Source: Thalassobius sp. Cn5-15 (GTDB lineage Bacteria > Pseudomonadota > Alphaproteobacteria > Rhodobacterales > Rhodobacteraceae). Taken from it: a stretch of 64,000 bases of DNA. Below, piece by piece: positions 1 to 64,000 of this stretch. Location: contig NZ_JAKRGF010000001.1 of assembly GCF_022347685.1 (NCBI RefSeq), positions 868,001 to 932,000 on the forward strand. Reading direction: 5' to 3'. The notes under the pieces were generated by a model. The model was not told the origin of the DNA and made no database searches. It saw only the letters and a list, made by a program, of their open reading frames with translations. Each line of letters opens with the position of its first letter. Position 1 is the first letter of the stretch. A program made the translations under genes and the position numbers.

Positions 1-341
1 ACATAGCCCATCGCGCCATGCGCCAGCGCGGTAGAAATATATTCGCGTGAATCATGCATGCTGAGGATCAGAATGCGTGTGTCAGGGCTGCGTTCCAGAA
101 TGATCTCTGTCGCGGACAAGCCGCCCACGTCGGGCATATTCAGATCCATCAGGATAACATCGGGCTGCAACTCCTCTACCGCATCAATGATCGCACGGCC
201 ACTTTGGAAGGTGCCCAGAACCTCGATATCATCATAGCTTTCGAGGATGGATTGAATGCCTTCTGCCACCATCGGGTGATCATCGACGATGACCAGTTTC
301 ACCGGGCTCTCATTGCCTGTGTCTTGGGTTTGGTCGGTCAT
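1..341 (-). CDS. LuxR/NarL-type response regulator, receiver domain (3' end off window)
   Basis: Only the first 113 residues are present; the gene runs off the left edge. They form a receiver domain: acidic pocket VIVDDH at about 17-22, phospho-acceptor Asp66 in VILMDLNMPD, and Ser/Thr switch region LILSMHD. The form of the domain, with an ALAHGAMGYV end, is that of NarL/FixJ regulators, so a C-terminal LuxR-type HTH is expected off window. The start overlaps the stop of the upstream kinase as ATGA, so the two form a cognate pair. By position the pair probably controls the divergent TRAP transporter. The family is certain; the target is inferred. Confidence 0.9.
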   Translation of the reverse strand, partial: MTDQTQDTGNESPVKLVIVDDHPMVAEGIQSILESYDDIEVLGTFQSGRAIIDAVEELQPDVILMDLNMPDVGGLSATEIILERSPDTRILILSMHDSREYISTALAHGAMGY

Positions 342-1801
342 GAAGATGCTCCCGTTTTAGGGGTGTCAAAGAGGTGCGACGCGGCGCTGGCGGCGGGATC
401 ATTAGGCTCTTCTGGCGGCAACAGATGGCTGAGCGGCAACTCTGCCTCAATCAATGTGCCGTCGCGGCTAGACATGATTTTAAGATTTCCGTCAAGTTGT
501 TCAATACGCTCCTGCATATTTCGCAAACCCAGACCACCGGGACGGTCACGACGCCCGATATCCTGCGGCATGCCAACGCCATTGTCCTTGATCGCCATAG
601 TGGCACCATTGCGGTGGCCGCGAATATCGACGCTGACACAGGTGGCATTTGCATGCCGTTCGATGTTGGTCAGCGCCTCTTGGGCGATGCGGTAGAGGGC
701 GATTTTACTGTCCTGATCCAGACGGTTACGGAACACAACTGTATTAAATTCTGTGTCAATACCGGTGCGGACGGCAAAGTCTTCGGTCAACGCTTTCAAC
801 GCCGGACCAAGGCCCAGATCATCCAGCGCTGCCGGACGCAGGTCGCGGCTGATGCGACGCACCTCTTGGATCGCGCCAAGAAGGTTGCCTATGCCTTTGT
901 CCAGCGTGTCCCCTGCCCGATCATCGCCCTGCCGCAGCCGCCGTTTGGCGGTGTCCAGCGCATAGCGCACGCCAACAAGGATCTGGCTGATCCCATCATG
1001 CAACTCGCGGGCAACGCGGCCGCGCTCTTCTTCTTGTGCATCGAAAACACGCTGGTTCAGTTCTTTCAGCTTCACATCCGCCAGCCGCCGTTCCCGAATA
1101 TTGAGGAACATACCGGTGGAGAACACCAACAGAACTGCCGTCAGGGTAATGCCGCCAATATAGAGGAAAGTACGACGCACCCGCGCCTCTACATCCGCAC
1201 GCGCAGCGGCAGAGCTTTCCAGCACATCGTCGATAAACACGCCCGTCCCCACAGCCCAGCCCCAACTGGGGAAAGAGGTGACATAGGTGATCATTCGTGC
1301 CTCTTCACCACTTGAGGGTTTGGGCCACAAATAGCTATGATAGCCTGCCCCCTGACGGGCAATCGCCAGCAATTGATCCACCACCGGCGTGCCTTCACTG
1401 TCGGTGAGGCCCAGCCAGTTTTTGTTGATCAAGTCCGTTTGACGCGGGCTGACCAGATTGTTGCCATCGTAGTCATAAACGAAAAACGCCCCCTCCTCGC
1501 CATAGATCATCGCTGACAGGATCTGCATCACCTGCTCCTTGGCCAGATCATCATCGGGCGCGGCACTGCCATAGATGAAATAAAACCCGTTGCGCGCCTG
1601 TGTGACGTAGTTTTTCAGTTCGGCTTTCTTTGCTTCGATCAGCTGCTGCTCCATCGCCTTAATCTCTCGCTCCGCCATCAAACGGGATTGATGCGCCACA
1701 AGCAAAGAGATCGCTGCCACCGCCAGAATTAGCGGCAGCGTCGCCAGCAGTGTCAGCTTTTGGCCGTAGGTCGGGCGGAGCGGGAATCTAAATAGAGCCA
1801 T
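338..1801 (-). CDS. Cache-domain sensor histidine kinase (HisKA_3 type)
   Basis: A 487-residue membrane sensor. TM1 lies at about 14-36, a periplasmic single-Cache-like region (FFVYDYDGNNLV, then YVTSFPSWGWAVGTGVFIDD) at 40-195, and TM2 at about 212-233. The cytoplasmic part has a NarX/DegS-type dimerisation helix with phospho-His268 in RVARELHDG, an N box (EALTNIERHA) and G boxes (DNGVGM, GGLGLRNM). I place the start at MALFRF; an in-frame ATG 24 codons upstream adds an unlikely leader. It overlaps the downstream regulator by 4 bases. Cache sensors of this kind often bind small carboxylates, which suits the neighbouring 2-oxoacid-like TRAP operon; that link is inference. Confidence 0.9.
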   Translation of the reverse strand: MALFRFPLRPTYGQKLTLLATLPLILAVAAISLLVAHQSRLMAEREIKAMEQQLIEAKKAELKNYVTQARNGFYFIYGSAAPDDDLAKEQVMQILSAMIYGEEGAFFVYDYDGNNLVSPRQTDLINKNWLGLTDSEGTPVVDQLLAIARQGAGYHSYLWPKPSSGEEARMITYVTSFPSWGWAVGTGVFIDDVLESSAAARADVEARVRRTFLYIGGITLTAVLLVFSTGMFLNIRERRLADVKLKELNQRVFDAQEEERGRVARELHDGISQILVGVRYALDTAKRRLRQGDDRAGDTLDKGIGNLLGAIQEVRRISRDLRPAALDDLGLGPALKALTEDFAVRTGIDTEFNTVVFRNRLDQDSKIALYRIAQEALTNIERHANATCVSVDIRGHRNGATMAIKDNGVGMPQDIGRRDRPGGLGLRNMQERIEQLDGNLKIMSSRDGTLIEAELPLSHLLPPEEPNDPAASAASHLFDTPKTGASS

Positions 1802-2120
1802 AGTCGATTCGTTACGAAATTTCGCCCAAGAAGGCAAAACACACCCCAGATACTGGGTATAAATCCGGTTCATGCGCCAACGCGGACTGCGTCAACTTTT
1901 TTGCTGAACTGACGTAGCGTAGACTCAAATTGTCTTAAAAATAAGCGGTTTTGAGGGTTTTATGACGAATTAAGGGGCATTCTACGTAGTAGTAGGTATT
2001 CCCATAGAGACATGTGTTGGTAGGTTTGGCGCACTGAAAACGATCCGCCCGCTGTTACTGTGACGCCTTTGGCAGGCACGCGATAACAAACGGGCTGTGA
2101 CCAATGGGAGGACCAATTAT
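1802..2120. promoter_or_regulatory. Divergent control region between kinase and TRAP operon
   Basis: About 320 bases with no gene. It contains two related half-palindromes, GACGTAGCGTAG near 1909-1920 and CTACGTAGTAGTAGG near 1983-1997, which resemble binding sites of LuxR-type response regulators. An AT-rich stretch near 1930-1970 could hold the kinase promoter. The TRAP gene has a clear Shine-Dalgarno GGGAGGA just before its ATG. No sigma-54 site was seen. The promoter elements are not certain. Confidence 0.4.
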
Positions 2121-3206
2121 ATGGATCGTCGTTCTTTTCTGAAAACTTCCGCACTTGGTGGTTCAGCCGCTGCGGCCTCCACTCTGGCGGCCCCGGCTTA
2201 CGCTCAAGGCAAGCGCTCGCTGACCATGGTAACCTCCTGGCCGCGCGGCTTTGCGGTTCTGGATGATGCTGCCAGCTACATGGAGAAAATGGTTGGTGAG
2301 ATGTCCGGCGGCAGCCTGACCATCGACAAGAAAGCCCCAGGCGAACTGGTGGGCGCGCTGGAAGTGTTCGACGCTGTGTCCTCAGGCCAGGCGGACATGT
2401 ACCACTCCGCTGACTACTACTACATCAACCAGCACCCCGGCTATGCCTACTTCACCGCAGTTCCCTTCGGCGGCACCGCGCAGGAAGTATCGAACTGGTA
2501 CTACCACGGTGGTGGTGAGGCGCTGCACGACGAGCTGGGCGAAATCTTCAACCTGAAAGGCCTGCTGGCAGGTAACTCCGGCTCGCAGTCCGGTGGCTGG
2601 TTCCGCAAGGAAATCAACTCCGCTGATGACTTCAACGGCCTGAAGTTCCGTATGCCCGGTCTGGGTGGCAAGGTTCTGGGTAAACTGGGCGCTTCCGTTC
2701 AGAACATCCCTGGCGGCGAACTGTACCAAGCCCTGTCGTCCGGCGCGCTGGACGGTCTGGAGTGGGTTGGCCCGATGGCTGACGAACGCGCCGGCTTCCA
2801 GGAAGTTGCCAAAGTATACTACACCGCAGGCTTCCACGAGCCGGGTTCGGCACTGGCTGCATCCGTGAACCTCGACGTTTGGAACGAACTGTCGGATCAG
2901 CACAAAGCGATCCTGCGTTACGCCTCCATGGCTGTGACCCAGTACCAGCTGGCAGAAACCCTGGCCAACAACGGTGCCGCACTGGCCCGTCTGCAGAGCC
3001 AAGGCGTGAAAACCCTGCAGTTTTCGGACGACGTATGGGACGCGTTCGGCAAAGCCTCCGCAGAGGTGATGGACGAAAACATGGGCGACGAGCTGTTCGC
3101 GAAGATCCGCAACTCGTTCGAATCCTCGCTGGCCACCTCGGCTTCGTGGATCAACAAATCGGATGGCTACTACGTCCAGCAGCGCGTTCGCGTTCTGGGC
3201 GGCTAA
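2121..3206 (+). CDS. TRAP transporter solute-binding protein, TakP/DctP family, Tat-exported
   Basis: A 361-residue periplasmic receptor for a TRAP transporter. The N-terminus carries a twin-arginine signal (MDRRSFLKTSALGG, cut near AYAQG), so it should be exported folded. The mature part has family landmarks: GELVGALEVFDAVSSGQADM, FRMPGLGGKVLGKLGA, PGGELYQAL and the LEWVGPMADE block that lines the ligand pocket in TakP-like proteins, whose known ligands are 2-oxoacids and lactate. The start is chosen at ATG 2121 because GGGAGGA lies 9 bases upstream and the Tat motif follows at once. It is first in an operon with two membrane subunits; a strong stem-loop follows it. Confidence 0.93.
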   Translation: MDRRSFLKTSALGGSAAAASTLAAPAYAQGKRSLTMVTSWPRGFAVLDDAASYMEKMVGEMSGGSLTIDKKAPGELVGALEVFDAVSSGQADMYHSADYYYINQHPGYAYFTAVPFGGTAQEVSNWYYHGGGEALHDELGEIFNLKGLLAGNSGSQSGGWFRKEINSADDFNGLKFRMPGLGGKVLGKLGASVQNIPGGELYQALSSGALDGLEWVGPMADERAGFQEVAKVYYTAGFHEPGSALAASVNLDVWNELSDQHKAILRYASMAVTQYQLAETLANNGAALARLQSQGVKTLQFSDDVWDAFGKASAEVMDENMGDELFAKIRNSFESSLATSASWINKSDGYYVQQRVRVLGG

Positions 3207-3229
3207 GCCGACATCTGACCAATAGTGAT

Positions 3230-3253
3230 CGGGCCCCGGACTTCCGGGGCCCG
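3230..3253 (+). other. Intergenic stem-loop after the TRAP receptor gene
   Basis: A 10-base perfect stem (CGGGCCCCGG / CCGGGGCCCG) closed by an ACTT loop, 24 bases after the receptor stop and about 50 bases before the next gene. There is no U-run, so it more likely protects the receptor mRNA 3' end or weakens read-through than terminates fully. This would give more receptor than permease. Confidence 0.7.
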
Positions 3254-3301
3254 TTCCGGTCCAGCCGCAACCCCGCGAAGCTGTGACCAAGATTAGGGGA
3301 A

Positions 3302-4249
3302 ATGGGGGATATCATGCAGGAATCCAGTGCTGCCGGCTTCGGGCAGATTCTGGCGTCCATTGGCGAATTGTTTGTCTGGGTTGCCCAGAACATCGCCCTG
3401 GCGTTCTATAACTTCGGCTACGCTGTCACCAATCCCAGCCTGTGGCTGGACTGGTCCGACAAGCAGGCCATCATGCGCTTTGTCTACTACGGTGGCTCGG
3501 TAGAGTTCTTCTTTGTCGTCTTTACCACCTTCCTGATCGTCACAGCGATCGGCATGTGGAAGCGTAACTTCATGTGGGCGATCGTGCGCGGGCTGGAAGG
3601 CTTTGCCAACACGACCGGCCGTTTCTTTGCCTGGGCAGGTCTATTGATGGTGCTGCAACAGGTGATCATCGTTTTCATGCAGCGGATCTTTACCCGACCT
3701 GACATCGTGTTCGGTTTCGGCGTGCCGCTGCAGTTTGACATCAGCTGGTACGCAGAAGAGCTTAAGTTCTACAACGCGCTCGTTGTGGCGCTCTGTGCAT
3801 CTTACACATTTGTGCAGGGCGGCCACGTGCGTGTGGATCTGGTCTATGCGGGCGTAAAATATCGCACCAAGAAGATGATCGACATGATCGGTTCGCTGAT
3901 CTTCATGCTGCCTGCCGCAACGCTGATCTGGCTTTATGGCTGGTTCTTCATGTGGCGCCACCTGATTGTCCCGAAGCCCTCGGCCTCGGACAAACTGGAA
4001 CGATTGATCGCAAAATCGCGCGCTCTGCGCTGGAACGTGGAAACCATCGGCTTCTCGCCCAACGGCTTCTCCGGCTACTTCCTGTTCAAGATCCTGCTTG
4101 TGGCGTTTGCCGGCATGATCTTCCTGCACGGGATCGCCTTCTTCTACCGCTCGTACCTCGAGTGGAAAGAAGGCCCGGAAAGCGAAGGCAAATACCTCGA
4201 CAAGGATACGCTTGGCGAAGGTGAAGAAGCCTATGAAGGCACGCACTAA
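3302..4249 (+). CDS. TRAP transporter small membrane subunit (DctQ-like, enlarged)
   Basis: The small integral subunit that pairs with the large TRAP permease. It is 315 residues, clearly longer than the usual 160-230. Hydrophobic segments lie near 18-40, 57-85, 105-125, 150-170, 195-220 and 255-280; the DctQ core with ALCASYTFVQGGHVRVD is at about 160-185. The extra N-terminal helices and the soluble loop SASDKLERLIAKSRALRWN set it apart. A second ATG 12 bases downstream has a better-spaced GGGGG motif and may be the true start. It ends 16 bases before the large subunit. Confidence 0.88.
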   Translation: MGDIMQESSAAGFGQILASIGELFVWVAQNIALAFYNFGYAVTNPSLWLDWSDKQAIMRFVYYGGSVEFFFVVFTTFLIVTAIGMWKRNFMWAIVRGLEGFANTTGRFFAWAGLLMVLQQVIIVFMQRIFTRPDIVFGFGVPLQFDISWYAEELKFYNALVVALCASYTFVQGGHVRVDLVYAGVKYRTKKMIDMIGSLIFMLPAATLIWLYGWFFMWRHLIVPKPSASDKLERLIAKSRALRWNVETIGFSPNGFSGYFLFKILLVAFAGMIFLHGIAFFYRSYLEWKEGPESEGKYLDKDTLGEGEEAYEGTH

Positions 4250-4265
4250 GGCTGAGGACTAACTA

Positions 4266-6620
4266 ATGCTTTTTGGACTTGATGGGGTCGAAATCGGCCT
4301 GCTTATCGTCTTCCTCTGCCTGTTCGGCTCGATCCTATCGGGCTTCCCGGTGGCCTTCGCCATCGGCGGTGCAGGGGTTATCTCCTTCGGGATCATCGCC
4401 GCGCTGGACAGCGCAGGCCTGCTCATTCACCAGGCCATCGACACCGGATCAGACGCCTATGCGGCGCTGGTTGCTTCCGGTGTGAAAGAGGAAATCATAT
4501 CCGTTTTCCGCTATCCGGATTTGCCACGCCTTGAGGAACCAGTGTTCCCCAAGGGTTGGGAAGACGCGATGAACCGCAACATTTCGTTCATCGTGAACCG
4601 TATGAACGAACGTGTTCTGGCTGGTCAGTCGATCGAAACGCTGCTGGCGGTTCTGATGTTCGTGCTGATGGGTATCACGCTGGAACGCTCCAAGATCGCG
4701 AACGATCTGTTGACCACTATGGCGCGCGTCTTTGGCCCGCTGCCCGGCGGTCTGGCGGTATCGGTTGTGGTTGTGGGCGCGTTTCTGGCGGCATCGACCG
4801 GCATCGTGGGTGCAACGGTTGTGACCATGGGCCTTTTGTCGCTGCCAACCATGCTGCGCAACGGCTATAGCCCTGAACTGTCGACCGGTGTGATTGCTGC
4901 ATCCGGCACATTGGGACAGATTATTCCGCCGTCGATCGTAATCGTTCTGTTGGGCACACTGGCTGGCGATCTCTACTCCGCCGCGCAGGAAGCGCGCGCG
5001 GTTGAGGCAGGCTGTACTGACGCACTGACCTATCTGGGTGAGCCGGCGGTTCTGTCTGTGGGCACCCTGTTCCAGGCGGCGCTGCTGCCCGGTGTCATGC
5101 TGGCGCTGCTTTATGCGCTCTACGCCTTTGGCTACGCGCTGCTCAACCCATCCAAGGCCCCTGCGGTCCAGATGGAACCCTCCAACCATGAAACCATCAC
5201 CCGTGGGGAAGGCCTGACTTGGTTCATCTTTGTTCCGGTTGGTCTGATCGCCGCTGTGATGCTGGCGGGCAATCTGGGTCTGGTGGGGTCGCAGGACCTG
5301 ACCGTTGACAGCTACACCGACGTTGGTGAAGGCGCTTCGCTGCGCACCAATGTGGGCGAACAGTGTAAAGCGTCGATGATCGACCTGCACGGCCAAGAGG
5401 CCTGGGACACCGCTGTTGCCGAACAGGCCGCACTGGATGCCGCAGGCAACTCGAACGAGGCCGTGAAGCTGACCGAGGATGAGATCACCGCCGCCCGCGC
5501 GGCCAAGGAAGAGGTCGCCGCGCCGATCGGCACCGGCATCTCGATCCTGATCATCGCACTGGGTCTGGTTCTGGCCTTTGGTCGCGGCGTAGCGCCCTCC
5601 AAGGATGCAAAACCGCTGATCCTTGGTGCGATGGGTCTGGTGCTACTGGCGCTGGTCGACATCCTGTTGATTGCGCCCTCCACCAGCGCAGGTGGCACCG
5701 TGGTGCTGATGGCCCTGCCAACCCTGCTGGCGCTTTATGGCTGTAAAGAAGCCGTGCTGCGCTGCACCAAAAACGAACTGATCCGCGTGGTGTTCCCACC
5801 ACTGGTTCTGATCGTTGCGGTGCTGGGGTCGATCCTGGGTGGCATCACCAACCCGACGCCCGCTGCGGCGCTGGGGGCGGCTGGTGCAATCATGCTGGCA
5901 GCTTACCGCAAACTGCAGGATGAGGACGCGTCCGGTAAGGTCATCATCAACTCCACCTTTGCGGTGGCGATCATGATCCTTCTGGGCATGAACTTTGACC
6001 TGCGCATCAACACCAAAGAGGTGTCGGCAGAAACATGGATCGCGTTCTTCGCAGCCTACTCGGCCTATCTGTATGCAGCCTTCGGCCTGCTTTACAGCTG
6101 CTGGGTTCTGTTCCGCTCGGGCGTGCTTAGCCCGGTGGTGCGCGAAACGGCCAAAGTGACCTCGATGGTGTTCACCATCCTGATCGGGTCGCAGCTGCTG
6201 AACCTTGTTGTGATCTCCTTCGGCGGGGAGCACTACATCCAGCAATTCCTCAAGAGCTTTGACAATGAGCTGACGGTCTTCCTGATCGTGATGCTGGTGC
6301 TCTTCGTGCTGGGCTTCGTGCTCGACTTCCTGGAAATCATCTACATCGTGATCCCAATCGTCGGACCTGTCATCTATGGCGGCACGTTTGACCCGAAATG
6401 GGTGACGATCATGGTGGCGGTGAACCTGCAGACCTCGTTCCTGACCCCGCCGTTCGGCTTCGCGCTGTTCTATCTGCGCGGCGTTGCTCCGCCGAGTGTC
6501 ACGACAGGTCACATCTACCGCGGGATCATTCCGTTCGTTTTGATCCAGGTTGCGGGGCTTGCCCTCTTGTGGGCTGTGCCCTCGATCGTGACGATCGTGC
6601 CGGACCTGATCCCGAACTGA
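4266..6620 (+). CDS. TRAP transporter large permease subunit (DctM-like, 784 residues)
   Basis: The main transport subunit of a TRAP system, driving uptake with an ion gradient. DctM landmarks are present: SGFPVAFAIGG near 20, ASTGIVGATVVTMGLLSLPTML near 178-200, SGTLGQIIPPSIVIVLLG near 213-230 and the C-terminal NLQTSFLTPPFGFALFYLRGVAP near 720. The usual length is about 430. The extra 350 residues include a cytosolic-looking acidic segment near 340-420 (VDSYTDVGEGASL to AAKEEVAAP) and several added hydrophobic helices between 420 and 500. It is last in the operon, with a terminator 30 bases on. The insert appears continuous, with no frameshift. Confidence 0.92.
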   Translation: MLFGLDGVEIGLLIVFLCLFGSILSGFPVAFAIGGAGVISFGIIAALDSAGLLIHQAIDTGSDAYAALVASGVKEEIISVFRYPDLPRLEEPVFPKGWEDAMNRNISFIVNRMNERVLAGQSIETLLAVLMFVLMGITLERSKIANDLLTTMARVFGPLPGGLAVSVVVVGAFLAASTGIVGATVVTMGLLSLPTMLRNGYSPELSTGVIAASGTLGQIIPPSIVIVLLGTLAGDLYSAAQEARAVEAGCTDALTYLGEPAVLSVGTLFQAALLPGVMLALLYALYAFGYALLNPSKAPAVQMEPSNHETITRGEGLTWFIFVPVGLIAAVMLAGNLGLVGSQDLTVDSYTDVGEGASLRTNVGEQCKASMIDLHGQEAWDTAVAEQAALDAAGNSNEAVKLTEDEITAARAAKEEVAAPIGTGISILIIALGLVLAFGRGVAPSKDAKPLILGAMGLVLLALVDILLIAPSTSAGGTVVLMALPTLLALYGCKEAVLRCTKNELIRVVFPPLVLIVAVLGSILGGITNPTPAAALGAAGAIMLAAYRKLQDEDASGKVIINSTFAVAIMILLGMNFDLRINTKEVSAETWIAFFAAYSAYLYAAFGLLYSCWVLFRSGVLSPVVRETAKVTSMVFTILIGSQLLNLVVISFGGEHYIQQFLKSFDNELTVFLIVMLVLFVLGFVLDFLEIIYIVIPIVGPVIYGGTFDPKWVTIMVAVNLQTSFLTPPFGFALFYLRGVAPPSVTTGHIYRGIIPFVLIQVAGLALLWAVPSIVTIVPDLIPN

Positions 6621-6647
6621 TCATCTGACCGAATGTATAAAACACAG

Positions 6648-6675
6648 AAAGCCCCGCCAAACTGGCGGGGCTTTT
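6648..6675. terminator. Bidirectional rho-independent terminator
   Basis: AAAGCCCCGCC-AAAC-TGGCGGGGCTTTT: a GC stem flanked by A-run and T-run, between the convergent TRAP large subunit and GAPDH genes. It should serve both strands. Confidence 0.9.
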
Positions 6676-6711
6676 ACATTAACGCACAGGTTAACTCGCG
6701 GGCAGACAGGC

Positions 6712-7725
6712 CTAGAGCAACGCCCCCATCGCAGCGGCGGTGTCCAGCATCCGGTTAGAAAAGCCCCATTCGTTGTCATACCAGCTAACCACACGTATCA
6801 TCCCCCCCTCTGTCACAGTGGTCTGGCCAGCGGCAAAGCAGGAGGAATGCGGATCGTGATTGAAATCAATCGACACAAGCGGGTCCGCCTCATAGGACAG
6901 CACCCCCGCCAGTGCGCCCGCAGCCGCCTCGCGCAGCGCGCTGTTCACCGTCGCGACCGTTGCGGGACGCTCTGACATGAAACACAGATCCACCATCGAC
7001 ACGTTGGGCGTCGGCACCCGAACCGCTGATCCCTCTAACCGGCCCGCCAGTTGTGGCAAGACCTGCGAAATTGCCCGCGCCGCCCCGGTAGAGGTCGGCA
7101 CCATAGACACAGAGGCCGCCCGCGCGCGGTAAAGATCGCTGTGGTCACGATCATGACTGGGCTGGTCGCCGGTGAAAGCGTGCACCGTGGTCATGTAACC
7201 GGTGCGAATGCCAAAGGCACGGTCCAGCACCAGTGCCACCGGCGCGAGACAGTTGGTGGTGCAGGAAGCGTTGGAAACGATCCGATCCTGCCCCGTCAGA
7301 TCCCGATGATTGACGCCAAAAACCACCGTGCGATCCGCATTTGCACCGGGCGCCGAAATCAGCACCCGCCGCGATCCATTCTGCAAATGCAGCGCCGCCT
7401 GATCGCGGGCGGTGAAAAACCCCGTGCATTCCATAGCAATATCCACATCCTGCCATGGCAGTTCTGCCGGATTACGGATCGCAGTCAGCCGGATCCGCCG
7501 CGATCCGACGTGCAATGTATCCCCGTCGACCATAACCGGCACATTGAGGCGGCCATGTACGCTGTCATATTTTAGCAAATGAGCAATGTGTTCCGGCTGG
7601 GCGAGGTCGTTGATCGCGACAACCTCAACGTCGCCACCGCCCGCTTGCGCTTCGCGCTCGACGAACGCTCTTAGAACGTTGCGGCCGATACGGCCGAACC
7701 CGTTTATTGCGATCTTAAGTGTCAT
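6712..7725 (-). CDS. gap: Glyceraldehyde-3-phosphate dehydrogenase, NAD type
   Basis: A 337-residue GAPDH that oxidises and phosphorylates glyceraldehyde 3-phosphate in central carbon metabolism. It has the NAD-binding start INGFGRIGRNVLRA, Asp40 at the end of the second strand (VVAIND, favouring NAD over NADP), catalytic Cys155 in SNASCTTNC, the HAFTGDQ block and the C-terminal WYDNEWGFSNRM. The start is set at MTLKIAING, preceded by an AGAGGAC ribosome site; an upstream ATG adds 17 unlikely residues. It lies 90 bases downstream of glucokinase on the same strand, which suggests co-expression with glucose uptake. Roseobacters often have several gap genes; this is probably the glycolytic or accessory copy. 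Confidence 0.95.
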   Translation of the reverse strand: MTLKIAINGFGRIGRNVLRAFVEREAQAGGGDVEVVAINDLAQPEHIAHLLKYDSVHGRLNVPVMVDGDTLHVGSRRIRLTAIRNPAELPWQDVDIAMECTGFFTARDQAALHLQNGSRRVLISAPGANADRTVVFGVNHRDLTGQDRIVSNASCTTNCLAPVALVLDRAFGIRTGYMTTVHAFTGDQPSHDRDHSDLYRARAASVSMVPTSTGAARAISQVLPQLAGRLEGSAVRVPTPNVSMVDLCFMSERPATVATVNSALREAAAGALAGVLSYEADPLVSIDFNHDPHSSCFAAGQTTVTEGGMIRVVSWYDNEWGFSNRMLDTAAAMGALL

Positions 7726-7815
7726 GGTCTGTTGTCCTCTTTCCTGTTCAAGGCACATCTTGGCCGCCTCTAACAAGCAGCCGATATCGCTAACATTTCT
7801 GTTTGAAAAAAACCA

Positions 7816-8736
7816 TCACACCTCGACCGACGCGCAGCCAAGAAGCGCTGCGGTATCATCGGCAATGATCGCAATCGGCGGGGTGATCTTGACCACCGCG
7901 TTTTCGCGCAATGCCGCCTCAGCGCAGAGTTTCTGACGTCCGCCCGTCAGCGAACTGCGCATCACGCCGCCTGCCAGAAACAAGCCATCGTTCGGCAGAT
8001 GGGCCACCTTCAGCTCCGCCAGTAGCATGCCGATCAAAACCGCATAATGATCCAACGCAACATCAAAGGCTGCGTTATCCGCCTGGCCCTGACGCGCGAT
8101 ATAAGGCGTGGCGCTGTCAACTGTCTGCCCAGTGAGGTGCGATAGGAACAACCGCCTGCCCCGCCCTGAAAATAAAGCCTCTGTCGTTGGGAAAGCCTGC
8201 GAAAGCTGAGGCTGCAAACGCTCCAGCTGCGCCGCGATTGACGTGTAAAGCGTTGTGTGCCCCGCCTCTACTGCAGGGCAGATGGTGGTCTCTCCAACCT
8301 TGATCGCGGGACTAACGTTGAAGCCGGTACCGATGCCAACAACCAAGGCCTGCTTTTGACTGGCTGGTGCGACCGGATGGTCACGCAGCGGTATCAACTG
8401 CCCAGCCGTCAGGCGCAGCGCTGCGTAGCCCAAGGCGGTCAGATCATTGATCACCCGCACTGCCGCGCCACAATATCGCGCCGCCAACGCTTCACCGTCA
8501 ATGACCCAATCCAGATTGGTCAATCGCCCCCGGTTGCTCGTCACTGGCCCCGCCATCGCCACAACCAGCTGGCTGGGCGAGAGGCCTGTTGGCAGAAAGG
8601 CCGTGACCACATCTTCAAACCGGTCGAAATCGGCATTGCGATAGCTTTGCACCCGTCCGATCGTAACACCTTCAAGATCCGCTGTGACCAGCGCCAGACG
8701 ACTGTTCGTGCCACCAATATCTGCAACCAGCCGCAT
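7816..8736 (-). CDS. glk: Glucokinase
   Basis: A 306-residue ATP-dependent glucokinase of the Glk family, making glucose 6-phosphate in the cytosol. It starts with the phosphate-binding motif MRLVADIGGTNSRLAL; the sugar site shows LTNLDWVID and INDLTALG, and VEAGHTTLY supplies the conserved Glu-His pair. The C-terminus has FLAGGVMRSS. It begins 3 bases after the stop of the ABC ATPase gene, so it is part of the transporter operon. That places import and phosphorylation of glucose together and is the best evidence that the transporter carries glucose. Confidence 0.93.
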   Translation of the reverse strand: MRLVADIGGTNSRLALVTADLEGVTIGRVQSYRNADFDRFEDVVTAFLPTGLSPSQLVVAMAGPVTSNRGRLTNLDWVIDGEALAARYCGAAVRVINDLTALGYAALRLTAGQLIPLRDHPVAPASQKQALVVGIGTGFNVSPAIKVGETTICPAVEAGHTTLYTSIAAQLERLQPQLSQAFPTTEALFSGRGRRLFLSHLTGQTVDSATPYIARQGQADNAAFDVALDHYAVLIGMLLAELKVAHLPNDGLFLAGGVMRSSLTGGRQKLCAEAALRENAVVKITPPIAIIADDTAALLGCASVEV

Positions 8737-8739
8737 CGG

Positions 8740-9837
8740 TTAGTTCAACCGCTGACCGGTGGCGGGCTCAAAGTATGACACTTTGCCCAGATCAAAGCTC
8801 AGCCGCTGCACATGCCCCGGCGCTGCAGTGGTTTCGGCATGTAGCCGGGCGGTGACCTGTTTGCCGCCCAATTGCATCACCACAAAAGTGTCCGCGCCTG
8901 CAGGTTCCACGATATCGACCATACAGTCGGCATGCTGGGCATCCTGACTGGTACGGAAATCCGGTTCGGCTATGTCCTCGGGGCGCACGCCGATGATCAC
9001 ATCCTTTGGCAGGTCACGGTTTTTTTCATCAGTCAGCACAATCGGCGCTGCGTCTTTACGATCAATCTCGATCCGTGTGCCAGTGCCATTGGTGCGCGCG
9101 CGGGCGGGGATCAGGTTCATCGCCGGATTGCCCATGAAATCCGCCACAAACAGATTGGCAGGACGGTTGTAGATCTCGGCCGGCGTGCCGATCTGTTGGA
9201 TCACGCCACCTTTCATCACCACAATCTTGGTTGCCAGTGTCATCGCCTCAATCTGATCGTGGGTCACGTAAACCATCGAGGCACCAAGACGCTGGTGCAA
9301 CTCCTTGATCTCTGTGCGCATCTCCACCCGCAGTTTGGCATCCAGATTGGACAGCGGTTCGTCAAAGAGAAACAGCTTGGGATCGCGCACCAAGGCACGG
9401 CCCATCGCCACACGCTGACGTTGACCACCGGACAGCTGGCCGGGGCGGCGCGACAGCAGCGCCTCGATCTGCAGTTGTTTGGCCACCTCCTGCAATTTAA
9501 GCGCTTGCGTGGCCTGATCCACTCCGCGCACTTTCATGCCGAATGTGATATTTTTCGCCACCGTCATTGTCGGGTAAAGAGCATAGGACTGAAACACCAT
9601 TGCGATATCGCGATCCTTGGGACTGACATCAGTCATGTTCTGCCCGCCGATATGCAATGTGCCACTGGTGATCGGCTCCAATCCTGCGATGCAGTTCAGC
9701 AATGTGGACTTGCCACAGCCCGACGGGCCGACGAGAACCAGAAAATCGCCTTGTTCGATAGAGACGTTGATGTCTTTCAAGATCTCCTGCGCACCGTAGT
9801 TTTTATAGAGGTTTTTGATGTCCAGAATGGAGGCCAT
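8740..9837 (-). CDS. Sugar ABC transporter ATPase (MalK/UgpC type)
   Basis: A 365-residue ATPase energising the adjacent CUT1 permeases. Walker A GPSGCGKST is at 38-46, the Q-loop follows in VFQSYALYPTMTV, the signature LSGGQRQRVAMGRAL is near 135-150 and Walker B is LFLFDEPLSNLDAKLR with the H-loop VYVTHDQIEAMTL. The C-terminal third is an OB-fold (TOBE) regulatory domain with IGVRPEDI, typical of MalK-like subunits. It sits 4 bases after the upstream permease gene and 3 bases before glk. The closest functional parallels are glucose systems such as GtsD and MalK-type subunits. Confidence 0.93.
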   Translation of the reverse strand: MASILDIKNLYKNYGAQEILKDINVSIEQGDFLVLVGPSGCGKSTLLNCIAGLEPITSGTLHIGGQNMTDVSPKDRDIAMVFQSYALYPTMTVAKNITFGMKVRGVDQATQALKLQEVAKQLQIEALLSRRPGQLSGGQRQRVAMGRALVRDPKLFLFDEPLSNLDAKLRVEMRTEIKELHQRLGASMVYVTHDQIEAMTLATKIVVMKGGVIQQIGTPAEIYNRPANLFVADFMGNPAMNLIPARARTNGTGTRIEIDRKDAAPIVLTDEKNRDLPKDVIIGVRPEDIAEPDFRTSQDAQHADCMVDIVEPAGADTFVVMQLGGKQVTARLHAETTAAPGHVQRLSFDLGKVSYFEPATGQRLN

Positions 9838-9841
9838 TGGA

Positions 9842-10735
9842 TTATCCTTTCACGGAACCAGCGGTCAGGCCGCGGATGAAATACTTACCGGCGATGACGT
9901 AAACGAGGAGTGTGGGCAGCGCCGCAATGATCGCGGTGGCCATGTCGACGTTGTACTCTTTCACCCCGGTGGTGGAGTTGACGATGTTGTTGAGCGCAAC
10001 AGTGATCGGCTGGGTTCCCGCCTGACTGAAGGACACCCCAAACAGGAAGTCGTTCCAGATCTGAGTGAACTGCCAGATCACTGTGACAACGATGATCGGA
10101 AGGCTAAGGGGCAGGAAAATGGACCAGAAAATTCGCAGGAAACCAGCGCCGTCAATCTTAGCCGCTTTGGTCAGTTCCGACGGAATCGACACGTAGTAGT
10201 TGCGGAAAAACAGCGTGGTGAAGCCAAGGCCATAGATCACGTGTACAAAGATCAGACCCGGAATGGTGCCCGCAATGCCCATCAGCCCCAGCAGCCGCGC
10301 CATTGGCAGAAGCACGACCTGAAACGGGATGAAACAACCAAACAACATCGCGGCAAAGAACAGGTTCGCACCGCGAAAGCGCCATTGTGCCACCACATAG
10401 CCATTGAGTGCACCAATGAGGGTAGAGATCAGTACCGCAGGCACCGCAATCATCACGGAGTTCCAGAAAAACGGCCGCACCCCTTCGCAGCGGATGCCGG
10501 TGCAGGCACTGGACCATGCGGTAATCCAGGCGTCAAACGTCACCTCACGCGGCAGCGACACCAGATCTCCCGTTCTAATTTCTTCTAGGCTTTTCAGCGA
10601 AGTAGAGACCATAACGAAGAGCGGCATCAGGTAGAAGATCACAAAGATGCCAAGGATCAGATACAAAATCCAGCGCAGGACAATCTTGCTTGTGCGGTTC
10701 TGATTGCGGGCGGGGGAGATGGCGAGATCAGTCAT
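9842..10735 (-). CDS. Sugar ABC transporter permease (MalG type)
   Basis: A 297-residue inner-membrane permease with about six transmembrane segments (first near 22-44). The EAA loop that docks the ATPase is at about 190-210: SELTKAAKIDGAGFLRIFWSI. It starts inside the 3' end of the MalF-type gene (8-base overlap), a sign of translational coupling. Together the two permeases form the translocation pore. The loop between TM1 and TM2 (LVSLPREVTFDAWITAWSSAC) is typical of CUT1 second permeases. Confidence 0.92.
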   Translation of the reverse strand: MTDLAISPARNQNRTSKIVLRWILYLILGIFVIFYLMPLFVMVSTSLKSLEEIRTGDLVSLPREVTFDAWITAWSSACTGIRCEGVRPFFWNSVMIAVPAVLISTLIGALNGYVVAQWRFRGANLFFAAMLFGCFIPFQVVLLPMARLLGLMGIAGTIPGLIFVHVIYGLGFTTLFFRNYYVSIPSELTKAAKIDGAGFLRIFWSIFLPLSLPIIVVTVIWQFTQIWNDFLFGVSFSQAGTQPITVALNNIVNSTTGVKEYNVDMATAIIAALPTLLVYVIAGKYFIRGLTAGSVKG

Positions 10736-11600
10736 TTTTCACCCTCAGTTCGGAATAGAGGTAAGGCACAACAATGGTGAAGACGACCGCCATCATGATC
10801 ATCGCAGAACTGGCCGCCTGCCCGATGTCACCGCGCGAAAACGCCATTGCGTACATGTAGGTTGCCGGCAGATCCGAAGCGAAACCGGGCCCGCCCCCCG
10901 TAAGCGCAATGACCAGATCGAAGCTCTTGATGGCCAGATGCGACAGCACAATGAACGCGGACAGAAAGATCGGCGCCATCGACGGGATGATAATCGCGGT
11001 ATAGACCCGCCATGTGGGGATGCCATCAACCTGCGCAGCGCGGATAATTTCGGTATCGACGGAACGCAGACCGGCTAGGAACAGCGCCATGACGAAACCA
11101 GAACTTTGCCAGATCGCGGCAATGACAATCGTGTAGATGGCCATATCAGGGTTCACCAGCCAGTCGAATTTAAAATTCTCGAACCCCCAGCCCCTGACCG
11201 TGGCCTCAATCCCCAGACCGGGGTTCAAGATCCACTTCCACGCGGTGCCGGTGACGATCATCGACAGCGCCATTGGGTAAAGGTAAATGGTGCGGATTGC
11301 GCCTTCGGTGCGGATATTCTGATCCAGCAGGATCGCCAATATCAGCCCCAGCACCATCGAAATAACGATAAACAGCGTACCGAACAGGAACAGGTTGTTC
11401 ATCGCTACATCCCAGCGCAGCGAGGCGAAGAGGCGATCGTATTGGATAAACCCGTGGATGTCGTACTTTGGCAAAAGGCGCGAGCGTGTCAGCGACACCC
11501 AGGCCGTCCAAGCGATGAAGCCATAAACGAATATGAGCACCGCGATAAAAGAGGGTGCCAAAACGAGTTTTGGCAGGTGATGTTCAAGCCACTTTGTCAT
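10728..11600 (-). CDS. Sugar ABC transporter permease (MalF type)
   Basis: A 290-residue inner-membrane permease with six predicted transmembrane helices. The EAA loop is EIIRAAQVDGIPTWRVYTAI near 188-207, and LTGGGPGFAS near 240 is a typical periplasm-side feature of CUT1 MalF-like proteins. I set the start at MTKWLEHHLPK, 8 bases after a GGAGC ribosome site; the longer in-frame reading includes the stem-loop region and is unlikely. It overlaps the MalG-type gene by 8 bases and follows the receptor gene by about 100 bases. Confidence 0.9.
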   Translation of the reverse strand: MTKWLEHHLPKLVLAPSFIAVLIFVYGFIAWTAWVSLTRSRLLPKYDIHGFIQYDRLFASLRWDVAMNNLFLFGTLFIVISMVLGLILAILLDQNIRTEGAIRTIYLYPMALSMIVTGTAWKWILNPGLGIEATVRGWGFENFKFDWLVNPDMAIYTIVIAAIWQSSGFVMALFLAGLRSVDTEIIRAAQVDGIPTWRVYTAIIIPSMAPIFLSAFIVLSHLAIKSFDLVIALTGGGPGFASDLPATYMYAMAFSRGDIGQAASSAMIMMAVVFTIVVPYLYSELRVKND

Positions 11601-11628
11601 GTGATGCTCCGTGGTTGCTGCCGCGCCC

Positions 11629-11666
11629 CTGGGGTACCCAGATCGGGGAGGAGACCCGAAAGGGTC
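11629..11666 (-). other. Small stem-loops between sugar receptor and permease genes
   Basis: Two short hairpins: CTGGG-GTA-CCCAG (11629-11641) and GACCC-GAAA-GGGTC (11653-11666 region). They lie between the receptor stop and the first permease start, where many ABC operons carry mRNA-stabilising structures. They are short and could be chance. Confidence 0.4.
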
Positions 11667-11701
11667 ACCCAATAGAGGCGCGGACAGCAGGTGGTCAGGG
11701 A

Positions 11702-12946
11702 TCAGAGGCTATTGGCAATGGCTGCGGCCAGTTGCTGCACTGCATCCGCAGACGACATGTCGGAATTGAAATGCGCCGTTACCACATCGGTAATCGCACC
11801 GGCTTGCGCACCGCGCAGGGCCATGCCGTGGGCATAGCTGGGCAGAAGCGATCCATTGTCGGCACTGGCCGCCATATCCTTGGCCCCCAGATGCGCACAG
11901 CTGTCAAAGTCATCCAGCGCGACATCGACCCGCGCAGGGATAGAGCCCTTGTTCAGGTTAAACACGGTTTGGAAGCTTTCGCCAACGATCAGCTTGGCCA
12001 GCAGTTCCTGACCGGCTTGATTATCCTCGCCGTCCACATCGAACATCGCAAAGCTGTCCACGTTGTAGAGGAAGCCATCGCCCGGCACCGACGCACATAG
12101 GAAATCTTCACCCGGTTTAGCACCTGCTGCGAGGAATTCACCCTTGGCCCAGTCGCCCATGATCTGGAACGCTGCTTCGCCATTCATCACCATTGCGGTG
12201 GCAAGGTTCCAGTCCCGGCCGGGGAAGTTCGGATCAACAAAGCCGCGCATGGTGCGCATCTGATCAAACACTGCCACCATCGCATCCGACGTCAGCGTTG
12301 CCTCATCCAGCTCAACAAAGGCCTTGCGGAACCCCTCAGCGCCCAGAATGCCCAGCGCCACAGCCTCAAACACCGTGGCATCCTGCCAGGCCTGACCGCC
12401 GTGGGCCAATGGGATCACACCCGCAGCCTGCAGTTTTGCGGCGGCGGCGTTGAACTCATCCCATGTTGTGGGCATGGTGATCCCGTTTGCCTCCAGCACA
12501 TCGGCATTAGCCCAGATCCAGTCAACGCGGTGCACATTGACCGGCGCGGCGCACCAGCTGCCCTCACATTTCATGTGACCGGCAATGGAGGCAGGCAGAA
12601 CATCGCCCCATCCCTCTGCCTCAGCAACTGAGGAGATATCAGCCAGAACACCCTCTTCGTACCATTCCTGAATGGCGGGGCCTTTCAGTTGCACCGCTGT
12701 AGGGGCATTGCCGGACAAAACGCGAGCGCGCAGGGCGCTCATCGCGGCATCACCGCCGCCGCCGGCAACCGGCATATCAGTCCATGTGCCGCCATTCTCG
12801 GCGAACTCTTTCTGAAGCACGGCCACCGATTTTGCTTCGCTGCCGGATGTCCACCAGTGCAGCACTTCTGCTTTAGGTTCCGCAGTTGCCATACCCGCCG
12901 TAACGAGTGCGATCGCAGACACGGCACCAAGTTCTAGCTTCTTCAT
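11702..12946 (-). CDS. Sugar ABC transporter substrate-binding protein (glucose-like)
   Basis: A 414-residue periplasmic receptor. A Sec signal peptide (MKKLELGAVSAIALVTAGMATA) is cut before EPKAEVLHWWTSGSEAKSV; HWWTSG.EA is typical of bacterial glucose/mannose-binding proteins of the GtsA type. Other landmarks are LSGNAPTAVQLKGPAIQEW, MGDWAKGEF and FLYNVDSFAMFDV. It is first in the operon, so it should be the most abundant product. A GGAGG-like ribosome site lies just upstream. Ligand glucose is inferred from the linked glucokinase and the divergent two-component pair; another aldose is possible. Confidence 0.92.
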   Translation of the reverse strand: MKKLELGAVSAIALVTAGMATAEPKAEVLHWWTSGSEAKSVAVLQKEFAENGGTWTDMPVAGGGGDAAMSALRARVLSGNAPTAVQLKGPAIQEWYEEGVLADISSVAEAEGWGDVLPASIAGHMKCEGSWCAAPVNVHRVDWIWANADVLEANGITMPTTWDEFNAAAAKLQAAGVIPLAHGGQAWQDATVFEAVALGILGAEGFRKAFVELDEATLTSDAMVAVFDQMRTMRGFVDPNFPGRDWNLATAMVMNGEAAFQIMGDWAKGEFLAAGAKPGEDFLCASVPGDGFLYNVDSFAMFDVDGEDNQAGQELLAKLIVGESFQTVFNLNKGSIPARVDVALDDFDSCAHLGAKDMAASADNGSLLPSYAHGMALRGAQAGAITDVVTAHFNSDMSSADAVQQLAAAIANSL

Positions 12947-13183
12947 CGTTCATTCCTCCCATAGTGTTTGAGACAGGGCCAACGCATGACCTTGCAGCTC
13001 AAGTTACAGTCTGACCTATTGGCAGGGCGCTATGCAATTTGCGCAATGCAGTTATACTGGTAGCGGAAACAAAAAATCGTTAGACACGTTACCTGCTGTT
13101 ACATGAACCATGTTTCTGTTGCAGTCTGTTACACGCCAACAGGCCGCAGCCCGAATAAACAGGCGAACCGCAAGAGGTTGAGA
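12947..13183. promoter_or_regulatory. Divergent control region, sugar ABC operon / two-component pair
   Basis: About 240 bases. It contains two direct copies of CTGTTACA (13096-13103 and 13136-13143) and two copies of GTTRCAGTCTG (about 13003-13013 and 13129-13139). Direct repeats are the usual binding form for OmpR-family regulators, so these are candidate sites for the regulator encoded next door. The second pair falls between a possible upstream ATG (13103) and the preferred GTG start, supporting the later start. Confidence 0.4.
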
Positions 13184-13921
13184 GTGACGATTCCACGTAT
13201 TCTGGTGGTCGATGACGACGCCGAGCTACGGCAGATGCTAACACAGTTTCTACAACAAAACGGCTGTATCGCCCTGCCCGCCACCAATGAGGCCGATATT
13301 ACCAAACAGCTGGCCTCAGGTCGGATCGACCTGATCCTGCTGGATGTTATGCTGGGTGATGAAAGCGGCGTGGAGATTTGCGCGCGACTACGCGACGAAC
13401 AAGCGGTGCCGATCATTATGGTGTCAGCCCTGTCAACCGACAGCGACCGGATGGCAGGATATGCGGTGGGGGCGGATGACTATATCGCCAAACCGTTCAA
13501 CACCGACCTGCTGCTGGCGCGCATCCGTGCGGTTCTGGCGCGCACGCGGCGTGCCTCTTCGCTGACACACCGGCGGCGGCGCACCACATTTCGCTTCAAC
13601 GGCTGGAGGTATGACGCCAAACGTGACGAGGTCCTGTCGCCGGAGGGATATCAGGTGTCTCTATCGCGGCGCGAAACAATGCTGTTGCAATCGCTCTTGG
13701 CCAATCCACGCATCCCCCTCACCCGCCAAGAAATCGCCATCGCGCTGGATATCACCGGCGAGAAAGAAACAACGTCGGACGCAGAAGGCCGCGCCATCGA
13801 CGTGCTGGTCGGTCGTCTGCGGGCCAAGATCGAACAGGATCCCAAAGCGCCGGAGATGCTGCGCACCGAACGCGGCGTCGGCTATGTCTTTGCGGTGGAT
13901 GTCACCGCCGAGGAGGTGTGA
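13184..13921 (+). CDS. OmpR-family response regulator (GltR-like)
   Basis: A 245-residue regulator from GTG 13184, preceded by AAGAGG; an ATG 81 bases upstream is possible but its extension (NHVSVAVCYTP) is not family-like. The receiver has ILVVDDD, phospho-Asp in LILLDVMLGD, the switch residues MVSALS and KPF. The C-terminal winged helix contains LSRRETMLLQSLLANP and ends VGRLRAKIEQD...RGVGYVF. It is divergent from the sugar ABC operon and overlaps the kinase start. In pseudomonads a similar pair (GltR/GtrS) controls glucose transport, so the same role is proposed here. Confidence 0.9.
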   Translation: MTIPRILVVDDDAELRQMLTQFLQQNGCIALPATNEADITKQLASGRIDLILLDVMLGDESGVEICARLRDEQAVPIIMVSALSTDSDRMAGYAVGADDYIAKPFNTDLLLARIRAVLARTRRASSLTHRRRRTTFRFNGWRYDAKRDEVLSPEGYQVSLSRRETMLLQSLLANPRIPLTRQEIAIALDITGEKETTSDAEGRAIDVLVGRLRAKIEQDPKAPEMLRTERGVGYVFAVDVTAEEV

Positions 13922-15369
13922 TGCCCGCGCTGCGCAGCCTGCGGATCGGAGGCATGGTACTGGTGCTCACCGCGTTCGGGCTGGGGTTTCTGGCTGCTGC
14001 GCTTTGGGTGCAATCAAACGCCCGCTGGGCGGCGCATCTGGACCGCGCCCGTTTCACTGGTGCGGTGCTCTACGACAGTCTGCTGTCAGGGCGCGCGCCG
14101 CCTGTTGGGGTCAGTGCCCACCGCCTGACGCCGCAGGATCAGGCCAGCGCGATGCGCGGCCGGTTTGAGGTGATCACCGGTGCCCCCCACCCTGCCCTGA
14201 TCACCAATCTGTCGATCCGGCCCACCCCGTCGGTCGACCGCACTGCAGCACCGCTCACTCTGGCCATTCTGTCGTCAGATCTGCGCTATCCTCTGGCAAA
14301 TCTGCCCTCACGCCCAAATCAGCCCCCCACTGAAACGCTGGGCGCGCTGACTGCACTCTTGGCGAGTTACTGCACAGAACCCGTGGTTTTCGCCAAACCC
14401 GCAGACAAGCCTTGGGTGCGCGTCGATGCAGCAGAGGTCTGGGGCTGTGCCGCCGCGCCGCAGGACAATCGGCTGTGGACGATTGCGCTGGCCTGTCTGT
14501 CCGTCGGGATGATCGTGACGCTGGTTCTCAACAGCGCCGCACAATTTGCCGGCTTTGCCCAGATGCTGCGCAATCGTCACCGTCTGGGCGGCCCTGCCTC
14601 CTATGACACCGCAGGGCCGGAAGAACTGCGCGATATCGTCGCCGCCGTAAACGGTTATCTAGAGGTGGAGCGTGACAAACTGGCCGAACGTGCGGCCGTT
14701 CTTTCGGGCGTAACCCATGATCTGGGCACACCTGCAACACGGTTGAAACTGCGCAGCGCCCTGATCGACGACACAAAGCTGCGCAGCAAGCTGGAGGCCG
14801 ACATCGACCAGATGACCGGTATCATCGAAAGCGTGCTGACATACACCCGCGCCGAATTAGACGCAGAGGTGCCGCGCCCCGTCTCCCTCACCTCTCTGAT
14901 AGAGGCGATTGTCGCCGACTATCAGGATGTCGGCAGCCCCGTAGTGTTTGCCATTCCTCAAGAGGTCCCCGTCCCCGGTGGTACATCCCTGTTCATGTCA
15001 CGCCGTGGCACCGCCGCCCTGCCCCCCGATGACAAAGTCATCGTTATGGCCCGCCCCGTCGCCATAGGGCGGGCGCTGTCAAACCTGATTGACAATGCAT
15101 TGAAATACGGACGTCGCGCCCGTGTCCATCTGGCCCGCGATGCCGACACCGCAGTGATCACTGTCGAGGATGAGGGCGCCGACACCACCGCCGCCGACAT
15201 CGAGGCGCTGATGGCCCCGTTCAAACGCGGCAACAACACCCGCATGATCAGCGGTTACGGGCTTGGCCTGACCATCGTGTCGACCATCGCCAACATGCAC
15301 GGCGGCACCCTGACCTTCGCACCCGGCACGAACGGCCTGCAGGCCAAAATCACCATAGCCCGCCGCTAG
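13921..15369 (+). CDS. Sensor histidine kinase partner of the OmpR-family regulator
   Basis: A 482-residue inner-membrane kinase. TM1 is near 8-30, a periplasmic segment of about 150 residues follows, TM2 is near 188-208, then a HAMP-like linker. The phospho-His is in SGVTHDLGTPATRLKLR, where Gly replaces the usual Arg of DLRTP. N box NLIDNALKYG and G box GYGLGLTIV are present, but the first G-box motif reads VEDEGAD, weaker than DxGxG. The ATG overlaps the regulator stop (TGATG) and has AGGAGG at the right distance; a GTG one codon upstream is too close. It likely senses sugar or loaded receptor. Confidence 0.9.
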   Translation: MPALRSLRIGGMVLVLTAFGLGFLAAALWVQSNARWAAHLDRARFTGAVLYDSLLSGRAPPVGVSAHRLTPQDQASAMRGRFEVITGAPHPALITNLSIRPTPSVDRTAAPLTLAILSSDLRYPLANLPSRPNQPPTETLGALTALLASYCTEPVVFAKPADKPWVRVDAAEVWGCAAAPQDNRLWTIALACLSVGMIVTLVLNSAAQFAGFAQMLRNRHRLGGPASYDTAGPEELRDIVAAVNGYLEVERDKLAERAAVLSGVTHDLGTPATRLKLRSALIDDTKLRSKLEADIDQMTGIIESVLTYTRAELDAEVPRPVSLTSLIEAIVADYQDVGSPVVFAIPQEVPVPGGTSLFMSRRGTAALPPDDKVIVMARPVAIGRALSNLIDNALKYGRRARVHLARDADTAVITVEDEGADTTAADIEALMAPFKRGNNTRMISGYGLGLTIVSTIANMHGGTLTFAPGTNGLQAKITIARR

Positions 15370-15444
15370 ATCACATCTGAGGACCAGATGGGCACAGCGA
15401 ATTCAATACCATGCAGAGCGCTAAGACAACTGGTGCACAGTAGG

Positions 15445-15590
15445 TCAGCACACTTCCGCGCTGCTTTGCGCCACCAGAAAATCGATCATCGCACGGGTCG
15501 AGGCGGCAAGGTGCCCACAGCTGGCTGCAGATAACATGGCCCTGTCACGGATTTGTTCCGGTCCTCTCACCTGCCATGTTGCCGAGCAAG
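15445..15590 (-). pseudogene. Remnant of a LysR-type regulator C-terminus
   Basis: Reading the minus strand gives about 48 residues ending at a stop at 15445. The last part, GHLAASTRAMIDFLVAQ, matches the pattern with which many LysR effector domains end (HLpAkvRAFvDFL), and a Trp-x4-Pro lies about 20 residues before. No start, HTH or rest of the domain is found upstream; other frames there hold stops. The call is a decayed 3' fragment. It could be a chance resemblance. Confidence 0.4.
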
Positions 15591-15603
15591 CGACCAAAGG
15601 CTG

Positions 15604-15625
15604 ATGACATCAAACAAGATGTCAT
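15604..15625. repeat. Inverted repeat ATGACATC-N6-GATGTCAT
   Basis: Perfect 8-base arms around AAACAA, in the 350-base gene-free stretch between the kinase and the LysR gene. It has no U-run, so it is more like an operator or the debris of an old gene than a terminator. The rest of 15370-15722 holds only the LysR remnant. Confidence 0.5.
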
Positions 15626-15722
15626 AAGGCCCAAAACAGAAGCAGATCGGTGAGCTGTGAAGCGAAACAACCTCAACCTAAAACGCGCCCACGCGAGCCA
15701 AGAAGAATTGTGCACCAAGACG

Positions 15723-16640
15723 TTAAGGCTCTATTTTTTGATGCAAAATTTCGTTTGGCATATTGATACGCACAAACCGCATAAACCGCCGCGCAGTTGA
15801 CGAGAGTGGCTGGTTTGCGGTTGTCAGAAAGCTGGTGACCCTTGAAATAGAGGGATCGAACGGTCGAACCGCAACCTGAGAATCCGGTGTGAGCGCCAGA
15901 GGGAACGGATTTACAAGCGCCAGCCCCAGGCCTGCCCCCACGAAATGCCAAATGGATACCGCAGTTGCCGTTTCAATAACGAAATGCGGCTCTAGCCCGG
16001 CTTTTGCAAAGGTTCTTTCCGTCAGGGTGCGCGTAATCTGCCGTCGAGGTAACCCAATTAACGGCAGCCCAGCCAGATCATCCGCCTGGATGACTGATTT
16101 GGCCGTCAAAGCATGATCCGCAGGCATCGCGCACACCAAATTCGTTGTGCACAAAGGATGATGCGTGACACCCGAATACTCGGCATATGCATCTGTCAGG
16201 CCCAGATCGAACTGCCCGTCTGCAACTCCTGTCACAAGGTTATTGGATGCGGTTACCTCGAAAGAAATTTTTGCCGATGGCTGCTGTCTGACGAATTGAA
16301 CAACCTGATCCTGCAGAAACCGATGCGCAATAGCCGGCGGTGCGGCCAGCCTTAGCGGCGGAGTAATCTCCTCCACAAAGTTCGATTCATGAATGCGCAT
16401 CAGGCTTTCAAACAACGGATCCAGCGCCTTGTCGAGCACCAGCGCTTCTTCCGTCGCAACCAATCGGTTGCCGGACCGCTCAAACAGGATTTTGCCCAAT
16501 CGGTTCTCAAGATTACTGATAGACCGGCTGACAACCGATTGAGACACCTTAAGGCGTTGTGCCGCCGCGCTTGTGGTACCCGTGGTGAGAAGCAGCCGAA
16601 AGGCCTCAAACTCGCGAAAGCTATATGATCTGGAAAGCAT
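15723..16640 (-). CDS. LysR-family transcriptional regulator
   Basis: A 305-residue LTTR. The N-terminal HTH is FREFEAFRLLLTTGTTSAAAQRLKVSQSVVSRSISNLE with the following wing LGKILFERSGNRL; the effector domain follows from about 95 (PPLRLAAPPAIAH) with QFDLGLTDAY and GAGLGLALVNP. It is divergent from the peptide ABC operon across 138 bases and is thus the likely regulator of that operon and of itself. The inducer is unknown; LTTRs of this cluster type usually respond to a substrate or pathway intermediate. Confidence 0.9.
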   Translation of the reverse strand: MLSRSYSFREFEAFRLLLTTGTTSAAAQRLKVSQSVVSRSISNLENRLGKILFERSGNRLVATEEALVLDKALDPLFESLMRIHESNFVEEITPPLRLAAPPAIAHRFLQDQVVQFVRQQPSAKISFEVTASNNLVTGVADGQFDLGLTDAYAEYSGVTHHPLCTTNLVCAMPADHALTAKSVIQADDLAGLPLIGLPRRQITRTLTERTFAKAGLEPHFVIETATAVSIWHFVGAGLGLALVNPFPLALTPDSQVAVRPFDPSISRVTSFLTTANQPLSSTARRFMRFVRINMPNEILHQKIEP

Positions 16641-16778
16641 GGTCAGGCCCGTTGTTGATCGTGAGACAGATGGTATCGCAATTTAGTATTGGTTTATGAC
16701 TTTTTTGCATAATATATTTTATATACTAGTCGTTTTTTGACTACTAACGTTACCTCCACAACAGATCCGGAGGAAAAA
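16641..16778. promoter_or_regulatory. AT-rich divergent promoter region, LysR / peptide ABC operon
   Basis: An unusually AT-rich patch (16690-16740, GCATAATATATTTTATATAC) compared with its surroundings, followed by the small hairpin TAGTC-GTTTTTT-GACTA at 16727-16743. LysR boxes (T-N11-A) can be drawn in this patch but not uniquely. The Shine-Dalgarno GGAGG stands 6 bases before the receptor ATG. Confidence 0.5.
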
Positions 16779-18362
16779 ATGAACAGAACCGTAAAGACAC
16801 GCGCACTGGCCACGGTCGCAGTTGTCGCTCTATCAACTCCCCTTCTTGCAGAAGATTTGACCATCGGTTTGGCATCAGAACCCACATCGATGGACCCTCA
16901 TTTTCACAATCTGACACCCAACAACGCCATGAGCCGGCACATCTATGACACGCTGATCCGTCAGGATGAGACTCAGGGGCTGAACCCCGGGCTTGCCGTG
17001 GAATGGAAGCCGGTTGATGAACTAACCTGGGAATTCAAGCTGCGTGAAGGCGTCACCTATCACGACGGTTCCGCCTTTGATGCAGATGACGTTTTGTGCT
17101 CGTTTGTTCGGGCGCCAGATGTCCCGAATTCGCCGTCCTCGTTTGCCTCGATGACCAAAGGCAAAACACTTAAGAAGATCGATGACTTTACGATCCACAT
17201 CACGACCGAAGCACCGTATCCGCTGATGGCCAATGATGTCTCTAACGTTCCGATCGTATCGTCCGAAAGCGGCTGCGATGCGACAACCGCCGCTTATAAC
17301 AGCGGCGAAGCGAGCGTTGGCACAGGCCCGTTCACTTTTGTCAGCTATAAGCCAGGCGACTCCATCGTTCTGGCGTCCAACCCAAACTATTGGGGCGATG
17401 TGTCTCCATGGTCCACTGTGACATTCAAACCCATTAAATCTGGCCCGGCACGCGTTGCGGCACTGCTGGCAGGTGATGTGGATGTGATTAATAGCGTGCC
17501 GACGACGGATATCGCCACACTGGAAGGTCGCGAGGACGTCGGTCTGAGTCAGGGAACATCGAACAGGGTCATCTACCTGCACCTTGACCACGGGCGCGCT
17601 GACAGCCCCTTTGTCAAAGCCAATGGCGGCGGCGACATCGACAACCCGCTGCGCAAACTCGAAGTGCGCACGGCCATTTCCAAAGCAATCCATCGCGACG
17701 CCATTGTAGAACGCGTAATGGAAGGCGTTGCGATCAAAGCCGGACAATTGCTGCCAAACGGTTTCTTTGGCGTGTCAGACCAGCTGCAACCCGTCGAATA
17801 CGATCCAAATGGCGCGAAAGAACTGCTGGCGGCGGCCGGTGTGCCGGATGGATTTGAACTGACAATCCACGGCCCGAACGACCGCTACATCAACGATGCC
17901 AAGATCGCCGAGGCCATTGGTCAGATGCTGACGCGCGTGGGCATCAAAACCAGCGTCGAAACCATGCCCCGTTCAGTCTATTTCCAGCGCGCGTCACGCG
18001 GTGGTCCTGAAGGCGGTCCTGAATTCAGCTTTATCCTTGTTGGCTGGGGGTCAGGCACTGGCGAAGCTTCCTCTCCATTGCGCTCGCTGATCGGTACACA
18101 CGACCCGGACAAGGGCTGGGGGGCTTCCAACCGCGGACGCTATTCCAACCCGGAAGTGGACGCCCTGATCGCAGAAGCCTTGCAGACAGTTGATAGCGCA
18201 GCACGCGAAAAACTGCTGGCTCAGGCGACCGAGCTTGCCATCGCGGACGCTGCAATCATCCCACTGCACTATCAGGTCAACACCTGGGGTGTGCGCAAAG
18301 GCTTTGCCTACGCGCCCCGCACGGACGAGTACACGCTCGCTACGGGTGTCACCAAAGAATGA
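16779..18362 (+). CDS. Peptide ABC transporter substrate-binding protein (family 5)
   Basis: A 527-residue periplasmic receptor of the DppA/OppA class. A Sec signal peptide (VAVVALSTPLLAEDL) precedes the mature start DLTIGLASEPTSMDPHF. The family 5 signature is seen at about 70-100: GLAVEWKPVDELTWEFKLREG then YHDGSAFDADDV. The C-terminus has PLHYQVNTWGVRKG. The start at ATG 16779 follows GGAGG; an in-frame ATG 14 codons earlier lies before the ribosome site. It heads a seven-gene run with two permeases, two ATPases and two hydrolases, so the substrate is probably a peptide or peptide-like compound that these enzymes cleave. Confidence 0.93.
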   Translation: MNRTVKTRALATVAVVALSTPLLAEDLTIGLASEPTSMDPHFHNLTPNNAMSRHIYDTLIRQDETQGLNPGLAVEWKPVDELTWEFKLREGVTYHDGSAFDADDVLCSFVRAPDVPNSPSSFASMTKGKTLKKIDDFTIHITTEAPYPLMANDVSNVPIVSSESGCDATTAAYNSGEASVGTGPFTFVSYKPGDSIVLASNPNYWGDVSPWSTVTFKPIKSGPARVAALLAGDVDVINSVPTTDIATLEGREDVGLSQGTSNRVIYLHLDHGRADSPFVKANGGGDIDNPLRKLEVRTAISKAIHRDAIVERVMEGVAIKAGQLLPNGFFGVSDQLQPVEYDPNGAKELLAAAGVPDGFELTIHGPNDRYINDAKIAEAIGQMLTRVGIKTSVETMPRSVYFQRASRGGPEGGPEFSFILVGWGSGTGEASSPLRSLIGTHDPDKGWGASNRGRYSNPEVDALIAEALQTVDSAAREKLLAQATELAIADAAIIPLHYQVNTWGVRKGFAYAPRTDEYTLATGVTKE

Positions 18363-18371
18363 TCACATTTA

Positions 18372-18396
18372 CGGGCGGGCTTTCAAAGCCTGCCCG
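18372..18396 (+). other. Stem-loop after the peptide receptor gene
   Basis: CGGGCGGGC and GCCTGCCCG pair over 9 bases with one G-U, and TTT/AAA can extend the stem. It starts 10 bases after the receptor stop and precedes the permease gene. It resembles structures that protect receptor mRNA and lower downstream expression. Confidence 0.7.
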
Positions 18397-18417
18397 CATC
18401 TACAGCCAGGAGCTCTC

Positions 18418-19395
18418 ATGACCGTCTTCATCATACGACGGTTGATGCAAGCAATGATCGTCGTGTTCCTGATGTCGCTGATCGTCTTTTTTGGCGTGAA
18501 CGTCATTGGTAACCCTGTTGACATGCTCATCAACCCTGAGGCCGACCAAGCCGAAATCGAAAGAACAATTCGCGCGCTTGGCCTCGATAAACCCATTGCC
18601 GAACAATACCTGTTTTTCCTAAAGGGCATTGCCCAGGGAGATTTTGGCAAATCATTCATTTTCGGGGAACCCGCGCTGAAGCTTATCCTGCAGCATTTGC
18701 CGGCCACTATCGAACTGGCACTCGTTTCGCTGCTCATGGCCGTTGTTCTGGGTATTCCGCTTGGTCTTTATGCCGGTCTGTTTCCCGAGCAGGGTATATC
18801 ACGGACCATCATGGCAAGCTCTATTCTCGGCTTTTCCCTCCCGACGTTCTGGGTGGGGCTGATGCTGATCATGGGCTTCTCGGTATATCTCGGGTGGCTG
18901 CCATCCACCGGGCGCGGTGAGACAGCCGTGTTTCTGGGCATCGAGTCGAGCCTGTGGACGTGGAACGGACTCTCGCACCTGTTGCTGCCCGCCCTGAACC
19001 TTGCGCTGACCAATATCGGTCTTGTCATTCGACTGTCACGTGCCGGAGTTCGGGAGGCGATGCATCAGGAATACATCAAGTTTGCACGCGCCAAAGGCCT
19101 GCCGACACACCGCATTATCGGCGTGCATCTGATGAAAAACATCATGATCCCGATTGTCACCGTGCTTGGGCTGGAGTTCGGCAACCTGCTGGCCTTTTCC
19201 GTTGTGACCGAAACAATCTTCGCGTGGCCGGGTATGGGCAAACTTTTGATCGACTCTCTTCTGCAGCTCGATCGCCCGGTGGTCGTGGCTTACCTGATGA
19301 TCATCGTACTCCTCTTCGTGGCCATCAATCTGCTGGTCGATATCGTCTATTCCATTCTCGATCCGAGAGTGCGGCTAAGGGATCAGGGCGCATGA
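18418..19395 (+). CDS. Peptide ABC transporter permease (DppB type)
   Basis: A 325-residue inner-membrane permease. TM1 begins at about residue 10 (MIVVFLMSLIVFFGVNVIG), and the EAA-type loop EYIKFARAKGLPTHRIIGVH at about 220 contacts the ATPases. It carries the DppB-family LGLDKPIAEQYLFFL and FSVVTETIFAWPGMGKLL. The start is set at ATG 18418 behind AGGAG; the frame stays open upstream across the receptor gene but that is a shadow. Its stop overlaps the next start as ATGA. Confidence 0.93.
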   Translation: MTVFIIRRLMQAMIVVFLMSLIVFFGVNVIGNPVDMLINPEADQAEIERTIRALGLDKPIAEQYLFFLKGIAQGDFGKSFIFGEPALKLILQHLPATIELALVSLLMAVVLGIPLGLYAGLFPEQGISRTIMASSILGFSLPTFWVGLMLIMGFSVYLGWLPSTGRGETAVFLGIESSLWTWNGLSHLLLPALNLALTNIGLVIRLSRAGVREAMHQEYIKFARAKGLPTHRIIGVHLMKNIMIPIVTVLGLEFGNLLAFSVVTETIFAWPGMGKLLIDSLLQLDRPVVVAYLMIIVLLFVAINLLVDIVYSILDPRVRLRDQGA

Positions 19396-20318
19396 CAGAT
19401 CAATCTCTCAATCCAGAAGACAATACCGCAGCCCAGGCCGTGCTCGTCGAGACACCCTTTCAAAGATTTGTCTCAGAGTACGCGGACAACAAGATCGCAG
19501 TGGTGTCATTGGTGGTACTGGTTGCCATTGTGGTGCTTGCCATCCTTGCGCCGTGGATCACGCCGCAAAACCCGTATGACCTTGCTCAGGTCAGCATCAT
19601 GGACGCCGCCCAGCCGCCCGGAACCGAAGCATTTGACGGCTACACAATGTGGCTGGGATCAGACGGCGCAGGGCGTGATCTCTACTCGGCCATCCTTTAC
19701 GGTATCCGCATTTCCCTGATGGTCGGTCTGGCCTCCGGGTTGATCGCGCTGATCATCGGCACTGCAATCGGTCTGGTTGCGGCCTACGCTGGTGGACGTG
19801 TCGATACACTCATCATGCGGGCCGTGGACCTTCAGCTGTCCTTCCCCGCCGCGTTGATTGCGCTGATGCTGGTGGCCGCTCTGGGGCGCGGGATCGACAA
19901 GATCATTATCGCCTTGGTTGTCGCACAATGGGCCTATTATGCGCGAACGGTTCGAGCAACAGCCCTGGTCGAGAGCGCCAAGGAATATGTCGAGGCGGCG
20001 CGCTGTCTTGGCCTGTCCCACGGGCGCGTCATCTTCAAGCATGTTCTGCCGAACTGCCTTGCTCCTTTGATCGTGATTGGCACCGTGCAGACCGCGTCAG
20101 CAATCGCACTGGAATCGACGCTGTCTTTCCTGGGTGTTGGTCTTCGGCAGACCGAACCAAGTTTGGGCGTGCTGATTTCCAGTGGCCGAGAATACATCAT
20201 CTCTGGTCGCTACTGGATCTCGATCTTCCCAGGGATCGCGCTGCTGCTCACCATTGTGTCGATCAATTTGGTGGGAGACCAGTTGCGCGACGTTCTTAAT
20301 CCGAGGTTGAAGAAATGA
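19392..20318 (+). CDS. Peptide ABC transporter permease (DppC type)
   Basis: A 308-residue inner-membrane permease with an N-terminal cytosolic extension of about 35 residues and then TM1 (IAVVSLVVLVAIVVLAILAPW). DppC-family marks are WLGSDGAGRDLYSAILYG, the EAA loop AKEYVEAARCLGLSHGRVIF and ALESTLSFLGVGLRQTEPSLGVLI. It overlaps both neighbours by ATGA, so the five transporter genes from the first permease on are tightly coupled. Confidence 0.93.
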   Translation: MTDQSLNPEDNTAAQAVLVETPFQRFVSEYADNKIAVVSLVVLVAIVVLAILAPWITPQNPYDLAQVSIMDAAQPPGTEAFDGYTMWLGSDGAGRDLYSAILYGIRISLMVGLASGLIALIIGTAIGLVAAYAGGRVDTLIMRAVDLQLSFPAALIALMLVAALGRGIDKIIIALVVAQWAYYARTVRATALVESAKEYVEAARCLGLSHGRVIFKHVLPNCLAPLIVIGTVQTASAIALESTLSFLGVGLRQTEPSLGVLISSGREYIISGRYWISIFPGIALLLTIVSINLVGDQLRDVLNPRLKK

Positions 20319-21280
20319 CGGTTCTATCTGTTGAAAACCTGCAAACTCACTTCTTTACCCGGGCTGGAGTGATCAAAGCCGTCGATGGCGTCGATTTCAA
20401 GCTTGACCGGGGCGAGGTCATGGGACTGGTCGGTGAATCCGGCTCAGGCAAATCAGTAACCGGTTTCTCGATCTTGGGCCTTGTCGATCAGCCCGGCCGC
20501 GTCGCCGGTGGGTCCATCCGCTTTCACGGGGAAGATCTTGTTGGCAAATCCGAGGAACAGCTGCGCAAGCTGCGAGGCGGCAAGATTGCCATGATCTTCC
20601 AGGACCCGATGATGACGCTCAATCCGGTTCTGCGCATTGACACGCAGATGATCGAAGCGATCAAAGCCCATGAAAACGTCAGTAAGCGCGAAGCGTGGGA
20701 ACGGGCCCGGGACGGATTGGGGGCGGTTGGCATTCCATCGCCAGAGGAACGGTTGCGTGCCTACCCGCACCAGCTGTCAGGCGGCATGCGACAGCGCGTT
20801 GCCATTGCAATCGCCTTTCTCAACAATCCCGATCTGATCGTCGCGGATGAGCCGACAACTGCTCTGGATGTGACCATCCAGGCACAGATCATTCACGTCG
20901 CCCAAAAGATGTGCCATGAGCGAGGGGCCGCGATGATCTGGATCACCCATGACCTGGCGGTTGTCGCTGGTTTGGCGAACCGGATCTCGGTGATGTATGC
21001 CGGGCGCGTGGTCGAACAGGGTGATACGGATGACGTGATCGATAACCCGCGCCATCCTTATACCGTTGGCCTGTTGGGATCGGTCCCCTCAGCCAATCGG
21101 CGCGGTGAACCTTTGATGCAGATTCCCGGCATGACACCGAACATGCTGAACCTGCCGACAGGATGTGCGTTTCAGGCGCGGTGTTCACGCGCGAGTGACG
21201 CCTGCAAGCAAGCTCCGGTACCAAGTGGCGAGGGCCATCTGGTTCGGTGTTTCCACCCGTATGAGAGGGTTTCAGCATGA
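20315..21280 (+). CDS. Peptide ABC transporter ATPase (DppD type)
   Basis: A 321-residue ATPase. Walker A is GESGSGKSV near 39-47, the Q-loop is [16 protein letters not shown], the signature [15 protein letters not shown] and Walker [20 protein letters not shown], followed by WITHDLAVV. The C-terminal oligopeptide ATPase extension has [13 protein letters not shown] and a cysteine cluster ([15 protein letters not shown]) that in related proteins binds an Fe-S cluster. It overlaps both neighbours by 4 bases. Confidence 0.94.
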
Positions 21281-22284
21281 CCAAGCCAATCTTGGAAATC
21301 AAAGACGTCTCCAAGCGTTTCGTGAAGGGGTTAGACGTTGCTGGCAAGATCGCGCAGCGACTTGGATCCAGCATAAGTGAAGAAGTTGTTCACGCGGTGG
21401 ACAGTGTCAACTTTACGGTGCAACCCGGAGAGGTCGTTGGACTGGTCGGGGAATCCGGTTGCGGCAAGTCGACTTTGGGTCGGGTTGTAGCGGGCATTCA
21501 CGCAGCCAGCGAGGGGGGGGTGCTCTTCGAAGGCAAGGATCTGTCGTCCATGACGCCGGAAGAGCGGCGCGCAGCGGGTCTTGCCATTCAGATGATCTTT
21601 CAGGATCCCTTCGCTTCGCTGAATCCGCGGATGCGTGTAGAACAGATCATCGGTGAGGCACCTCTGGTGCACGGGTTATGTACCCGGGCCAACCAAAGTG
21701 AGTATGTCGACAACATCATGACCCGCGTGGGTCTTGATCCGACACTGAAACGCCGATATCCGCACCAGTTTTCTGGCGGTCAAAGGCAAAGGATCGGCAT
21801 CGCTCGGGCGCTTGCTGTGAAGCCACGCTTTCTGGTCTGCGACGAATCCATTGCCGCCCTCGACGTGTCGATACAGGCGCAGGTCTTGAACCTGTTCATG
21901 GAACTGCGGGAAGAGTTCGATCTGACCTATCTGTTCATCTCACATGACCTCAGCGTCGTCGAACACATCGCAGACAGGGTTGTGATCATGTATCTGGGCC
22001 GGGTTGTCGAAAGTGCACCAACGGAAGAGCTTTTTGCAAATCCGCGGCATCCCTATACCCGCGCACTGCTGTCCGAGGTCCCGAGACTGGATCAGCGCAG
22101 GCGGTCCTTTACCCCCATTGAAGGCGAAATACCGTCGCCTTTGTCTCCTCCAGCAGGCTGTCACTTCCACCCGCGATGCGCATTGGCCACCGACCTGTGC
22201 AAAAGCGCAGCGCCAGACCTTCTGGAGCCAGTGCAGGGCCACCAGCTGAGTTGTCATCACGATCTGGGACGTCAAAGCGCATAG
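21277..22284 (+). CDS. Peptide ABC transporter ATPase (DppF type)
   Basis: The second ATPase of the heterodimer, 335 residues. Walker A GESGCGKST, Q-loop MIFQDPFASLNPRMRV, signature FSGGQRQRIGIARAL and Walker B FLVCDESIAALDVSIQAQV; the Glu of Walker B is followed by Ser instead of Pro, which is common in DppF. It has the RHPYTRALLSEVP extension and a terminal Cys group (GCHFHPRCALATDLC). The N-terminus has a family-typical insert before VHAVDSVNFTV. It is 33 bases before the amidohydrolase gene. Confidence 0.94.
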   Translation: MTKPILEIKDVSKRFVKGLDVAGKIAQRLGSSISEEVVHAVDSVNFTVQPGEVVGLVGESGCGKSTLGRVVAGIHAASEGGVLFEGKDLSSMTPEERRAAGLAIQMIFQDPFASLNPRMRVEQIIGEAPLVHGLCTRANQSEYVDNIMTRVGLDPTLKRRYPHQFSGGQRQRIGIARALAVKPRFLVCDESIAALDVSIQAQVLNLFMELREEFDLTYLFISHDLSVVEHIADRVVIMYLGRVVESAPTEELFANPRHPYTRALLSEVPRLDQRRRSFTPIEGEIPSPLSPPAGCHFHPRCALATDLCKSAAPDLLEPVQGHQLSCHHDLGRQSA

Positions 22285-22317
22285 GCGCTGGCCCACACGT
22301 TAGAACTGGAAAAAACA

Positions 22318-23739
22318 ATGCAAAATACAGATACCATCTGGGATATCGTCGACACCCATCGTGACGCGTTTGTCGGAATGTCAGACCGTGTCTTTGACAC
22401 ACCAGAAACCCTTTATGGCGAATTTGATTCCGTCGCCGAACATATCGCAATGCTGGAAGAGCAAGGCTTCAAGATCACCAAAAACGTGGCTGGAATGCCC
22501 ACTGCCGTCATCGGAGAAGCCGGCGACGAAGGCCCGGTCATCGCCATTCTGGGCGAGTTCGACGCGCTGCCCTACCTCAGTCAGGAATCCGGCGTCACCG
22601 AACCCAAACCCATTACCGAAGGGGCCAATGGCCATGGCTGCGGGCATAACCTGCTGGGATCGGCAGCGATGCTGGCGGCAACAGCCGTGAAAGACTGGCT
22701 GGCGGAAAGCGGCATCAAGGCGCGTGTTCGATACTATGGATGCCCGGCCGAAGAAGGCGGTGCGGCGAAGACCTATATGGTGCGCGACGGATATTTCGAT
22801 GACGTGGATTTTGCCATCTCGTGGCATCCCGGCAGCTATACCGCCGTCTTCCCGGCCCGATCCCTCGCCAATACCAGAATTGACTTCACTTTTCACGGAA
22901 AAGCGTCACACGCGGCGGGTGCCCCTGAACTCGGGCGCAGCGCGCTGGACGCGGTGGAATTGATGAATGTCGGCGTGAATTACCTGCGGGAACACATGCC
23001 GGACGACGCGCGCGTGCATTACGCCTATATCGATGCGGGCGGTGTGGCACCAAACGTGGTGCAGCATCGCGCGACCATACGCCAGCTGATCCGTTCACGC
23101 GATCTTGCGGGTCTGCGCGATCTGGTCGCACGGGTCAGAAAGATTGCTGAAGGCGCGGCCCTGATGACCGAAACCAGTGTCGAAACGCAGGTCTTCTCTG
23201 CAGTGTCCAACCTACTTGGGAACCGTCCACTGGAAGAGGCGATGCAAGCCGAAATGGACCGGCTTGGCCCCGTGGACTTTGATCAGTCGGATCGCGCATT
23301 TGCAAAACAAATACAGGAGTCGCTGACAGAGGCCGACAAGCAACACACCTTCCGCCGCGTCGGGCGCGAGTATGATCCAGACATGGCACTTTGCGATTTC
23401 GTTGCACCTCTGGACAATACGGGCCAAGGTGGCGACGGCTCAACCGATGTAGGGGATGCAAGCTGGGCGGTTCCGACCGTTCAGGCACGGATTGCCACAT
23501 GCGCTGTAGGCACACCGCTGCACACCTGGCAAATGGTAGCTCATGGCAAAACGCCCATTGCGCATAAAGGTATGGTCCACGCCGCCAAAGTGATGGCCGC
23601 AACAGCACGACGCATCATCGAAGACCCGGCGCTGATGCAGGCTGCGAAAGACGAACATCAATCGCATCTGCGCAAGACACCATATCAGTGCCCGATGCCG
23701 GACGATGTGAATCCGCCGATTATTCAGCCTGCCGGTTAA
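22318..23739 (+). CDS. M20D-family amidohydrolase, AbgB-like
   Basis: A 473-residue metal-dependent amidohydrolase. It has GEFDALP, the metal motif NGHGCGHNLLG, and CPAEEGGAAKTYMVRDG with the general-base Glu pair, then a dimerisation domain starting FTFHGKASHAAGAPELGRSALDAV. The C-terminal metal His is in TPLHTWQMVAHGKTPIAHKG. The length and motifs fit AbgB, the p-aminobenzoyl-glutamate hydrolase subunit, more than the shorter amino-acid deacylases. It is probably cytosolic and cleaves an amide in the imported compound. No AbgA or AbgT partner is present. It ends 8 bases before the M81 gene. Confidence 0.88.
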   Translation: MQNTDTIWDIVDTHRDAFVGMSDRVFDTPETLYGEFDSVAEHIAMLEEQGFKITKNVAGMPTAVIGEAGDEGPVIAILGEFDALPYLSQESGVTEPKPITEGANGHGCGHNLLGSAAMLAATAVKDWLAESGIKARVRYYGCPAEEGGAAKTYMVRDGYFDDVDFAISWHPGSYTAVFPARSLANTRIDFTFHGKASHAAGAPELGRSALDAVELMNVGVNYLREHMPDDARVHYAYIDAGGVAPNVVQHRATIRQLIRSRDLAGLRDLVARVRKIAEGAALMTETSVETQVFSAVSNLLGNRPLEEAMQAEMDRLGPVDFDQSDRAFAKQIQESLTEADKQHTFRRVGREYDPDMALCDFVAPLDNTGQGGDGSTDVGDASWAVPTVQARIATCAVGTPLHTWQMVAHGKTPIAHKGMVHAAKVMAATARRIIEDPALMQAAKDEHQSHLRKTPYQCPMPDDVNPPIIQPAG

Positions 23740-23747
23740 TGTGACCA

Positions 23748-25292
23748 ATGAGAAAGCCGCGCGTCGCCCTTCTGGGTATGATCCTGGAGTCAAACCGTTT
23801 CGCCAGACCGGCAAATCTGTCTGACTTCAAAAACCTCAACTGGCTGGAAGGTGACGCGCTGCTGGTCGACGCCCGCAGCAAGACGCCTGCGCTCGCACAA
23901 GAATTCGCATCCTTTGTGCAAGCAATGGACGCAACAGGTCCCTGGCAACCAGTGCCTGTGATTTTGGCCGCTTGCCATCCGCAAGGGCCGGTCGAAGAAG
24001 AGGTGTTCGAGACCTATGCCCAAAAAGCGCTGGCGGGTCTGGATCACACATTGGATGCGGTTTACCTGTGCCATCACGGTGCCATGGCCGCCACCCACCT
24101 TGATGATCCTGACGGTGAACTGGCGGCCCGCATCCGCACAAAGGTTGGGCCGGATGTTCCCATTGTTCAGACATTAGATCTGCATGCCAATATTTCGGAT
24201 CAGATGTGTGATGCGGTAGATCTGATTTGCGGCTATCGCACCAATCCTCATGTTGACATGATTGAACGCGGAGAAGAGACAGCGTTTGCGCTGCGCCGTA
24301 TCCTTTCGGGACACATTTCGCCTCAGGTGGCGCATGTCAAACTGCCACTGGTCCCGGCATCAGTGTCGCTTCTGACACCTTCTGGACCCTATGGGGAATT
24401 GATCGATTATGGCCAGCGGCGTCAGGCCGAGTTGGCAGGTGCGATACTGAATGTTTCGATCTTTGGCAATTTTGTGTTTTCTGACGTGCCCGAAAACGGG
24501 GTTTCAGTGGTGGTGACCGCACGCGATGATCTTATCGAGGCGGAGCGTCTCGCAACCGAGATCGCTGATCGGGCCTGGAACATCCGTCACCAGTTTATCC
24601 GCCAGATGACGAGTATATCGGACGCGGTCGAGCTTGCGCGTTTCGAACAACCTGAACCCGTGATTTTATCTGAAACCGGTGACAATCCGGGCGGTGGTGG
24701 CTCAGGGCGCACAACGGCACTGTTGGCGGCGCTCATTGAGGCCCGCGCGCAGGGGGTTCTATACGGCTCGTTCTACGACCCCGCGCTGGCTGCCGAAGCA
24801 AATCGGTTGGGTGTAGGCGCCCGCTTTGACGCGCGCTTCAACAGATCGCGTGGTGATGCCCCGTGGGAGCAGTGGGATACGCCGCTAGAGGTCACGGCAG
24901 AGGTCGCGGCGCTGCATGATGGCACTGTAACCGGTCGATTGGGGCTGACAGCCGGACGCCGCATGAAATTGGGTCCTTCAGCGCTGCTGAACATTGGTGG
25001 CATATCGGTTGTGGTCATCTCTGACCGCACCCAGACCGCAGACCCGGTGTTCTTTGAGATGTTCGGATTGGATATAGCCGATGCGCAGACCGTTTGCGTG
25101 AAATCCCGTGGGCATTTCCGCGCCGGGTTTGCCCCGTGGTTTACGCCGGAACAGGTCTATGAGGTTGATACAGCCGGATTGACGTCGCCGGTTCTGGAAA
25201 ACTGGCCCTTTACGCGCCTGCCCCGGCCCAGCTTTCCGTTGGACCCCGAAACCGTGTGGTCGCAGGGGCAGGCTACATCGTTTTCCACATAA
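23748..25292 (+). CDS. M81-family metallopeptidase, MlrC-like
   Basis: A 514-residue protein of the M81 family, whose named member MlrC (microcystinase C) hydrolyses linearised microcystin and its tetrapeptide. Family landmarks: ALLGMILESNRFA at the start, YLCHHGAMAATHLDDPDGE near 105-123, TLDLHANISDQM near 142-153 and GYRTNPHVDMIERG near 163-176, followed by a C-terminal DUF1485-like half (SETGDNPGGGGSGRTTALL and VCVKSRGHFRAGFAPW). Many bacteria lacking toxin pathways have such genes, so the role here is simply a peptidase/amidase of unusual peptides. It is convergent with the deacylase gene 36 bases away. Confidence 0.88.
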   Translation: MRKPRVALLGMILESNRFARPANLSDFKNLNWLEGDALLVDARSKTPALAQEFASFVQAMDATGPWQPVPVILAACHPQGPVEEEVFETYAQKALAGLDHTLDAVYLCHHGAMAATHLDDPDGELAARIRTKVGPDVPIVQTLDLHANISDQMCDAVDLICGYRTNPHVDMIERGEETAFALRRILSGHISPQVAHVKLPLVPASVSLLTPSGPYGELIDYGQRRQAELAGAILNVSIFGNFVFSDVPENGVSVVVTARDDLIEAERLATEIADRAWNIRHQFIRQMTSISDAVELARFEQPEPVILSETGDNPGGGGSGRTTALLAALIEARAQGVLYGSFYDPALAAEANRLGVGARFDARFNRSRGDAPWEQWDTPLEVTAEVAALHDGTVTGRLGLTAGRRMKLGPSALLNIGGISVVVISDRTQTADPVFFEMFGLDIADAQTVCVKSRGHFRAGFAPWFTPEQVYEVDTAGLTSPVLENWPFTRLPRPSFPLDPETVWSQGQATSFST

Positions 25293-25328
25293 GGCCTTTT
25301 TCCGGCCACTCGCTGATATGTGCCGTTA

Positions 25329-26777
25329 TCAAACGGGATTATCACTCCCTGCGCACGGCAGCACGTGACGCGATTCCAGAGATTTGCCCTGATGTTCCGA
25401 GGGCGGTTTTCCAGCGACAAACACGGCGGCAATGCCCTTGGATGTTTTCTTTGGCTGATCTGCTGTGGCCTGATCCGCAACTTCGGTCTCAGAGAACAGC
25501 ACCATGTCCGCAAAGTTCCCTTCTGCTATCACACCTCTGTTTTTTAGACCGAAGACCTTTGACGGCAAACCAGTCATCCGATGAACTGCCTCTTCCAGTG
25601 AATAGACCGGAATGTCGCGCACATAGCGCGACAAGACCCGGGGAAACGTACCCCAGAGGCGCGGATGCGGTTTCTCATCAAAAGGAAGACCGTCTGAACC
25701 GATCATTGTCATCGGATATTTCATCACCCGCTGAACATCGTCTTCTGACATCAGGTAGTATAAGGCCCCTGCCGGTGCGAGTTGATCAACGGCATCTGCC
25801 TCGGAACAGTTCAAAAGCTCCGCCACTTCACAAAGGCTTTTCCCGACCATCTGTGGCATCGGATCCGAGCGCGCAATTACAATATGTCCGCCACGCAAAG
25901 CGCGTTCCCGTGTCAGAGAGGTGGAGGAATAACAATATGGATACACGTCAAGCGCAAGGGTTTGCTCGGCGGCGGCTGCGTCGATGAGCTTGAGAGAGTG
26001 TTTGGTCGTGCCGTGATTATGATCGCACATCGCCTTGTGGTGCGAAAAAATGACCGGTACGTCTGCGTCCCGACCGATTTTCAATGCTTCTTTGACGCCA
26101 TCAATCATACCGTCCGCTTCATTGCGGATATGGGTGACGTAAAAACCATTGCGGTCAGACATGGCCTTGCAAAGTTCAATCAGTTCACGCGTATCGGACT
26201 TCTGTGCCATGGAATAGGCCAATCCAGAGCTTAGGCCGATCGCGCCTGCGTTCATGCTGTCGACAAGCAGATCCGCCATCTTCGCGATTTCCCGATCCGT
26301 CGCTGGGCGGTTCACATCATCCATGACCGACAAGCGCAGCGTTGAATGTCCAACGAGGCCCAGATAATTCACGGATGGTTTCGCTTGTTTCACCGCCTCA
26401 AGGTAGTCCGCGAACCGCTCAAATCGCTGAGAGTGTGATTGCAGCAAAATATCATACTCAGCCGGAATATCCGCGTTCGGTGAAAAAGGGGCCGGGCTGT
26501 ATCCACATAGACCGACAATGACGGTTGTAATACCCTGACTGGTCTTGCAGACCATGTCCGGGTTTGCGATCAGCGCAATATCGTCATGTGTGTGAACATC
26601 GATGAAACCAGGCGCCAGTATCAGACCTTGAGCATCCACATCTGATTGACTGGGGAATGCTCCACCACCGCGTTCAATGCGGACAATTTTTTCGTCTTTG
26701 ATACAAACCGTCGCCAGATAGCGCTCGCCGCCTGTGCCATCAACCACGGTCGCATTTGAAATAGTCAGATCATACAT
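25329..26777 (-). CDS. N-acyl-D-amino-acid deacylase family amidohydrolase
   Basis: A 482-residue amidohydrolase-superfamily enzyme. It shows the metal motif PGFIDVHTHDD near 60, the D-aminoacylase Cys motif VGLCGYSPAPF near 91-101, HIRNEADG, SHHK, and the catalytic Asp in MIGSDGLPFDEKPHPRLWGTFPRVL (here cited in parts). This family removes acyl groups from N-acyl-D-amino acids or acts on D-containing dipeptides. The start at MYDLTISNAT lies inside the 3' end of the TAXI-TRAP permease gene (8-base overlap), preceded by GGAGAG. The last 30 residues past VFVAG are not family-like. It probably forms a transport-and-hydrolysis unit with the TAXI-TRAP genes. Confidence 0.88.
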   Translation of the reverse strand: MYDLTISNATVVDGTGGERYLATVCIKDEKIVRIERGGGAFPSQSDVDAQGLILAPGFIDVHTHDDIALIANPDMVCKTSQGITTVIVGLCGYSPAPFSPNADIPAEYDILLQSHSQRFERFADYLEAVKQAKPSVNYLGLVGHSTLRLSVMDDVNRPATDREIAKMADLLVDSMNAGAIGLSSGLAYSMAQKSDTRELIELCKAMSDRNGFYVTHIRNEADGMIDGVKEALKIGRDADVPVIFSHHKAMCDHNHGTTKHSLKLIDAAAAEQTLALDVYPYCYSSTSLTRERALRGGHIVIARSDPMPQMVGKSLCEVAELLNCSEADAVDQLAPAGALYYLMSEDDVQRVMKYPMTMIGSDGLPFDEKPHPRLWGTFPRVLSRYVRDIPVYSLEEAVHRMTGLPSKVFGLKNRGVIAEGNFADMVLFSETEVADQATADQPKKTSKGIAAVFVAGKPPSEHQGKSLESRHVLPCAGSDNPV

Positions 26778-28653
26778 TAGATGGCGTCTCTCCGGATTGG
26801 GGTTTCGTCTTACGGGAAAGGACTTCGGCAAGGACGATCAGTGCGAATGTAGCCGCAGCGAACAGGTTTGCAGTGCCTCTGTCGAGTAGAAAGCACCCTA
26901 CCGATGTCACAAACAGAGCCGCGGCAAGAATACCGGGTATGGACCCGGAAACCGTGTGTTTTGACAGGGAATACGCTAGGCCAGTCAACCCAATCAAGGC
27001 AGCGCCGAAGGCGACGAAAGCGGCAACTGCACCATTCTGGAACAGGATATCCCCCGACAGAAAAAGTAGTGGAATGGCATAGAGACCCTTGGACAATTTC
27101 CATGACACAATACTGGTCGCAAAAGGCTTGGCCCCCGCTATTCCTGCAGCCGCGAAGGCAGACAGCGCAATCGGCGGTGTGACGGTGCTGTCCTGACTGT
27201 ACCAATAGATCATCAGGTGGATCGCCAGAACCGTGAATCCGAACTCCTCAAAGCCGGTGCCCACAACCGCAGCAACAATGACGTAACTGGCCGTGATAGG
27301 CAGCCCCATGCCCAGGATCAGCGAAATGAGAATGACTGCGATCACCATCAGATAGACATTGCCTTGCGCAACATCAAAGATCATCGCGGAAAATGTGATG
27401 GCCTTGCCGGTCATCGTCAGCACACCAACAACGACGTTGGCAGCTGCCAACATCAAAGCGGTGATTGAAGCCGTTTTGGCGGTATCAAGGAAAACATCCG
27501 CCATGCGTGCAAACGTAATTTTGTTGTTTTTTGTGACCCAGCTTGCCGCAACGACAACACCAATTGCGGCGCAACAGGAATAGATAGGGGTGTAGCCCAG
27601 TATGAGACCGCCGATGAAGGCCGAAATGCCGGTCAGGAAAGGTATTCCGTCGCGCCATTCAATCGGCGTCTTCTCAATCTTGAGTTCGAAACCAGCCCGG
27701 TTAGTGTAACACGCCACGCCAATGAAGACCGAGTAGAAATACAGAATTGCCGGAAGGATCGACAAGGTTACGACCGTACCATACCCCACTTGTGTCCAGG
27801 CCGACAGGATGAATGCCCCAGCGCCCATCACCGGCGGTGCGATCTGTCCGATGTTCGACGCACTTGCTTCAACTCCAGCGGCAAACTTGGGCGAATACCC
27901 TGCCCGTTTCATCATGGGGATCGTCACAGATCCGGTTGCCATGACATTGCCGATCGAAGTGCCGCTTACAGACCCCATCAGCGCACTTGCGATGACTGCT
28001 GCCTGTGCTGGCCCACCGTGCATGCGTGACCCAAGTGCCAAAGCCAGGCGCATCAGAAAATCTCCGCTGCCCGCCGCCAGTAGGACCGAACCGAAGAGAA
28101 TAAACAGGTAGACGAACGTTGCAGATATCGAGGCCAGAAAACCGAAATACCCCTCGCCACCCCAGAAGATGCGATAGGCGAAAGTCTCGTAGGAAATACC
28201 GCGAAACCCGAGGTTGCCCGGCAGCACTGCCCCGAAATAAATCGCGTAAGCCACGCAGAGCGTAGCCAGGATCGACAACACCCATCCACCACCGACGCCT
28301 GCCGCGACGACCACCAGAAACATCCCCAGCGCTGCCATGTACAGGTCCGCAGAAATCAGTTCGTCCCCCCTTTGAAACAATGACTCCTCCATGCTCAGCA
28401 CATAGATTGGCAAGGTCAGAGATAAGGCCGCGAACACAAAAAGGATGTTTCGGTTCTGAACAGAAGCGCTGCGCATCGCTGCAAAGGCGAACAGGAACAT
28501 CATCGCCCCACCCACATGGATGCTGTTGCGCCAGCTTTCAGAGATTGTCGCCAGCGTCGAAAAGTAGAGATGAAAGAGGCCAAACGCTGTGGCGAGGACA
28601 AGCAATGCTGTGTTCAGCACTGCCCAGTCAGTCTGTTTGTGTGGGTCATCCAT
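26770..28653 (-). CDS. TAXI-TRAP transporter fused permease (DctQM fusion)
   Basis: A 627-residue fused 4TM/12TM permease of the kind that works with TAXI receptors. The N-terminal 115 residues are DctQ-like; the remainder carries DctM marks: ALMGSVSGTSIGNVMATGSVTIPMM, EASASNIGQIAPPVMGAGAF, LILGMGLPITASYVIVAAVV and IYWYSQDSTVTPPIALSAFAAAGIAG. Length and order fit the family. It is 97 bases downstream of the receptor gene, with a 13-base stem-loop between, and overlaps the deacylase gene. Substrates of TAXI systems are poorly known; the enzyme next door suggests an acyl-amino acid or related acid. Confidence 0.92.
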   Translation of the reverse strand: MDDPHKQTDWAVLNTALLVLATAFGLFHLYFSTLATISESWRNSIHVGGAMMFLFAFAAMRSASVQNRNILFVFAALSLTLPIYVLSMEESLFQRGDELISADLYMAALGMFLVVVAAGVGGGWVLSILATLCVAYAIYFGAVLPGNLGFRGISYETFAYRIFWGGEGYFGFLASISATFVYLFILFGSVLLAAGSGDFLMRLALALGSRMHGGPAQAAVIASALMGSVSGTSIGNVMATGSVTIPMMKRAGYSPKFAAGVEASASNIGQIAPPVMGAGAFILSAWTQVGYGTVVTLSILPAILYFYSVFIGVACYTNRAGFELKIEKTPIEWRDGIPFLTGISAFIGGLILGYTPIYSCCAAIGVVVAASWVTKNNKITFARMADVFLDTAKTASITALMLAAANVVVGVLTMTGKAITFSAMIFDVAQGNVYLMVIAVILISLILGMGLPITASYVIVAAVVGTGFEEFGFTVLAIHLMIYWYSQDSTVTPPIALSAFAAAGIAGAKPFATSIVSWKLSKGLYAIPLLFLSGDILFQNGAVAAFVAFGAALIGLTGLAYSLSKHTVSGSIPGILAAALFVTSVGCFLLDRGTANLFAAATFALIVLAEVLSRKTKPQSGETPSNV

Positions 28654-28668
28654 GGAACTCTCCTAATA

Positions 28669-28705
28669 GAAACGGCGGTGATCAGCAGGGAGTCACCGCC
28701 GTTTC
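28669..28705 (-). other. Strong stem-loop between TAXI receptor and permease genes
   Basis: A perfect 13-base stem, GAAACGGCGGTGA / TCACCGCCGTTTC, with an 11-base loop. It lies just upstream of the permease ribosome site. It may act as an attenuator or as a 3' shield for the receptor mRNA. It is the strongest of the receptor-permease hairpins in this window. Confidence 0.8.
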
Positions 28706-28750
28706 GTGCAGCCTTGCAGGTCACGAAAAGCGCACCACAAGCCGTGGGGA

Positions 28751-29737
28751 TTAAGGGCGCAGGTGATCTGGGATGGTCAGGCCATTTTCTTCATAGAACC
28801 GGACCGCGCCTGGATGCAGCGGGGCGCTCAGCCCAGACAGAGCAGTGTCAAGCTTAATGGCCTGGGCGGACGGGTGGATCGCGTGCACGTCTTCAAGGTT
28901 ATCGAAGACAGCCTTTACAAATTGGTAGACCACCTCGTCCGACACATTTTCATCAACCACCATCAGGTTGGCATATTCCGCGCTGGCAACAGCGTCGGTC
29001 TGGCCGGGATAGGTGTTGGCCGGAATTTCCTTTCGGTAATACAGGCCGGGGAATGCGTCATTCAGTTTGTTAAGCTGTTCATCCGAAAAGGACAGGATGG
29101 TCACATCATCTGCGCCAACTGTCGCATAGAGTTCGGTCACAGCAGCGACCGGCATGCCAGCCCCCAGATTGGCGGCCGAAATTCGGCGGTCCTGAAGTGC
29201 CCGGGCGGATTCTGAGTATTTCGCAAGAAACTCCATATTCATGTTTTCGACATCGTTGCCAATCGCGCCCAGCATCAGCGACGCTGCGGTGCGCGCACCA
29301 CTTTTACGTCCACCGATGTTGTACTTCCCGGATAGTGTCGCAAGGTCGGCAACAGTCCCGGTTTTGACTTCGCTCGTCAGGGCCACCTGATGTTCGGTGT
29401 TTCCCCAGAGAGAGAACAGTGCCCGCAAGTTGGATTGCGGCTTTCCGTCAAAAACACCTGTCCCACTTGTGGCAAGTGCGCCCACCACACCGTTGGTAAT
29501 ACCGAGATCGATTTCTTTTTTGCCAATCAGGCGGACGTTTTCGGTACTACCGCCCGAAGACACAGCATCCACTGACAAATCGGAAACGGCATCAGAAACG
29601 ATTTTGGCAATGCCCACCCCCACCGGGTAATAAGTGCCGCCGGTGCCGCCGGTCCCAATCACCAGCTGATCCGCAGCGATGGCCTGAGTTGAGAATGAAA
29701 AACTTGCTGCAATGGCAGCCGCAATAATCTTATTCAT
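28751..29737 (-). CDS. TAXI-family TRAP solute-binding protein
   Basis: A 328-residue periplasmic receptor. A Sec signal (AAIAASFSFSTQAIAA) leads to DQLVIGTGGTGGTYYPVGVGIAKIV, the opening typical of TAXI proteins (ligand-binding Thr/Gly loop). Others: VSSGGSTENVRLI, DLGITNGVVG, GGRKSGARTAASLML and LHPGAVRFYEENGL near the C-terminus. A small hairpin CATCCGG-N8-CCGGATG (29755-29776) sits in its leader upstream of the GGAGG ribosome site. It is divergent from a LysR gene that probably controls it. Confidence 0.92.
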   Translation of the reverse strand: MNKIIAAAIAASFSFSTQAIAADQLVIGTGGTGGTYYPVGVGIAKIVSDAVSDLSVDAVSSGGSTENVRLIGKKEIDLGITNGVVGALATSGTGVFDGKPQSNLRALFSLWGNTEHQVALTSEVKTGTVADLATLSGKYNIGGRKSGARTAASLMLGAIGNDVENMNMEFLAKYSESARALQDRRISAANLGAGMPVAAVTELYATVGADDVTILSFSDEQLNKLNDAFPGLYYRKEIPANTYPGQTDAVASAEYANLMVVDENVSDEVVYQFVKAVFDNLEDVHAIHPSAQAIKLDTALSGLSAPLHPGAVRFYEENGLTIPDHLRP

Positions 29738-29859
29738 AGGTCTCCTCCGGTATTCATCCGGGCATGTCGCCGGATGTACCTGAAACGCTAGTCAGGTCTT
29801 CGCATATCGTCTAATAGTGAATCGCAAGCTATGCATAATGCCATCTAATAGGACGACAC
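29738..29859. promoter_or_regulatory. Divergent control region, TAXI-TRAP / LysR
   Basis: 122 bases. TCTAATAG occurs twice as a direct repeat 34 bases apart (29810-29817 and 29844-29851), each a few bases after GCATA. Such paired sites near the LysR start are candidates for its recognition and activation sites. The leader hairpin of the TAXI gene is also here. Confidence 0.45.
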
Positions 29860-30750
29860 GTGCAACTCAGACAGATAGAAGTCTTTCACGCCTATATGAT
29901 CACCGGCTCGACCGTTGCCGCGGCGGAAATGCTATCGGTAACCCAGCCCGCCATCAGCACAACGCTGAAACGCATGCAGGACGAACTCAATCTGCAACTA
30001 TTTCGATCCGTGAAAGGTCGCCTTCAGCCCACCGCAGAGGCCCATCTGTTGTTTCGGCAGGTACGTGCCATTCAAGAGGACCTCAATCAGCTCGCGCAAT
30101 TGTCCAAAGCCCTTGCAGAGGGAAAGTCGGGCAACATTCGGGTTGGTGTTGTGCCTGCGCTCGGGGAAAATATCGCAGCGCAGGCCATTGCCGACGTAAC
30201 ACAAGGCAGTTCTGAATTGAATGTGGCCGTCGAGGTTCTGAACTCCCACGAGTTGATGCATCTTGTTCAAGCTGGCCGGCTCGATTTCGCGTGCATTTTC
30301 GGCAAAGCGCACGATCTTCCTGTCGAAACGATCTTCGAGACCAGTATTCAAGTGAACTGTGTTCTACCATCCGGTTATCTGAACGGCTGTGACAACATAA
30401 CACTGGAAGAATATGTCCGACTTCCTTTGTCCTTGATGCGTCCTACAGACCCGATCGGACGTTTAATTCTAGAAGCCTGTTCTGCGAAGAACCTGCATCC
30501 AAATTCGATGATAGAATTGCGCAATTGCAGGGCTTCCATAGCGTTCGCCGAAAAAGGGGTGGCTGTTGGGGTGGCCGATGACATCACACTTTCTGGCGCT
30601 ATGCTTGCACAGTCCAGAGCGGTGCCGTTCAATCCACCACTCAATATCGAGGTTACACTCGTACGCAAAGCCGGGCACTTGGCCTCAATTGCAGAGGATC
30701 AGTTGGTCGAAGCATTTCGGAACGCATTGGTGAATATGTATGCTGCATAA
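29860..30750 (+). CDS. LysR-family transcriptional regulator
   Basis: A 296-residue LTTR from a GTG start (AGGAC 7 bases upstream). HTH: MQLRQIEVFHAYMITGSTVAAAEMLSVTQPAISTTLKRMQ, shown in parts, followed by LNLQLFRSVKGRLQPT. The effector domain starts near 90 with NIRVGVVPALGENIAAQ. The tyrosine and the AAEML...QPAIST helix are like regulators of amino acid or opine catabolism. It stands divergent from the TAXI-TRAP/deacylase operon, which is its likely target. Confidence 0.9.
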   Translation: MQLRQIEVFHAYMITGSTVAAAEMLSVTQPAISTTLKRMQDELNLQLFRSVKGRLQPTAEAHLLFRQVRAIQEDLNQLAQLSKALAEGKSGNIRVGVVPALGENIAAQAIADVTQGSSELNVAVEVLNSHELMHLVQAGRLDFACIFGKAHDLPVETIFETSIQVNCVLPSGYLNGCDNITLEEYVRLPLSLMRPTDPIGRLILEACSAKNLHPNSMIELRNCRASIAFAEKGVAVGVADDITLSGAMLAQSRAVPFNPPLNIEVTLVRKAGHLASIAEDQLVEAFRNALVNMYAA

Positions 30751-31050
30751 CCCAAGGCGGACGTTGCATATTTAATGCCGCCATCGAACAACGTCTTTTC
30801 GATAGCCCTTTGAACAAACGATATCGTTGCGTTGTGTTCAACCTGTTGAAACTGCTGCGAGGTTTTCAGTGTATCTTAGCCGCGATCATTCTCAACCCGG
30901 CTCAGTCGACCATTCCTGACCAGTTTTGATGATGAATACGGTTGCGAGAGTGACGCACCTTTAGCCGCCGTACACTGCTGCCCCCTAAACCGTCTGCTTC
31001 CAATCCATCTGCCCCCCCTAAAGGCGGATGTTGCCCCAGGGCGCAAAACC
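30751..31050. other. Gene-free stretch before tRNA-Asn
   Basis: About 300 bases without a gene I can support. Short open frames on the minus strand (for example around 30876-31064) have no ribosome site or family resemblance. Runs of C and repeated GTC/CAG words give it the look of decayed DNA. No integrase fragment or duplicate of the tRNA end was found. Confidence 0.5.
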
Positions 31051-31087
31051 AAAAAAGCCCTCAAGTCTCTGCGACTTAAGGGCTTTT
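31051..31087 (-). terminator. Terminator of tRNA-Asn
   Basis: On the minus strand AAAAAGCCCTTAAGTC-GCAGA-GACTTGAGGGCTTTTTT forms a long stem with one mismatch and ends in a T-run, starting 3 bases after the tRNA 3' end. Confidence 0.9.
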
Positions 31088-31089
31088 TA

Positions 31090-31164
31090 TGGCTCCGGCG
31101 GTAGGGATCGAACCTACGACCAATTGATTAACAGTCAACTGCTCTACCGCTGAGCTACGCCGGA
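31090..31164 (-). tRNA. tRNA-Asn (anticodon GTT)
   Basis: 75 bases with encoded CCA. The acceptor stem TCCGGCG/CGCCGGA, D arm GCTC-AGCGGTA-GAGC, anticodon loop CTGTTAA (anticodon GTT) and T arm GTAGG-TTCGATC-CCTAC all pair as expected. It reads Asn AAC/AAU codons. It marks the edge between the peptide catabolism locus and the rest of the window. Confidence 0.97.
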
Positions 31165-31284
31165 ACACTGTGTTGATGCCGTTCAGCATCTTGTGTGAGG
31201 GGGTGTATAGCTATAGCGATTTCGGGCCGCAAGAGGGATTTGTCACATTTTTCCAAAAAAATTCACCTGCCCATGAACGCGCGG

Positions 31285-32199
31285 TCAGCGCAAATCGAAA
31301 TGGGTCTTAAAAGACAGGGGATCAGAACAGATGACGATGTTTTTTACATATAGATCAACTAGATGCGCAAAGACATTCCGCTCTGCGGCTGGGATGAGCG
31401 CAGGGGGCACTTCGGTATAAATGACTTGTGTCAGCGCGGATACCGTGCCGCCTTTTTGCGATAATGCCTCAAGGATCTGCGTCTCACGCTGGCGACGGTG
31501 AGCAATCAGCCAGTCTAACCGCTCTGCCGGTGCATCAACCGGTGCACCATGGCCCGCATGGAAGCGGCGGGCGGGACGGTTCTGCAGCATTTCGCAGGAA
31601 CGCATGAAATCGGTCAGATCGCCATCGGGCGGCGACACCAATGAAGAGGCCCAGCCCATCACCAGATCACCGGTCAAGATCACATCATCCTTGGCGAAAC
31701 TCAGGTGATTGCCGAAATGGCCAGGGGTCCAGAGCGCCTCCAGAGACCAGCCATCGCCTTTGATCACCTCGCCGTCGGCGACGGTTTGATCTGGGGTGAA
31801 GCGATTGTCCACCCCCTCCCCGCCGCCAGCAAGACCAGCAGCAGCCAGCTCCGCCATCACCGCCGATTGACCAGCGCGATAGTCGCCATAAGCCAGCACC
31901 GGCGCATCAGTGATTTGCCCGAGACGCCGCGCAAGGGGCGAGTGATCCAGATGTGCGTGGGTCACAAGGATATGGGAAATGCGCTGATCGGGGTGCAGCG
32001 CGGCAAGGATGGCCTGCAAATGCGCCTCACTGTCGGGTCCGGGGTCAACAACGGCCAGATCGCGGTCGCCGATCAGATAGGTGTTGGTACCACGATAAGT
32101 CATCGGCGAAGGGTTCGGCGCAAGAATGCGGCGCAGACCGTCGTCCAGCTGTTCAGCCACGCCCACGGGGGCGTTAAAATCATCCGGTGCCTGCATCAC
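31285..32199 (-). CDS. Metallo-beta-lactamase-fold hydrolase (LACTB2/glyoxalase-II-like)
   Basis: A 304-residue MBL-fold protein. The metal motif THAHLDH lies near residue 80, with VDPGPDSE, ALWTPGHFGNHLSF, LTGDLVMGW and HAGHGAPV supplying later ligands. The C-terminal part from about 225 (RRQRETQILEAL...VYTEVPPAL) is a winged-helix-like tail typical of LACTB2-related proteins, for which RNA or thioester hydrolysis is described. The first two codons are both ATG. It is divergent from the orphan kinase, with no shared operon. The substrate is unknown. Confidence 0.88.
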   Translation of the reverse strand: MMQAPDDFNAPVGVAEQLDDGLRRILAPNPSPMTYRGTNTYLIGDRDLAVVDPGPDSEAHLQAILAALHPDQRISHILVTHAHLDHSPLARRLGQITDAPVLAYGDYRAGQSAVMAELAAAGLAGGGEGVDNRFTPDQTVADGEVIKGDGWSLEALWTPGHFGNHLSFAKDDVILTGDLVMGWASSLVSPPDGDLTDFMRSCEMLQNRPARRFHAGHGAPVDAPAERLDWLIAHRRQRETQILEALSQKGGTVSALTQVIYTEVPPALIPAAERNVFAHLVDLYVKNIVICSDPLSFKTHFDLR

Positions 32200-32248
32200 T
32201 TTGGTTCCTGCTCTTCCTTCTGTGGCTGCGACTGGTTAGGGTCGGGCC

Positions 32249-33547
32249 ATGAACTTTCAGTGGATGAAACGCTACGTGCCGCGCGGCCTCTATTCAAGGG
32301 CGGCGTTGATCTTGATCCTGCCGGTGCTGACGGTGTTGCTGGTGGTTACCGTCGTCTTTGTGCAGCGTCATTTTGCCGGTGTGACCGAACAGATGACCCG
32401 CACCACCGCACGAGAGGTAACCGCCCTGCGCACCTTGCCGGAGGTGCAGCGCTCTGCATTGGCGGAATTACTGGACATTACCGTCACCTCCCTGCCCGCT
32501 GGCAGCGATATACCCCAGTCCGAGCGACGCTGGTATGACCTGACTGGTCTGGTGGTCATCGCAACCTTTGAGGACCGGCTGCAGGGGATCGAGGCGATCG
32601 TGCTGCCGAGCCGGACGAAAGTGGCGATCGTGCTGCGCGATGATGCAACGCTGACCCAGTTTGTGTTTGCCCGCAACCGCGTGTCGCCGCCGAACACTCA
32701 CCAACTGTTTGTGAACATGGTATTTTTCGGCGGATTGATGACAGTGATCTCTTTCATATACCTGCGCAATCAGTTGCGCCCGATCACCCGTTTAGCGCAA
32801 GCGGCAGAGGCCTTCGGCCGTGGCCGGTCCATCCCTTACAGCCCCGGCGGCGCCCAAGAGGTTCGGGCGGCAGGCCATGCCTTCGTTGATATGCGCGCAC
32901 GGATTGAGCGACATATTCAGCAGCGCACCATGATGCTGTCTGGGGTCAGTCATGACCTGCGCACCCCGTTGACGCGGTTGCGGTTGGGGCTGGCGCTGCT
33001 CGATGATGCCGACCGCAAACCGATGGAGCGGGACGTAGAAGACATGCAGAAAATGCTGGATGGTTTCCTGTCGTTCAGCCAGGGTACGGGCGATGCCCCG
33101 ATGGAACATGTCGCCCCCCTGCCCTTGGTGAGAGAGATCGTCTCAGACGCCCAACGCGGCGCCCGTCCTGTCGAACTGACCCAGACCGAAGGCGACCCGT
33201 CGAAAACTATGCCCCTACGCACCATGGCGCTGAAACGGGCCGTCAGTAACCTGATCGAAAACGCCACCCGCTATGGCAGCCGCGCAGAGGTGTCTGTGCG
33301 CCTCAGCGAGCGGTCCCTGCGCATCCGTGTTGAGGATGACGGCCCCGGCATTGCGCCCGAACAGCGTGAAGATGCGATGCGCCCCTTCTCGCGGCTGGAT
33401 GCCGCACGCAATCAGGATCTGGGCGGTGGAGTCGGACTGGGACTGGCGATTGCCAATGACACGGCACGGGCCCATGGCGGCACCCTGCGCCTATCGCAGA
33501 GCGGGCATCTGGGCGGGCTGTGCGCGGATATTGTGATCGCTCGTTGA
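32249..33547 (+). CDS. EnvZ-like sensor histidine kinase (orphan)
   Basis: A 432-residue inner-membrane kinase. TM1 is near 20-40, a periplasmic loop of about 110 residues, TM2 near 155-175, then HAMP (RNQLRPITRLAQAAEAFGRG). The phospho-His motif is MLSGVSHDLRTPLTRLRLG; N box NLIENATRYG and G boxes DDGPGI and GVGLGLAI are intact. Overall layout is that of EnvZ/osmosensor-type kinases of alphaproteobacteria. No response regulator gene is adjacent, so its partner is elsewhere. Confidence 0.9.
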   Translation: MNFQWMKRYVPRGLYSRAALILILPVLTVLLVVTVVFVQRHFAGVTEQMTRTTAREVTALRTLPEVQRSALAELLDITVTSLPAGSDIPQSERRWYDLTGLVVIATFEDRLQGIEAIVLPSRTKVAIVLRDDATLTQFVFARNRVSPPNTHQLFVNMVFFGGLMTVISFIYLRNQLRPITRLAQAAEAFGRGRSIPYSPGGAQEVRAAGHAFVDMRARIERHIQQRTMMLSGVSHDLRTPLTRLRLGLALLDDADRKPMERDVEDMQKMLDGFLSFSQGTGDAPMEHVAPLPLVREIVSDAQRGARPVELTQTEGDPSKTMPLRTMALKRAVSNLIENATRYGSRAEVSVRLSERSLRIRVEDDGPGIAPEQREDAMRPFSRLDAARNQDLGGGVGLGLAIANDTARAHGGTLRLSQSGHLGGLCADIVIAR

Positions 33548-33570
33548 GACCTGCCTCTTTCCCAAAAGGA

Positions 33571-33601
33571 ACGACCACATCGGATCACCCGATGTGGTCG
33601 T
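33571..33601 (+). terminator. Stem-loop terminator after the EnvZ-like kinase
   Basis: A 13-base perfect stem ACGACCACATCGG / CCGATGTGGTCGT with a 5-base loop, 24 bases after the stop. There is no T-run, so the termination strength is uncertain. Confidence 0.65.
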
Positions 33602-33649
33602 CCTGCGTGAGTGGCGGTATCACGAGGGCAGCGCCCCTGCGGGGGCTGC

Positions 33650-33676
33650 AATACGGGGGGATGAATACGGGGGGAT
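33650..33676. repeat. Tandem 14-base repeat with G6 runs
   Basis: AATACGGGGGGAT occurs twice with a 14-base period, immediately after the hairpin GCAGCGCCCC...GGGGCTGC (33628-33649). It lies in the gene-free stretch 33548-33982, which otherwise holds only terminator-like stems. Confidence 0.6.
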
Positions 33677-33869
33677 ACAATAGTGCGTCCACCTGTCAGG
33701 TCTTCCTTGTCGCCGTATCACGGGGCGGCTTGCCCAAATAAACGCTAACACGGCGCCCCCACCTGCCCCCATTGTGCACAAGGTGAGGTCGCATAATCAT
33801 TGGTATAGTTGTGCGTCTATCTGCTTTGGGTCGCAAAACAGCATTGCAAAGCCCGCCCCAGAAACGACA

Positions 33870-33894
33870 AAGCCCCCGCCAAGACGAGGGGCTT
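33870..33894 (-). terminator. Terminator of the hybrid kinase gene
   Basis: AAGCCCC-N11-GGGGCTT, about 90 bases after the kinase stop on the minus strand. The stem is GC-rich and followed by TTTGTCGTTT in the minus direction. Confidence 0.65.
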
Positions 33895-33982
33895 CATCAC
33901 ACAACCTGTCCCAAAATTTGGGTCGCATGCGCAGCCCTGTGGGCACCAGCACATAGCAAAATTCAAGTCTAGCGCCGCACTA

Positions 33983-36766
33983 TCAGCCGATGACACCGCG
34001 CATTTCAGTCATGGTGCGGCGGGTCAGATCCAGCAGGCTGGCCGACATCTGGTTACAGCTGGCAGCGTCACCGTCATCGGCAGAATGGGTCATGCCCTGC
34101 AACACCTCATGCACACGCCCCGCGCCGATCACAGCTGCACCGCCAGCGCAACGGTGTGCCTCTGCCCGTGCCGTGGCAAAATCAGAGCTGGCGATGGCGG
34201 CGTCATATTTCGGCAGCATTTCAACCGCGTCATTTTCAAACTGTGCCAGATAGCCGACGACCGACTCGCCCCCCAGCATGTCGATCAGACCGTCAAACAC
34301 TTCCTTATCAATCAGTTGTTCTGTCATGGTCTCTTCTTCTGTTGTCGTTTCTTCACTCTCTTCGATCACACCCAGCACAGCGACATCCGCAAATGCATCC
34401 TCCGCTTGTGATGCTGCGACGACGGGTTCAACCGCCTCGACTGGCGCCTCCGCGGCCACATTCTGCCCCTTCTCAATTGACACGATCGCGGGCGTTTCGA
34501 CCTTCGTCGCCATTCCCTCACAGGCGGATGCTGACGCCTTCGGAGCCATGCCCAAGTCCTCAAACAATGCGTCCAGTGTCGCCATGCGCAGTGGCTTGGT
34601 CAGTACACGGTCCATACCAGCGGCCAGAAACTCGCGCATGTGTTCGGGTTGCGAATGGGCGGTGACAGCAACAATCGGAGCCTCTCGACTTTCGCCCATA
34701 TGGCGTAACATGCGCGTGGCGCCGACACCGTCCAGTTTCGGCATCGAAATATCCATCAGGATCAGATCAAACGCCTGATCACGCCCGGCGGCGACCCCCT
34801 CCAGACCATCAACGGCCTGCACCACACGGTGGCCTTTCGTTTTCAGCATCTCCACCAGCATCTGGCGATTAATCTCATTGTCTTCGACAACCAGCACATC
34901 CAGCCCGCCATCGCTATCCTGTTGCAGCGCGTGACCGGTCAGCGGGGGGCTAGCGACATCCTCTGCCACCTTGTTCCAGCGCACGACCAGTGAGAAGCTG
35001 CTGCCCTGCCCCGGATGGCTTTCCACCTCGATCGAGGCGTTCAGCAAATCGGCAGAGTGTTTGGCGATCGACAAACCCAGACCGCTGCCAGAACTGAAGT
35101 GTGAATAGGAATCGCGAATGGTTTCAAAGTTGCGGAAGATTCTGTCCAAATCGACGGTTTCGATGCCAATGCCCGTATCCTCGACAACTGCGGTAAATTC
35201 AAACGCTTCGCCCATATCCAACGCCGAAAGCCGCGCCACAACACGCCCTTCGGAGGTAAATTTAACCGCATTGGATAGGAAGTTGTGCATGATCTGGCGG
35301 AACAGGATCGCCGAGCCGACAACCTGCAGCGTTTCCGGCAGCTGAGTTTCTAGCTGCAGCTCGTTTTTGTTCTGCACAGCGCGCGGGCGTGCGGCCTCAA
35401 CAATTTTGTGCAACTCCGCCACGGGGCAGAAGGGCGCAACTGCAATGGCCGTATTGGCCAAGGTATCAAGGCGCGTCAGCTCCAGAACGTTGTCCACCTG
35501 TTCTAGCGCATCATCGCCACTGCGTTCGATGATCGACACCAGTTCGCACTGACGGTCGTCCAAACGGGTGGTTTCACGCAGAAGATCAAGCGAGGCCAGA
35601 ACACCATTCAACGGCGTGCGCATCTCATGGCTCATCGAGGCGAGGAAGCGCGACTTTGCCCGTTCTGCCTGCAACGCCTCGTTGCGGGCCTGCATCAGGC
35701 TCAGTTCACGTTCGATCTGTTCCGTCATGTCTGACACAGCAATGATATAGGCGATATCGTCGCTGCCCCCCTCGGACGCAGCAAAACTGGTGTTGGCAGC
35801 AAAGACGGTGCCGTCGCGGCGGCGCGCGTTCAGCTCGATGCTGAAATCGGCCAGCGGGTCATCGCGGCCCGCCTTAAGGCTGCTGACAAACTCTTCAAAC
35901 TCAGTCCGGTCATTGGCAAAAAAATCCAACAACGACCGGCCTAGCGTTTCCTCTTCGCTATATCCAAACAGCGCTTCACCGGCGCGCCCCATGCCCACGA
36001 CGGTCAGGTCTTTCTGCACCAGAAAGATCGCGTCGCGCGATGCCTGCACGATTGACCGCATGTTGGCCACAGACTGTTTCAGCGCCTGACGCCGTTTGCG
36101 CAATGTCACCGCCATCAGCACGTTCACTGCCATCAAACCGGCAAAGAACAGCAACACCGCCATCCCGCTGCGATACATAGCCTGCAAACCCGATTGCAAC
36201 GTCGCCTCGCGGTCCTCAAACGATTGCACTTCGCTGCGCATCACCCCCTGTGCCAAGGCCTGACGCTGCTGCACCAGCGCGCTGACATCGCTGTGCAGCT
36301 GCTGCAGCTCTGCCGGTTGCAAATCCCTCTGCTGTTTCAGGCGAGCTGCGTAAGTGCTTACAAAAATCTTCTGGGCGCTCAGCAAAGCCGCCAGATCGCC
36401 CGACATATCAGCATCCGAAAACGCTGCTTGTGACAGCACTTCGGCACCGGCTACAACGTCAGAGAGATGTGCAAAGACGATCGCCTGAGCAGCGGCATCA
36501 CCAGCACCATGCGCGCCCAGTTGTTCCGATACCTGGGCGTTGCCCACAGCGACCAGCAGGCCTGCATAATCCAGATCCAATTGATCGGTCACCCAATGAT
36601 CGTAAACCTGACGCTGCTGACCTTCCCATAGGGTCTGACGCACTGCGCCGAGAAAGTTGTTAAACAGAAGGACTGAAACCAACATCGCGACAATCAGCCC
36701 GAACCAAATCGCCCAAAGCCCTCTTTGGCGCAGAGTGTCCAAACCGTCGTCTGTTTGTTTCAGCAT
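33983..36766 (-). CDS. Hybrid sensor histidine kinase with PAS, receiver and Hpt domains
   Basis: A 927-residue multistep phosphorelay kinase. TM1 17-39, periplasmic helical sensor 40-200, TM2 201-222, PAS about 235-350 (DAIFLVQKDLTVVGMGRAGEALFGYS), HisKA with His380 in SMSHEMRTPLNG, HATPase 480-600 (NFLSNAVKFT, DTGIGI, GSGLGLSIAK), receiver with Asp672 in LILMDISMPKLDG, a low-complexity Ala/Glu linker 745-815, and a C-terminal Hpt with His871 in AEAHRCAGGAA (an atypical motif; HxxKG is usual). The start is MLKQTDDG behind GGAAGG; a 65-codon upstream extension is unlikely. It is divergent from a LuxR-type regulator across 495 bases, probably its output partner, next to flagellar genes. Confidence 0.93.
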   Translation of the reverse strand: MLKQTDDGLDTLRQRGLWAIWFGLIVAMLVSVLLFNNFLGAVRQTLWEGQQRQVYDHWVTDQLDLDYAGLLVAVGNAQVSEQLGAHGAGDAAAQAIVFAHLSDVVAGAEVLSQAAFSDADMSGDLAALLSAQKIFVSTYAARLKQQRDLQPAELQQLHSDVSALVQQRQALAQGVMRSEVQSFEDREATLQSGLQAMYRSGMAVLLFFAGLMAVNVLMAVTLRKRRQALKQSVANMRSIVQASRDAIFLVQKDLTVVGMGRAGEALFGYSEEETLGRSLLDFFANDRTEFEEFVSSLKAGRDDPLADFSIELNARRRDGTVFAANTSFAASEGGSDDIAYIIAVSDMTEQIERELSLMQARNEALQAERAKSRFLASMSHEMRTPLNGVLASLDLLRETTRLDDRQCELVSIIERSGDDALEQVDNVLELTRLDTLANTAIAVAPFCPVAELHKIVEAARPRAVQNKNELQLETQLPETLQVVGSAILFRQIMHNFLSNAVKFTSEGRVVARLSALDMGEAFEFTAVVEDTGIGIETVDLDRIFRNFETIRDSYSHFSSGSGLGLSIAKHSADLLNASIEVESHPGQGSSFSLVVRWNKVAEDVASPPLTGHALQQDSDGGLDVLVVEDNEINRQMLVEMLKTKGHRVVQAVDGLEGVAAGRDQAFDLILMDISMPKLDGVGATRMLRHMGESREAPIVAVTAHSQPEHMREFLAAGMDRVLTKPLRMATLDALFEDLGMAPKASASACEGMATKVETPAIVSIEKGQNVAAEAPVEAVEPVVAASQAEDAFADVAVLGVIEESEETTTEEETMTEQLIDKEVFDGLIDMLGGESVVGYLAQFENDAVEMLPKYDAAIASSDFATARAEAHRCAGGAAVIGAGRVHEVLQGMTHSADDGDAASCNQMSASLLDLTRRTMTEMRGVIG

Positions 36767-37261
36767 TATGGCCTTCCGGCGTTCAACTACTACTTTACCC
36801 GTGGCCCGATTGGCGCACGGTCGGGCCTCTTCGATATAGCCGCACTGCCCGCGCGCGGTCATTCCTGCTCTGCACGGTCCAAGCCGTACGCCCGAGCCAT
36901 ATCCATGGCCGAGTACTTTGCAACTTCCAAGCCCGAAGTCGCAAGAACACAAAGTGTTCAACGCAACTAAGCCGGGCGTCTCGGCCCAGCCTCCTCGATA
37001 GTCCTGGCGGACAAATCACCGCCACCGGCCTGAACGTCACGACCAAGTCTGTACATAAGGGGTATCGCCCACCAATGCCGCTCACAATCCGCCCTTCCGT
37101 CTAGGCCTACATACTTTAGTATGGGGTTTTGCAGCTTGTTGCTTGTCTAAGGCGCGTCTTGTTGGTCTAATCGAAATTAAGGCTTAAGAAATATCTCCTT
37201 TGGTCGTCTTAAAAGCTGAGTAACCAGTAAACAGACATCCGAAGGTAAAAGAGGGACCAAC
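36767..37261. promoter_or_regulatory. Divergent control region, hybrid kinase / LuxR-type regulator
   Basis: 495 bases without a convincing gene. The key element is the palindrome CATACT-TT-AGTATG (37110-37123); related sequences stand upstream of rpoN and of the sigma-54 activator gene. A hairpin GCCCGA-N11-TCGGGC lies at 36804-36826, and TTAAGGCTTAA near 37175-37190. The regulator ribosome site is AGAGGGA. Confidence 0.5.
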
Positions 37262-37894
37262 ATGACCGACACTAGCGGCAAGATCCGCGTTCTGATCGCG
37301 GATGACCATGGAATGATCCTGGACGTTCTGTCCATGTTCCTGGGCACACAGCCCGATATGCATGTCACCACCACAACTGATCTGGACGGGGCTCTGTCAG
37401 CGATTACCAGCAATGGTGGTTATGATGTGGTACTGCTTGATTACAACATGCCCGGCATGAACGGCACACAGGGTCTGACCCGCGCTATTCAGCTGAACAA
37501 GAAAAACCCGGTCGCCATCCTGACCGGCACACCAACCAAACGTATTCTGGATGAATCGCTGGCCAAAGGGGCCGCAGGTCTGGTGCCCAAAACCATGCCA
37601 GCAAAGAGCCTCGCCATCGCGATCCGTTTTATGCATGTGGGTGAGACCTATGTACCTCTCGACCTGATGCGCGAGGAAGCGGCAGAAGCCGGTGAAGGCG
37701 TCGGCAAGCTGAGTGCACGCGAAAAGACCGTTCTGGAATGTCTGGGTGAAGGCAAACAGAACAAGGAAATCGCCAACTCGCTGCAGTTGTCGGAGGCGAC
37801 GATTAAAATGCACGTAAAATCCATCTGTAAAAAGCTGGGCGCCAACAACCGCACCCATGCGGTGATCACCGCCCGCGATCAGGGCCTGCTGTAA
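37262..37894 (+). CDS. LuxR/NarL-family response regulator
   Basis: A 210-residue two-domain regulator. Receiver: VLIADDHGMILDV, phospho-Asp60 in VVLLDYNMPGMNG, switch Thr in AILTGTP and Lys in VPKTM. HTH: LSAREKTVLECLGEGKQNKEIANSLQLSEATIKMHVKSI (quoted in parts: LSAREKTVL, NKEIANSLQLSEATIKMHV). It stands divergent from the hybrid kinase and is followed by a terminator, so it is monocistronic. Its location between the kinase and fliA suggests control of motility. DNA target may be the CATACTTT-type motif; that is inference. Confidence 0.93.
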   Translation: MTDTSGKIRVLIADDHGMILDVLSMFLGTQPDMHVTTTTDLDGALSAITSNGGYDVVLLDYNMPGMNGTQGLTRAIQLNKKNPVAILTGTPTKRILDESLAKGAAGLVPKTMPAKSLAIAIRFMHVGETYVPLDLMREEAAEAGEGVGKLSAREKTVLECLGEGKQNKEIANSLQLSEATIKMHVKSICKKLGANNRTHAVITARDQGLL

Positions 37895-37922
37895 GCGTCC
37901 CTTTACCATCGGATTTCTAAAG

Positions 37923-37952
37923 GCCGCGTTTCCATAGGAGCGCGGCTTTTTT
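37923..37952 (+). terminator. Rho-independent terminator after the LuxR-type regulator
   Basis: GCCGCG and CGCGGC arms around a 12-base loop, followed by TTTTTT, 29 bases after the stop. Confidence 0.92.
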
Positions 37953-38064
37953 GTGGCTGTAGCTTCTGCGCACCTCAAACATGCCCACTTCATACAAAGT
38001 CCGCCTCATACAAAGGAAAACGGCCCCAGAAGGGACCGCACACTCATTACTGCACACCGTACCG

Positions 38065-38778
38065 TTAGAACGACCCCTTCATGCGATCGCGCAACCGGCC
38101 GATGGCGGCCTTTTTGATCTGCGACACACGTCCGGTGGTCACGCCGATGATTGCAGCCACCTCATAGATGTTCAGCTCTTCGACATAGTAAAGCTGCAGC
38201 ACCAATGCCTCACGCTCTGGCAGTTCTGACACCGCTTGCCGCATGATCGCACGGATCTGCTGGTGTTGCGTCGCATCTTCTGGGCTGACGGTATTGTCCT
38301 CAAACAGCGCGGAGTGGTCGGAATAAATCTCATCCAGCGATTGCGTCTTGTTGGCCTGAAACCGTGCCACCCAGGATTGGTAATCCTCCAGCGTCATGCC
38401 CAGCTCGGCTGACATCTCTTCAGGCGTAGGATCGCGTTGCAGACGCTGGGCCAGCTCACGCTCTGCAGCGCGGGCCTTTTGCTGCATCGAGATTGTACTA
38501 CGACAGAGGTTCGAGTTCCGCCTGAGCAAATCGACAATCGCCCCTCGTACCCTGATCGCAGCATAGGCCGAGAAACTGACGCCCTCCTGCGGTGTATAGC
38601 GACGCGCTGCATCAATCAGGCCCAGATAGCCCGCCTGAAGAAGGTCGTCGATTTCAGCAAATTGTCCAACCCGCCCCATGAAGTGCCAGGCCAGCTTGCG
38701 AACGAGCGGCATATGCTCTTTCACCAGCGTGTCCGGGTCCTTCTTGGGCTGGGGGGCGTAACCCTTTTGCGCAATCAT
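38065..38778 (-). CDS. fliA: Flagellar sigma factor FliA (sigma-28)
   Basis: A 237-residue group 3 sigma factor for late flagellar genes. Region 2: HMPLVRKLAWHF, DDLLQAGYLGLIDAARRY and the -10 reading part FSAYAAIRVRGAIVDLLRR. Region 3: ERELAQRLQRDPTPEEMSAELGM. Region 4: LPEREALVLQLYYVEELNIYEVAAIIGVTTGRVSQIKK. It is the last gene of a flhA-flhF-fliA run (20 bases after flhF). Its anti-sigma factor flgM is encoded in this window at 45.3 kb. FliA is unusual among roseobacters, whose common flagellum is CtrA-controlled. Confidence 0.95.
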   Translation of the reverse strand: MIAQKGYAPQPKKDPDTLVKEHMPLVRKLAWHFMGRVGQFAEIDDLLQAGYLGLIDAARRYTPQEGVSFSAYAAIRVRGAIVDLLRRNSNLCRSTISMQQKARAAERELAQRLQRDPTPEEMSAELGMTLEDYQSWVARFQANKTQSLDEIYSDHSALFEDNTVSPEDATQHQQIRAIMRQAVSELPEREALVLQLYYVEELNIYEVAAIIGVTTGRVSQIKKAAIGRLRDRMKGSF

Positions 38779-38798
38779 TACCGTTCCTCACTCAACTC

Positions 38799-40364
38799 TT
38801 ACTGCAGGGGCAGCGCAGCGCTGCCCTGCATGTCTGCTGCTTTGGCGGCAAAAGCCGCCTCGGCAGGGGTGACGGGTTGCGCATCCATCTGCTCGCGCAC
38901 CCAAGCGCGCATCCAGTCGGACACAATCACCTCATCCGCCTGCGTCAGATTGTCGAGGACATCCTCGCCCTCGCTGGCCCAGGCCACTTGTTTATTAAAT
39001 TGCAAAAGACATGCCAGCAGCGGGGCAGAGACCGGCGCGTATGGGTTCGCGGCCATGAAAACCTGCACGTCGCAGTCTTGCCAGGGTGTCAGCATGTTCG
39101 CCGCCAGATCACGACTGAATACACTGGGCAGCACAAACAGGCCCTGCCCGCCCGTTGCCATAAATTCATCAGCATACCCCCTTGCGATACCTGGATTATC
39201 CGGCAGAATAACGATCTGTGCACCGTCGCCCGCTTCCGGCAGAAGGCGGCCCACCTTTTCGTCCACCAACATCACGTTGAGGCCCAGTAGCTCTGCCTTA
39301 GAGGCCAGAAAGGCCGCATCGGCACGGGCCTCTTGGCCCATCACATAAAATGACGGCTTCGCCTCCCCCGCATCCAGTTTACGGATCGCAACCCGCATGG
39401 CGACCAGCGCTTTCTGACGCATGTCGGGACCGGCGACGAAGAAACGGCTAACGCCCAGCGGATCCGTGACGCGTTCCGGCAACAGGCTCGACACAATCGC
39501 CTGGGTCAGGCCGATCAAATGCCCGGTGCGATCATAGTGGCGTAAATCCTCACAAAGGGCGTTGGCTACGTTTTGCGGCAGAACCGGCGTCGGAATATCA
39601 AAGCCGCCCAAACCCGCAACGCGCGGTGCATATTCGATGCCGTCATCAGGCAGCGGCGCGGCAGAAACTGGCGCAGCCTTTGCAGCTTCGGCCGCGACGG
39701 TGCCAGCTAGACGCGGTTGCGGCGATGCTTTGACATCCTGACTGGTGTCGCGTTTCGCATCGGTTTTCGCCTGCTGTTGCAGCGGCACCTTCTTGACCTC
39801 GGATTTCGCGGCAGCCTTTTGCACTGCTTCCTGCTTGGCCTGCTCCAGACGCTCAGCGGCGCTAGGAGCTTTCGTGGCGGATTTTACCTGAGATGTTGCA
39901 AGCGCTTTGTCTTCTGCTTTCTTTGCAGCAGCACGATCACTGATTCCCTTTACCGCCGCCGCATCAGGGGACAATTCCGTGGCCACACCGTCCTCTTCCA
40001 AACGACGCTTCAGCAAAGCCTCAAACGTCGCGGTAGATGTCATCCCAACGGGAGAGTTTGCAGCTACATCCGCTGGCTTGCGGGCGACCGCTTCTTTTGT
40101 CGCGACGGCCTCTTTCTCTTCAGCAGGTGCGTTGCCCTGTGCCACTGCGAAGGGCGATGCCTTCAACGCTTTTTTCAGGCGATCAGCCAGCGCGGGCTTG
40201 TCCGCCTCTGCCACCTCAGGCTCGCCTTCGACCATGGCGATGATTTCAAACTGACCGTCTTTGCGTGACGAAGACAGGATCAGTGCATCTGGACCCAATC
40301 GGCGGGCAACCTCATCCATGGCTTGGGCACTGTCTGCGGCGCGAATGGTGATGGATTTGCTCAT
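38799..40364 (-). CDS. flhF: FlhF homologue with degenerate GTPase domain
   Basis: A 521-residue protein between flhA and fliA, the normal place of flhF. The N-terminus (SITIRAADSAQAMDEVARRLGPDALILSSS, given in part) is the FlhF B domain; residues 50-240 are an Ala/Lys-rich variable linker; 255-490 follow the NG-domain order. But the P-loop position reads AGPDMRQKAL (311-320) instead of GPTGVGKTT, the DTAGR position reads LPDNPGI, and the TKxD position reads MAANP, while the C-terminal motif VAWASEGEDVLDNLTQA still tracks FlhF (ISYLTDGQRVPEDI). So the fold seems kept and GTP binding lost. The gene is intact and has normal codon use. FlhG is absent. Confidence 0.82.
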   Translation of the reverse strand: MSKSITIRAADSAQAMDEVARRLGPDALILSSSRKDGQFEIIAMVEGEPEVAEADKPALADRLKKALKASPFAVAQGNAPAEEKEAVATKEAVARKPADVAANSPVGMTSTATFEALLKRRLEEDGVATELSPDAAAVKGISDRAAAKKAEDKALATSQVKSATKAPSAAERLEQAKQEAVQKAAAKSEVKKVPLQQQAKTDAKRDTSQDVKASPQPRLAGTVAAEAAKAAPVSAAPLPDDGIEYAPRVAGLGGFDIPTPVLPQNVANALCEDLRHYDRTGHLIGLTQAIVSSLLPERVTDPLGVSRFFVAGPDMRQKALVAMRVAIRKLDAGEAKPSFYVMGQEARADAAFLASKAELLGLNVMLVDEKVGRLLPEAGDGAQIVILPDNPGIARGYADEFMATGGQGLFVLPSVFSRDLAANMLTPWQDCDVQVFMAANPYAPVSAPLLACLLQFNKQVAWASEGEDVLDNLTQADEVIVSDWMRAWVREQMDAQPVTPAEAAFAAKAADMQGSAALPLQ

Positions 40365-40375
40365 GCGATCTACTC

Positions 40376-42511
40376 CTACTGATCCATGTTCGGTACGGCG
40401 TCATGGCCACCAATGGTGCTGACAACCTCGATGCGGCGGCCCTCGGGCAGCTCGTCCAGACCCAGCACAACAGTGTCGAGTCCGTGCATACGGATGAAAC
40501 CTGCCAGGGCACGGCGCAGGCCCGTGGCGACGATAATGATGGGGTGGCGGCCTTCGCCGGTCAGCTGTTCGCCAACCTCTGTCAGGCCGTTCACGATTTT
40601 TTCCGCCAGTGCGTTGTCCAGCATCAGGGCTGTGCCACCCTGCGGGATCGACCGCACCAGCATCTGTTCCAGATCGGGGCTGAGCGTGATCAGCGGCAAA
40701 GGCTGGCTCAGCGGCACAATCTGTTGCAGCATCTGCGGCACCAGCGACGGACGCAGGCGTTCGGCCATATCCATCGGCGCCAGACCAAGGGCCGAGATAT
40801 CGGCCATGCCTTCCAGAATGCGGCGCAGATCGCCAACCGGAATGCGTTCCATCAACAGGAAGCGCAGAACCGATGTCAGCACATGCAGCGGCACCAGTTT
40901 CGGCACAACGGTTTCCACCAGGGTTGGGCTGGACTGCTGCAGAATGTTCAACAGTGTCTGCACATCATCGGGGCCGATCAGCTTGTCTGCGTGAGAATAC
41001 AGCAACTGGCTGAGGTGGGTGGCAATCACCGCTTCAGGTTCGACCACGACGTAATCATCTGCCTCAGCTTCGGCCTGCTGGTGGGGCTGGATCCAAACCG
41101 CATCCATACCAAAGCTGGGATCGGTACATTCAATGCCTTTCAGCTTGCGGCGCGACATGCCACCGGGCAGCGCCAGCTTGCGATCGGGATACACCGCATC
41201 CTCACCCACAATCGCCTGACCAATGCGCAGACGGTATTGGTTTGCCTCAAGATTCAGGTCATCGCGAATACGTACGCCCGGCACCACAAAGCCCATGGCG
41301 CGCGATGCATCCCGGCGCACACCGGTCACGGAAGAGACCAGCGGACTGGCTTCACCACCGTCAATCAGCGGGATCAGGCCATAGCCGATCTGGATCGACA
41401 CGGGCGCATAGTCGGTGATGTCATCGGCGGTGATGGTGGCCGACGGCTTGTCTGACTCTTCCTTCTGCTTCTGCTGCGCCTGCTGCTCCTCCACCTCGGC
41501 AGTTTCCGCCTGACGTTCATCGCGCACCTTGGAGAAGTAGGCCGCCCCACCCGCAGCCGCCGCTGCCAGCAGGAAAATCAGGTTCGGCATGCCCGGCACC
41601 AGACCAAGGATCGCCATAACAGCCGCCACAGGGATCCAAGCGCGGCTGATGTTCATCTGTTCACCAATGTGCGCGGCCATGTCTTGGGTCGAGCTTACAC
41701 GGGTCACGATGATCGCAGTCGCAATGGACAACAGCAGCGACGGGATCTGTGCAACCAGACCATCACCGATGGAAAGCAGCACATAAGCCTCTGTCGCGGC
41801 CCCAACCGCCATGCCGTATTGCGCCACGCCAATAACGATACCGCCAATGATGTTGGCGGCCAGAATAAGGATACCGGCAACCGCGTCGCCTTTTACGAAT
41901 TTCGACGCACCATCCATGGCACCGTAGAAATCCGCCTCGGACGCCACTTCGGCGCGGCGGTCGCGGGCTTCATCGTTTGTTAGGATACCGGCGTTAAGGT
42001 CAGCGTCGATCGCCATTTGTTTGCCGGGCAATGCGTCTAGTGTAAAACGCGCCGACACTTCAGACACGCGGCCTGCACCTTTGGTGATCACCACAAGGTT
42101 GATGATCATCAGGATGGCGAAAACCACGATCCCCACGGCAAAGTTGCCGCCAATGACGAAGTTACCAAAGGCCTCAATCACCTTACCGGCGGCACCGGCC
42201 CCATTGTGGCCTTCGGTCAGCACGATACGGGTGGAGGCCACGTTCAGCGCCAACCGCAGAACGGTGGCAATCAGCAACACACTGGGGAAGGACGAAAAAT
42301 CCATCGGGCGATAGCTGTGCAGCGACACCATCAGCACCAGAAGGGCCAGAAGAATGTTAAACACAAAGAAGATATCAAGCAGCGCCACCGGCAACGGCAG
42401 CACCATCATGGCCACAACAGCCAGAATACCAAAAGGCAGCGTCATGCCACCCAATTGCCCCATAAACTGCTGTGGGCCACTTGATCCAGAGTTGGCGTTG
42501 GTCACTGCCAT
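40376..42511 (-). CDS. flhA: Flagellar export apparatus protein FlhA
   Basis: A 711-residue export-gate component. Eight transmembrane segments span about 20-310; the FHIPEP signature appears as DALPGKQMAIDADLNAG near 150-166, and the cytosolic domain has RIRDDLNLEANQYRL. The cytosolic ring domain is complete to GLDELPEGRRIEVVSTIGGHDA (given in part). The start is MAVTNANSG; the 25 residues before it in frame are unlike the family. A perfect sigma-54 promoter lies about 70 bases upstream. flhF starts 12 bases after the stop. Confidence 0.95.
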   Translation of the reverse strand: MAVTNANSGSSGPQQFMGQLGGMTLPFGILAVVAMMVLPLPVALLDIFFVFNILLALLVLMVSLHSYRPMDFSSFPSVLLIATVLRLALNVASTRIVLTEGHNGAGAAGKVIEAFGNFVIGGNFAVGIVVFAILMIINLVVITKGAGRVSEVSARFTLDALPGKQMAIDADLNAGILTNDEARDRRAEVASEADFYGAMDGASKFVKGDAVAGILILAANIIGGIVIGVAQYGMAVGAATEAYVLLSIGDGLVAQIPSLLLSIATAIIVTRVSSTQDMAAHIGEQMNISRAWIPVAAVMAILGLVPGMPNLIFLLAAAAAGGAAYFSKVRDERQAETAEVEEQQAQQKQKEESDKPSATITADDITDYAPVSIQIGYGLIPLIDGGEASPLVSSVTGVRRDASRAMGFVVPGVRIRDDLNLEANQYRLRIGQAIVGEDAVYPDRKLALPGGMSRRKLKGIECTDPSFGMDAVWIQPHQQAEAEADDYVVVEPEAVIATHLSQLLYSHADKLIGPDDVQTLLNILQQSSPTLVETVVPKLVPLHVLTSVLRFLLMERIPVGDLRRILEGMADISALGLAPMDMAERLRPSLVPQMLQQIVPLSQPLPLITLSPDLEQMLVRSIPQGGTALMLDNALAEKIVNGLTEVGEQLTGEGRHPIIIVATGLRRALAGFIRMHGLDTVVLGLDELPEGRRIEVVSTIGGHDAVPNMDQ

Positions 42512-42591
42512 CTTACTTTGACACCCTGTTTCTACACTGCATTTGTCGCGGTTGGCCTCGCTTTGGCGCGGGACCATTCGGAACAATTCAC

Positions 42592-42608
42592 TGCAAAGCG
42601 CGTGCCAG
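42592..42608 (-). promoter_or_regulatory. Sigma-54 promoter of flhA
   Basis: Minus-strand CTGGCACGCGCTTTGCA matches the -24/-12 consensus TGGCACG-N4-TTGC, with exactly 10 bases between GG and GC. It lies about 70 bases upstream of the flhA start. Confidence 0.9.
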
Positions 42609-42698
42609 ATCGTGGGGGTCGCAGGAAATATTTGCCCTCACCCACGCGCAACGTCAGGCCTCCGCGGCATCAGGCGCGATCACAGACACGGTCAGCAG

Positions 42699-42715
42699 TT
42701 GGCACGGGGGTTGCA
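42699..42715 (+). promoter_or_regulatory. Sigma-54 promoter of the flgP-like operon
   Basis: TTGGCACGGGGGTTGCA is a full match to the -24/-12 consensus with GG-N10-GC spacing. It is 50 bases before the lipoprotein ATG and should drive the flgP-flgT-flgA run. It faces away from the flhA promoter about 90 bases off. Confidence 0.93.
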
Positions 42716-42764
42716 CAGTCTGGGGCGAAACCATTTGTGAACCACCCCTGACGGAGACGACGCA

Positions 42765-43331
42765 ATGACGCGCTATAAGAAGTCCCTCCCCATCGTCGGC
42801 ACTGCCCTGACGCTCAGCATGGTCCTGTCGGCCTGTGTGAAAATGCCGATGCGAGCCGTGGCCGCCCTGCCCTCCAGCCCCACGCAGGAAACCGCAGCGC
42901 TGGCAGTCACCAAGGACAATCTGGACGTGCTGTCCGGTGACAAACAGGCCCCTGCCACCGCGATGGCCAAGGCCAAGATGCTGGGCGTGACGCCGGACCC
43001 GGTGCAGATCACCGGTGTTGGCTATAGTCAGATCGGTGCCCAGCCGGGTAAAACGCTGAACGAACGCCGTCTGATGGCGATGCGCGCGGCACGAATGGAG
43101 GCGATGCGCGATCTGACGGAGCAGATCCACGGGCTGCAGCTGACCAGTGACACCACACTGCGCGACAATGTGATCCGTTCAGACAATCTGCGCGGCATGG
43201 TCGAGGGTGAGATCCGCGGTGCCAAAACCCTGCGCATCATTCCCAAAGGCAATGACAGCTATCAGGTCATTCTGGCGCTGGATCCCTCCACCGTCGCCTA
43301 TATCCTGCGCTCTGCCCGCGGTCAGGCCTGA
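42765..43331 (+). CDS. FlgP/LPP20-like flagellar lipoprotein
   Basis: A 188-residue lipoprotein: basic start, hydrophobic core and lipobox LSAC with Cys24. The mature domain, from about 85, has ITGVGYSQIGAQPGKTLNERRLMAMRAARMEAMRDLTEQIHG (given in parts: NERRLMAMRAARMEAMRDL), the pattern of LPP20/FlgP proteins, and ends with a short beta region. FlgP proteins form outer rings around the flagellar basal body in Vibrio and Campylobacter. Its neighbour is flgT, the usual partner. Export to the outer membrane is expected since Val follows the Cys. The LPP20 fold is quite sure; basal-body role is from context. Confidence 0.85.
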   Translation: MTRYKKSLPIVGTALTLSMVLSACVKMPMRAVAALPSSPTQETAALAVTKDNLDVLSGDKQAPATAMAKAKMLGVTPDPVQITGVGYSQIGAQPGKTLNERRLMAMRAARMEAMRDLTEQIHGLQLTSDTTLRDNVIRSDNLRGMVEGEIRGAKTLRIIPKGNDSYQVILALDPSTVAYILRSARGQA

Positions 43332-43376
43332 AAACCAGACCTAACCCGCTGACTTTCGACCTTAAAGGAAGCCCCC

Positions 43377-44531
43377 ATGCCCTGTGACCGTCTTGCACGC
43401 CCTGCCCGTTCTGCCCTCTGCGCTTTGGCCCTTGGTGTCGCGACACTTGTCGCGCCCTTGTCCCTGGCGTCCACAGCACTTGCAGACAGCGCAGAGACAG
43501 AGCAGGCGATCTGGGTCGATGTGATCGGCCATGCGGTTTCCAATGGCTCCAAGGACAAGCCTGCCGCCCGTCGCCGCGCCCTTGCGGATGCGCTGATCGC
43601 AGCGGGTATGGCAGGCGGGGTGGAAATGAAAGGCCACACTGTGATGGACAAGGGCGTCGTGGTGCGTGATCTGGCGATGATGCGATCCGCCGGCCGGGTG
43701 CTGCGCTATGACAATCGAGGCGAACGCTGGTCCGGCAATTCGGTAGAAGTGCACCTGCGCGCGCTGGTTGCGCCGCTGCAAGGCCCCGCCTGCGGTCATC
43801 GCCGCAATGTGGTTCTGGTGGCTCTGGCGCCAGAGATTTACACATCCCCCTCCGCGCCCGCGTGGTCCACGCAGCTCGGCGCTGAGCTTTACAATGATGC
43901 GATACGTCGGGTCGAACACACCCAAAACGTTACCGTGAAACACGTGATGGGCATGGGGCAATCGCCCGTATCACCGAAAAAAATCACTTCTTTCGACTAT
44001 ACCGCGTTGACCCGTGGCCACATCCATACCCACCCTGGTGACACCCAGCTGTCCACCCGTTTCGAGGTTGATACAGCGATGGGACATGCCGGCGAAAAAC
44101 TGGTGTTGCGCGCCAGTCTGCAACTGACCGAGGGCACCGGTCAACGTACTGAATATGTGATGGAAAACAGCGTCCGCCTGCCCGGCACAGGCCCGTTCAC
44201 ATCGCTGGTGGATCGCAAACGTGACCGGCTGCAGGGCAAACTGTCCAAAGGTTTTCCCGACTTGCTGCAACAGGTGCTGGATATGGCGACATGTTCGCCT
44301 GTCGCGGCCCATGTCAGCCGCTCTGGCCGCACGCTGTCTGTGTCAGTGGGCCGCAAACACGGGCTAAGCCGCGCGGCGCTGGCCTTTACCGAAAATCCGG
44401 CCTCTGATTTTGAAGTGCTGGAGATTGTGAAACTGCACAACAACCGCGCCACCCTGCGCCCTGTTGACCCCTCCACTCCTTTGTCAGTGTTCGAAGGCCG
44501 CATTGTGCGATTTGTGGATGCCGGCGCATGA
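43377..44531 (+). CDS. flgT: Flagellar assembly protein FlgT
   Basis: A 384-residue periplasmic protein with a signal peptide ending near ALADSAE. The N-domain resembles LPP20/FlgT_N (IWVDVIGHAVSNGSKDKPAARRRALADALIAAGM, in parts), a middle domain carries VVLVALAPEIYTSPSA and a Cys pair, and the C-terminal small domain reads LSVSVGRKHGLSRAALAFT...IVKLHNNRATL. In Vibrio FlgT builds the H ring and recruits stator parts; a Rhodobacter homologue is reported to interact with MotB and FliL. It is 45 bases after the lipoprotein gene and overlaps flgA by ATGA. Confidence 0.85.
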   Translation: MPCDRLARPARSALCALALGVATLVAPLSLASTALADSAETEQAIWVDVIGHAVSNGSKDKPAARRRALADALIAAGMAGGVEMKGHTVMDKGVVVRDLAMMRSAGRVLRYDNRGERWSGNSVEVHLRALVAPLQGPACGHRRNVVLVALAPEIYTSPSAPAWSTQLGAELYNDAIRRVEHTQNVTVKHVMGMGQSPVSPKKITSFDYTALTRGHIHTHPGDTQLSTRFEVDTAMGHAGEKLVLRASLQLTEGTGQRTEYVMENSVRLPGTGPFTSLVDRKRDRLQGKLSKGFPDLLQQVLDMATCSPVAAHVSRSGRTLSVSVGRKHGLSRAALAFTENPASDFEVLEIVKLHNNRATLRPVDPSTPLSVFEGRIVRFVDAGA

Positions 44532-45265
44532 TGACACGCCGTCACCACCTGCCGATCCTGGTCTTGACTGCCCTCCTTGGCAGTGGCGCCTTTGCCGCGC
44601 AGGATCCGGTTTATCGTGATGGCGTCAGCGGTGCAGAAATGCAGGCGCTGGCACAAAATGCGATGGCGGCGGCGAATGTGGCTGGCAAACTCTCCATCTC
44701 TACCAGCCGCGGCTATCCACCCTGCGCCACTGCGCCGCTGATCAGTCCTCACAAAGGCAAATGGTCAATGTTGATCGCGCAATGTAACGGAAAAAGCGGC
44801 TGGAGCCGGCACATCCGCACCTCGATCAAGCCCGGTCGTGCGATTTTTTCACGTAGCCTGAGGCCTCAGCCAGATGGCCCTATGGTGGCCGTTCTGACCA
44901 AGAGTCTGAAGCGCGATAGCGTGATCACCGCAGCAGATATTGAAATGCGCCCTATCCCCCGTGCTACCGGCGCGGGTGCCTTCAGCGATCCCCGCCATGT
45001 CATTGGCCAGCGGGTGACCAAAAATTTAGCAGAAGGACGCGCCATTCAGGCACGGCACTTGCAAAAAAACTGGATGATAGGACGCGACATGCCGGTCGCC
45101 ATTGAGTTCGCCGGCAAAGGCATGTCCATTTCCGCCCCTGGTTTATCGTTGGAAAACGGTGAGTTAGGGGAATACATCGAGGTTAGAAACCTCTCCAGCG
45201 GGACCGTGTTGAAAGGACGCGTTTCAGGACCGCAGAAAATCACCGTTCGGGCTAAAACTCGCTGA
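44528..45265 (+). CDS. flgA: Flagellar P-ring chaperone FlgA
   Basis: A 245-residue periplasmic protein needed for P-ring assembly. Signal peptide to about AFAAQ; the SAF-like domain (VAVLTKSLKRDSVITAADIEMRPIP then GQRVTKNLAEGRAIQARHL) and the C-terminal FlgA domain (SAPGLSLENGELGEYIEVRNLSSGTVLKGRVSG, in parts) are clear. It ends the flgP-flgT-flgA operon; flgM follows 57 bases later. Confidence 0.93.
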   Translation: MMTRRHHLPILVLTALLGSGAFAAQDPVYRDGVSGAEMQALAQNAMAAANVAGKLSISTSRGYPPCATAPLISPHKGKWSMLIAQCNGKSGWSRHIRTSIKPGRAIFSRSLRPQPDGPMVAVLTKSLKRDSVITAADIEMRPIPRATGAGAFSDPRHVIGQRVTKNLAEGRAIQARHLQKNWMIGRDMPVAIEFAGKGMSISAPGLSLENGELGEYIEVRNLSSGTVLKGRVSGPQKITVRAKTR

Positions 45266-45322
45266 GCAATCGTCGTTAATAATATCGTGAAATGATACGT
45301 TTCAGATAGGAGAGAGAGAGCT

Positions 45323-45628
45323 ATGGTCGATCCGATCAAAATATCGTCCAATGCCTCAGCAACACGTTCCGTGACGACGGGTACATCTTCGGCCCGGTCG
45401 CAAACTGCTGCGCCGGCGAAAGCCGGAGCTGTTACGGGTGCAAAGACCGACGCCGTATCGCTGAGTGCAACAGCCAGCCAGATGCCGGAAGAGCTGAAGG
45501 CAGGCCCGCCGTTTGACACGGCAGCGGTGAACAACATCAAGAACAAACTGGCCGAAGGGAACTATCCCGTCGACGTCAATAAGATCACCGATAGCCTGTT
45601 CCAGGGTTACATGGAACTGGCCGGATAA
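45323..45628 (+). CDS. flgM: Anti-sigma-28 factor FlgM
   Basis: A 101-residue protein. The N-terminus is Ser/Thr/Ala-rich and disordered; the C-terminal half carries the FlgM helix pattern FDTAAVNNIKNKLAEGNYPVDVNKITDSLFQ (in parts), which binds FliA until exported through the hook. GGAGAGAGAGAG precedes the ATG. It could be transcribed from the flgA operon and from its own promoter; I do not see a clear sigma-28 box. Confidence 0.93.
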   Translation: MVDPIKISSNASATRSVTTGTSSARSQTAAPAKAGAVTGAKTDAVSLSATASQMPEELKAGPPFDTAAVNNIKNKLAEGNYPVDVNKITDSLFQGYMELAG

Positions 45629-45647
45629 AGTAACTAGGGGCTGACGT

Positions 45648-46013
45648 ATGACCACCGTCGAAATGATCCATCTTGCTGCAAGCGTATTGTTTATGGGAGG
45701 CGCGGCTACCTTGCTGTTTCAACGCAAGAAGCTGCGCAGCCTGTTTTCCCGTCGCCAGCAAGACGCCACCACGATCCTCTCTTCGCTTGAGGACCGACTT
45801 GAGGCGCAGTTCAAGGCGCAGACCGCGCTGCTGAACGAGCAGAACAAGAAAATGGCCAAGATCGCAAACCAGGTCTCGACCCTGGCGGATGAACGGTTGG
45901 TAGAACAAGCGATTTCCGTCGCGCGTATGGGCGGCAATCCCGAACATATCAGCACCGCTGTTGGCCTGACACTGGATGAGGCCCGCACCCTGCATCGTTA
46001 TCGCAAAAACTGA
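45648..46013 (+). CDS. Small membrane protein with coiled coil and C-terminal HTH-like motif (SwrB/DUF2802-like)
   Basis: 121 residues. One N-terminal membrane helix (6-24), basic cluster QRKKLRSLFSRR, a coiled coil about 42-85 (SSLEDRLEAQFKAQTALLNEQNKKMAKI) and a C-terminal segment ISVARMGGNPEHISTAVGLTLDEARTLHRYR that has the a-x3-GGxxEEI-x3-GLSxxEA-x2-L layout of DUF2802 proteins in gammaproteobacterial flagellar operons and of Bacillus SwrB. It follows flgM by 19 bases, and a terminator follows. No domain name is certain; a role in basal body or export control is a guess from context. Confidence 0.75.
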   Translation: MTTVEMIHLAASVLFMGGAATLLFQRKKLRSLFSRRQQDATTILSSLEDRLEAQFKAQTALLNEQNKKMAKIANQVSTLADERLVEQAISVARMGGNPEHISTAVGLTLDEARTLHRYRKN

Positions 46014-46052
46014 TTGCAGGTTTAATGATTGGCCCCTCGGGGTATGTTGAAC

Positions 46053-46079
46053 AAAGGTCGGCCTCGCCGGCCTTTTGTT
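46053..46079 (+). terminator. Terminator of the flgP-flgT-flgA-flgM run
   Basis: AAAGGTCGGC-CTC-GCCGGCCTTTTGTTTT, one G-U pair, about 40 bases after the stop of the small membrane protein gene. Confidence 0.88.
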
Positions 46080-46102
46080 TTGCGGCGTCACACTCAAACG
46101 CA

Positions 46103-46128
46103 AACGGGCCAGCAGGTGCTGGCCCGTT
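46103..46128 (-). terminator. Terminator of the SnoaL-domain gene
   Basis: A 12-base perfect inverted repeat, AACGGGCCAGCA / TGCTGGCCCGTT, about 50 bases past the SnoaL stop on the minus strand; the minus-strand continuation is T-rich (TGCGTTTGAGTG). Confidence 0.75.
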
Positions 46129-46178
46129 GGTGCACTGGTAGCTCTAGCGCCACCAGCGCGGGTTCCGAAGGGGGGACC

Positions 46179-46955
46179 TCAGAACTTGCCGTTACCATGC
46201 GCCATTTCAGTGGGCGTCTGCGATACCACGTCCCAATGTTCAACGATTTTGCCCTCTTCAACGCGCCACAGATCAAAGAAGGCCCAAGGTTGACCGCTGA
46301 CCACGGCATCCGAAGCAACAAAGACAAAGTTACCTTCGGCCACCACGATCTGCGGATCAAATTTGGTGATGACGAAGCCCTGATCGGCCCATGCCTTAGT
46401 GCCTGCGATCAGCCCGTCGATCCCGTCGGCCAAATTGGGGTTATGCTGCATGTAAACCTCTGAATACATGGGGGCCTTTTCCGGTGCCACGCCACCCAGC
46501 ACATCACGGACAAACCCCAGAACCAGCTGTTTGTTCTCCTCGGTCTTGTCCAGATCGGTGATGTCGACCGGACCGTCAGTCATGCCACGGCCCGATGCTG
46601 TGACCTCTGGGATCGGTTGCAGGTTGTCCCAGTGTTCAACCACCTTGCCATCCGCCACGCGGAACACGTCAAAGGCAGCAAGGCTGGGGGCGCCGAACGC
46701 TTCGGCGTTGTCAAATGTGCTGTGCAGCACCACCAGATCGCCTTCGGCAATCGTGCGGTGGGTGGTGACGGTCATGCCTGATTGTTGCACCAACGGGATC
46801 AGCGCTGACAGGCCATCGGCGCCGGTGGGCACCTGCGGATTGTGCTGGATGTAGTCGGGCGTCACCAGTTTACGCGCCGCCTCTGGATCGTGATCGATGA
46901 AGGCGGCGGTGAACAGAGCAAGGACAAGTTCTTTTGCGGTCTCAATTGCAGACAT
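46179..46955 (-). CDS. Tandem SnoaL-like (NTF2-fold) protein
   Basis: 258 residues made of two similar SnoaL-like domains. Repeat 1 (10-120) has YIQHNPQVPTGADGLSALI and VFRVADGKVVEHWDNLQ; repeat 2 (140-250) has YMQHNPNLADGIDGLIAGT and LWRVEEGKIVEHWDVVS. Such domains bind or isomerise small hydrophobic molecules; the true substrate is unknown. The start MSAIETAKEL follows GGAGGAAACC. It is divergent from an HxlR regulator, and a palindromic element repeated in both directions lies between them. It breaks the flagellar run. Confidence 0.88.
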   Translation of the reverse strand: MSAIETAKELVLALFTAAFIDHDPEAARKLVTPDYIQHNPQVPTGADGLSALIPLVQQSGMTVTTHRTIAEGDLVVLHSTFDNAEAFGAPSLAAFDVFRVADGKVVEHWDNLQPIPEVTASGRGMTDGPVDITDLDKTEENKQLVLGFVRDVLGGVAPEKAPMYSEVYMQHNPNLADGIDGLIAGTKAWADQGFVITKFDPQIVVAEGNFVFVASDAVVSGQPWAFFDLWRVEEGKIVEHWDVVSQTPTEMAHGNGKF

Positions 46956-46999
46956 GGTGGTTTCCTCCGATGCATATCTGATTCGTATTCGATAGATAC

Positions 47000-47020
47000 G
47001 TGGTAGCATATTGATACCAC
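47000..47020. promoter_or_regulatory. Operator-like palindrome, copy 1
   Basis: GTGGTA-N9-TACCAC. Its minus-strand reading GGTATCAATATGCTACCA matches copy 2 at 47138-47155 in 16 of 18 positions. It lies 45 bases upstream of the SnoaL start. Confidence 0.65.
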
Positions 47021-47137
47021 ATCGCAATTACGTACCTTGAAGTGACCTAGTATGCTTGACCCTACCAACCCTTGTTTACAATGATTGCATTGACCTGTGC
47101 CCCGCTCTATGCTCGCACCAGTTCACAGCTAAAACCA

Positions 47138-47155
47138 GATATCAAAATGCTACCA
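47138..47155 (+). promoter_or_regulatory. Operator-like motif, copy 2, over the HxlR start
   Basis: GATATCAAAATGCTACCA, 16 of 18 like copy 1 but in reverse orientation. The ATG at 47147 lies inside it, so binding here would block the HxlR gene itself. Confidence 0.6.
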
Positions 47156-47527
47156 ATTGGCGTCGCCAACAAAGCCGAAGCGTCCAACTGCTCGATCCGC
47201 TCGATCCTGTCCAATGTGACGGGCAAGTGGCGAATGATCGTCATTTTGGCGCTAGAGGATGAACCGAAACGCTTCGGCGATCTGAAGCGTTGCATCGGCG
47301 ACATCACGCAAAGCGTGCTGACCGAAAACCTGCGCGGATTGCAGCGCGACGGCTATCTGACGCGATCGGTCGATCCCGGCCCGCCGGTGGCCGTGTCCTA
47401 TGAACTGACCCCGCTGGGGCGCAGCCTGCTGGCGATGCTGAAACCGCTTGTTTACTGGTCCCATGAACAGATGGACGAGGTGCGCGCGCAACGAATGAGC
47501 TATGATCGGGACCAGAAAAACGGCTAA
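47147..47527 (+). CDS. HxlR-family transcriptional regulator
   Basis: A 126-residue winged-helix regulator with the family core NCSIRSILSNVTGKWRMIVILALEDEPKRFGDLKRCI, in parts NCSIRSIL and GKWRMIVILAL, then ITQSVLTENLRGLQRDGYLTRSV and YELTPLGRSLL. The Cys in NCSIR is the conserved redox- or electrophile-sensing position in several members. The start is not certain: ATG 47147 fits the usual family N-terminus but lacks a ribosome site; ATG 47081 would add 22 residues. It is divergent from the SnoaL gene, its likely target. Confidence 0.88.
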   Translation: MLPIGVANKAEASNCSIRSILSNVTGKWRMIVILALEDEPKRFGDLKRCIGDITQSVLTENLRGLQRDGYLTRSVDPGPPVAVSYELTPLGRSLLAMLKPLVYWSHEQMDEVRAQRMSYDRDQKNG

Positions 47528-47550
47528 TCCAGTCGGCCGCTCTGCAATAA

Positions 47551-47577
47551 AAAACCGGGGCACGTGACCCCGGTTTT
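47551..47577. terminator. Bidirectional terminator
   Basis: AAAACCGGGG-CACGTGA-CCCCGGTTTT, between the convergent HxlR and unknown genes, with an A-run on one side and T-run on the other. Confidence 0.92.
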
Positions 47578-47611
47578 CTGTTTTTAGGGTGTGGTCCGCA
47601 GTACGCCCGGA

Positions 47612-48205
47612 TCACCCCATGATCGGCATCACCTGCGCGCCCGCAGCCAGGCGCCGCGACCAGGCCTCTACATCATCTTCGAACACCTTGTGGATCGACG
47701 GGCTAAACCGCAAGAGCGAGGCGATCGCCAGTTCGCGCTTGTCCTCAAACTGCGTCATCAGGGTACGGTCCACCTCGGACCAGTTCGTATCCGGCATGCG
47801 CACCTGTGCACGGCTGCCATCGCGCGAAAACCGCAAATCCCACTCAAAGCCGAACAGCGTCAGCGACACCATATTGCCCGGCTCAAACGCACCGGAGCGG
47901 CGGATCATATGCATACCCACATAATCATGCAGTGCGTCAGAGGTATTGCGCAGCACCTCTGCCCCCACCTGACGCCAGCCTTCGTCCACATTGTGTTCCA
48001 GAACCTTCCACGCGCCATCACCAGTTTCGCGGAAGGCAAGCACCTCGCGGCCATCTTCCCGCTCTGCCTCTGGCTGTCCGGCTTTCACCGTACCGACATC
48101 AAAACTGCCCTCCCCGATGGTCAAACGGGCGAACGGTGCCACCTCCAGATCCGGCCGCGTGGCCACCGGTTCAGCATCATTGAATGCCGGCTCATGTATA
48201 CTCAT
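47612..48205 (-). CDS. Conserved-looking protein of unknown function
   Basis: 197 residues, soluble, acidic, with no signal or membrane helix. It starts at MSIHEPAFND behind AAGGAG (8 bases). Features: GEGSFDVGTVKAGQPEAE near 35, a Trp-rich middle (GDGAWKVLEHNVDEGW), MHMIRRSGAFEPGNMVSLTLFGFEWDLRF and a helical C-terminus FSPSIHKVFEDDVEAW. I do not recognise the family. It is convergent with HxlR and divergent from the coiled-coil membrane protein gene; no operon. Confidence 0.75.
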   Translation of the reverse strand: MSIHEPAFNDAEPVATRPDLEVAPFARLTIGEGSFDVGTVKAGQPEAEREDGREVLAFRETGDGAWKVLEHNVDEGWRQVGAEVLRNTSDALHDYVGMHMIRRSGAFEPGNMVSLTLFGFEWDLRFSRDGSRAQVRMPDTNWSEVDRTLMTQFEDKRELAIASLLRFSPSIHKVFEDDVEAWSRRLAAGAQVMPIMG

Positions 48206-48389
48206 CACCAAACTCCTTGGGGCAAATTGAGGCACATCGCGATAACAAAAGACAAGATACGCCTGTCCCCCTCTCCAACGACGCAGATCATTTGCGTTTT
48301 ATGCCTCCTAGAGTTTTCGCCTGCCCAGCACGATGGCAAGATGGCACGGAAGATGCACTCACCCTGCCAAGAGAGTACGGAGTGGCCGC

Positions 48390-49145
48390 ATGAGCACCGA
48401 AACGCCAGATATTCAGGACGCGATCAAAATCGCCCTTGCCTCGGCAGATACCGCCGGGGACGCCGCCGTGATGGCGGAAAAAGAAGCTAAATCCATGTCG
48501 AACAAGGCCGAATGGGTGGACCGTAAACTGGTGCCCTTCGGCATCGGCACGCTGGTCGCTGTGGTGGTCTGCACTGGCCTCAGCGGTCTGGTGTATTTCC
48601 GCACCCTTGCGGATCTGCGCACCGCACGCGACACTCATGTGGAGGCGCTGCATCTGTTCACCCAGAAGGTCAACGACCTCAGCGAAACAGTGGCCCGCAC
48701 CGAAGATCTGATCAACGGGCAAGAGGCGACCAAGACAGAACTGGCGGCCTCACTCGACGGGATGTCGAAACGGATGGCCGCGATGGAAGAGACGCTGCGG
48801 CAAAGCTCTGACGCAACACTCGCGGCCTTTGGCGCCGGTGCCGAGGGCTTTGCCGAGAAGTTGAGCCAAACAATGGATCCACGCGTGGACTCGATCCGCG
48901 ATGAGGTGATGGCGGGCATGTCCGATCTGCATCTGGCCCTAAGCCAGAAACTGTCGGCGCTGTCAAAACAAGTGGGCGATAGCGCAAAAATGGCCAGTCA
49001 GCGGCCGCAGACCGCGGCGGACAAACAGGCCCGCGCCAAAACCGCAGCCAAACCGCGTCCGAAACCAGCGCCCAAGAAAAGCAGCACCGCGACCAAAAAG
49101 GTCAAAAAAGCCTCCGCCCCTAAGAACCCGTTTAGCTACCCATGA
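48390..49145 (+). CDS. Single-pass membrane protein with coiled coil and Lys/Ala-rich tail, unknown function
   Basis: 251 residues. A 45-residue cytosolic start, one membrane helix near 51-71 (LVAVVVCTGLSGLVYF), a long coiled-coil region 75-205 (heptads with ALHLFTQKVNDLSETVARTEDLI), then a C-terminal tail rich in Lys, Ala and Pro (KAAKPRPKPAPKKSS type) as in DNA- or cell-wall-binding tails. GGAG precedes the ATG. It overlaps the next gene by ATGA, so the two act together. No known family was recognised. Confidence 0.8.
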   Translation: MSTETPDIQDAIKIALASADTAGDAAVMAEKEAKSMSNKAEWVDRKLVPFGIGTLVAVVVCTGLSGLVYFRTLADLRTARDTHVEALHLFTQKVNDLSETVARTEDLINGQEATKTELAASLDGMSKRMAAMEETLRQSSDATLAAFGAGAEGFAEKLSQTMDPRVDSIRDEVMAGMSDLHLALSQKLSALSKQVGDSAKMASQRPQTAADKQARAKTAAKPRPKPAPKKSSTATKKVKKASAPKNPFSYP

Positions 49146-49888
49146 TCCCCCTCTCCCCTACCCCGCCGCCGGAACCCAGCGACGTGCATCTGGAATTGCG
49201 CAAAGTGGGCGCCGCTGGTCACTCCCTTGGCCTGCGTTCCGGTGACAAACTGGTCGGGCTGGAGGGGCAGGCCTTCACCGGCGGTGGCGCGGAACTGAGA
49301 GCACGGTTTTCGGTGCGTGAAGACAAGCCGGTTGCAATGCACTTCAAACGCGCGGATGTGGATCTGACGGTGATTTCCCTGACGCCCAATCTGGGGCGCT
49401 GGGTCACCTGCCCCATTGCCGGAGAGGCCCACATTCCCCCCGTCGATGCCAGCCAGCTGGACAACTGGGAAATCCTGCGCAGCCGCGATGGCACCTATGA
49501 TCTGTTCCGCCACCGCCCGTCGCCATTGGTTTGGATGATAACCCCCTTATGGATGGCACAAATGCGCCTGTGGCCGCATCTGGCGTCCTTTGTGGGCATG
49601 GTGGGCGTCTGCCTGCCTGTCGGCATGTGGATGAGTGCAACACTCTGGGTGCTGGCCTCCTACTACATTCACAAGAACTATATGCAGGTGATCCGCGCTG
49701 ACCGGATTTCACGCGGCATGTTTCCCTATGCCATCATCGCCTCGCGGGGCGAAATGGGTGCACATGCAACATATCTGGCGATTCAGCCGGATGATGAGTT
49801 TGCCTTTGGTAAGATCATCCTGATGAACCAAAAACAGGATCCCACGCCCGAACCAGAGGGTGAGGATTACGACTATGTGCCGGTCTAG
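49142..49888 (+). CDS. Membrane protein with PDZ-like N-terminus, unknown function
   Basis: 248 residues. Residues 15-60 read like a PDZ or PDZ-like module (LRKVGAAGHSLGLRSGDKLVGLEGQAF), followed by a beta-rich part to about 120, then two membrane helices (about 150-170 and 172-190, WPHLASFVGMVGVCLPVGMWM) and an acidic tail. Coupled to the coiled-coil protein upstream by ATGA. Terminator follows. Unknown; a two-part envelope complex is a guess. Confidence 0.78.
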   Translation: MIPLSPTPPPEPSDVHLELRKVGAAGHSLGLRSGDKLVGLEGQAFTGGGAELRARFSVREDKPVAMHFKRADVDLTVISLTPNLGRWVTCPIAGEAHIPPVDASQLDNWEILRSRDGTYDLFRHRPSPLVWMITPLWMAQMRLWPHLASFVGMVGVCLPVGMWMSATLWVLASYYIHKNYMQVIRADRISRGMFPYAIIASRGEMGAHATYLAIQPDDEFAFGKIILMNQKQDPTPEPEGEDYDYVPV

Positions 49889-49937
49889 AGACCCGCGCAA
49901 AGGTCTAAAAACCATTTGAAATCAGCGCAATAAAACC

Positions 49938-49970
49938 AAAGAAGGGAAGTGGCGAACCACTCCCCTTCTT
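49938..49970. terminator. Bidirectional terminator between the PDZ-like gene and rpoN
   Basis: AAGAAGGGAAGTGG-CGAA-CCACTCCCCTTCTT: long stem with one internal bulge/mismatch, A-run and T-run flanks. Confidence 0.85.
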
Positions 49971-50011
49971 ACTGCCCACCCGTCCCAGGTTGACCTTGAA
50001 TTTTAGCGTCT

Positions 50012-51340
50012 TCAGCTTGCTTGCAACACGGCGTTACGGCGGCGCTGGAAGGACGACGGAATTTTCAGAATATCACGGTATTTCGCCACCGTGCGGCGCG
50101 CCAGATGGGTACCTTCGGAGGTGATGACCTTGGCAATCGCATCATCGCTGAGGGGGCGTGCGGGATCTTCATCCCTGACCAATTGTTGAATACGGTGACG
50201 CACGGCAGCGGCGCTTTCCCCCTCCTCGCCTTCTTCTTTGCGCAGCGAGGCAGAGAAAAGGTATTTCAGCGGGAAAGTGCCCTGCGGGGTCTGCATCAAC
50301 AGATCGGTGGTCACCCGGCTGACGGTGCTTTCATGCACGCCGATCGCCTCTGCCACATCCTTTAGCGTCATCGGGGTCAGACCTGCAGGCCCCTGCTCCA
50401 TAAACCCTGACTGACGGCGCAGAATTTCAGCGCCAACGGCCAGCGTGGTTTGGTTACGGTGTGCCACCGCACGACGCAGCCACAAAGCCACAGACAGGGT
50501 GTCGTTTACATAGTCGCCATGCGCTGGTTTCAGCTGCTGAGCCTTCTTTTCATTGACCAGAACACTGGGCAGCGTCGATTTGTTCAGGTCGACCATCCAG
50601 CCCTCTTCGCCTTTGGTGACGATCAGATCAGGGGCGCGCTGCGGCACCACAGGACCGTTAAAATCCGCGCCCGGTTTGGGGTTCAGGCTGCGCAACAGTT
50701 TCAGCGCCGGGCGCAGCTCGTCCATATCGCAATCACAGGCGCGCATCAGCGATTTCAGATCCGCGGCGGCCAGTTTTGGCAGATTGTCCAGAAGCGCGGC
50801 AAAGATCGGGGTCATCACCTCTTGATCAATCGCCTGCAGCTTCAGGCATTCTGCCAGCGAGCGGGCGAAAAGACCCGAAGGTTCAACCTGTTGCACACGG
50901 GTCAGCCATTCTTCGGCTTCCTCAGAGGTCAGACCGGTGCGCATGGCGATCACATCCAGCTCTTCACCCAACCAACCGCTTGGCTCCAGTGCTTCAAGAA
51001 AGGCGTCAGCAATCATACGGTCGCGCTGATCAGGGAACAGCATGTCGAATTGTGCCGACACATGTGCATAAAGGGAAAGGTCATGTTCTGCGATCCGGGC
51101 CAGAATATCGCCCTGATCAACCCCCGACCCGCCGCTGCGACTGCCAATACCGCGCATCGACTGCTGTTCGGCGCCGGGGCCGGGCTTTACGTCCACAAAG
51201 GGATTGTCTTCTGCTTCACTCTCAATAACCGAGGTCAGATCGACATTGCTGTACTGCAGCAGACAGATCGCTTTTTGCAGCTGCGCTGTCATGACGATCG
51301 ATTGACGCTGACCAAGGTGTTGTACTGTTGAAATTTGCAT
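50012..51340 (-). CDS. rpoN: RNA polymerase sigma-54 factor RpoN
   Basis: A 442-residue sigma-54. N-terminal region I is Gln-rich (SIVMTAQLQKAICLLQYSNVDL), followed by an acidic region II, the core-binding domain, the HTH (LKDVAEAIGVHESTVSRVTTDL) and the C-terminal RpoN box ARRTVAKYRDILKIPSS. The second of two close ATGs is chosen: AAGGAG is 6 bases upstream of it and touches the first. This copy is inside the flagellar cluster, near a sigma-54 activator and sigma-54 promoters, so it is probably a flagellum-dedicated RpoN as in Rhodobacter. Its leader forms a hairpin that covers the ribosome site. Confidence 0.95.
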   Translation of the reverse strand: MQISTVQHLGQRQSIVMTAQLQKAICLLQYSNVDLTSVIESEAEDNPFVDVKPGPGAEQQSMRGIGSRSGGSGVDQGDILARIAEHDLSLYAHVSAQFDMLFPDQRDRMIADAFLEALEPSGWLGEELDVIAMRTGLTSEEAEEWLTRVQQVEPSGLFARSLAECLKLQAIDQEVMTPIFAALLDNLPKLAAADLKSLMRACDCDMDELRPALKLLRSLNPKPGADFNGPVVPQRAPDLIVTKGEEGWMVDLNKSTLPSVLVNEKKAQQLKPAHGDYVNDTLSVALWLRRAVAHRNQTTLAVGAEILRRQSGFMEQGPAGLTPMTLKDVAEAIGVHESTVSRVTTDLLMQTPQGTFPLKYLFSASLRKEEGEEGESAAAVRHRIQQLVRDEDPARPLSDDAIAKVITSEGTHLARRTVAKYRDILKIPSSFQRRRNAVLQAS

Positions 51341-51368
51341 GAGCATCTCCTTGTCGACAAGGATGCTC
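51341..51368 (-). promoter_or_regulatory. RBS-sequestering hairpin in the rpoN leader
   Basis: In the mRNA GAGCAT-CCTTG-TCGA-CAAGG-AG-ATGCTC: 11 paired bases, a TCGA loop and a 2-base AG bulge. The Shine-Dalgarno AAGGAG (51347-51352) is half in the stem and half in the bulge, and the start codon follows directly after the 3' arm. Translation of rpoN should need this hairpin to open. Confidence 0.75.
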
Positions 51369-51421
51369 TCCATTTTAGCCCCAAACAACGTAAATCGTTT
51401 GACTTCACCTTCAGGGGGTAT

Positions 51422-51437
51422 AACAGACGAAAGTATG
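51422..51437 (-). promoter_or_regulatory. CATACTTT-type motif upstream of rpoN
   Basis: Minus-strand CATACTTTCGTCTGTT matches CATACTTTGGTCTATG upstream of the sigma-54 activator gene in 13 of 16 positions and shares CATACTTT-N-GT with the palindrome at 37110. It stands 82 bases before the rpoN start. Confidence 0.5.
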
Positions 51438-51462
51438 GGTATTTAAGTCATTGAAAAACAAA

Positions 51463-51488
51463 GAAACCGGCGCTGAAACGCCGGTTTC
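51463..51488 (-). terminator. Terminator of fliC
   Basis: GAAACCGGCG-CTGAAA-CGCCGGTTTC; the minus-strand continuation TTTGTTTTTC gives the T-run. It lies 36 bases past the fliC stop. Confidence 0.9.
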
Positions 51489-51523
51489 CTGTCGGGCTGT
51501 CAGTTTCCTGACGCCATCCCTTA

Positions 51524-53017
51524 TTAACCACGCAGCAGCTGCATTACGTTCTGCTGGCTGGAGTTGGCTTGCGCCAACATCGCGGTGGCAGCCTGGCTGA
51601 GGATCTTACCACGCGCCAGCGAGGTGGATTCCTGAGCGAAGTCCGCATCTTTCACCCCCGAACGGGCCGCTTCCACGTTTACCGTGATGTTGGTCAGGTT
51701 CGAGATGGTGCTGTCCAGACGGTTGGAAACCGCACCGAGGTCAGAACGCGATTGGTTGATCTTCTGCAGAGCCACGTCGATGGTCTTGATCGCTTTCGAA
51801 GCGCCCGCCGCAGTGGTCAGGTCGATCCCTGCAACGCTTTCCAGTGCAGAGCTGTTCGCATCAGCGCCGAAGAATTCGGTACCGTCTGCTGCACTCGAGG
51901 TGGTACCAACCGAGAAGCCTTTGGTCGAAGTCATTTCAACCTGACCGGTGATCACTGCCGAGGTCACAGCCGAAGTGGTGTCGGTCAGGGTCACGGCCGG
52001 AGTACCAGCGGCGGTGACACCGTCAGATTCCAGTGCGGTCACGGTCATCGTGGTGTCGTCAACGCCGGTGTCATAGCCGGTCAGTTCAATGTTGTTACCC
52101 TGGGTGTCGGTCAGGATAATTTCACCGTTGTTGTCACCCATGGTGGCCGAAACGCCAGTCTGACCTGCCTGTGTGTTGATCGCGTCCCGCAGACCACGAA
52201 GGTCGTTGGTGTCCGAGATGTTCACGTTCCCAATCGAGGTGCCGTTGACCTCAAAAGTGACGGTCGATGCGGCCGAGAAGCCCGACAGTTTTGCCTTCGA
52301 CACTGCGGTCGCTTCAACACCGGTCGATGCCGAGGAAGAGTTGATCGCGTCTGCCAGCGATTTGGCCGACTGGCTGGCGGTGTTGGTGATGCTTGCCGAA
52401 CCTGCGTGACCGGTTACGGTCAGAACCGCACCTGCTGCGATTTCCGATACAGCCGAACCTGCCGCCGCGGTGCCGCCAAAGGCGTTGACCGACGTGGATA
52501 CAGTGTGAGCACCGATGTCGGTCGCTGCCGCGCTGTCCACGTCAATGTTCATAACCTGACCAGAGTCAGCACCGATCTGCAGCTGACGGCCGGTGAACGA
52601 ACCATCAAGGATCTTCATGCCGTTGAAGGTGGTGTCTTTGGCAACGCGGTTGATCTCGGTGATCAGCTGGGTGCCTTCTGCCGCCAGGTTGTTACGGTCG
52701 GAAGAGGTGTTCGTGTCGTTCGCGGACTGAACAGACAGTTCACGCAGACGCTGCAGCATGTTCGAGATTTCGACGTGCGCGCCTTCGGTGGTGTCCACCA
52801 GGTTCTTACCGTCGGTGGCGTTGCGAACCGCTTGGCTCAGGCCTTTGATCTGGGCGGTCATCTTTTCCGAGATGGCCATGCCTGCCGCATCGTCTTTCGC
52901 TGCGTTGATGCGCATACCCGAGGACAGGCGCTCCATTGCAGTGGATTGTTCCATGTTCACGCGGGTCATTGTCGCTTGTGCCGACAGCGCGCCAATATTG
53001 GTATTAATGGTAGTCAT
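51524..53017 (-). CDS. fliC: Flagellin FliC
   Basis: A 497-residue filament protein. The conserved N-terminal D0/D1 runs from [21 protein letters not shown] to about 170 ([34 protein letters not shown]), the C-terminal D1/D0 from about 400 ([43 protein letters not shown]). The variable centre (170-390) is Thr/Ala/Ser/Gly-rich and would be the exposed D2/D3 part. It is monocistronic, divergent from motA. No flaF or flbT is adjacent. A 5' leader of about 80 bases with GGAGAC precedes the start; I cannot place a sigma-28 box with confidence. Confidence 0.96.
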
Positions 53018-53222
53018 GGCCGTCTCCTTGGCTGTAAATCAGTTTGCGCTCAGTTGCGCTTGTAATTGGGAACGTCCGGTGGCGAAAAAGTTTAAAGAAA
53101 ATCGCGAAAAAGAGATTTAGCTACTGTTTTTAAACGATTTTTTATAGAACCCAAAAACAGCGCCAGAATTCAGGGGCGGTTTTTCCTATATATATGTATC
53201 GCAAAATCAGCCGCTTTGACGG

Positions 53223-53239
53223 TTGGTACGGCTCTTGCA
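53223..53239 (+). promoter_or_regulatory. Sigma-54 promoter of motAB
   Basis: TTGGTACGGCTCTTGCA has GG-N10-GC and matches TGGCACG-N4-TTGC with one change. It is 34 bases before the motA ATG. Confidence 0.88.
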
Positions 53240-53272
53240 GACCCAATCGCGTACAGTGATTGGAGCAATAGC

Positions 53273-54034
53273 ATGGATCTCGCATCCCTTATCGGACTTC
53301 TGGGGGCATTGGGCATGATCGCCGGCTCGATGATCGCCGCAGGCGGTATCGGTCCTTTTATCGACGTCCCCTCCCTTCTCATCGTTTTCGGCGGTTCCTT
53401 CTTCGCCGTGATGTTCACCGCCCCGATGGGCACCTTCCTTGGCAGCTTTGGGTCGATGGCCAAAGCGTTCATGCCAAAGGCCCCCAAACACCCCGCCCTA
53501 GTGGAAACCATGGTGGAGCTGTCAGACGTGGCCCGCAAAGAGGGCATGATGGCACTGGAAAGCAAAGAGGTGCCGGACAAGTTCTTTGAAAAGGGTTTGC
53601 AGATGCTGGTGGACGGGGCGGATGAATCCAAAATGGTCAAGCAGCTGGAAGCAGAAATCAAGGCGATGAAAACCCGCCATGAAAATGCTCAGTCGGTGAT
53701 CAAATCCTGGATCGACATCGCACCCGCGATGGGGATGATCGGGACGCTGATCGGTCTGGTGCAGATGCTTGGCAACATGGCCGACCCCAAGGCGATTGGC
53801 CCCGCGATGGCGGTTGCGTTGCTGACGACGCTTTATGGTGCGTTTCTGGCCAACGTGATCTTCGGCCCGATCAACTCCAAGCTGGAGGTCTACAGCGCAG
53901 ATGAGGTGATCTACCGCGAATTGGTGGTTGAGGGTCTAACCAACATCGCCCGCGGAGAATCTGGGCGCAATGTGCAGGATCAGATGGTGGCCTCGCTGCC
54001 GCCCAAGGTCGCCGCCAAGATGTTAGCCGCTTAG
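53273..54034 (+). CDS. motA: Flagellar motor stator protein MotA (PomA type)
   Basis: 253 residues with four membrane helices. The sequence is of the short PomA type: MDLASLIGLLGALGMIAG, FIDVPSLLIVFGGSFFAVMF, VARKEGMMALE, and the highly conserved DIAPAMGMIGTLIGLVQML, DPKAIGPAMAVALLTTLYGAFLANVIFGPI (in parts). In Vibrio this stator is Na+-driven, so a sodium motor is likely in this marine bacterium; ion use cannot be proven here. The ATG follows GGAG. Confidence 0.93.
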   Translation: MDLASLIGLLGALGMIAGSMIAAGGIGPFIDVPSLLIVFGGSFFAVMFTAPMGTFLGSFGSMAKAFMPKAPKHPALVETMVELSDVARKEGMMALESKEVPDKFFEKGLQMLVDGADESKMVKQLEAEIKAMKTRHENAQSVIKSWIDIAPAMGMIGTLIGLVQMLGNMADPKAIGPAMAVALLTTLYGAFLANVIFGPINSKLEVYSADEVIYRELVVEGLTNIARGESGRNVQDQMVASLPPKVAAKMLAA

Positions 54035-54116
54035 CGATCCTAAATCCCCCCTGCCCGCCTGACACTGATCCGGCGGGCAACACCGCCCCTGATAAGAGAC
54101 ACCAAAGGCACGTATC

Positions 54117-55475
54117 ATGGCAAAGAAACCCATCCCCCTTCCCGTGCTCCCGGTAGAGGAACCGAAACAGGAAGAACCGCCCAAGTGCCCGCCGGTGGGT
54201 GCGCCTGCGTGGATGGCAACCTTTGCCGACATCGCTATCCTGCTAATGGCGTTCTTCGTGCTTATTCTGTCCTTTGCGGAATTTAACCAGCCCAAGTTTA
54301 AAATGATCGCCGGCTCCCTACGCGAAAGCTTCGGTGTGCAGCGGGATATTCCAGTGGTCGAACAGCCGCGCGGTACAACTGTGCTGGAACTGAAATTCTC
54401 TCCCTCCTCGGAACCATCTATCACCAAAGAGCTGACGCAGGACACCACCACCACCGAGCAACCCAAGATACGGTCAGACGTGGATGATCAACAAAGCCGC
54501 TCGGATCACGATTCCAAACAGGCTGGCGAAGAAGGCAAAAGCGATGAGGAAAAGCGCGATGAAATGCGTCAAGAACTGGCGCAGCTGCTGAAACAGGCGC
54601 TGGAGCAGGGTGAGCTGACCGCTAAGGTCGAGGATGATCAGGTGGTTCTGGACTATCAGCCCGCCTCAGGTGGCGAAGGATCGCTGGATCAAACTGCATC
54701 AGGCGAAGGCGGCACTGATCAGTCGATTTCCGAAAACCGCTTCCTCGCCGAGGAACGTGCGCTGCAACAGCAACAGGCCCAACAGGCCGCCAACAATAGT
54801 GCGACAGATCAGCAGGACGGGTTGCCGCAAACGGATCCGCTGACCGGCCTGCCGCGCAGTGATGCCGACAGCGGCCTGCCCCAAACCGCCGACGCCACCA
54901 CTGCCCAGCAAAGCGAAGAGGCCCTGATGGCCGAATTGATTGATCGTCTGAACGATGTGGCCCGCGACGCGATGCAGGCCACGGAGGACGGCGATCAGGG
55001 TGGGACCGCCGGGGATGGTGGCCGCGAACAGGCAGGCATTGCCGCTGAACGCCTGGCCGCATCGCTGCACCGTGAATTGGGCGAAGGTCTGGTTGAGGTG
55101 GAACAGCGCGACGGCAAGGTCTTTGTCACCGTGGGCGCAGGCGGCGCCTTCCCCTCCGGCACCGCAGATCTAACCCAGGGTGCACGAGAGATTATGGACC
55201 GTATCGCCTTTGCCGCGATGAATGATGCCTCCAGCATCACTGTCACGGGGCATACAGATGACGTGCCTGTCTCTGCCGGGTCGCAGTTCCGCGACAACTG
55301 GGGACTTGCCGCGGCACGTTCCGCCAGCGTGGTGCGCGAACTGGCCGGATCCGGTCTGATTGATCCGGCGCAACTGACCGCCACATCGATGGGCGAAAGC
55401 CAACCAGTTGCCGACAACGCAACTGCGGCAGGCCGCGAAGAAAACCGCCGGATAGAAATTGAGATCAGCTATTGA
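54117..55475 (+). CDS. motB: Flagellar motor stator protein MotB (PomB type, long linker)
   Basis: 452 residues. One membrane helix with the ion-binding Asp38 in TFADIAILLMAFFVLILSF, preceded by the PomB-like CPPVGAPAWM. The plug/following part IAGSLRESFGVQ also fits PomB. The C-terminal OmpA domain binding peptidoglycan has GAFPSGTADL, TVTGHTDDVPVSAG and RAASAS-type end (ARSASVVRELAG). The linker of about 105-330, acidic and Gln-rich, makes it some 140 residues longer than PomB. It follows motA by 82 bases and has no separate promoter. Confidence 0.93.
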   Translation: MAKKPIPLPVLPVEEPKQEEPPKCPPVGAPAWMATFADIAILLMAFFVLILSFAEFNQPKFKMIAGSLRESFGVQRDIPVVEQPRGTTVLELKFSPSSEPSITKELTQDTTTTEQPKIRSDVDDQQSRSDHDSKQAGEEGKSDEEKRDEMRQELAQLLKQALEQGELTAKVEDDQVVLDYQPASGGEGSLDQTASGEGGTDQSISENRFLAEERALQQQQAQQAANNSATDQQDGLPQTDPLTGLPRSDADSGLPQTADATTAQQSEEALMAELIDRLNDVARDAMQATEDGDQGGTAGDGGREQAGIAAERLAASLHRELGEGLVEVEQRDGKVFVTVGAGGAFPSGTADLTQGAREIMDRIAFAAMNDASSITVTGHTDDVPVSAGSQFRDNWGLAAARSASVVRELAGSGLIDPAQLTATSMGESQPVADNATAAGREENRRIEIEISY

Positions 55476-55521
55476 TCCGCCACCCCACCCCCGCGCCGAA
55501 AGCTTGCGTGCGGGGGCGGAT
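55475..55521 (+). other. Compound stem-loop between motB and fliD
   Basis: Nested arms ATCCGCC/GGCGGAT and CCCCCGC/GCGGGGG, immediately after the motB stop and followed by TTT. It may end motAB transcripts partly. A smaller paired element (CCGGT...ACCGG) overlaps the fliD leader at 55541-55562. Confidence 0.6.
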
Positions 55522-55570
55522 TTAAACAAAACACCACACCGGTCGTTTCTTAAGGAAACCGGAGAGCACC

Positions 55571-57238
55571 ATGTCTGATATCCTATCAGCCCTTAATACC
55601 AACGGGTCGGGCCTGAACATCTCAGAGCTCGCACGCAATCTTGCCTCGGCCGAGGTAGAGCCGCGCAAAAACATTATTGAGCGTCGCCAGACAGAAACCG
55701 AGGTCTCGATCTCGGCGCTCGGCGAAGCACGGATGAAAATGCAGGAGTTGAACGACGCCCTCGGTGTGATCAGCCGCGACCCGATTTTGCAAACCAAGTC
55801 CTCAAATGATGGCATCAATGCAATTGTCGCCGACACCACCAAAGTCGAAGCCGGTAGCGAAAGCATCAACGTGCTGGCATTAGCACGGGAACAGGTGCTG
55901 GAATTCAAAGGTTTCTCTTCCGAATCTGCCACGGTGCAGGCGGGCACCGTCACGATTGATTTCGGCGTCTGGACCGCAGATGATCCGCCGGTCTTCTACG
56001 CAGGCGAGCGCCCCGGTTTTGACATGATTGTGCCCGAAGGTGGCACACTGCAGGATCTGGCGCAGCAATTTGACAGCATCAGCGGTGTCACCGCATCGGT
56101 GATTGATGTGGGTGACGGCACCTATACGCTGGGTATTCTGTCAGACACCGGCGGCCAAAACAGCATGCGTTTCACCGTCAATGCAACTGGTGCGGCGGCA
56201 GACGCGGCGCTGGCGGATCTGGATACATCAACCACCATCAGCGACCATCAGGTGCGCGCTGCCTCTGACGCGGTTCTGGAATACAACGGCATTCAGGTGT
56301 TCCGCTCGACCAACCGTGTGGACGATCTGATCGACGGCGTCGAACTGGAACTGCTGGGCGTGACCGGCGGAGCGGCCACCATCACCACCGACGTTGACGC
56401 CGAAGACATCTACGCCCGTGCCGAAGTGTTGATCGCCAAGGTAAATGAGACACTAGAATGGTTGGACGAACAGACCACCCGAGGCGTGATTGAAGGCACC
56501 GAGGCTGGCGCTCTTGCGGGGGAAAGCTCGATCGAGGGGATCAAAAATTCGCTCCGTTCCTATCTGCGCACTGAGATCGAAGGCTTTGGCGACGACAACG
56601 GCTATCTGTCTAACTTCGGCATCACCATGCAGCGAGACGGCCGCCTCGCGCTGGAGAAGGACAATCAGGACAATGAACTGATCAAACAGTATATCGCCGA
56701 CGATCCACAACGTTTTGCCGCGCTGTTTGAATCGCAAGTCACAACCGACAATGGCGCCGTCACCGTGGCAGGCCGCCCAACGTCCACCGCGACCAGCGGC
56801 ACCTTTGAGTTTACCCGCGACCCCAACACTGGCGACGCCTATCTGGGCACCGCCAAACTGGAAAGCCTGTTTCCAGGGGATGGCGTGACATTCTACATCG
56901 TGCCCTCGGGGCCGATGTCAGGCCTGTCGCTGACCGTGCCCGATGGCACCGACGAATTTGAACTGACCTACGGGCGCAACTTCACTTCGGGCCTGATTGA
57001 GCGGATCAACGGCCTCTTGGACAGCGACAATGCGCTCAGCTCCCGCGAAGCCGAACTGGAAGCGTCGGTCGAAGTGAACGAGCTGGAAATCGAGCGGATG
57101 GACGCCAAATACGAGGCACTGGAAGCCCGCTACCGTTCCCGTTTCACCGCGATGGAGCAAATGGTGACACAGCTCAACAGCACCGGTTCGTATATCACCG
57201 CCCTACTGGACGCACAGGCAGCTGCCGCGCGTGGGTAA
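55571..57238 (+). CDS. fliD: Flagellar filament cap protein FliD
   Basis: A 555-residue hook-associated protein 2. The N-terminal HAP2_N (LSALNTNGSGLNISELARNLASAEVEPRKNIIERRQTE, in parts) and the C-terminal coiled coil with ERMDAKYEALEARYRSRFTAMEQMVTQLNSTGSYI are diagnostic. It caps the filament and assists flagellin polymerisation. ATG follows GGAG. It is the last motility gene before an MFS/LysR insert. Confidence 0.93.
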   Translation: MSDILSALNTNGSGLNISELARNLASAEVEPRKNIIERRQTETEVSISALGEARMKMQELNDALGVISRDPILQTKSSNDGINAIVADTTKVEAGSESINVLALAREQVLEFKGFSSESATVQAGTVTIDFGVWTADDPPVFYAGERPGFDMIVPEGGTLQDLAQQFDSISGVTASVIDVGDGTYTLGILSDTGGQNSMRFTVNATGAAADAALADLDTSTTISDHQVRAASDAVLEYNGIQVFRSTNRVDDLIDGVELELLGVTGGAATITTDVDAEDIYARAEVLIAKVNETLEWLDEQTTRGVIEGTEAGALAGESSIEGIKNSLRSYLRTEIEGFGDDNGYLSNFGITMQRDGRLALEKDNQDNELIKQYIADDPQRFAALFESQVTTDNGAVTVAGRPTSTATSGTFEFTRDPNTGDAYLGTAKLESLFPGDGVTFYIVPSGPMSGLSLTVPDGTDEFELTYGRNFTSGLIERINGLLDSDNALSSREAELEASVEVNELEIERMDAKYEALEARYRSRFTAMEQMVTQLNSTGSYITALLDAQAAAARG

Positions 57239-57436
57239 ATAGCACAAGCGGCTAGGTGGGCACGCCCCGCAGGGTAGTGTGTGTGACAGGCGAACAAAGT
57301 TTCTATAGCCGCCGCATCTACGAATGGCAACATTGGCCTGAACCGGTCATTTATTCCGATGACTAAATAGCCGTAGAGCGGGACGAAGCACCATTTCGCT
57401 GCAGCGGCCCCAAGGTCCGCTTTCGGTGAGATGCCT

Positions 57437-58684
57437 TCAATCGAGCCTCACTGTGGTATCGGCCTTGAGGCACAAATTCCAGTATCCGATCAACGCTGCT
57501 CCAATCACTGCCGCCATGCAGCCAAATGCAATCTGGAAGGCGTTTTCCTCGGTAACGCCGATACCACGCGCGAGGTCCAGTACGAGACCGAATGCAGTCT
57601 GCATCACCGGAATTGCTCCGGTCGCTATCAGGAGCTTGAGCGCATTTGCGCGGCCAAAAGCTGCGGCGGGAACTGCATCTCTGAGTTGGACCCCCAACGG
57701 TATGTAAAACTGCTGAAGGAAAACGGAGCCTCCCATCAAGATAAGCGCCGCCCAAACTGGCGGTGATGGTAATAACGCAAGCGTGACGAGACATGTCGCT
57801 GATCCAAGAGCCGTCAGTAAAACGACACCGCTACGCCCTCGCCCTATGCGATCTATCCGACCGAAGACGAAACCGGCTGCGATTGTCGTAGCGAACAATC
57901 CCATGAGAGCTTGGCCCGAAGTCTCAGGACTGAGGCCGTGAACATCCTGAAGATATGGCCCGCCCCAAAGTCCCGTAATCGTGACAATCGGCGCATAGGT
58001 CACTGCTCCGAGGCACAACACACCCCGGAGTTTGCGGCCTCGCAACAGAGCGAAGAAGCTAATATCAGAATGAGTATGGTCGGGTGATGCTGGCTTCGCG
58101 TCCGGCAATAAAGTGGACACAATGATCATCACAAAAACGGCCAAACCGGCACCAACACCGAAGACCAGCCGCCATGAAAAACTCTCGAGGGCAACGGCCA
58201 ATGGCCAGGTTCCAACCAGACCTCCAATTCCGCCCAAAGTTACAAGGAGTCCGGAGGCATACCCATAATCTCCTGATGGCAGATTCTGTGCCAATGCCAT
58301 CTGGACGCTTGCACCAGTCGCGGCAAGGCCTGCACCAATCAGAACGCGGGCTAAGATAAGTGTTGGCCAAGTGCCGTTGTTCAGATCAGGTGCAATCGCA
58401 AAGAGCGCAGTCCCGAGAGCGACAAGGGCAAGGGCGTAGAGCAGGACATGTCTAGGGCCGAAGCGGTCAAGCGCGACTCCAGCGGGCGCTTGAGATACCA
58501 AGGTAGCGGCAAACATGGCTGCAACCAACACACCCAACGCCGTCGCGGGAATACTCAAAGTCTCAGTCAGAACGGGTCCAAACACACTTCCCGATGCCCG
58601 TTGAAACTGCCCTAAGGCGAATACAGAAATGCAGGCGACAAGAAGCGGAATTGCATTTTTCGCAGAGTTCATCTCGGATTTCAT
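57437..58684 (-). CDS. MFS transporter
   Basis: 415 residues with about 12 membrane helices. The first helix pair and the motif ALDRFGPRHVLL (motif A type G-x-x-x-D-R-x-G) in loop 2-3 are visible. Helices are regularly spaced with no insert. The last 15 residues (LKADTTVRLD) lie beyond the last helix. Substrate unknown; drug or small acid efflux/uptake possible. It is divergent from a LysR gene. Together they interrupt the flagellar genes. The 200 bases before it (57239-57436) hold no gene I can see. Confidence 0.88.
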   Translation of the reverse strand: MKSEMNSAKNAIPLLVACISVFALGQFQRASGSVFGPVLTETLSIPATALGVLVAAMFAATLVSQAPAGVALDRFGPRHVLLYALALVALGTALFAIAPDLNNGTWPTLILARVLIGAGLAATGASVQMALAQNLPSGDYGYASGLLVTLGGIGGLVGTWPLAVALESFSWRLVFGVGAGLAVFVMIIVSTLLPDAKPASPDHTHSDISFFALLRGRKLRGVLCLGAVTYAPIVTITGLWGGPYLQDVHGLSPETSGQALMGLFATTIAAGFVFGRIDRIGRGRSGVVLLTALGSATCLVTLALLPSPPVWAALILMGGSVFLQQFYIPLGVQLRDAVPAAAFGRANALKLLIATGAIPVMQTAFGLVLDLARGIGVTEENAFQIAFGCMAAVIGAALIGYWNLCLKADTTVRLD

Positions 58685-58756
58685 GTTGCGGGTCTATCGC
58701 AGTCTCCGAGACCAAGATAATATCAATAAAATCTCAGATGATATAATGGTTGGATC

Positions 58757-59623
58757 ATGTGTTATGTGCTCGATCACCGTCTCCTCCGTCATTTTGTTGC
58801 CGTGGCTCACGCGGGTGGGCTCAGAGCGGGCGCTTCCGCGTTGAACATGAGCCAACCGCCACTGTCACGGACGATCAGTGAATTGGAAGCTGGATTGGGG
58901 GTCGCGGTTTTTGAACGTTCGAAAAGTGGCGTATCACTTACCGATGCTGGCCGCATTCTATTGGAAGAGGCCGAAGATATTCTCGCTGCACTTGACCGCG
59001 CAGAAGCCCGCGTAAGCCGTATGGGGAGGCAGGCGCGGCCATTGCGCGTTGGTTTCGTGTCGGCTGCGCTTGATGCGCACTTGCCGGACCTTCTGTCGCG
59101 CATTGCCGGGAAAGGCTGGCCCGCCCCGCAACTCATAGAGGTTTCTTCCGACCCGCTGGCAAAAGCCATCGCGCGCGCGGAACTGGATCTGGGGTTTCTA
59201 CACCCGCCTGTTGATGTCGCGGCGGGTCTTACCATTGCCCCTCTCGGTGAGGAGGGATTTTGCGTCGCCCTTCGGAAGGGGCACCCCTTGAGCGAATGCG
59301 ACAGCATTCGGACATCTGATCTGACGAAGTATCCACTTGTCCTTTTCCCAAAGTCGCAAGGGCCGGTACTACATGCAGCAATCAAAGGAGCTATTGCTCC
59401 CGACAGCGATCTGGAAGTGGCGGCAGAGGCAGCACGCAGCCATACCCAACTGGCTCTCGTCGCTGCCGGAGCAGGGATTGGCCTGATTGGCGACTCTGTT
59501 GGACGAACGATCAGTTATGATGGCGTAGTAACACGCCGCTGGACTGATCGGCCAAAGGCGGTTGCACTACAAAACGCGATCTTGGGGGCGGACGCCTTAA
59601 TGGCTGATCTCGGATACATCTGA
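58757..59623 (+). CDS. LysR-family transcriptional regulator
   Basis: 288 residues. HTH: LLRHFVAVAHAGGLRAGASALNMSQPPLSRTISELE (in parts LRAGASALNMSQPPLSRTI), followed by LGVAVFERSKSGVSLT. The effector domain starts near 93 with PLRVGFVSAALDAH and has GAGIGLIGDSVG. It is divergent from the MFS gene by 72 bases, so it probably controls that transporter. No flagellar link is seen. Confidence 0.9.
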   Translation: MCYVLDHRLLRHFVAVAHAGGLRAGASALNMSQPPLSRTISELEAGLGVAVFERSKSGVSLTDAGRILLEEAEDILAALDRAEARVSRMGRQARPLRVGFVSAALDAHLPDLLSRIAGKGWPAPQLIEVSSDPLAKAIARAELDLGFLHPPVDVAAGLTIAPLGEEGFCVALRKGHPLSECDSIRTSDLTKYPLVLFPKSQGPVLHAAIKGAIAPDSDLEVAAEAARSHTQLALVAAGAGIGLIGDSVGRTISYDGVVTRRWTDRPKAVALQNAILGADALMADLGYI

Positions 59624-59813
59624 TTTCCCAAGACCGGACATTGGTGCGCCGTGCAGCATTGGTCACTCTGGGCTCGAAGCCGACATTTTCTGCACCATCA
59701 CGATTGTCTGCTGGTCGAGTACAGCACCAAGCTTTGCTAAGTCCGCTTCCCGCGGGCGAAAGCTATTCAAACACCCAAAGGCATCAAACGAAACAAACCT
59801 ACCGCCCCCTTCC

Positions 59814-59847
59814 CAAAAAAAGCCCCACCTCTTTGCAGAGGTGGGGG
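59814..59847 (-). terminator. Terminator of the sigma-54 activator gene
   Basis: CCCCACCTC-TTTGCA-GAGGTGGGG; minus-strand continuation gives a run of seven T. The rest of 59624-59902 holds no gene. Confidence 0.92.
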
Positions 59848-59902
59848 TGTCAGGTGACAAGTGCTGATGCAACCACGCATCAGCTAGGGGAAAGGGGTGG
59901 GA

Positions 59903-60973
59903 TCAGGCGTTTTTGTTGATCCCGTATTTCTTGATCTTCTCGATCAGTGTGGTGCGTTGCAGGCCCAAAGCCTGTGCGGCGCCAGTCACGTTGCCTTCGA
60001 CCTTTTTCAATGCCGCTTCGATCAGGCTGATTTCCAGATCCCGCAGGATCAGACGGATGTCGATCTGGCCAGTGTCTTCCAACATTTTCAACACCGCCGC
60101 CTGATCACCCCCCATGCCCATGCCGGGGGTCGCGCCAGCGCCCTGCCCGTCATTTTCACTGAGCAAGAGGAAGTTATCCACCTCTGCCGCGTGCAGCATG
60201 CGACCGGGGAACATCACGATCGCACGGTCAACGACGTTGCGCAGTTCACGAATGTTGCCAGGCCAGCTGTGGCCCTGCAGGCGTTCAATTGCGTCCATGG
60301 CAAAATGCGGCAGGTTGGCCTGCGGGTTCTGGCGGGTGTGGTCTTTCAGCATCCGGTCGATCAGTTCGGGGATCTCTTCCAGACGTTCGGACAACGACGG
60401 AACAGGCACTGGCAGCACGTTGATACGATAGTAAAGGTCAGCGCGGAATTTGCCCTCGGCCACTGCTTCGGTCAAATGGCGGTGGGTCGCGGTGATCAGG
60501 CGGAAGTTTACTGCGATATGTTCGCGACCGCCGACACGCTGGATTTCTCGCGCCTCTAGAACACGCAGAAGTTTTGCCTGCAATGCCAGTGGCATATCGC
60601 CGATTTCATCCAGAAACAGCGTGCCGCCATCAGCCATTTCGATCAGGCCGACGCGTTGTTCATCGGCGCCCGTAAAAGCGCCCTTTTCGTAGCCAAACAG
60701 TTCGGATTCCAGCAACTCCCCCGGAATGGCTGCACAGTTCACCGCCACCAGTTTACCCGCCCGCCCCGAGGCCGCATGAATAGCCGTTGCAGCGCGCTCC
60801 TTACCGGATCCCGTGTCACCAGACAGCATCACCGGCGCGTCACTGGGCGCCACGGCGGTCAGCATCTGTTTCATCCGCCGCGTCGCAGGGGCAGAACCGA
60901 CAACATGCGCGTCGACCTCATAGAGGATCGGCGCTTCGGCATCGAAAAACAGGTTACTGTACTGGTTGGTCAT
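59903..60973 (-). CDS. Sigma-54 transcriptional activator (FleQ/FleT-like, no receiver domain)
   Basis: 356 residues: a short N-terminus, an AAA+ domain about 25-255 and a Fis-type HTH. Walker [10 protein letters not shown], the sigma-54 contact loop GAFTGA, Walker [13 protein letters not shown], sensor [16 protein letters not shown] are all present. The HTH ([32 protein letters not shown], in parts) is like FleQ (RRTTLVEKMRKYG). The N-terminal FleQ or receiver domain is missing, as in FleT of Rhodobacter. It should drive the sigma-54 promoters at flhA, flgP and motA. A terminator follows. Confidence 0.92.
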
Positions 60974-61100
60974 AATTTGGTCTGCCTTGGGGTGTAAGAC
61001 GCAACTGGGCCGCGTCTGATTTCCCTCTCAGACTAGTCAAAATGCCGACGTACCGCCACGTATCGGACGGCGACGTGACGCTCTCTTTCGGGCGCGCATA

Positions 61101-61134
61101 CATACTTTGGTCTATGTTAATTCGGTCTATACTG
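61101..61134. promoter_or_regulatory. CATACTTT-type motif upstream of the sigma-54 activator
   Basis: CATACTTTGGTCTATG (61101-61116) followed by a second GGTCTAT (61124-61130). It resembles the elements upstream of rpoN and between the hybrid kinase and LuxR-type regulator. It is about 130 bases upstream of the activator start. The window 60974-61138 otherwise contains paired GC-rich words (CCGACGTACCGCCACGTATCGGACGG). Confidence 0.5.
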
Positions 61135-61138
61135 CCTC

Positions 61139-61996
61139 TTAGCGGGCGAATTCACGGCGCAAGTGCTGGACCAAATCCTGACGGGCGCTTGACGCACGGC
61201 TGTAACGGTTTTGACGTTTCGTCTTTCGGGCGCTTGTCTGTAAGACGGTCAGCTCCGGGCGTGGACTGTCAGGAAGAACGACACTGCGCCGCGCGCCCAT
61301 CCAGGCCGTCGGCGTTTTCGGCAAGCTGACCAGCACGGAATCCTGTGAATGCCGGCCTCTCCCCTGCCCACCGCGAGCCACCTGTGCCCCCGTCGCGCCA
61401 GCCGCCGTCGAGGCAACGAAAGAAGGCTGCACTTGTGGCAATCGCGCCAAGACGCGGTGTACGCGGCCAAGGTAAGCGGTGCCACGTGTCCGATCCGAGG
61501 AATGATAGTATTTCGTCGCCACCTCCCAGCTGCCATGACGATTTTTCAACCGTGTCAGGAACTTGGCAGCATAGGCGGTGTTAGCCTCAGGCGACATCAT
61601 CTCTTCGACCGAGGCGAAGTTTTCCGCGTGCCAGCGATAGTTGATCTGCATGCAACCGACATCGACGTTGCGCACGCCAGCATCCAGCACCGCACGCAGT
61701 TTCGCCAATGCCTCTTCCCGCGTTTTGAAATAGTAGCCCTTGCCCTGCACATTCAGCGTCCAAGGCCAGCCGCGCACGCCGCGCTCGCCCTGCTTGAGCC
61801 CCGTCTCCACACGTGAAATCGCGGGCAGCAAGCCCTCTGGCAGTCCAAAACGCGCACCGGTCTGTGCCGCCATGCCTTCGCAATCGGGAACGCGGGCCAG
61901 CGCGGCGCTGCTGATTGCTGCCAGCGCAATCAGCAGCGCCGCGCCCTGCCCAAAACAACGCAGCACCACGTCCATACGCTGGCGTCTCCTGTTCAT
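61139..61996 (-). CDS. SltF-like flagellar lytic transglycosylase
   Basis: 285 residues. A signal region to about 35 (LLIALAAISSAALA) is followed by an SLT-fold with catalytic Glu in AISRVETGLKQGERG and the motif VDVGCMQINYRWHAENF, AAKFLTRLKNRHGSWEVATKYYHS. The tail (180-285) is basic and low complexity. In Rhodobacter the rod-linked SltF opens peptidoglycan for the flagellar rod and is encoded among flagellar genes. It is 4 bases past the flgL stop on the same strand, so it belongs to the flgK-flgL operon. Start choice: first of two ATGs near MNRRRQRMD. Confidence 0.88.
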   Translation of the reverse strand: MNRRRQRMDVVLRCFGQGAALLIALAAISSAALARVPDCEGMAAQTGARFGLPEGLLPAISRVETGLKQGERGVRGWPWTLNVQGKGYYFKTREEALAKLRAVLDAGVRNVDVGCMQINYRWHAENFASVEEMMSPEANTAYAAKFLTRLKNRHGSWEVATKYYHSSDRTRGTAYLGRVHRVLARLPQVQPSFVASTAAGATGAQVARGGQGRGRHSQDSVLVSLPKTPTAWMGARRSVVLPDSPRPELTVLQTSARKTKRQNRYSRASSARQDLVQHLRREFAR

Positions 61997-62000
61997 CCGG

Positions 62001-63275
62001 TTAGCCTAGAAAGTCAAACAGTGTGCGCGAGGAGATTTGCGCATAGGTCTGCTGCGCGGCCTCGCGACTCATCATCATTGCCTGCAACTCTGTCACGGCG
62101 GCCGCGATATCCAGACCCTCGTATCCGGCAAGAGCGCGCTGCACCATTTCGAACCGTTTATCGAGGCCAACCCGGTGGCGTTCGCCCACCTGTTGCAAAG
62201 CACCGATCTCCCCGCGTGCATCCGCAATGTGATCGAGGGTGGAGTTGATCTTGTCGATCATGGCGTTCGACGTCTCATCCGACGGCACAATGATGAAAGG
62301 TGTATCCGCATCATCGCCTGCCAGCGGGGTGATCTGGACCATGTTGTCGTGCCGGTTGTTGCCTGCGTTGATGTCGGTTTTACTGATCGTAATATCACCG
62401 CTCGCATCCAGCCGGATCGCGGTAGGATCTGCGGGATCAATCATCGCGGTGATGCCGGTGGTCGCGGTTTCTGCGTTGATCGCGGCGATCAGAGCGTCCT
62501 TTGACTGCGCCATATAGGGCGCTGAAATCTCTGCTGTGCCATTCGGACCTTCGATGGTCATACCCACCTGCCCAGTGGTGTCGCCCAGTTGCAGGCGCAT
62601 CGCGTCGGGGCCAGTGATGCTATCGCGACGTGCGCCGCCACCCGGCGTCAGCGTATGGATCAGGTCATCTACGACAGAAAACAGATCGCGCACCTCCGGC
62701 CCATCGGCGCCGGGGACCTCAATCTCCATGAACAGTTCCTGGCCGTTGAGGCCCGATGCCATCATCGCGTTTTCCGACACGCGCAGCGTATGACGCCCAC
62801 TGTCGCCCGCATAGACCACCCCATTCGGACCGTCGATAAAGGGATCACGGTCGGTCTTGTAACCCCCAAACAGGGCGCGCCCGGTGCTGTCGCGGCTTTG
62901 TGCCATCGACACCAGACTGTCGCGCAACTCTACCGCCTCAATGCGCAGGGATTCGCGTTCAGATGGTGACACCGATCCACTGGCACCACGAATGGCAATC
63001 TCTGACAGGCGATTCAGCGTTTTGCCAACTGTGCCCAGAACGGTATCGCCCATGGTCAGCCGCGCATCCGCCCGTTCCAGGTTTTCAGTAAACTGTTCCA
63101 CCATCGCGCTTTGGTCGCGGGTGGCCGACATGTTGAGCGACCGCACCGGATCGACAGAGGCACGCGGGTCCGCCTTACCTTTGGCGATTTCAGCCTGCAG
63201 GTTGGAAATATCGGTATCCAGACGGGTGAAATGCCGTGTGGCCAGTTGGTGGTGTAGTGAGGTGCCGATGGTCAT
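62001..63275 (-). CDS. flgL: Flagellar hook-filament junction protein FlgL
   Basis: 424 residues. The flagellin-like N-terminus MTIGTSLHHQLATRHFTRLDTDISNLQAEIAKGK (in part), the repeated motif TGRALFGGYKTDRDPF typical of FlgL near 135 and the C-terminus AAAVTELQAMMMSREAAQQTYAQISSRTLFDFL are diagnostic. It joins hook-associated protein FlgK to the filament. It starts 16 bases after the flgK stop. Confidence 0.93.
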   Translation of the reverse strand: MTIGTSLHHQLATRHFTRLDTDISNLQAEIAKGKADPRASVDPVRSLNMSATRDQSAMVEQFTENLERADARLTMGDTVLGTVGKTLNRLSEIAIRGASGSVSPSERESLRIEAVELRDSLVSMAQSRDSTGRALFGGYKTDRDPFIDGPNGVVYAGDSGRHTLRVSENAMMASGLNGQELFMEIEVPGADGPEVRDLFSVVDDLIHTLTPGGGARRDSITGPDAMRLQLGDTTGQVGMTIEGPNGTAEISAPYMAQSKDALIAAINAETATTGITAMIDPADPTAIRLDASGDITISKTDINAGNNRHDNMVQITPLAGDDADTPFIIVPSDETSNAMIDKINSTLDHIADARGEIGALQQVGERHRVGLDKRFEMVQRALAGYEGLDIAAAVTELQAMMMSREAAQQTYAQISSRTLFDFLG

Positions 63276-63290
63276 ATCAATACCCTCCTA

Positions 63291-64000
63291 TTACCGCAGC
63301 GAAGTCATCAGGGTCGAAAACAGCTCTTGCGCCACTGTCATGATCCGTGCGTTGGCCTGATAGGCCTGTTGGAATTTCATCAGGTTGGCCGCCTCTGTGT
63401 CCAGATCAACGCCCGCTGCCGCCTGATGGGCCGTCAGGGCAGCCTCATGCTGAGCCTCGGTCACCTCTTCTTTGATCTTGGCGGCAGATGTCAGCCCGCC
63501 CACTTCGGTGCGGATTTCGGTCAGAATAGAATGGAACCCGCCCAGACCGCTGGAATTGTCGCGGGTGCGCAGTGCCGCCAGCGCACTGAGGCCGCGCGCA
63601 TCACCGGTGCCGGAACTGGACGCGGTGACATCAAACTGATCGCCCGTGGCATAGCCCGCCGCCAGTGTCAGATCAAAGCCCGCGATTTGCGCATTGCCGC
63701 TACCGTCCAGAATGCCGCCGCCCAAACGGTGACCAGTGGTCTGATCCACCACCGCAACTTCGCCCGTTGTGGCATCCACCACCTGTACCGTCACAGCGCG
63801 GTCGCCTTGTTCAGCCAGCGCGCCAGTGGTGACAGAGCCGCCAATTTCCAGATTGCCCGCGCCTGCAACCACAATCAGATCCTCGGCCGGCAGATCACTG
63901 AGACGGAGCCATTGCGTCGCAGCTGTACTGCCGTCCGTGGACAGTTTGGTGCCCAGATAGTTATTCGCCTGACCGGTCAGCGTGCTGTCATAAATCGCCC
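63291..64000 (-). CDS. flgK: Flagellar hook-associated protein FlgK (5' end off window)
   Basis: The last 236 residues of FlgK. The frame is open to the window edge (reads AIYDSTLTGQANNYLGTK at the right end). The C-terminal D0/D1 helix is clear: AHQAAAGVDLDTEAANLMKFQQAYQANARIMTVAQELFSTLM (in parts DTEAANLMKFQQAYQANARI), the flagellar hook-associated signature. It is first in the visible flgK-flgL-sltF run. Confidence 0.93.
   Translation of the reverse strand, partial: AIYDSTLTGQANNYLGTKLSTDGSTAATQWLRLSDLPAEDLIVVAGAGNLEIGGSVTTGALAEQGDRAVTVQVVDATTGEVAVVDQTTGHRLGGGILDGSGNAQIAGFDLTLAAGYATGDQFDVTASSSGTGDARGLSALAALRTRDNSSGLGGFHSILTEIRTEVGGLTSAAKIKEEVTEAQHEAALTAHQAAAGVDLDTEAANLMKFQQAYQANARIMTVAQELFSTLMTSLR

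Follow-up and report, generated by a model that had tools for sequence, protein, structure and literature searches.

A 14-bp palindrome of the form CATMC-N4-GKATG is read here, with a probability of about 0.7, as the putative operator of a LuxR-type response regulator encoded at 37262 of the window (the whole stretch of 64,000 nucleotides that was analysed), and the pair formed by this regulator and a divergently encoded hybrid sensor kinase would act above the flagellar regulators FleQ, RpoN and FleT. The initial annotation had named the regulator as the natural reader of a motif shared by three flagellar regulatory regions, with a phosphorelay above RpoN and its activator. Regarding the reader, the comparison of sequences supports the proposal, in that the motif follows the helix type of the regulator and is enriched around homologues lacking flagellar neighbours; regarding the phosphorelay, the same kind of comparison favours it, with the operator conserved at the kinase/regulator locus and recurring before fleQ. 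Taken as a whole, the reading is supported by the ranking of the sites with a matrix built from other genera, by conservation across genera, by the association with helix type and by enrichment in secretion loci.

In the proposed circuit, the hybrid kinase (HisKA, receiver and Hpt-like domain) would phosphorylate the regulator, a dimer of which would bind the palindrome in the region shared by the two genes, amounting to autoregulation, and would also bind before rpoN, before the gene of the FleQ-type master activator and before that of a FleT-type co-activator outside the window. The pair would set the level of the sigma-54 machinery driving a flagellar cluster of the Cereibacter Fla1 type. 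What the alignments and scans give is the sites, their conservation and their association with the regulator family; that the regulator activates its targets is a guess, leaning somewhat towards activation, made because the sites at rpoN and fleQ lie upstream of other conserved stretches, possibly promoters. Conservation of the palindrome in some marine and freshwater bacteria suggests a pair that ranks higher than the known head of the flagellar hierarchy. In the literature consulted, which is mostly open-access and includes the accessible part of PMC5588039, no kinase/regulator pair above FleQ is named, and the accessible portions of the C. sphaeroides literature yielded nothing on the control of fleQ or rpoN2 themselves. 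With a conserved operator and a candidate reader in the same cluster, this gap would come down to a single gene and a single 14-bp site.

The kinase/regulator pair and the three sites of the window

The kinase contains the key motifs SHEMRTP, NFLSNA, GSGLGL and DISMP, and its Hpt-like domain scores 24.4-24.6 bits against a Pfam cut-off of 24.6, with AHRCAGG present and no match to HxxKG or HxxRG. In the regulator, the predicted phospho-acceptor is Asp60, and Asp is found at this position in all 80 aligned homologues. The pair is adjoined by a FliA-type sigma factor gene, an FlhF-like gene and flhA, and both rpoN and the gene of a FleQ-type activator with a DNA-binding domain lie inside the flagellar cluster (Table 1); a Pfam search of this activator found no receiver domain.

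Table 1. Coordinates of the genes, putative operators and hairpin in the window
Feature	Position	Strand	Description
Hybrid sensor kinase	33983..36766	-	PAS, HisKA, HATPase_c, receiver and C-terminal Hpt-like domain (Pfam); divergent from regulator
Putative operator A	37110..37123	.	Palindrome CATACT-TT-AGTATG (CATACTTTAGTATG) between kinase and regulator genes
LuxR/NarL (NarL/FixJ)-type response regulator	37262..37894	+	Pfam Response_reg and GerE, above cut-offs
rpoN (sigma-54)	50012..51340	-	Pfam, TIGR02395; ATG at about 51340, start placed by alignment
Putative operator B, CATACTTTCGTCTG	51424..51437	-	84 nt upstream of rpoN ATG
Terminator-like hairpin	51461..51490	-	Behind flagellin gene; separates flagellin gene from operator B and rpoN
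FleQ-type sigma-54 activator	59903..60973	-	AAA+ and Fis-type HTH (Pfam)
Putative operator C, CATACTTTGGTCTA	61101..61114	+	128 nt upstream of FleQ-type activator ATG

All three motif strings described by the initial annotation are present in the window, and the 16-mers before rpoN and the activator agree by eye in 13 of 16 bases. The exact pattern CATACTTTNGTNTR, which was fitted to these three sites, has three matches in the 3.5 Mb genome, namely operators A, B and C and no others, and across nine genomes of the genus it gives 16 matches versus 3 in the control. With one mismatch allowed, the genome holds 9 matches and the backward control 19. Genome-wide, the motif thus stands above random as an exact pattern and shows no enrichment once a mismatch is admitted. 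Within the window, 5 matches with up to three mismatches to the 14-mer were counted (the perfect site scoring once per strand); the shuffles average 1.40, and 1 of 100 reaches 5. This excess is modest. The three-site motif is real. A similar string at the start codon of fleQ (60971) was discarded as it is not conserved in Thalassovita alignments.

Since the pattern was fitted to its own sites, a weight matrix from other genera provides a better test. Its input consists of 19 14-mers from kinase/regulator intergenic palindromes of genera other than that of the window, obtained from 21 loci chosen among those showing a likely site, after removal of L036 and L048 (3 mismatches). The genome-wide scans above used IUPAC patterns, and the matrix rankings cover 100 kb in the window's genome and 55 kb in genome G111. 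In the former, the matrix ranks 37110, 51424 and 61101 first to third (24.7, 15.7 and 12.8), followed by strings inside flgK (11.1), on the fleQ start codon (9.2) and before fleT (8.6). Resampled sequence is expected to give 0.7 matches per 100 kb at 12.7 or above and 6.5 at 8.5, so that the fleT score of 8.6 in the window's genome means nothing by itself. The regulator locus of G111 shares about 85% identity with Tabrizicola-like loci; in this genome the top three matches lie at the kinase/regulator locus (22.2), at fleQ (19.7) and at rpoN (15.7), the latter two being independent of the training sites. In G059, whose regulator locus is 94.7% identical to that of Cereibacter johrii, the region between kinase and regulator holds the second-best match (10.8), and the best (11.9) falls outside the set of compared genes. 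A scan of related genomes, as the initial annotation had suggested, therefore recovers matrix matches at the kinase/regulator locus, fleQ and rpoN in G111 and, with the same matrix, no rpoN site in G059.

Association of the palindrome with the regulator family

In several genera, the palindrome is kept in the region that separates the divergent genes of kinase and regulator, and upstream of the regulator in Thalassovita its core can be followed through five genomes, in one of which it is damaged. Among 28 loci with a divergent kinase and a regulator at least 54.5% identical to that of the window, YATMC-N4-GKATR occurs exactly within 350 nt in 23, with the qualification that 19 of the 28 are training loci and that 5 of the other 9 are exact. 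Allowing one mismatch raises the count to 25 of 28, a figure that leaves out T. mediterranea (L010), where the string 26 nt before the start is not the true site and the true site is more mismatched; at L013 and L036 the kinase is divergent, yet neither locus offers a convincing site. The exact pattern was found in none of ten loci with regulators above the same identity threshold and no divergent kinase (eight with no kinase seen, two in tandem arrangement). Tandem loci were scanned only upstream of the regulator, and several carry sites before the kinase, so that low counts there do not mean absence.

The motif also follows the recognition-helix type of the regulator. When at most one mismatch is allowed, 24 of 28 KMHV-type regulators with a divergent kinase have CATMC-N4-GKATG, versus 0 of 12 KLHV-type regulators (Fisher 3e-7). 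Loci of the KLHV type tend to CTATNC-N4-GNATAG (two exact, eight with two mismatches, several of these near-identical, and two with three mismatches), and their regulators fall in a clade of 22 rows with support of 100/99. Paralogous regulators of Thalassovita (L146, L149, L151, L156 and L159) have different upstream palindromes, with a CTAT..ATAG look by eye.

A second association comes from regulator homologues in type I secretion loci (L049-L089), which contributed no training sites and beside which the comparison with window genes revealed no flagellar neighbour. Around them the matrix gives 58 matches at 12.7 or above versus 2 when reversed, and 28 versus 0 at 15.6, while at the plasmid locus L246 the reversed-matrix control itself scores up to 17.7. 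A further set, which includes the fleT locus L094, does not enter these counts. Across L010-L089, all 25 loci that match secretion-type genes of a Pseudosulfitobacter plasmid locus, queried with its glycosyltransferase, BamA-like, HlyD-like and type I secretion genes, carry at least one match of 12.7 or more.

Proposed targets of the pair and alternative readers

At operator C, the AAAGTAT half is kept in all four aligned Thalassovita genomes. In the genus of G111, 10 of 16 fleQ genes have a match of at least 12.7, invariably 192-196 nt before the aligned start, and the remaining six score lower. Two Gemmobacter loci, L026 and L034, have matches between kinase and regulator as well as between the regulator and a FleQ-type gene (791 and 608 nt, respectively, before the match to that gene), and L026 has a further one 179 nt before fleT. 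For Cereibacter, a relaxed consensus, written after one of the five fleQ sites was seen, is exact in three of five (chance 0-0.013 each) and has one mismatch in two (chance about 0.16-0.17), and these sites are only suggestive as operator copies. The operator thus recurs before fleQ in Thalassovita, in the genus of G111 and in Gemmobacter loci, and more weakly in Cereibacter.

The cluster extends past the window to a second activator of the FleT type, in which a Pfam scan detected no HTH or other DNA-binding domain, ahead of fliE-fliF-fliG (FliE, FliF and FliG by Pfam). At fleT (G000:C9:957861, about 8861 in L168, and the homologous places in G001, G002, G003 and G007), each of five genomes has two motif copies; in G007 the distal one reaches a score of 19.8, and it is damaged in the window's genome, where the fleT site scores no more than background. 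Some 60-80 nt downstream of the conserved fleT site follows a GG-N10-GC stretch, likewise conserved, that looks like a sigma-54 promoter; promoter scans found no promoter of the sigma-70 type.

The rpoN site is the weakest of the three. ATACTTT of operator B is kept in all four aligned Thalassovita genomes, with the second half degenerate in two (G001 and G003). In the genus of G111, a string near rpoN scores at least 11 in 8 of 15 genes, and the motif-like string seen there (L230-L236, L195) lies between the fliC stop codon and the fliC terminator and may therefore belong to the fliC 3' end. The rpoN gene of the cluster is the sole match in the window's genome (E 0.001), and likewise in three relatives, so that its control would touch every sigma-54 process. 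A separate rpoN copy, L247 (G004:C45:2215-3537), has one internal TAA stop and 60% identity to the rpoN of the window.

The main rival reading, which is disfavoured and unlikely, takes the motif as an upstream site of FleQ, bound through its Fis-type HTH, with fleQ, rpoN, fleT and the kinase/regulator locus as targets of FleQ feedback. FleQ does carry a DNA-binding domain (Pfam), a position 60-80 nt above the sigma-54-like promoter of fleT is a usual place for such an activator, and fleT depends on FleQ in C. sphaeroides (PMC11999139, in its accessible part). However, the best matches in the window's cluster stand at regulators (one inside flgK), not at other flagellar operons, and the motif changes with the helix type of a different protein, the regulator, around whose homologues it is enriched in type I secretion loci. 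The distribution of FleQ points the same way. At E 1e-72, 12 of the 198 genomes of the family, among them that of the window, have a FleQ-type match. A FleQ-type match in the absence of a close regulator paired with a divergent kinase was seen in nine other genomes of the family: five lack a regulator match at E 1e-50, two have a regulator beside which no kinase was seen, and two have only a 45% regulator (in G104 and G168, with flanks of 7-8 kb searched, a divergent pair with a 45% regulator is present). One of the nine is G047 (Donghicola), and the match in another, G023, is probably an NtrC-like protein. In eight of these nine there is no match of at least 12.7 in the 450 nt before the FleQ-type match, the exception being G097, which has no regulator match at E 1e-50 and yet a 16.4 match 384 nt before its fleQ-type match.

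Similarly unlikely is a reading in which the motif is recognised by a third transcription factor, encoded at an unlinked place, that would control the kinase/regulator pair together with the flagellar regulators. The 37262 regulator has been assigned as reader by association, and such sites also accompany the genes of a further hybrid kinase at other places in Thalassovita, both of which would suit an unlinked factor; against it, the motif tracks the regulator family in two layouts (divergent and tandem) and two settings (flagellar and type I secretion), and differs with the helix type of the 37262-family regulator. Chance resemblance of three AT-rich intergenic strings, for which speak the modest in-window excess (1 of 100 shuffles as high), the lack of genome-wide excess at one mismatch and the unconserved look-alike at 60971, is very improbable given cross-genus conservation and is set aside, for operators A and C only, by the independent matrix ranking, the G111 scan, the fleQ sites in the genus of G111 and the reversed-matrix control; operator B, taken singly, may be a chance match.

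As a further candidate, the quorum-sensing LuxR protein CerM has the site consensus TNT-N5-AAGACA-N2-T (PMC11655674, in its accessible part); by eye, AAGACA is absent from all three window sites, and CerM was rejected as the reader.

Known systems, natural contrasts and secretion loci

The preferred reading, in which the 37262 regulator would bind the palindrome above FleQ, RpoN and FleT, has partial counterparts among known systems. BarA-UvrY and GacS-GacA follow the plan of a hybrid kinase with Hpt and a LuxR-type regulator, and the window pair, with its candidate Hpt domain, would share this layout; its NCBIfam matches include the BarA and UvrY/SirA/GacA models, far below their cut-offs. 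These systems act largely through small RNAs, whereas in the present case the palindromes immediately precede genes of flagellar regulators. As in ChrA, DesR, NarL, VraR and DevR/DosR, for which structures are solved, receiver and GerE domains cover nearly the full length of the regulator, and the NAC-N4-GTN centre of the palindrome is reminiscent of the DosR box; unlike in those systems, the half-site is CATAC/CATCC and the targets would be flagellar. The proposed circuit resembles alphaproteobacterial CckA-ChpT-CtrA in placing a hybrid-kinase phosphorelay atop a flagellar hierarchy and differs from it in regulator family; in C. sphaeroides, according to the accessible text of PMC7277832, CckA-ChpT-CtrA drives Fla2, not Fla1. 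Like the Fla1 system (FleQ/RpoN2/FleT) of Cereibacter (Rhodobacter) sphaeroides, the window's cluster has its own rpoN, a FleQ-type activator with a Fis HTH, a second activator with no detected DNA-binding domain before fliE-fliF-fliG, a FliA-type sigma factor and FlgM, a gene set called 'fla3-type' in the available portion of a 2025 Rhodobacterales census (PMC12363192). In the Fla1 hierarchy, FleQ stands at the top (PMC11999139 and PMC7277832, both as far as accessible), unlike here, where the kinase/regulator pair would stand above it.

Natural contrasts are offered by close relatives. T. mediterranea CECT 5383 is scored as non-motile and T. gelatinovora CECT 4357 as motile (Table 4 in the accessible part of PMC5770400). 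The T. mediterranea regulator is identical to that of the window to a value that rounds to 100%, with one residue, K to E, differing in the HTH part compared, and its palindrome (L010:9849-9862) has one damaged half; the palindrome of T. gelatinovora is perfect. The T. mediterranea assembly gave no rpoN match and no close fleQ match, and since its contig breaks off inside the flagellar cluster, these genes may be lost from the assembly alone. In Donghicola (G047, which showed no difference from Donghicola mangrovi across 3.6 kb of compared sequence), the regulator and flagellar genes are present, no kinase match was found in the 16 kb examined and no palindrome at the kept regulator, which indicates that the circuit can be lost or rewired.

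Homologous kinase/regulator pairs with the same operator lie in type I secretion loci (L244, L246, L056, L061, L062 and others); the pair of L244 adjoins BapA_N proteins, and two BapA_N proteins are encoded in the Pseudosulfitobacter plasmid locus. It is possible, if rather doubtful, that one ancestral kinase/regulator/operator module split in Rhodobacterales into a 'swim' and a 'stick' branch with nearly the same 14-bp palindrome, the former with operators at rpoN, fleQ and fleT of the sigma-54 flagellum and the latter with operators in type I secretion, glycosyltransferase and some BapA-type adhesin loci. Should this be true and both branches occur in one genome, a shared operator could hard-wire a swim-or-stick decision by cross-recognition. 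That relatives carry the same operator in secretion and adhesin loci suggests one family of switches serving both motile and attached life.

Further copies and homologues were seen elsewhere. Outside the flagellar cluster, motif copies occur in G007, G002 and G003 (L131, L121 and L122; L213:2632-5658, L214:1756-4725), and in G007 and G003 the next gene encodes a hybrid kinase (HisKA, HATPase and receiver). In Gemmobacter nectariphilus, a second regulator homologue (L039:11901) is encoded on the opposite strand, and 138 nt from it lies a CATACTTAGGTATG site that scores 21.8. Finally, on plasmid pSC52_3 of Rhodobacteraceae bacterium SC52 (L245), a regulator homologue lies beside IS1247 copies that flank an annotated aminoglycoside phosphotransferase gene.
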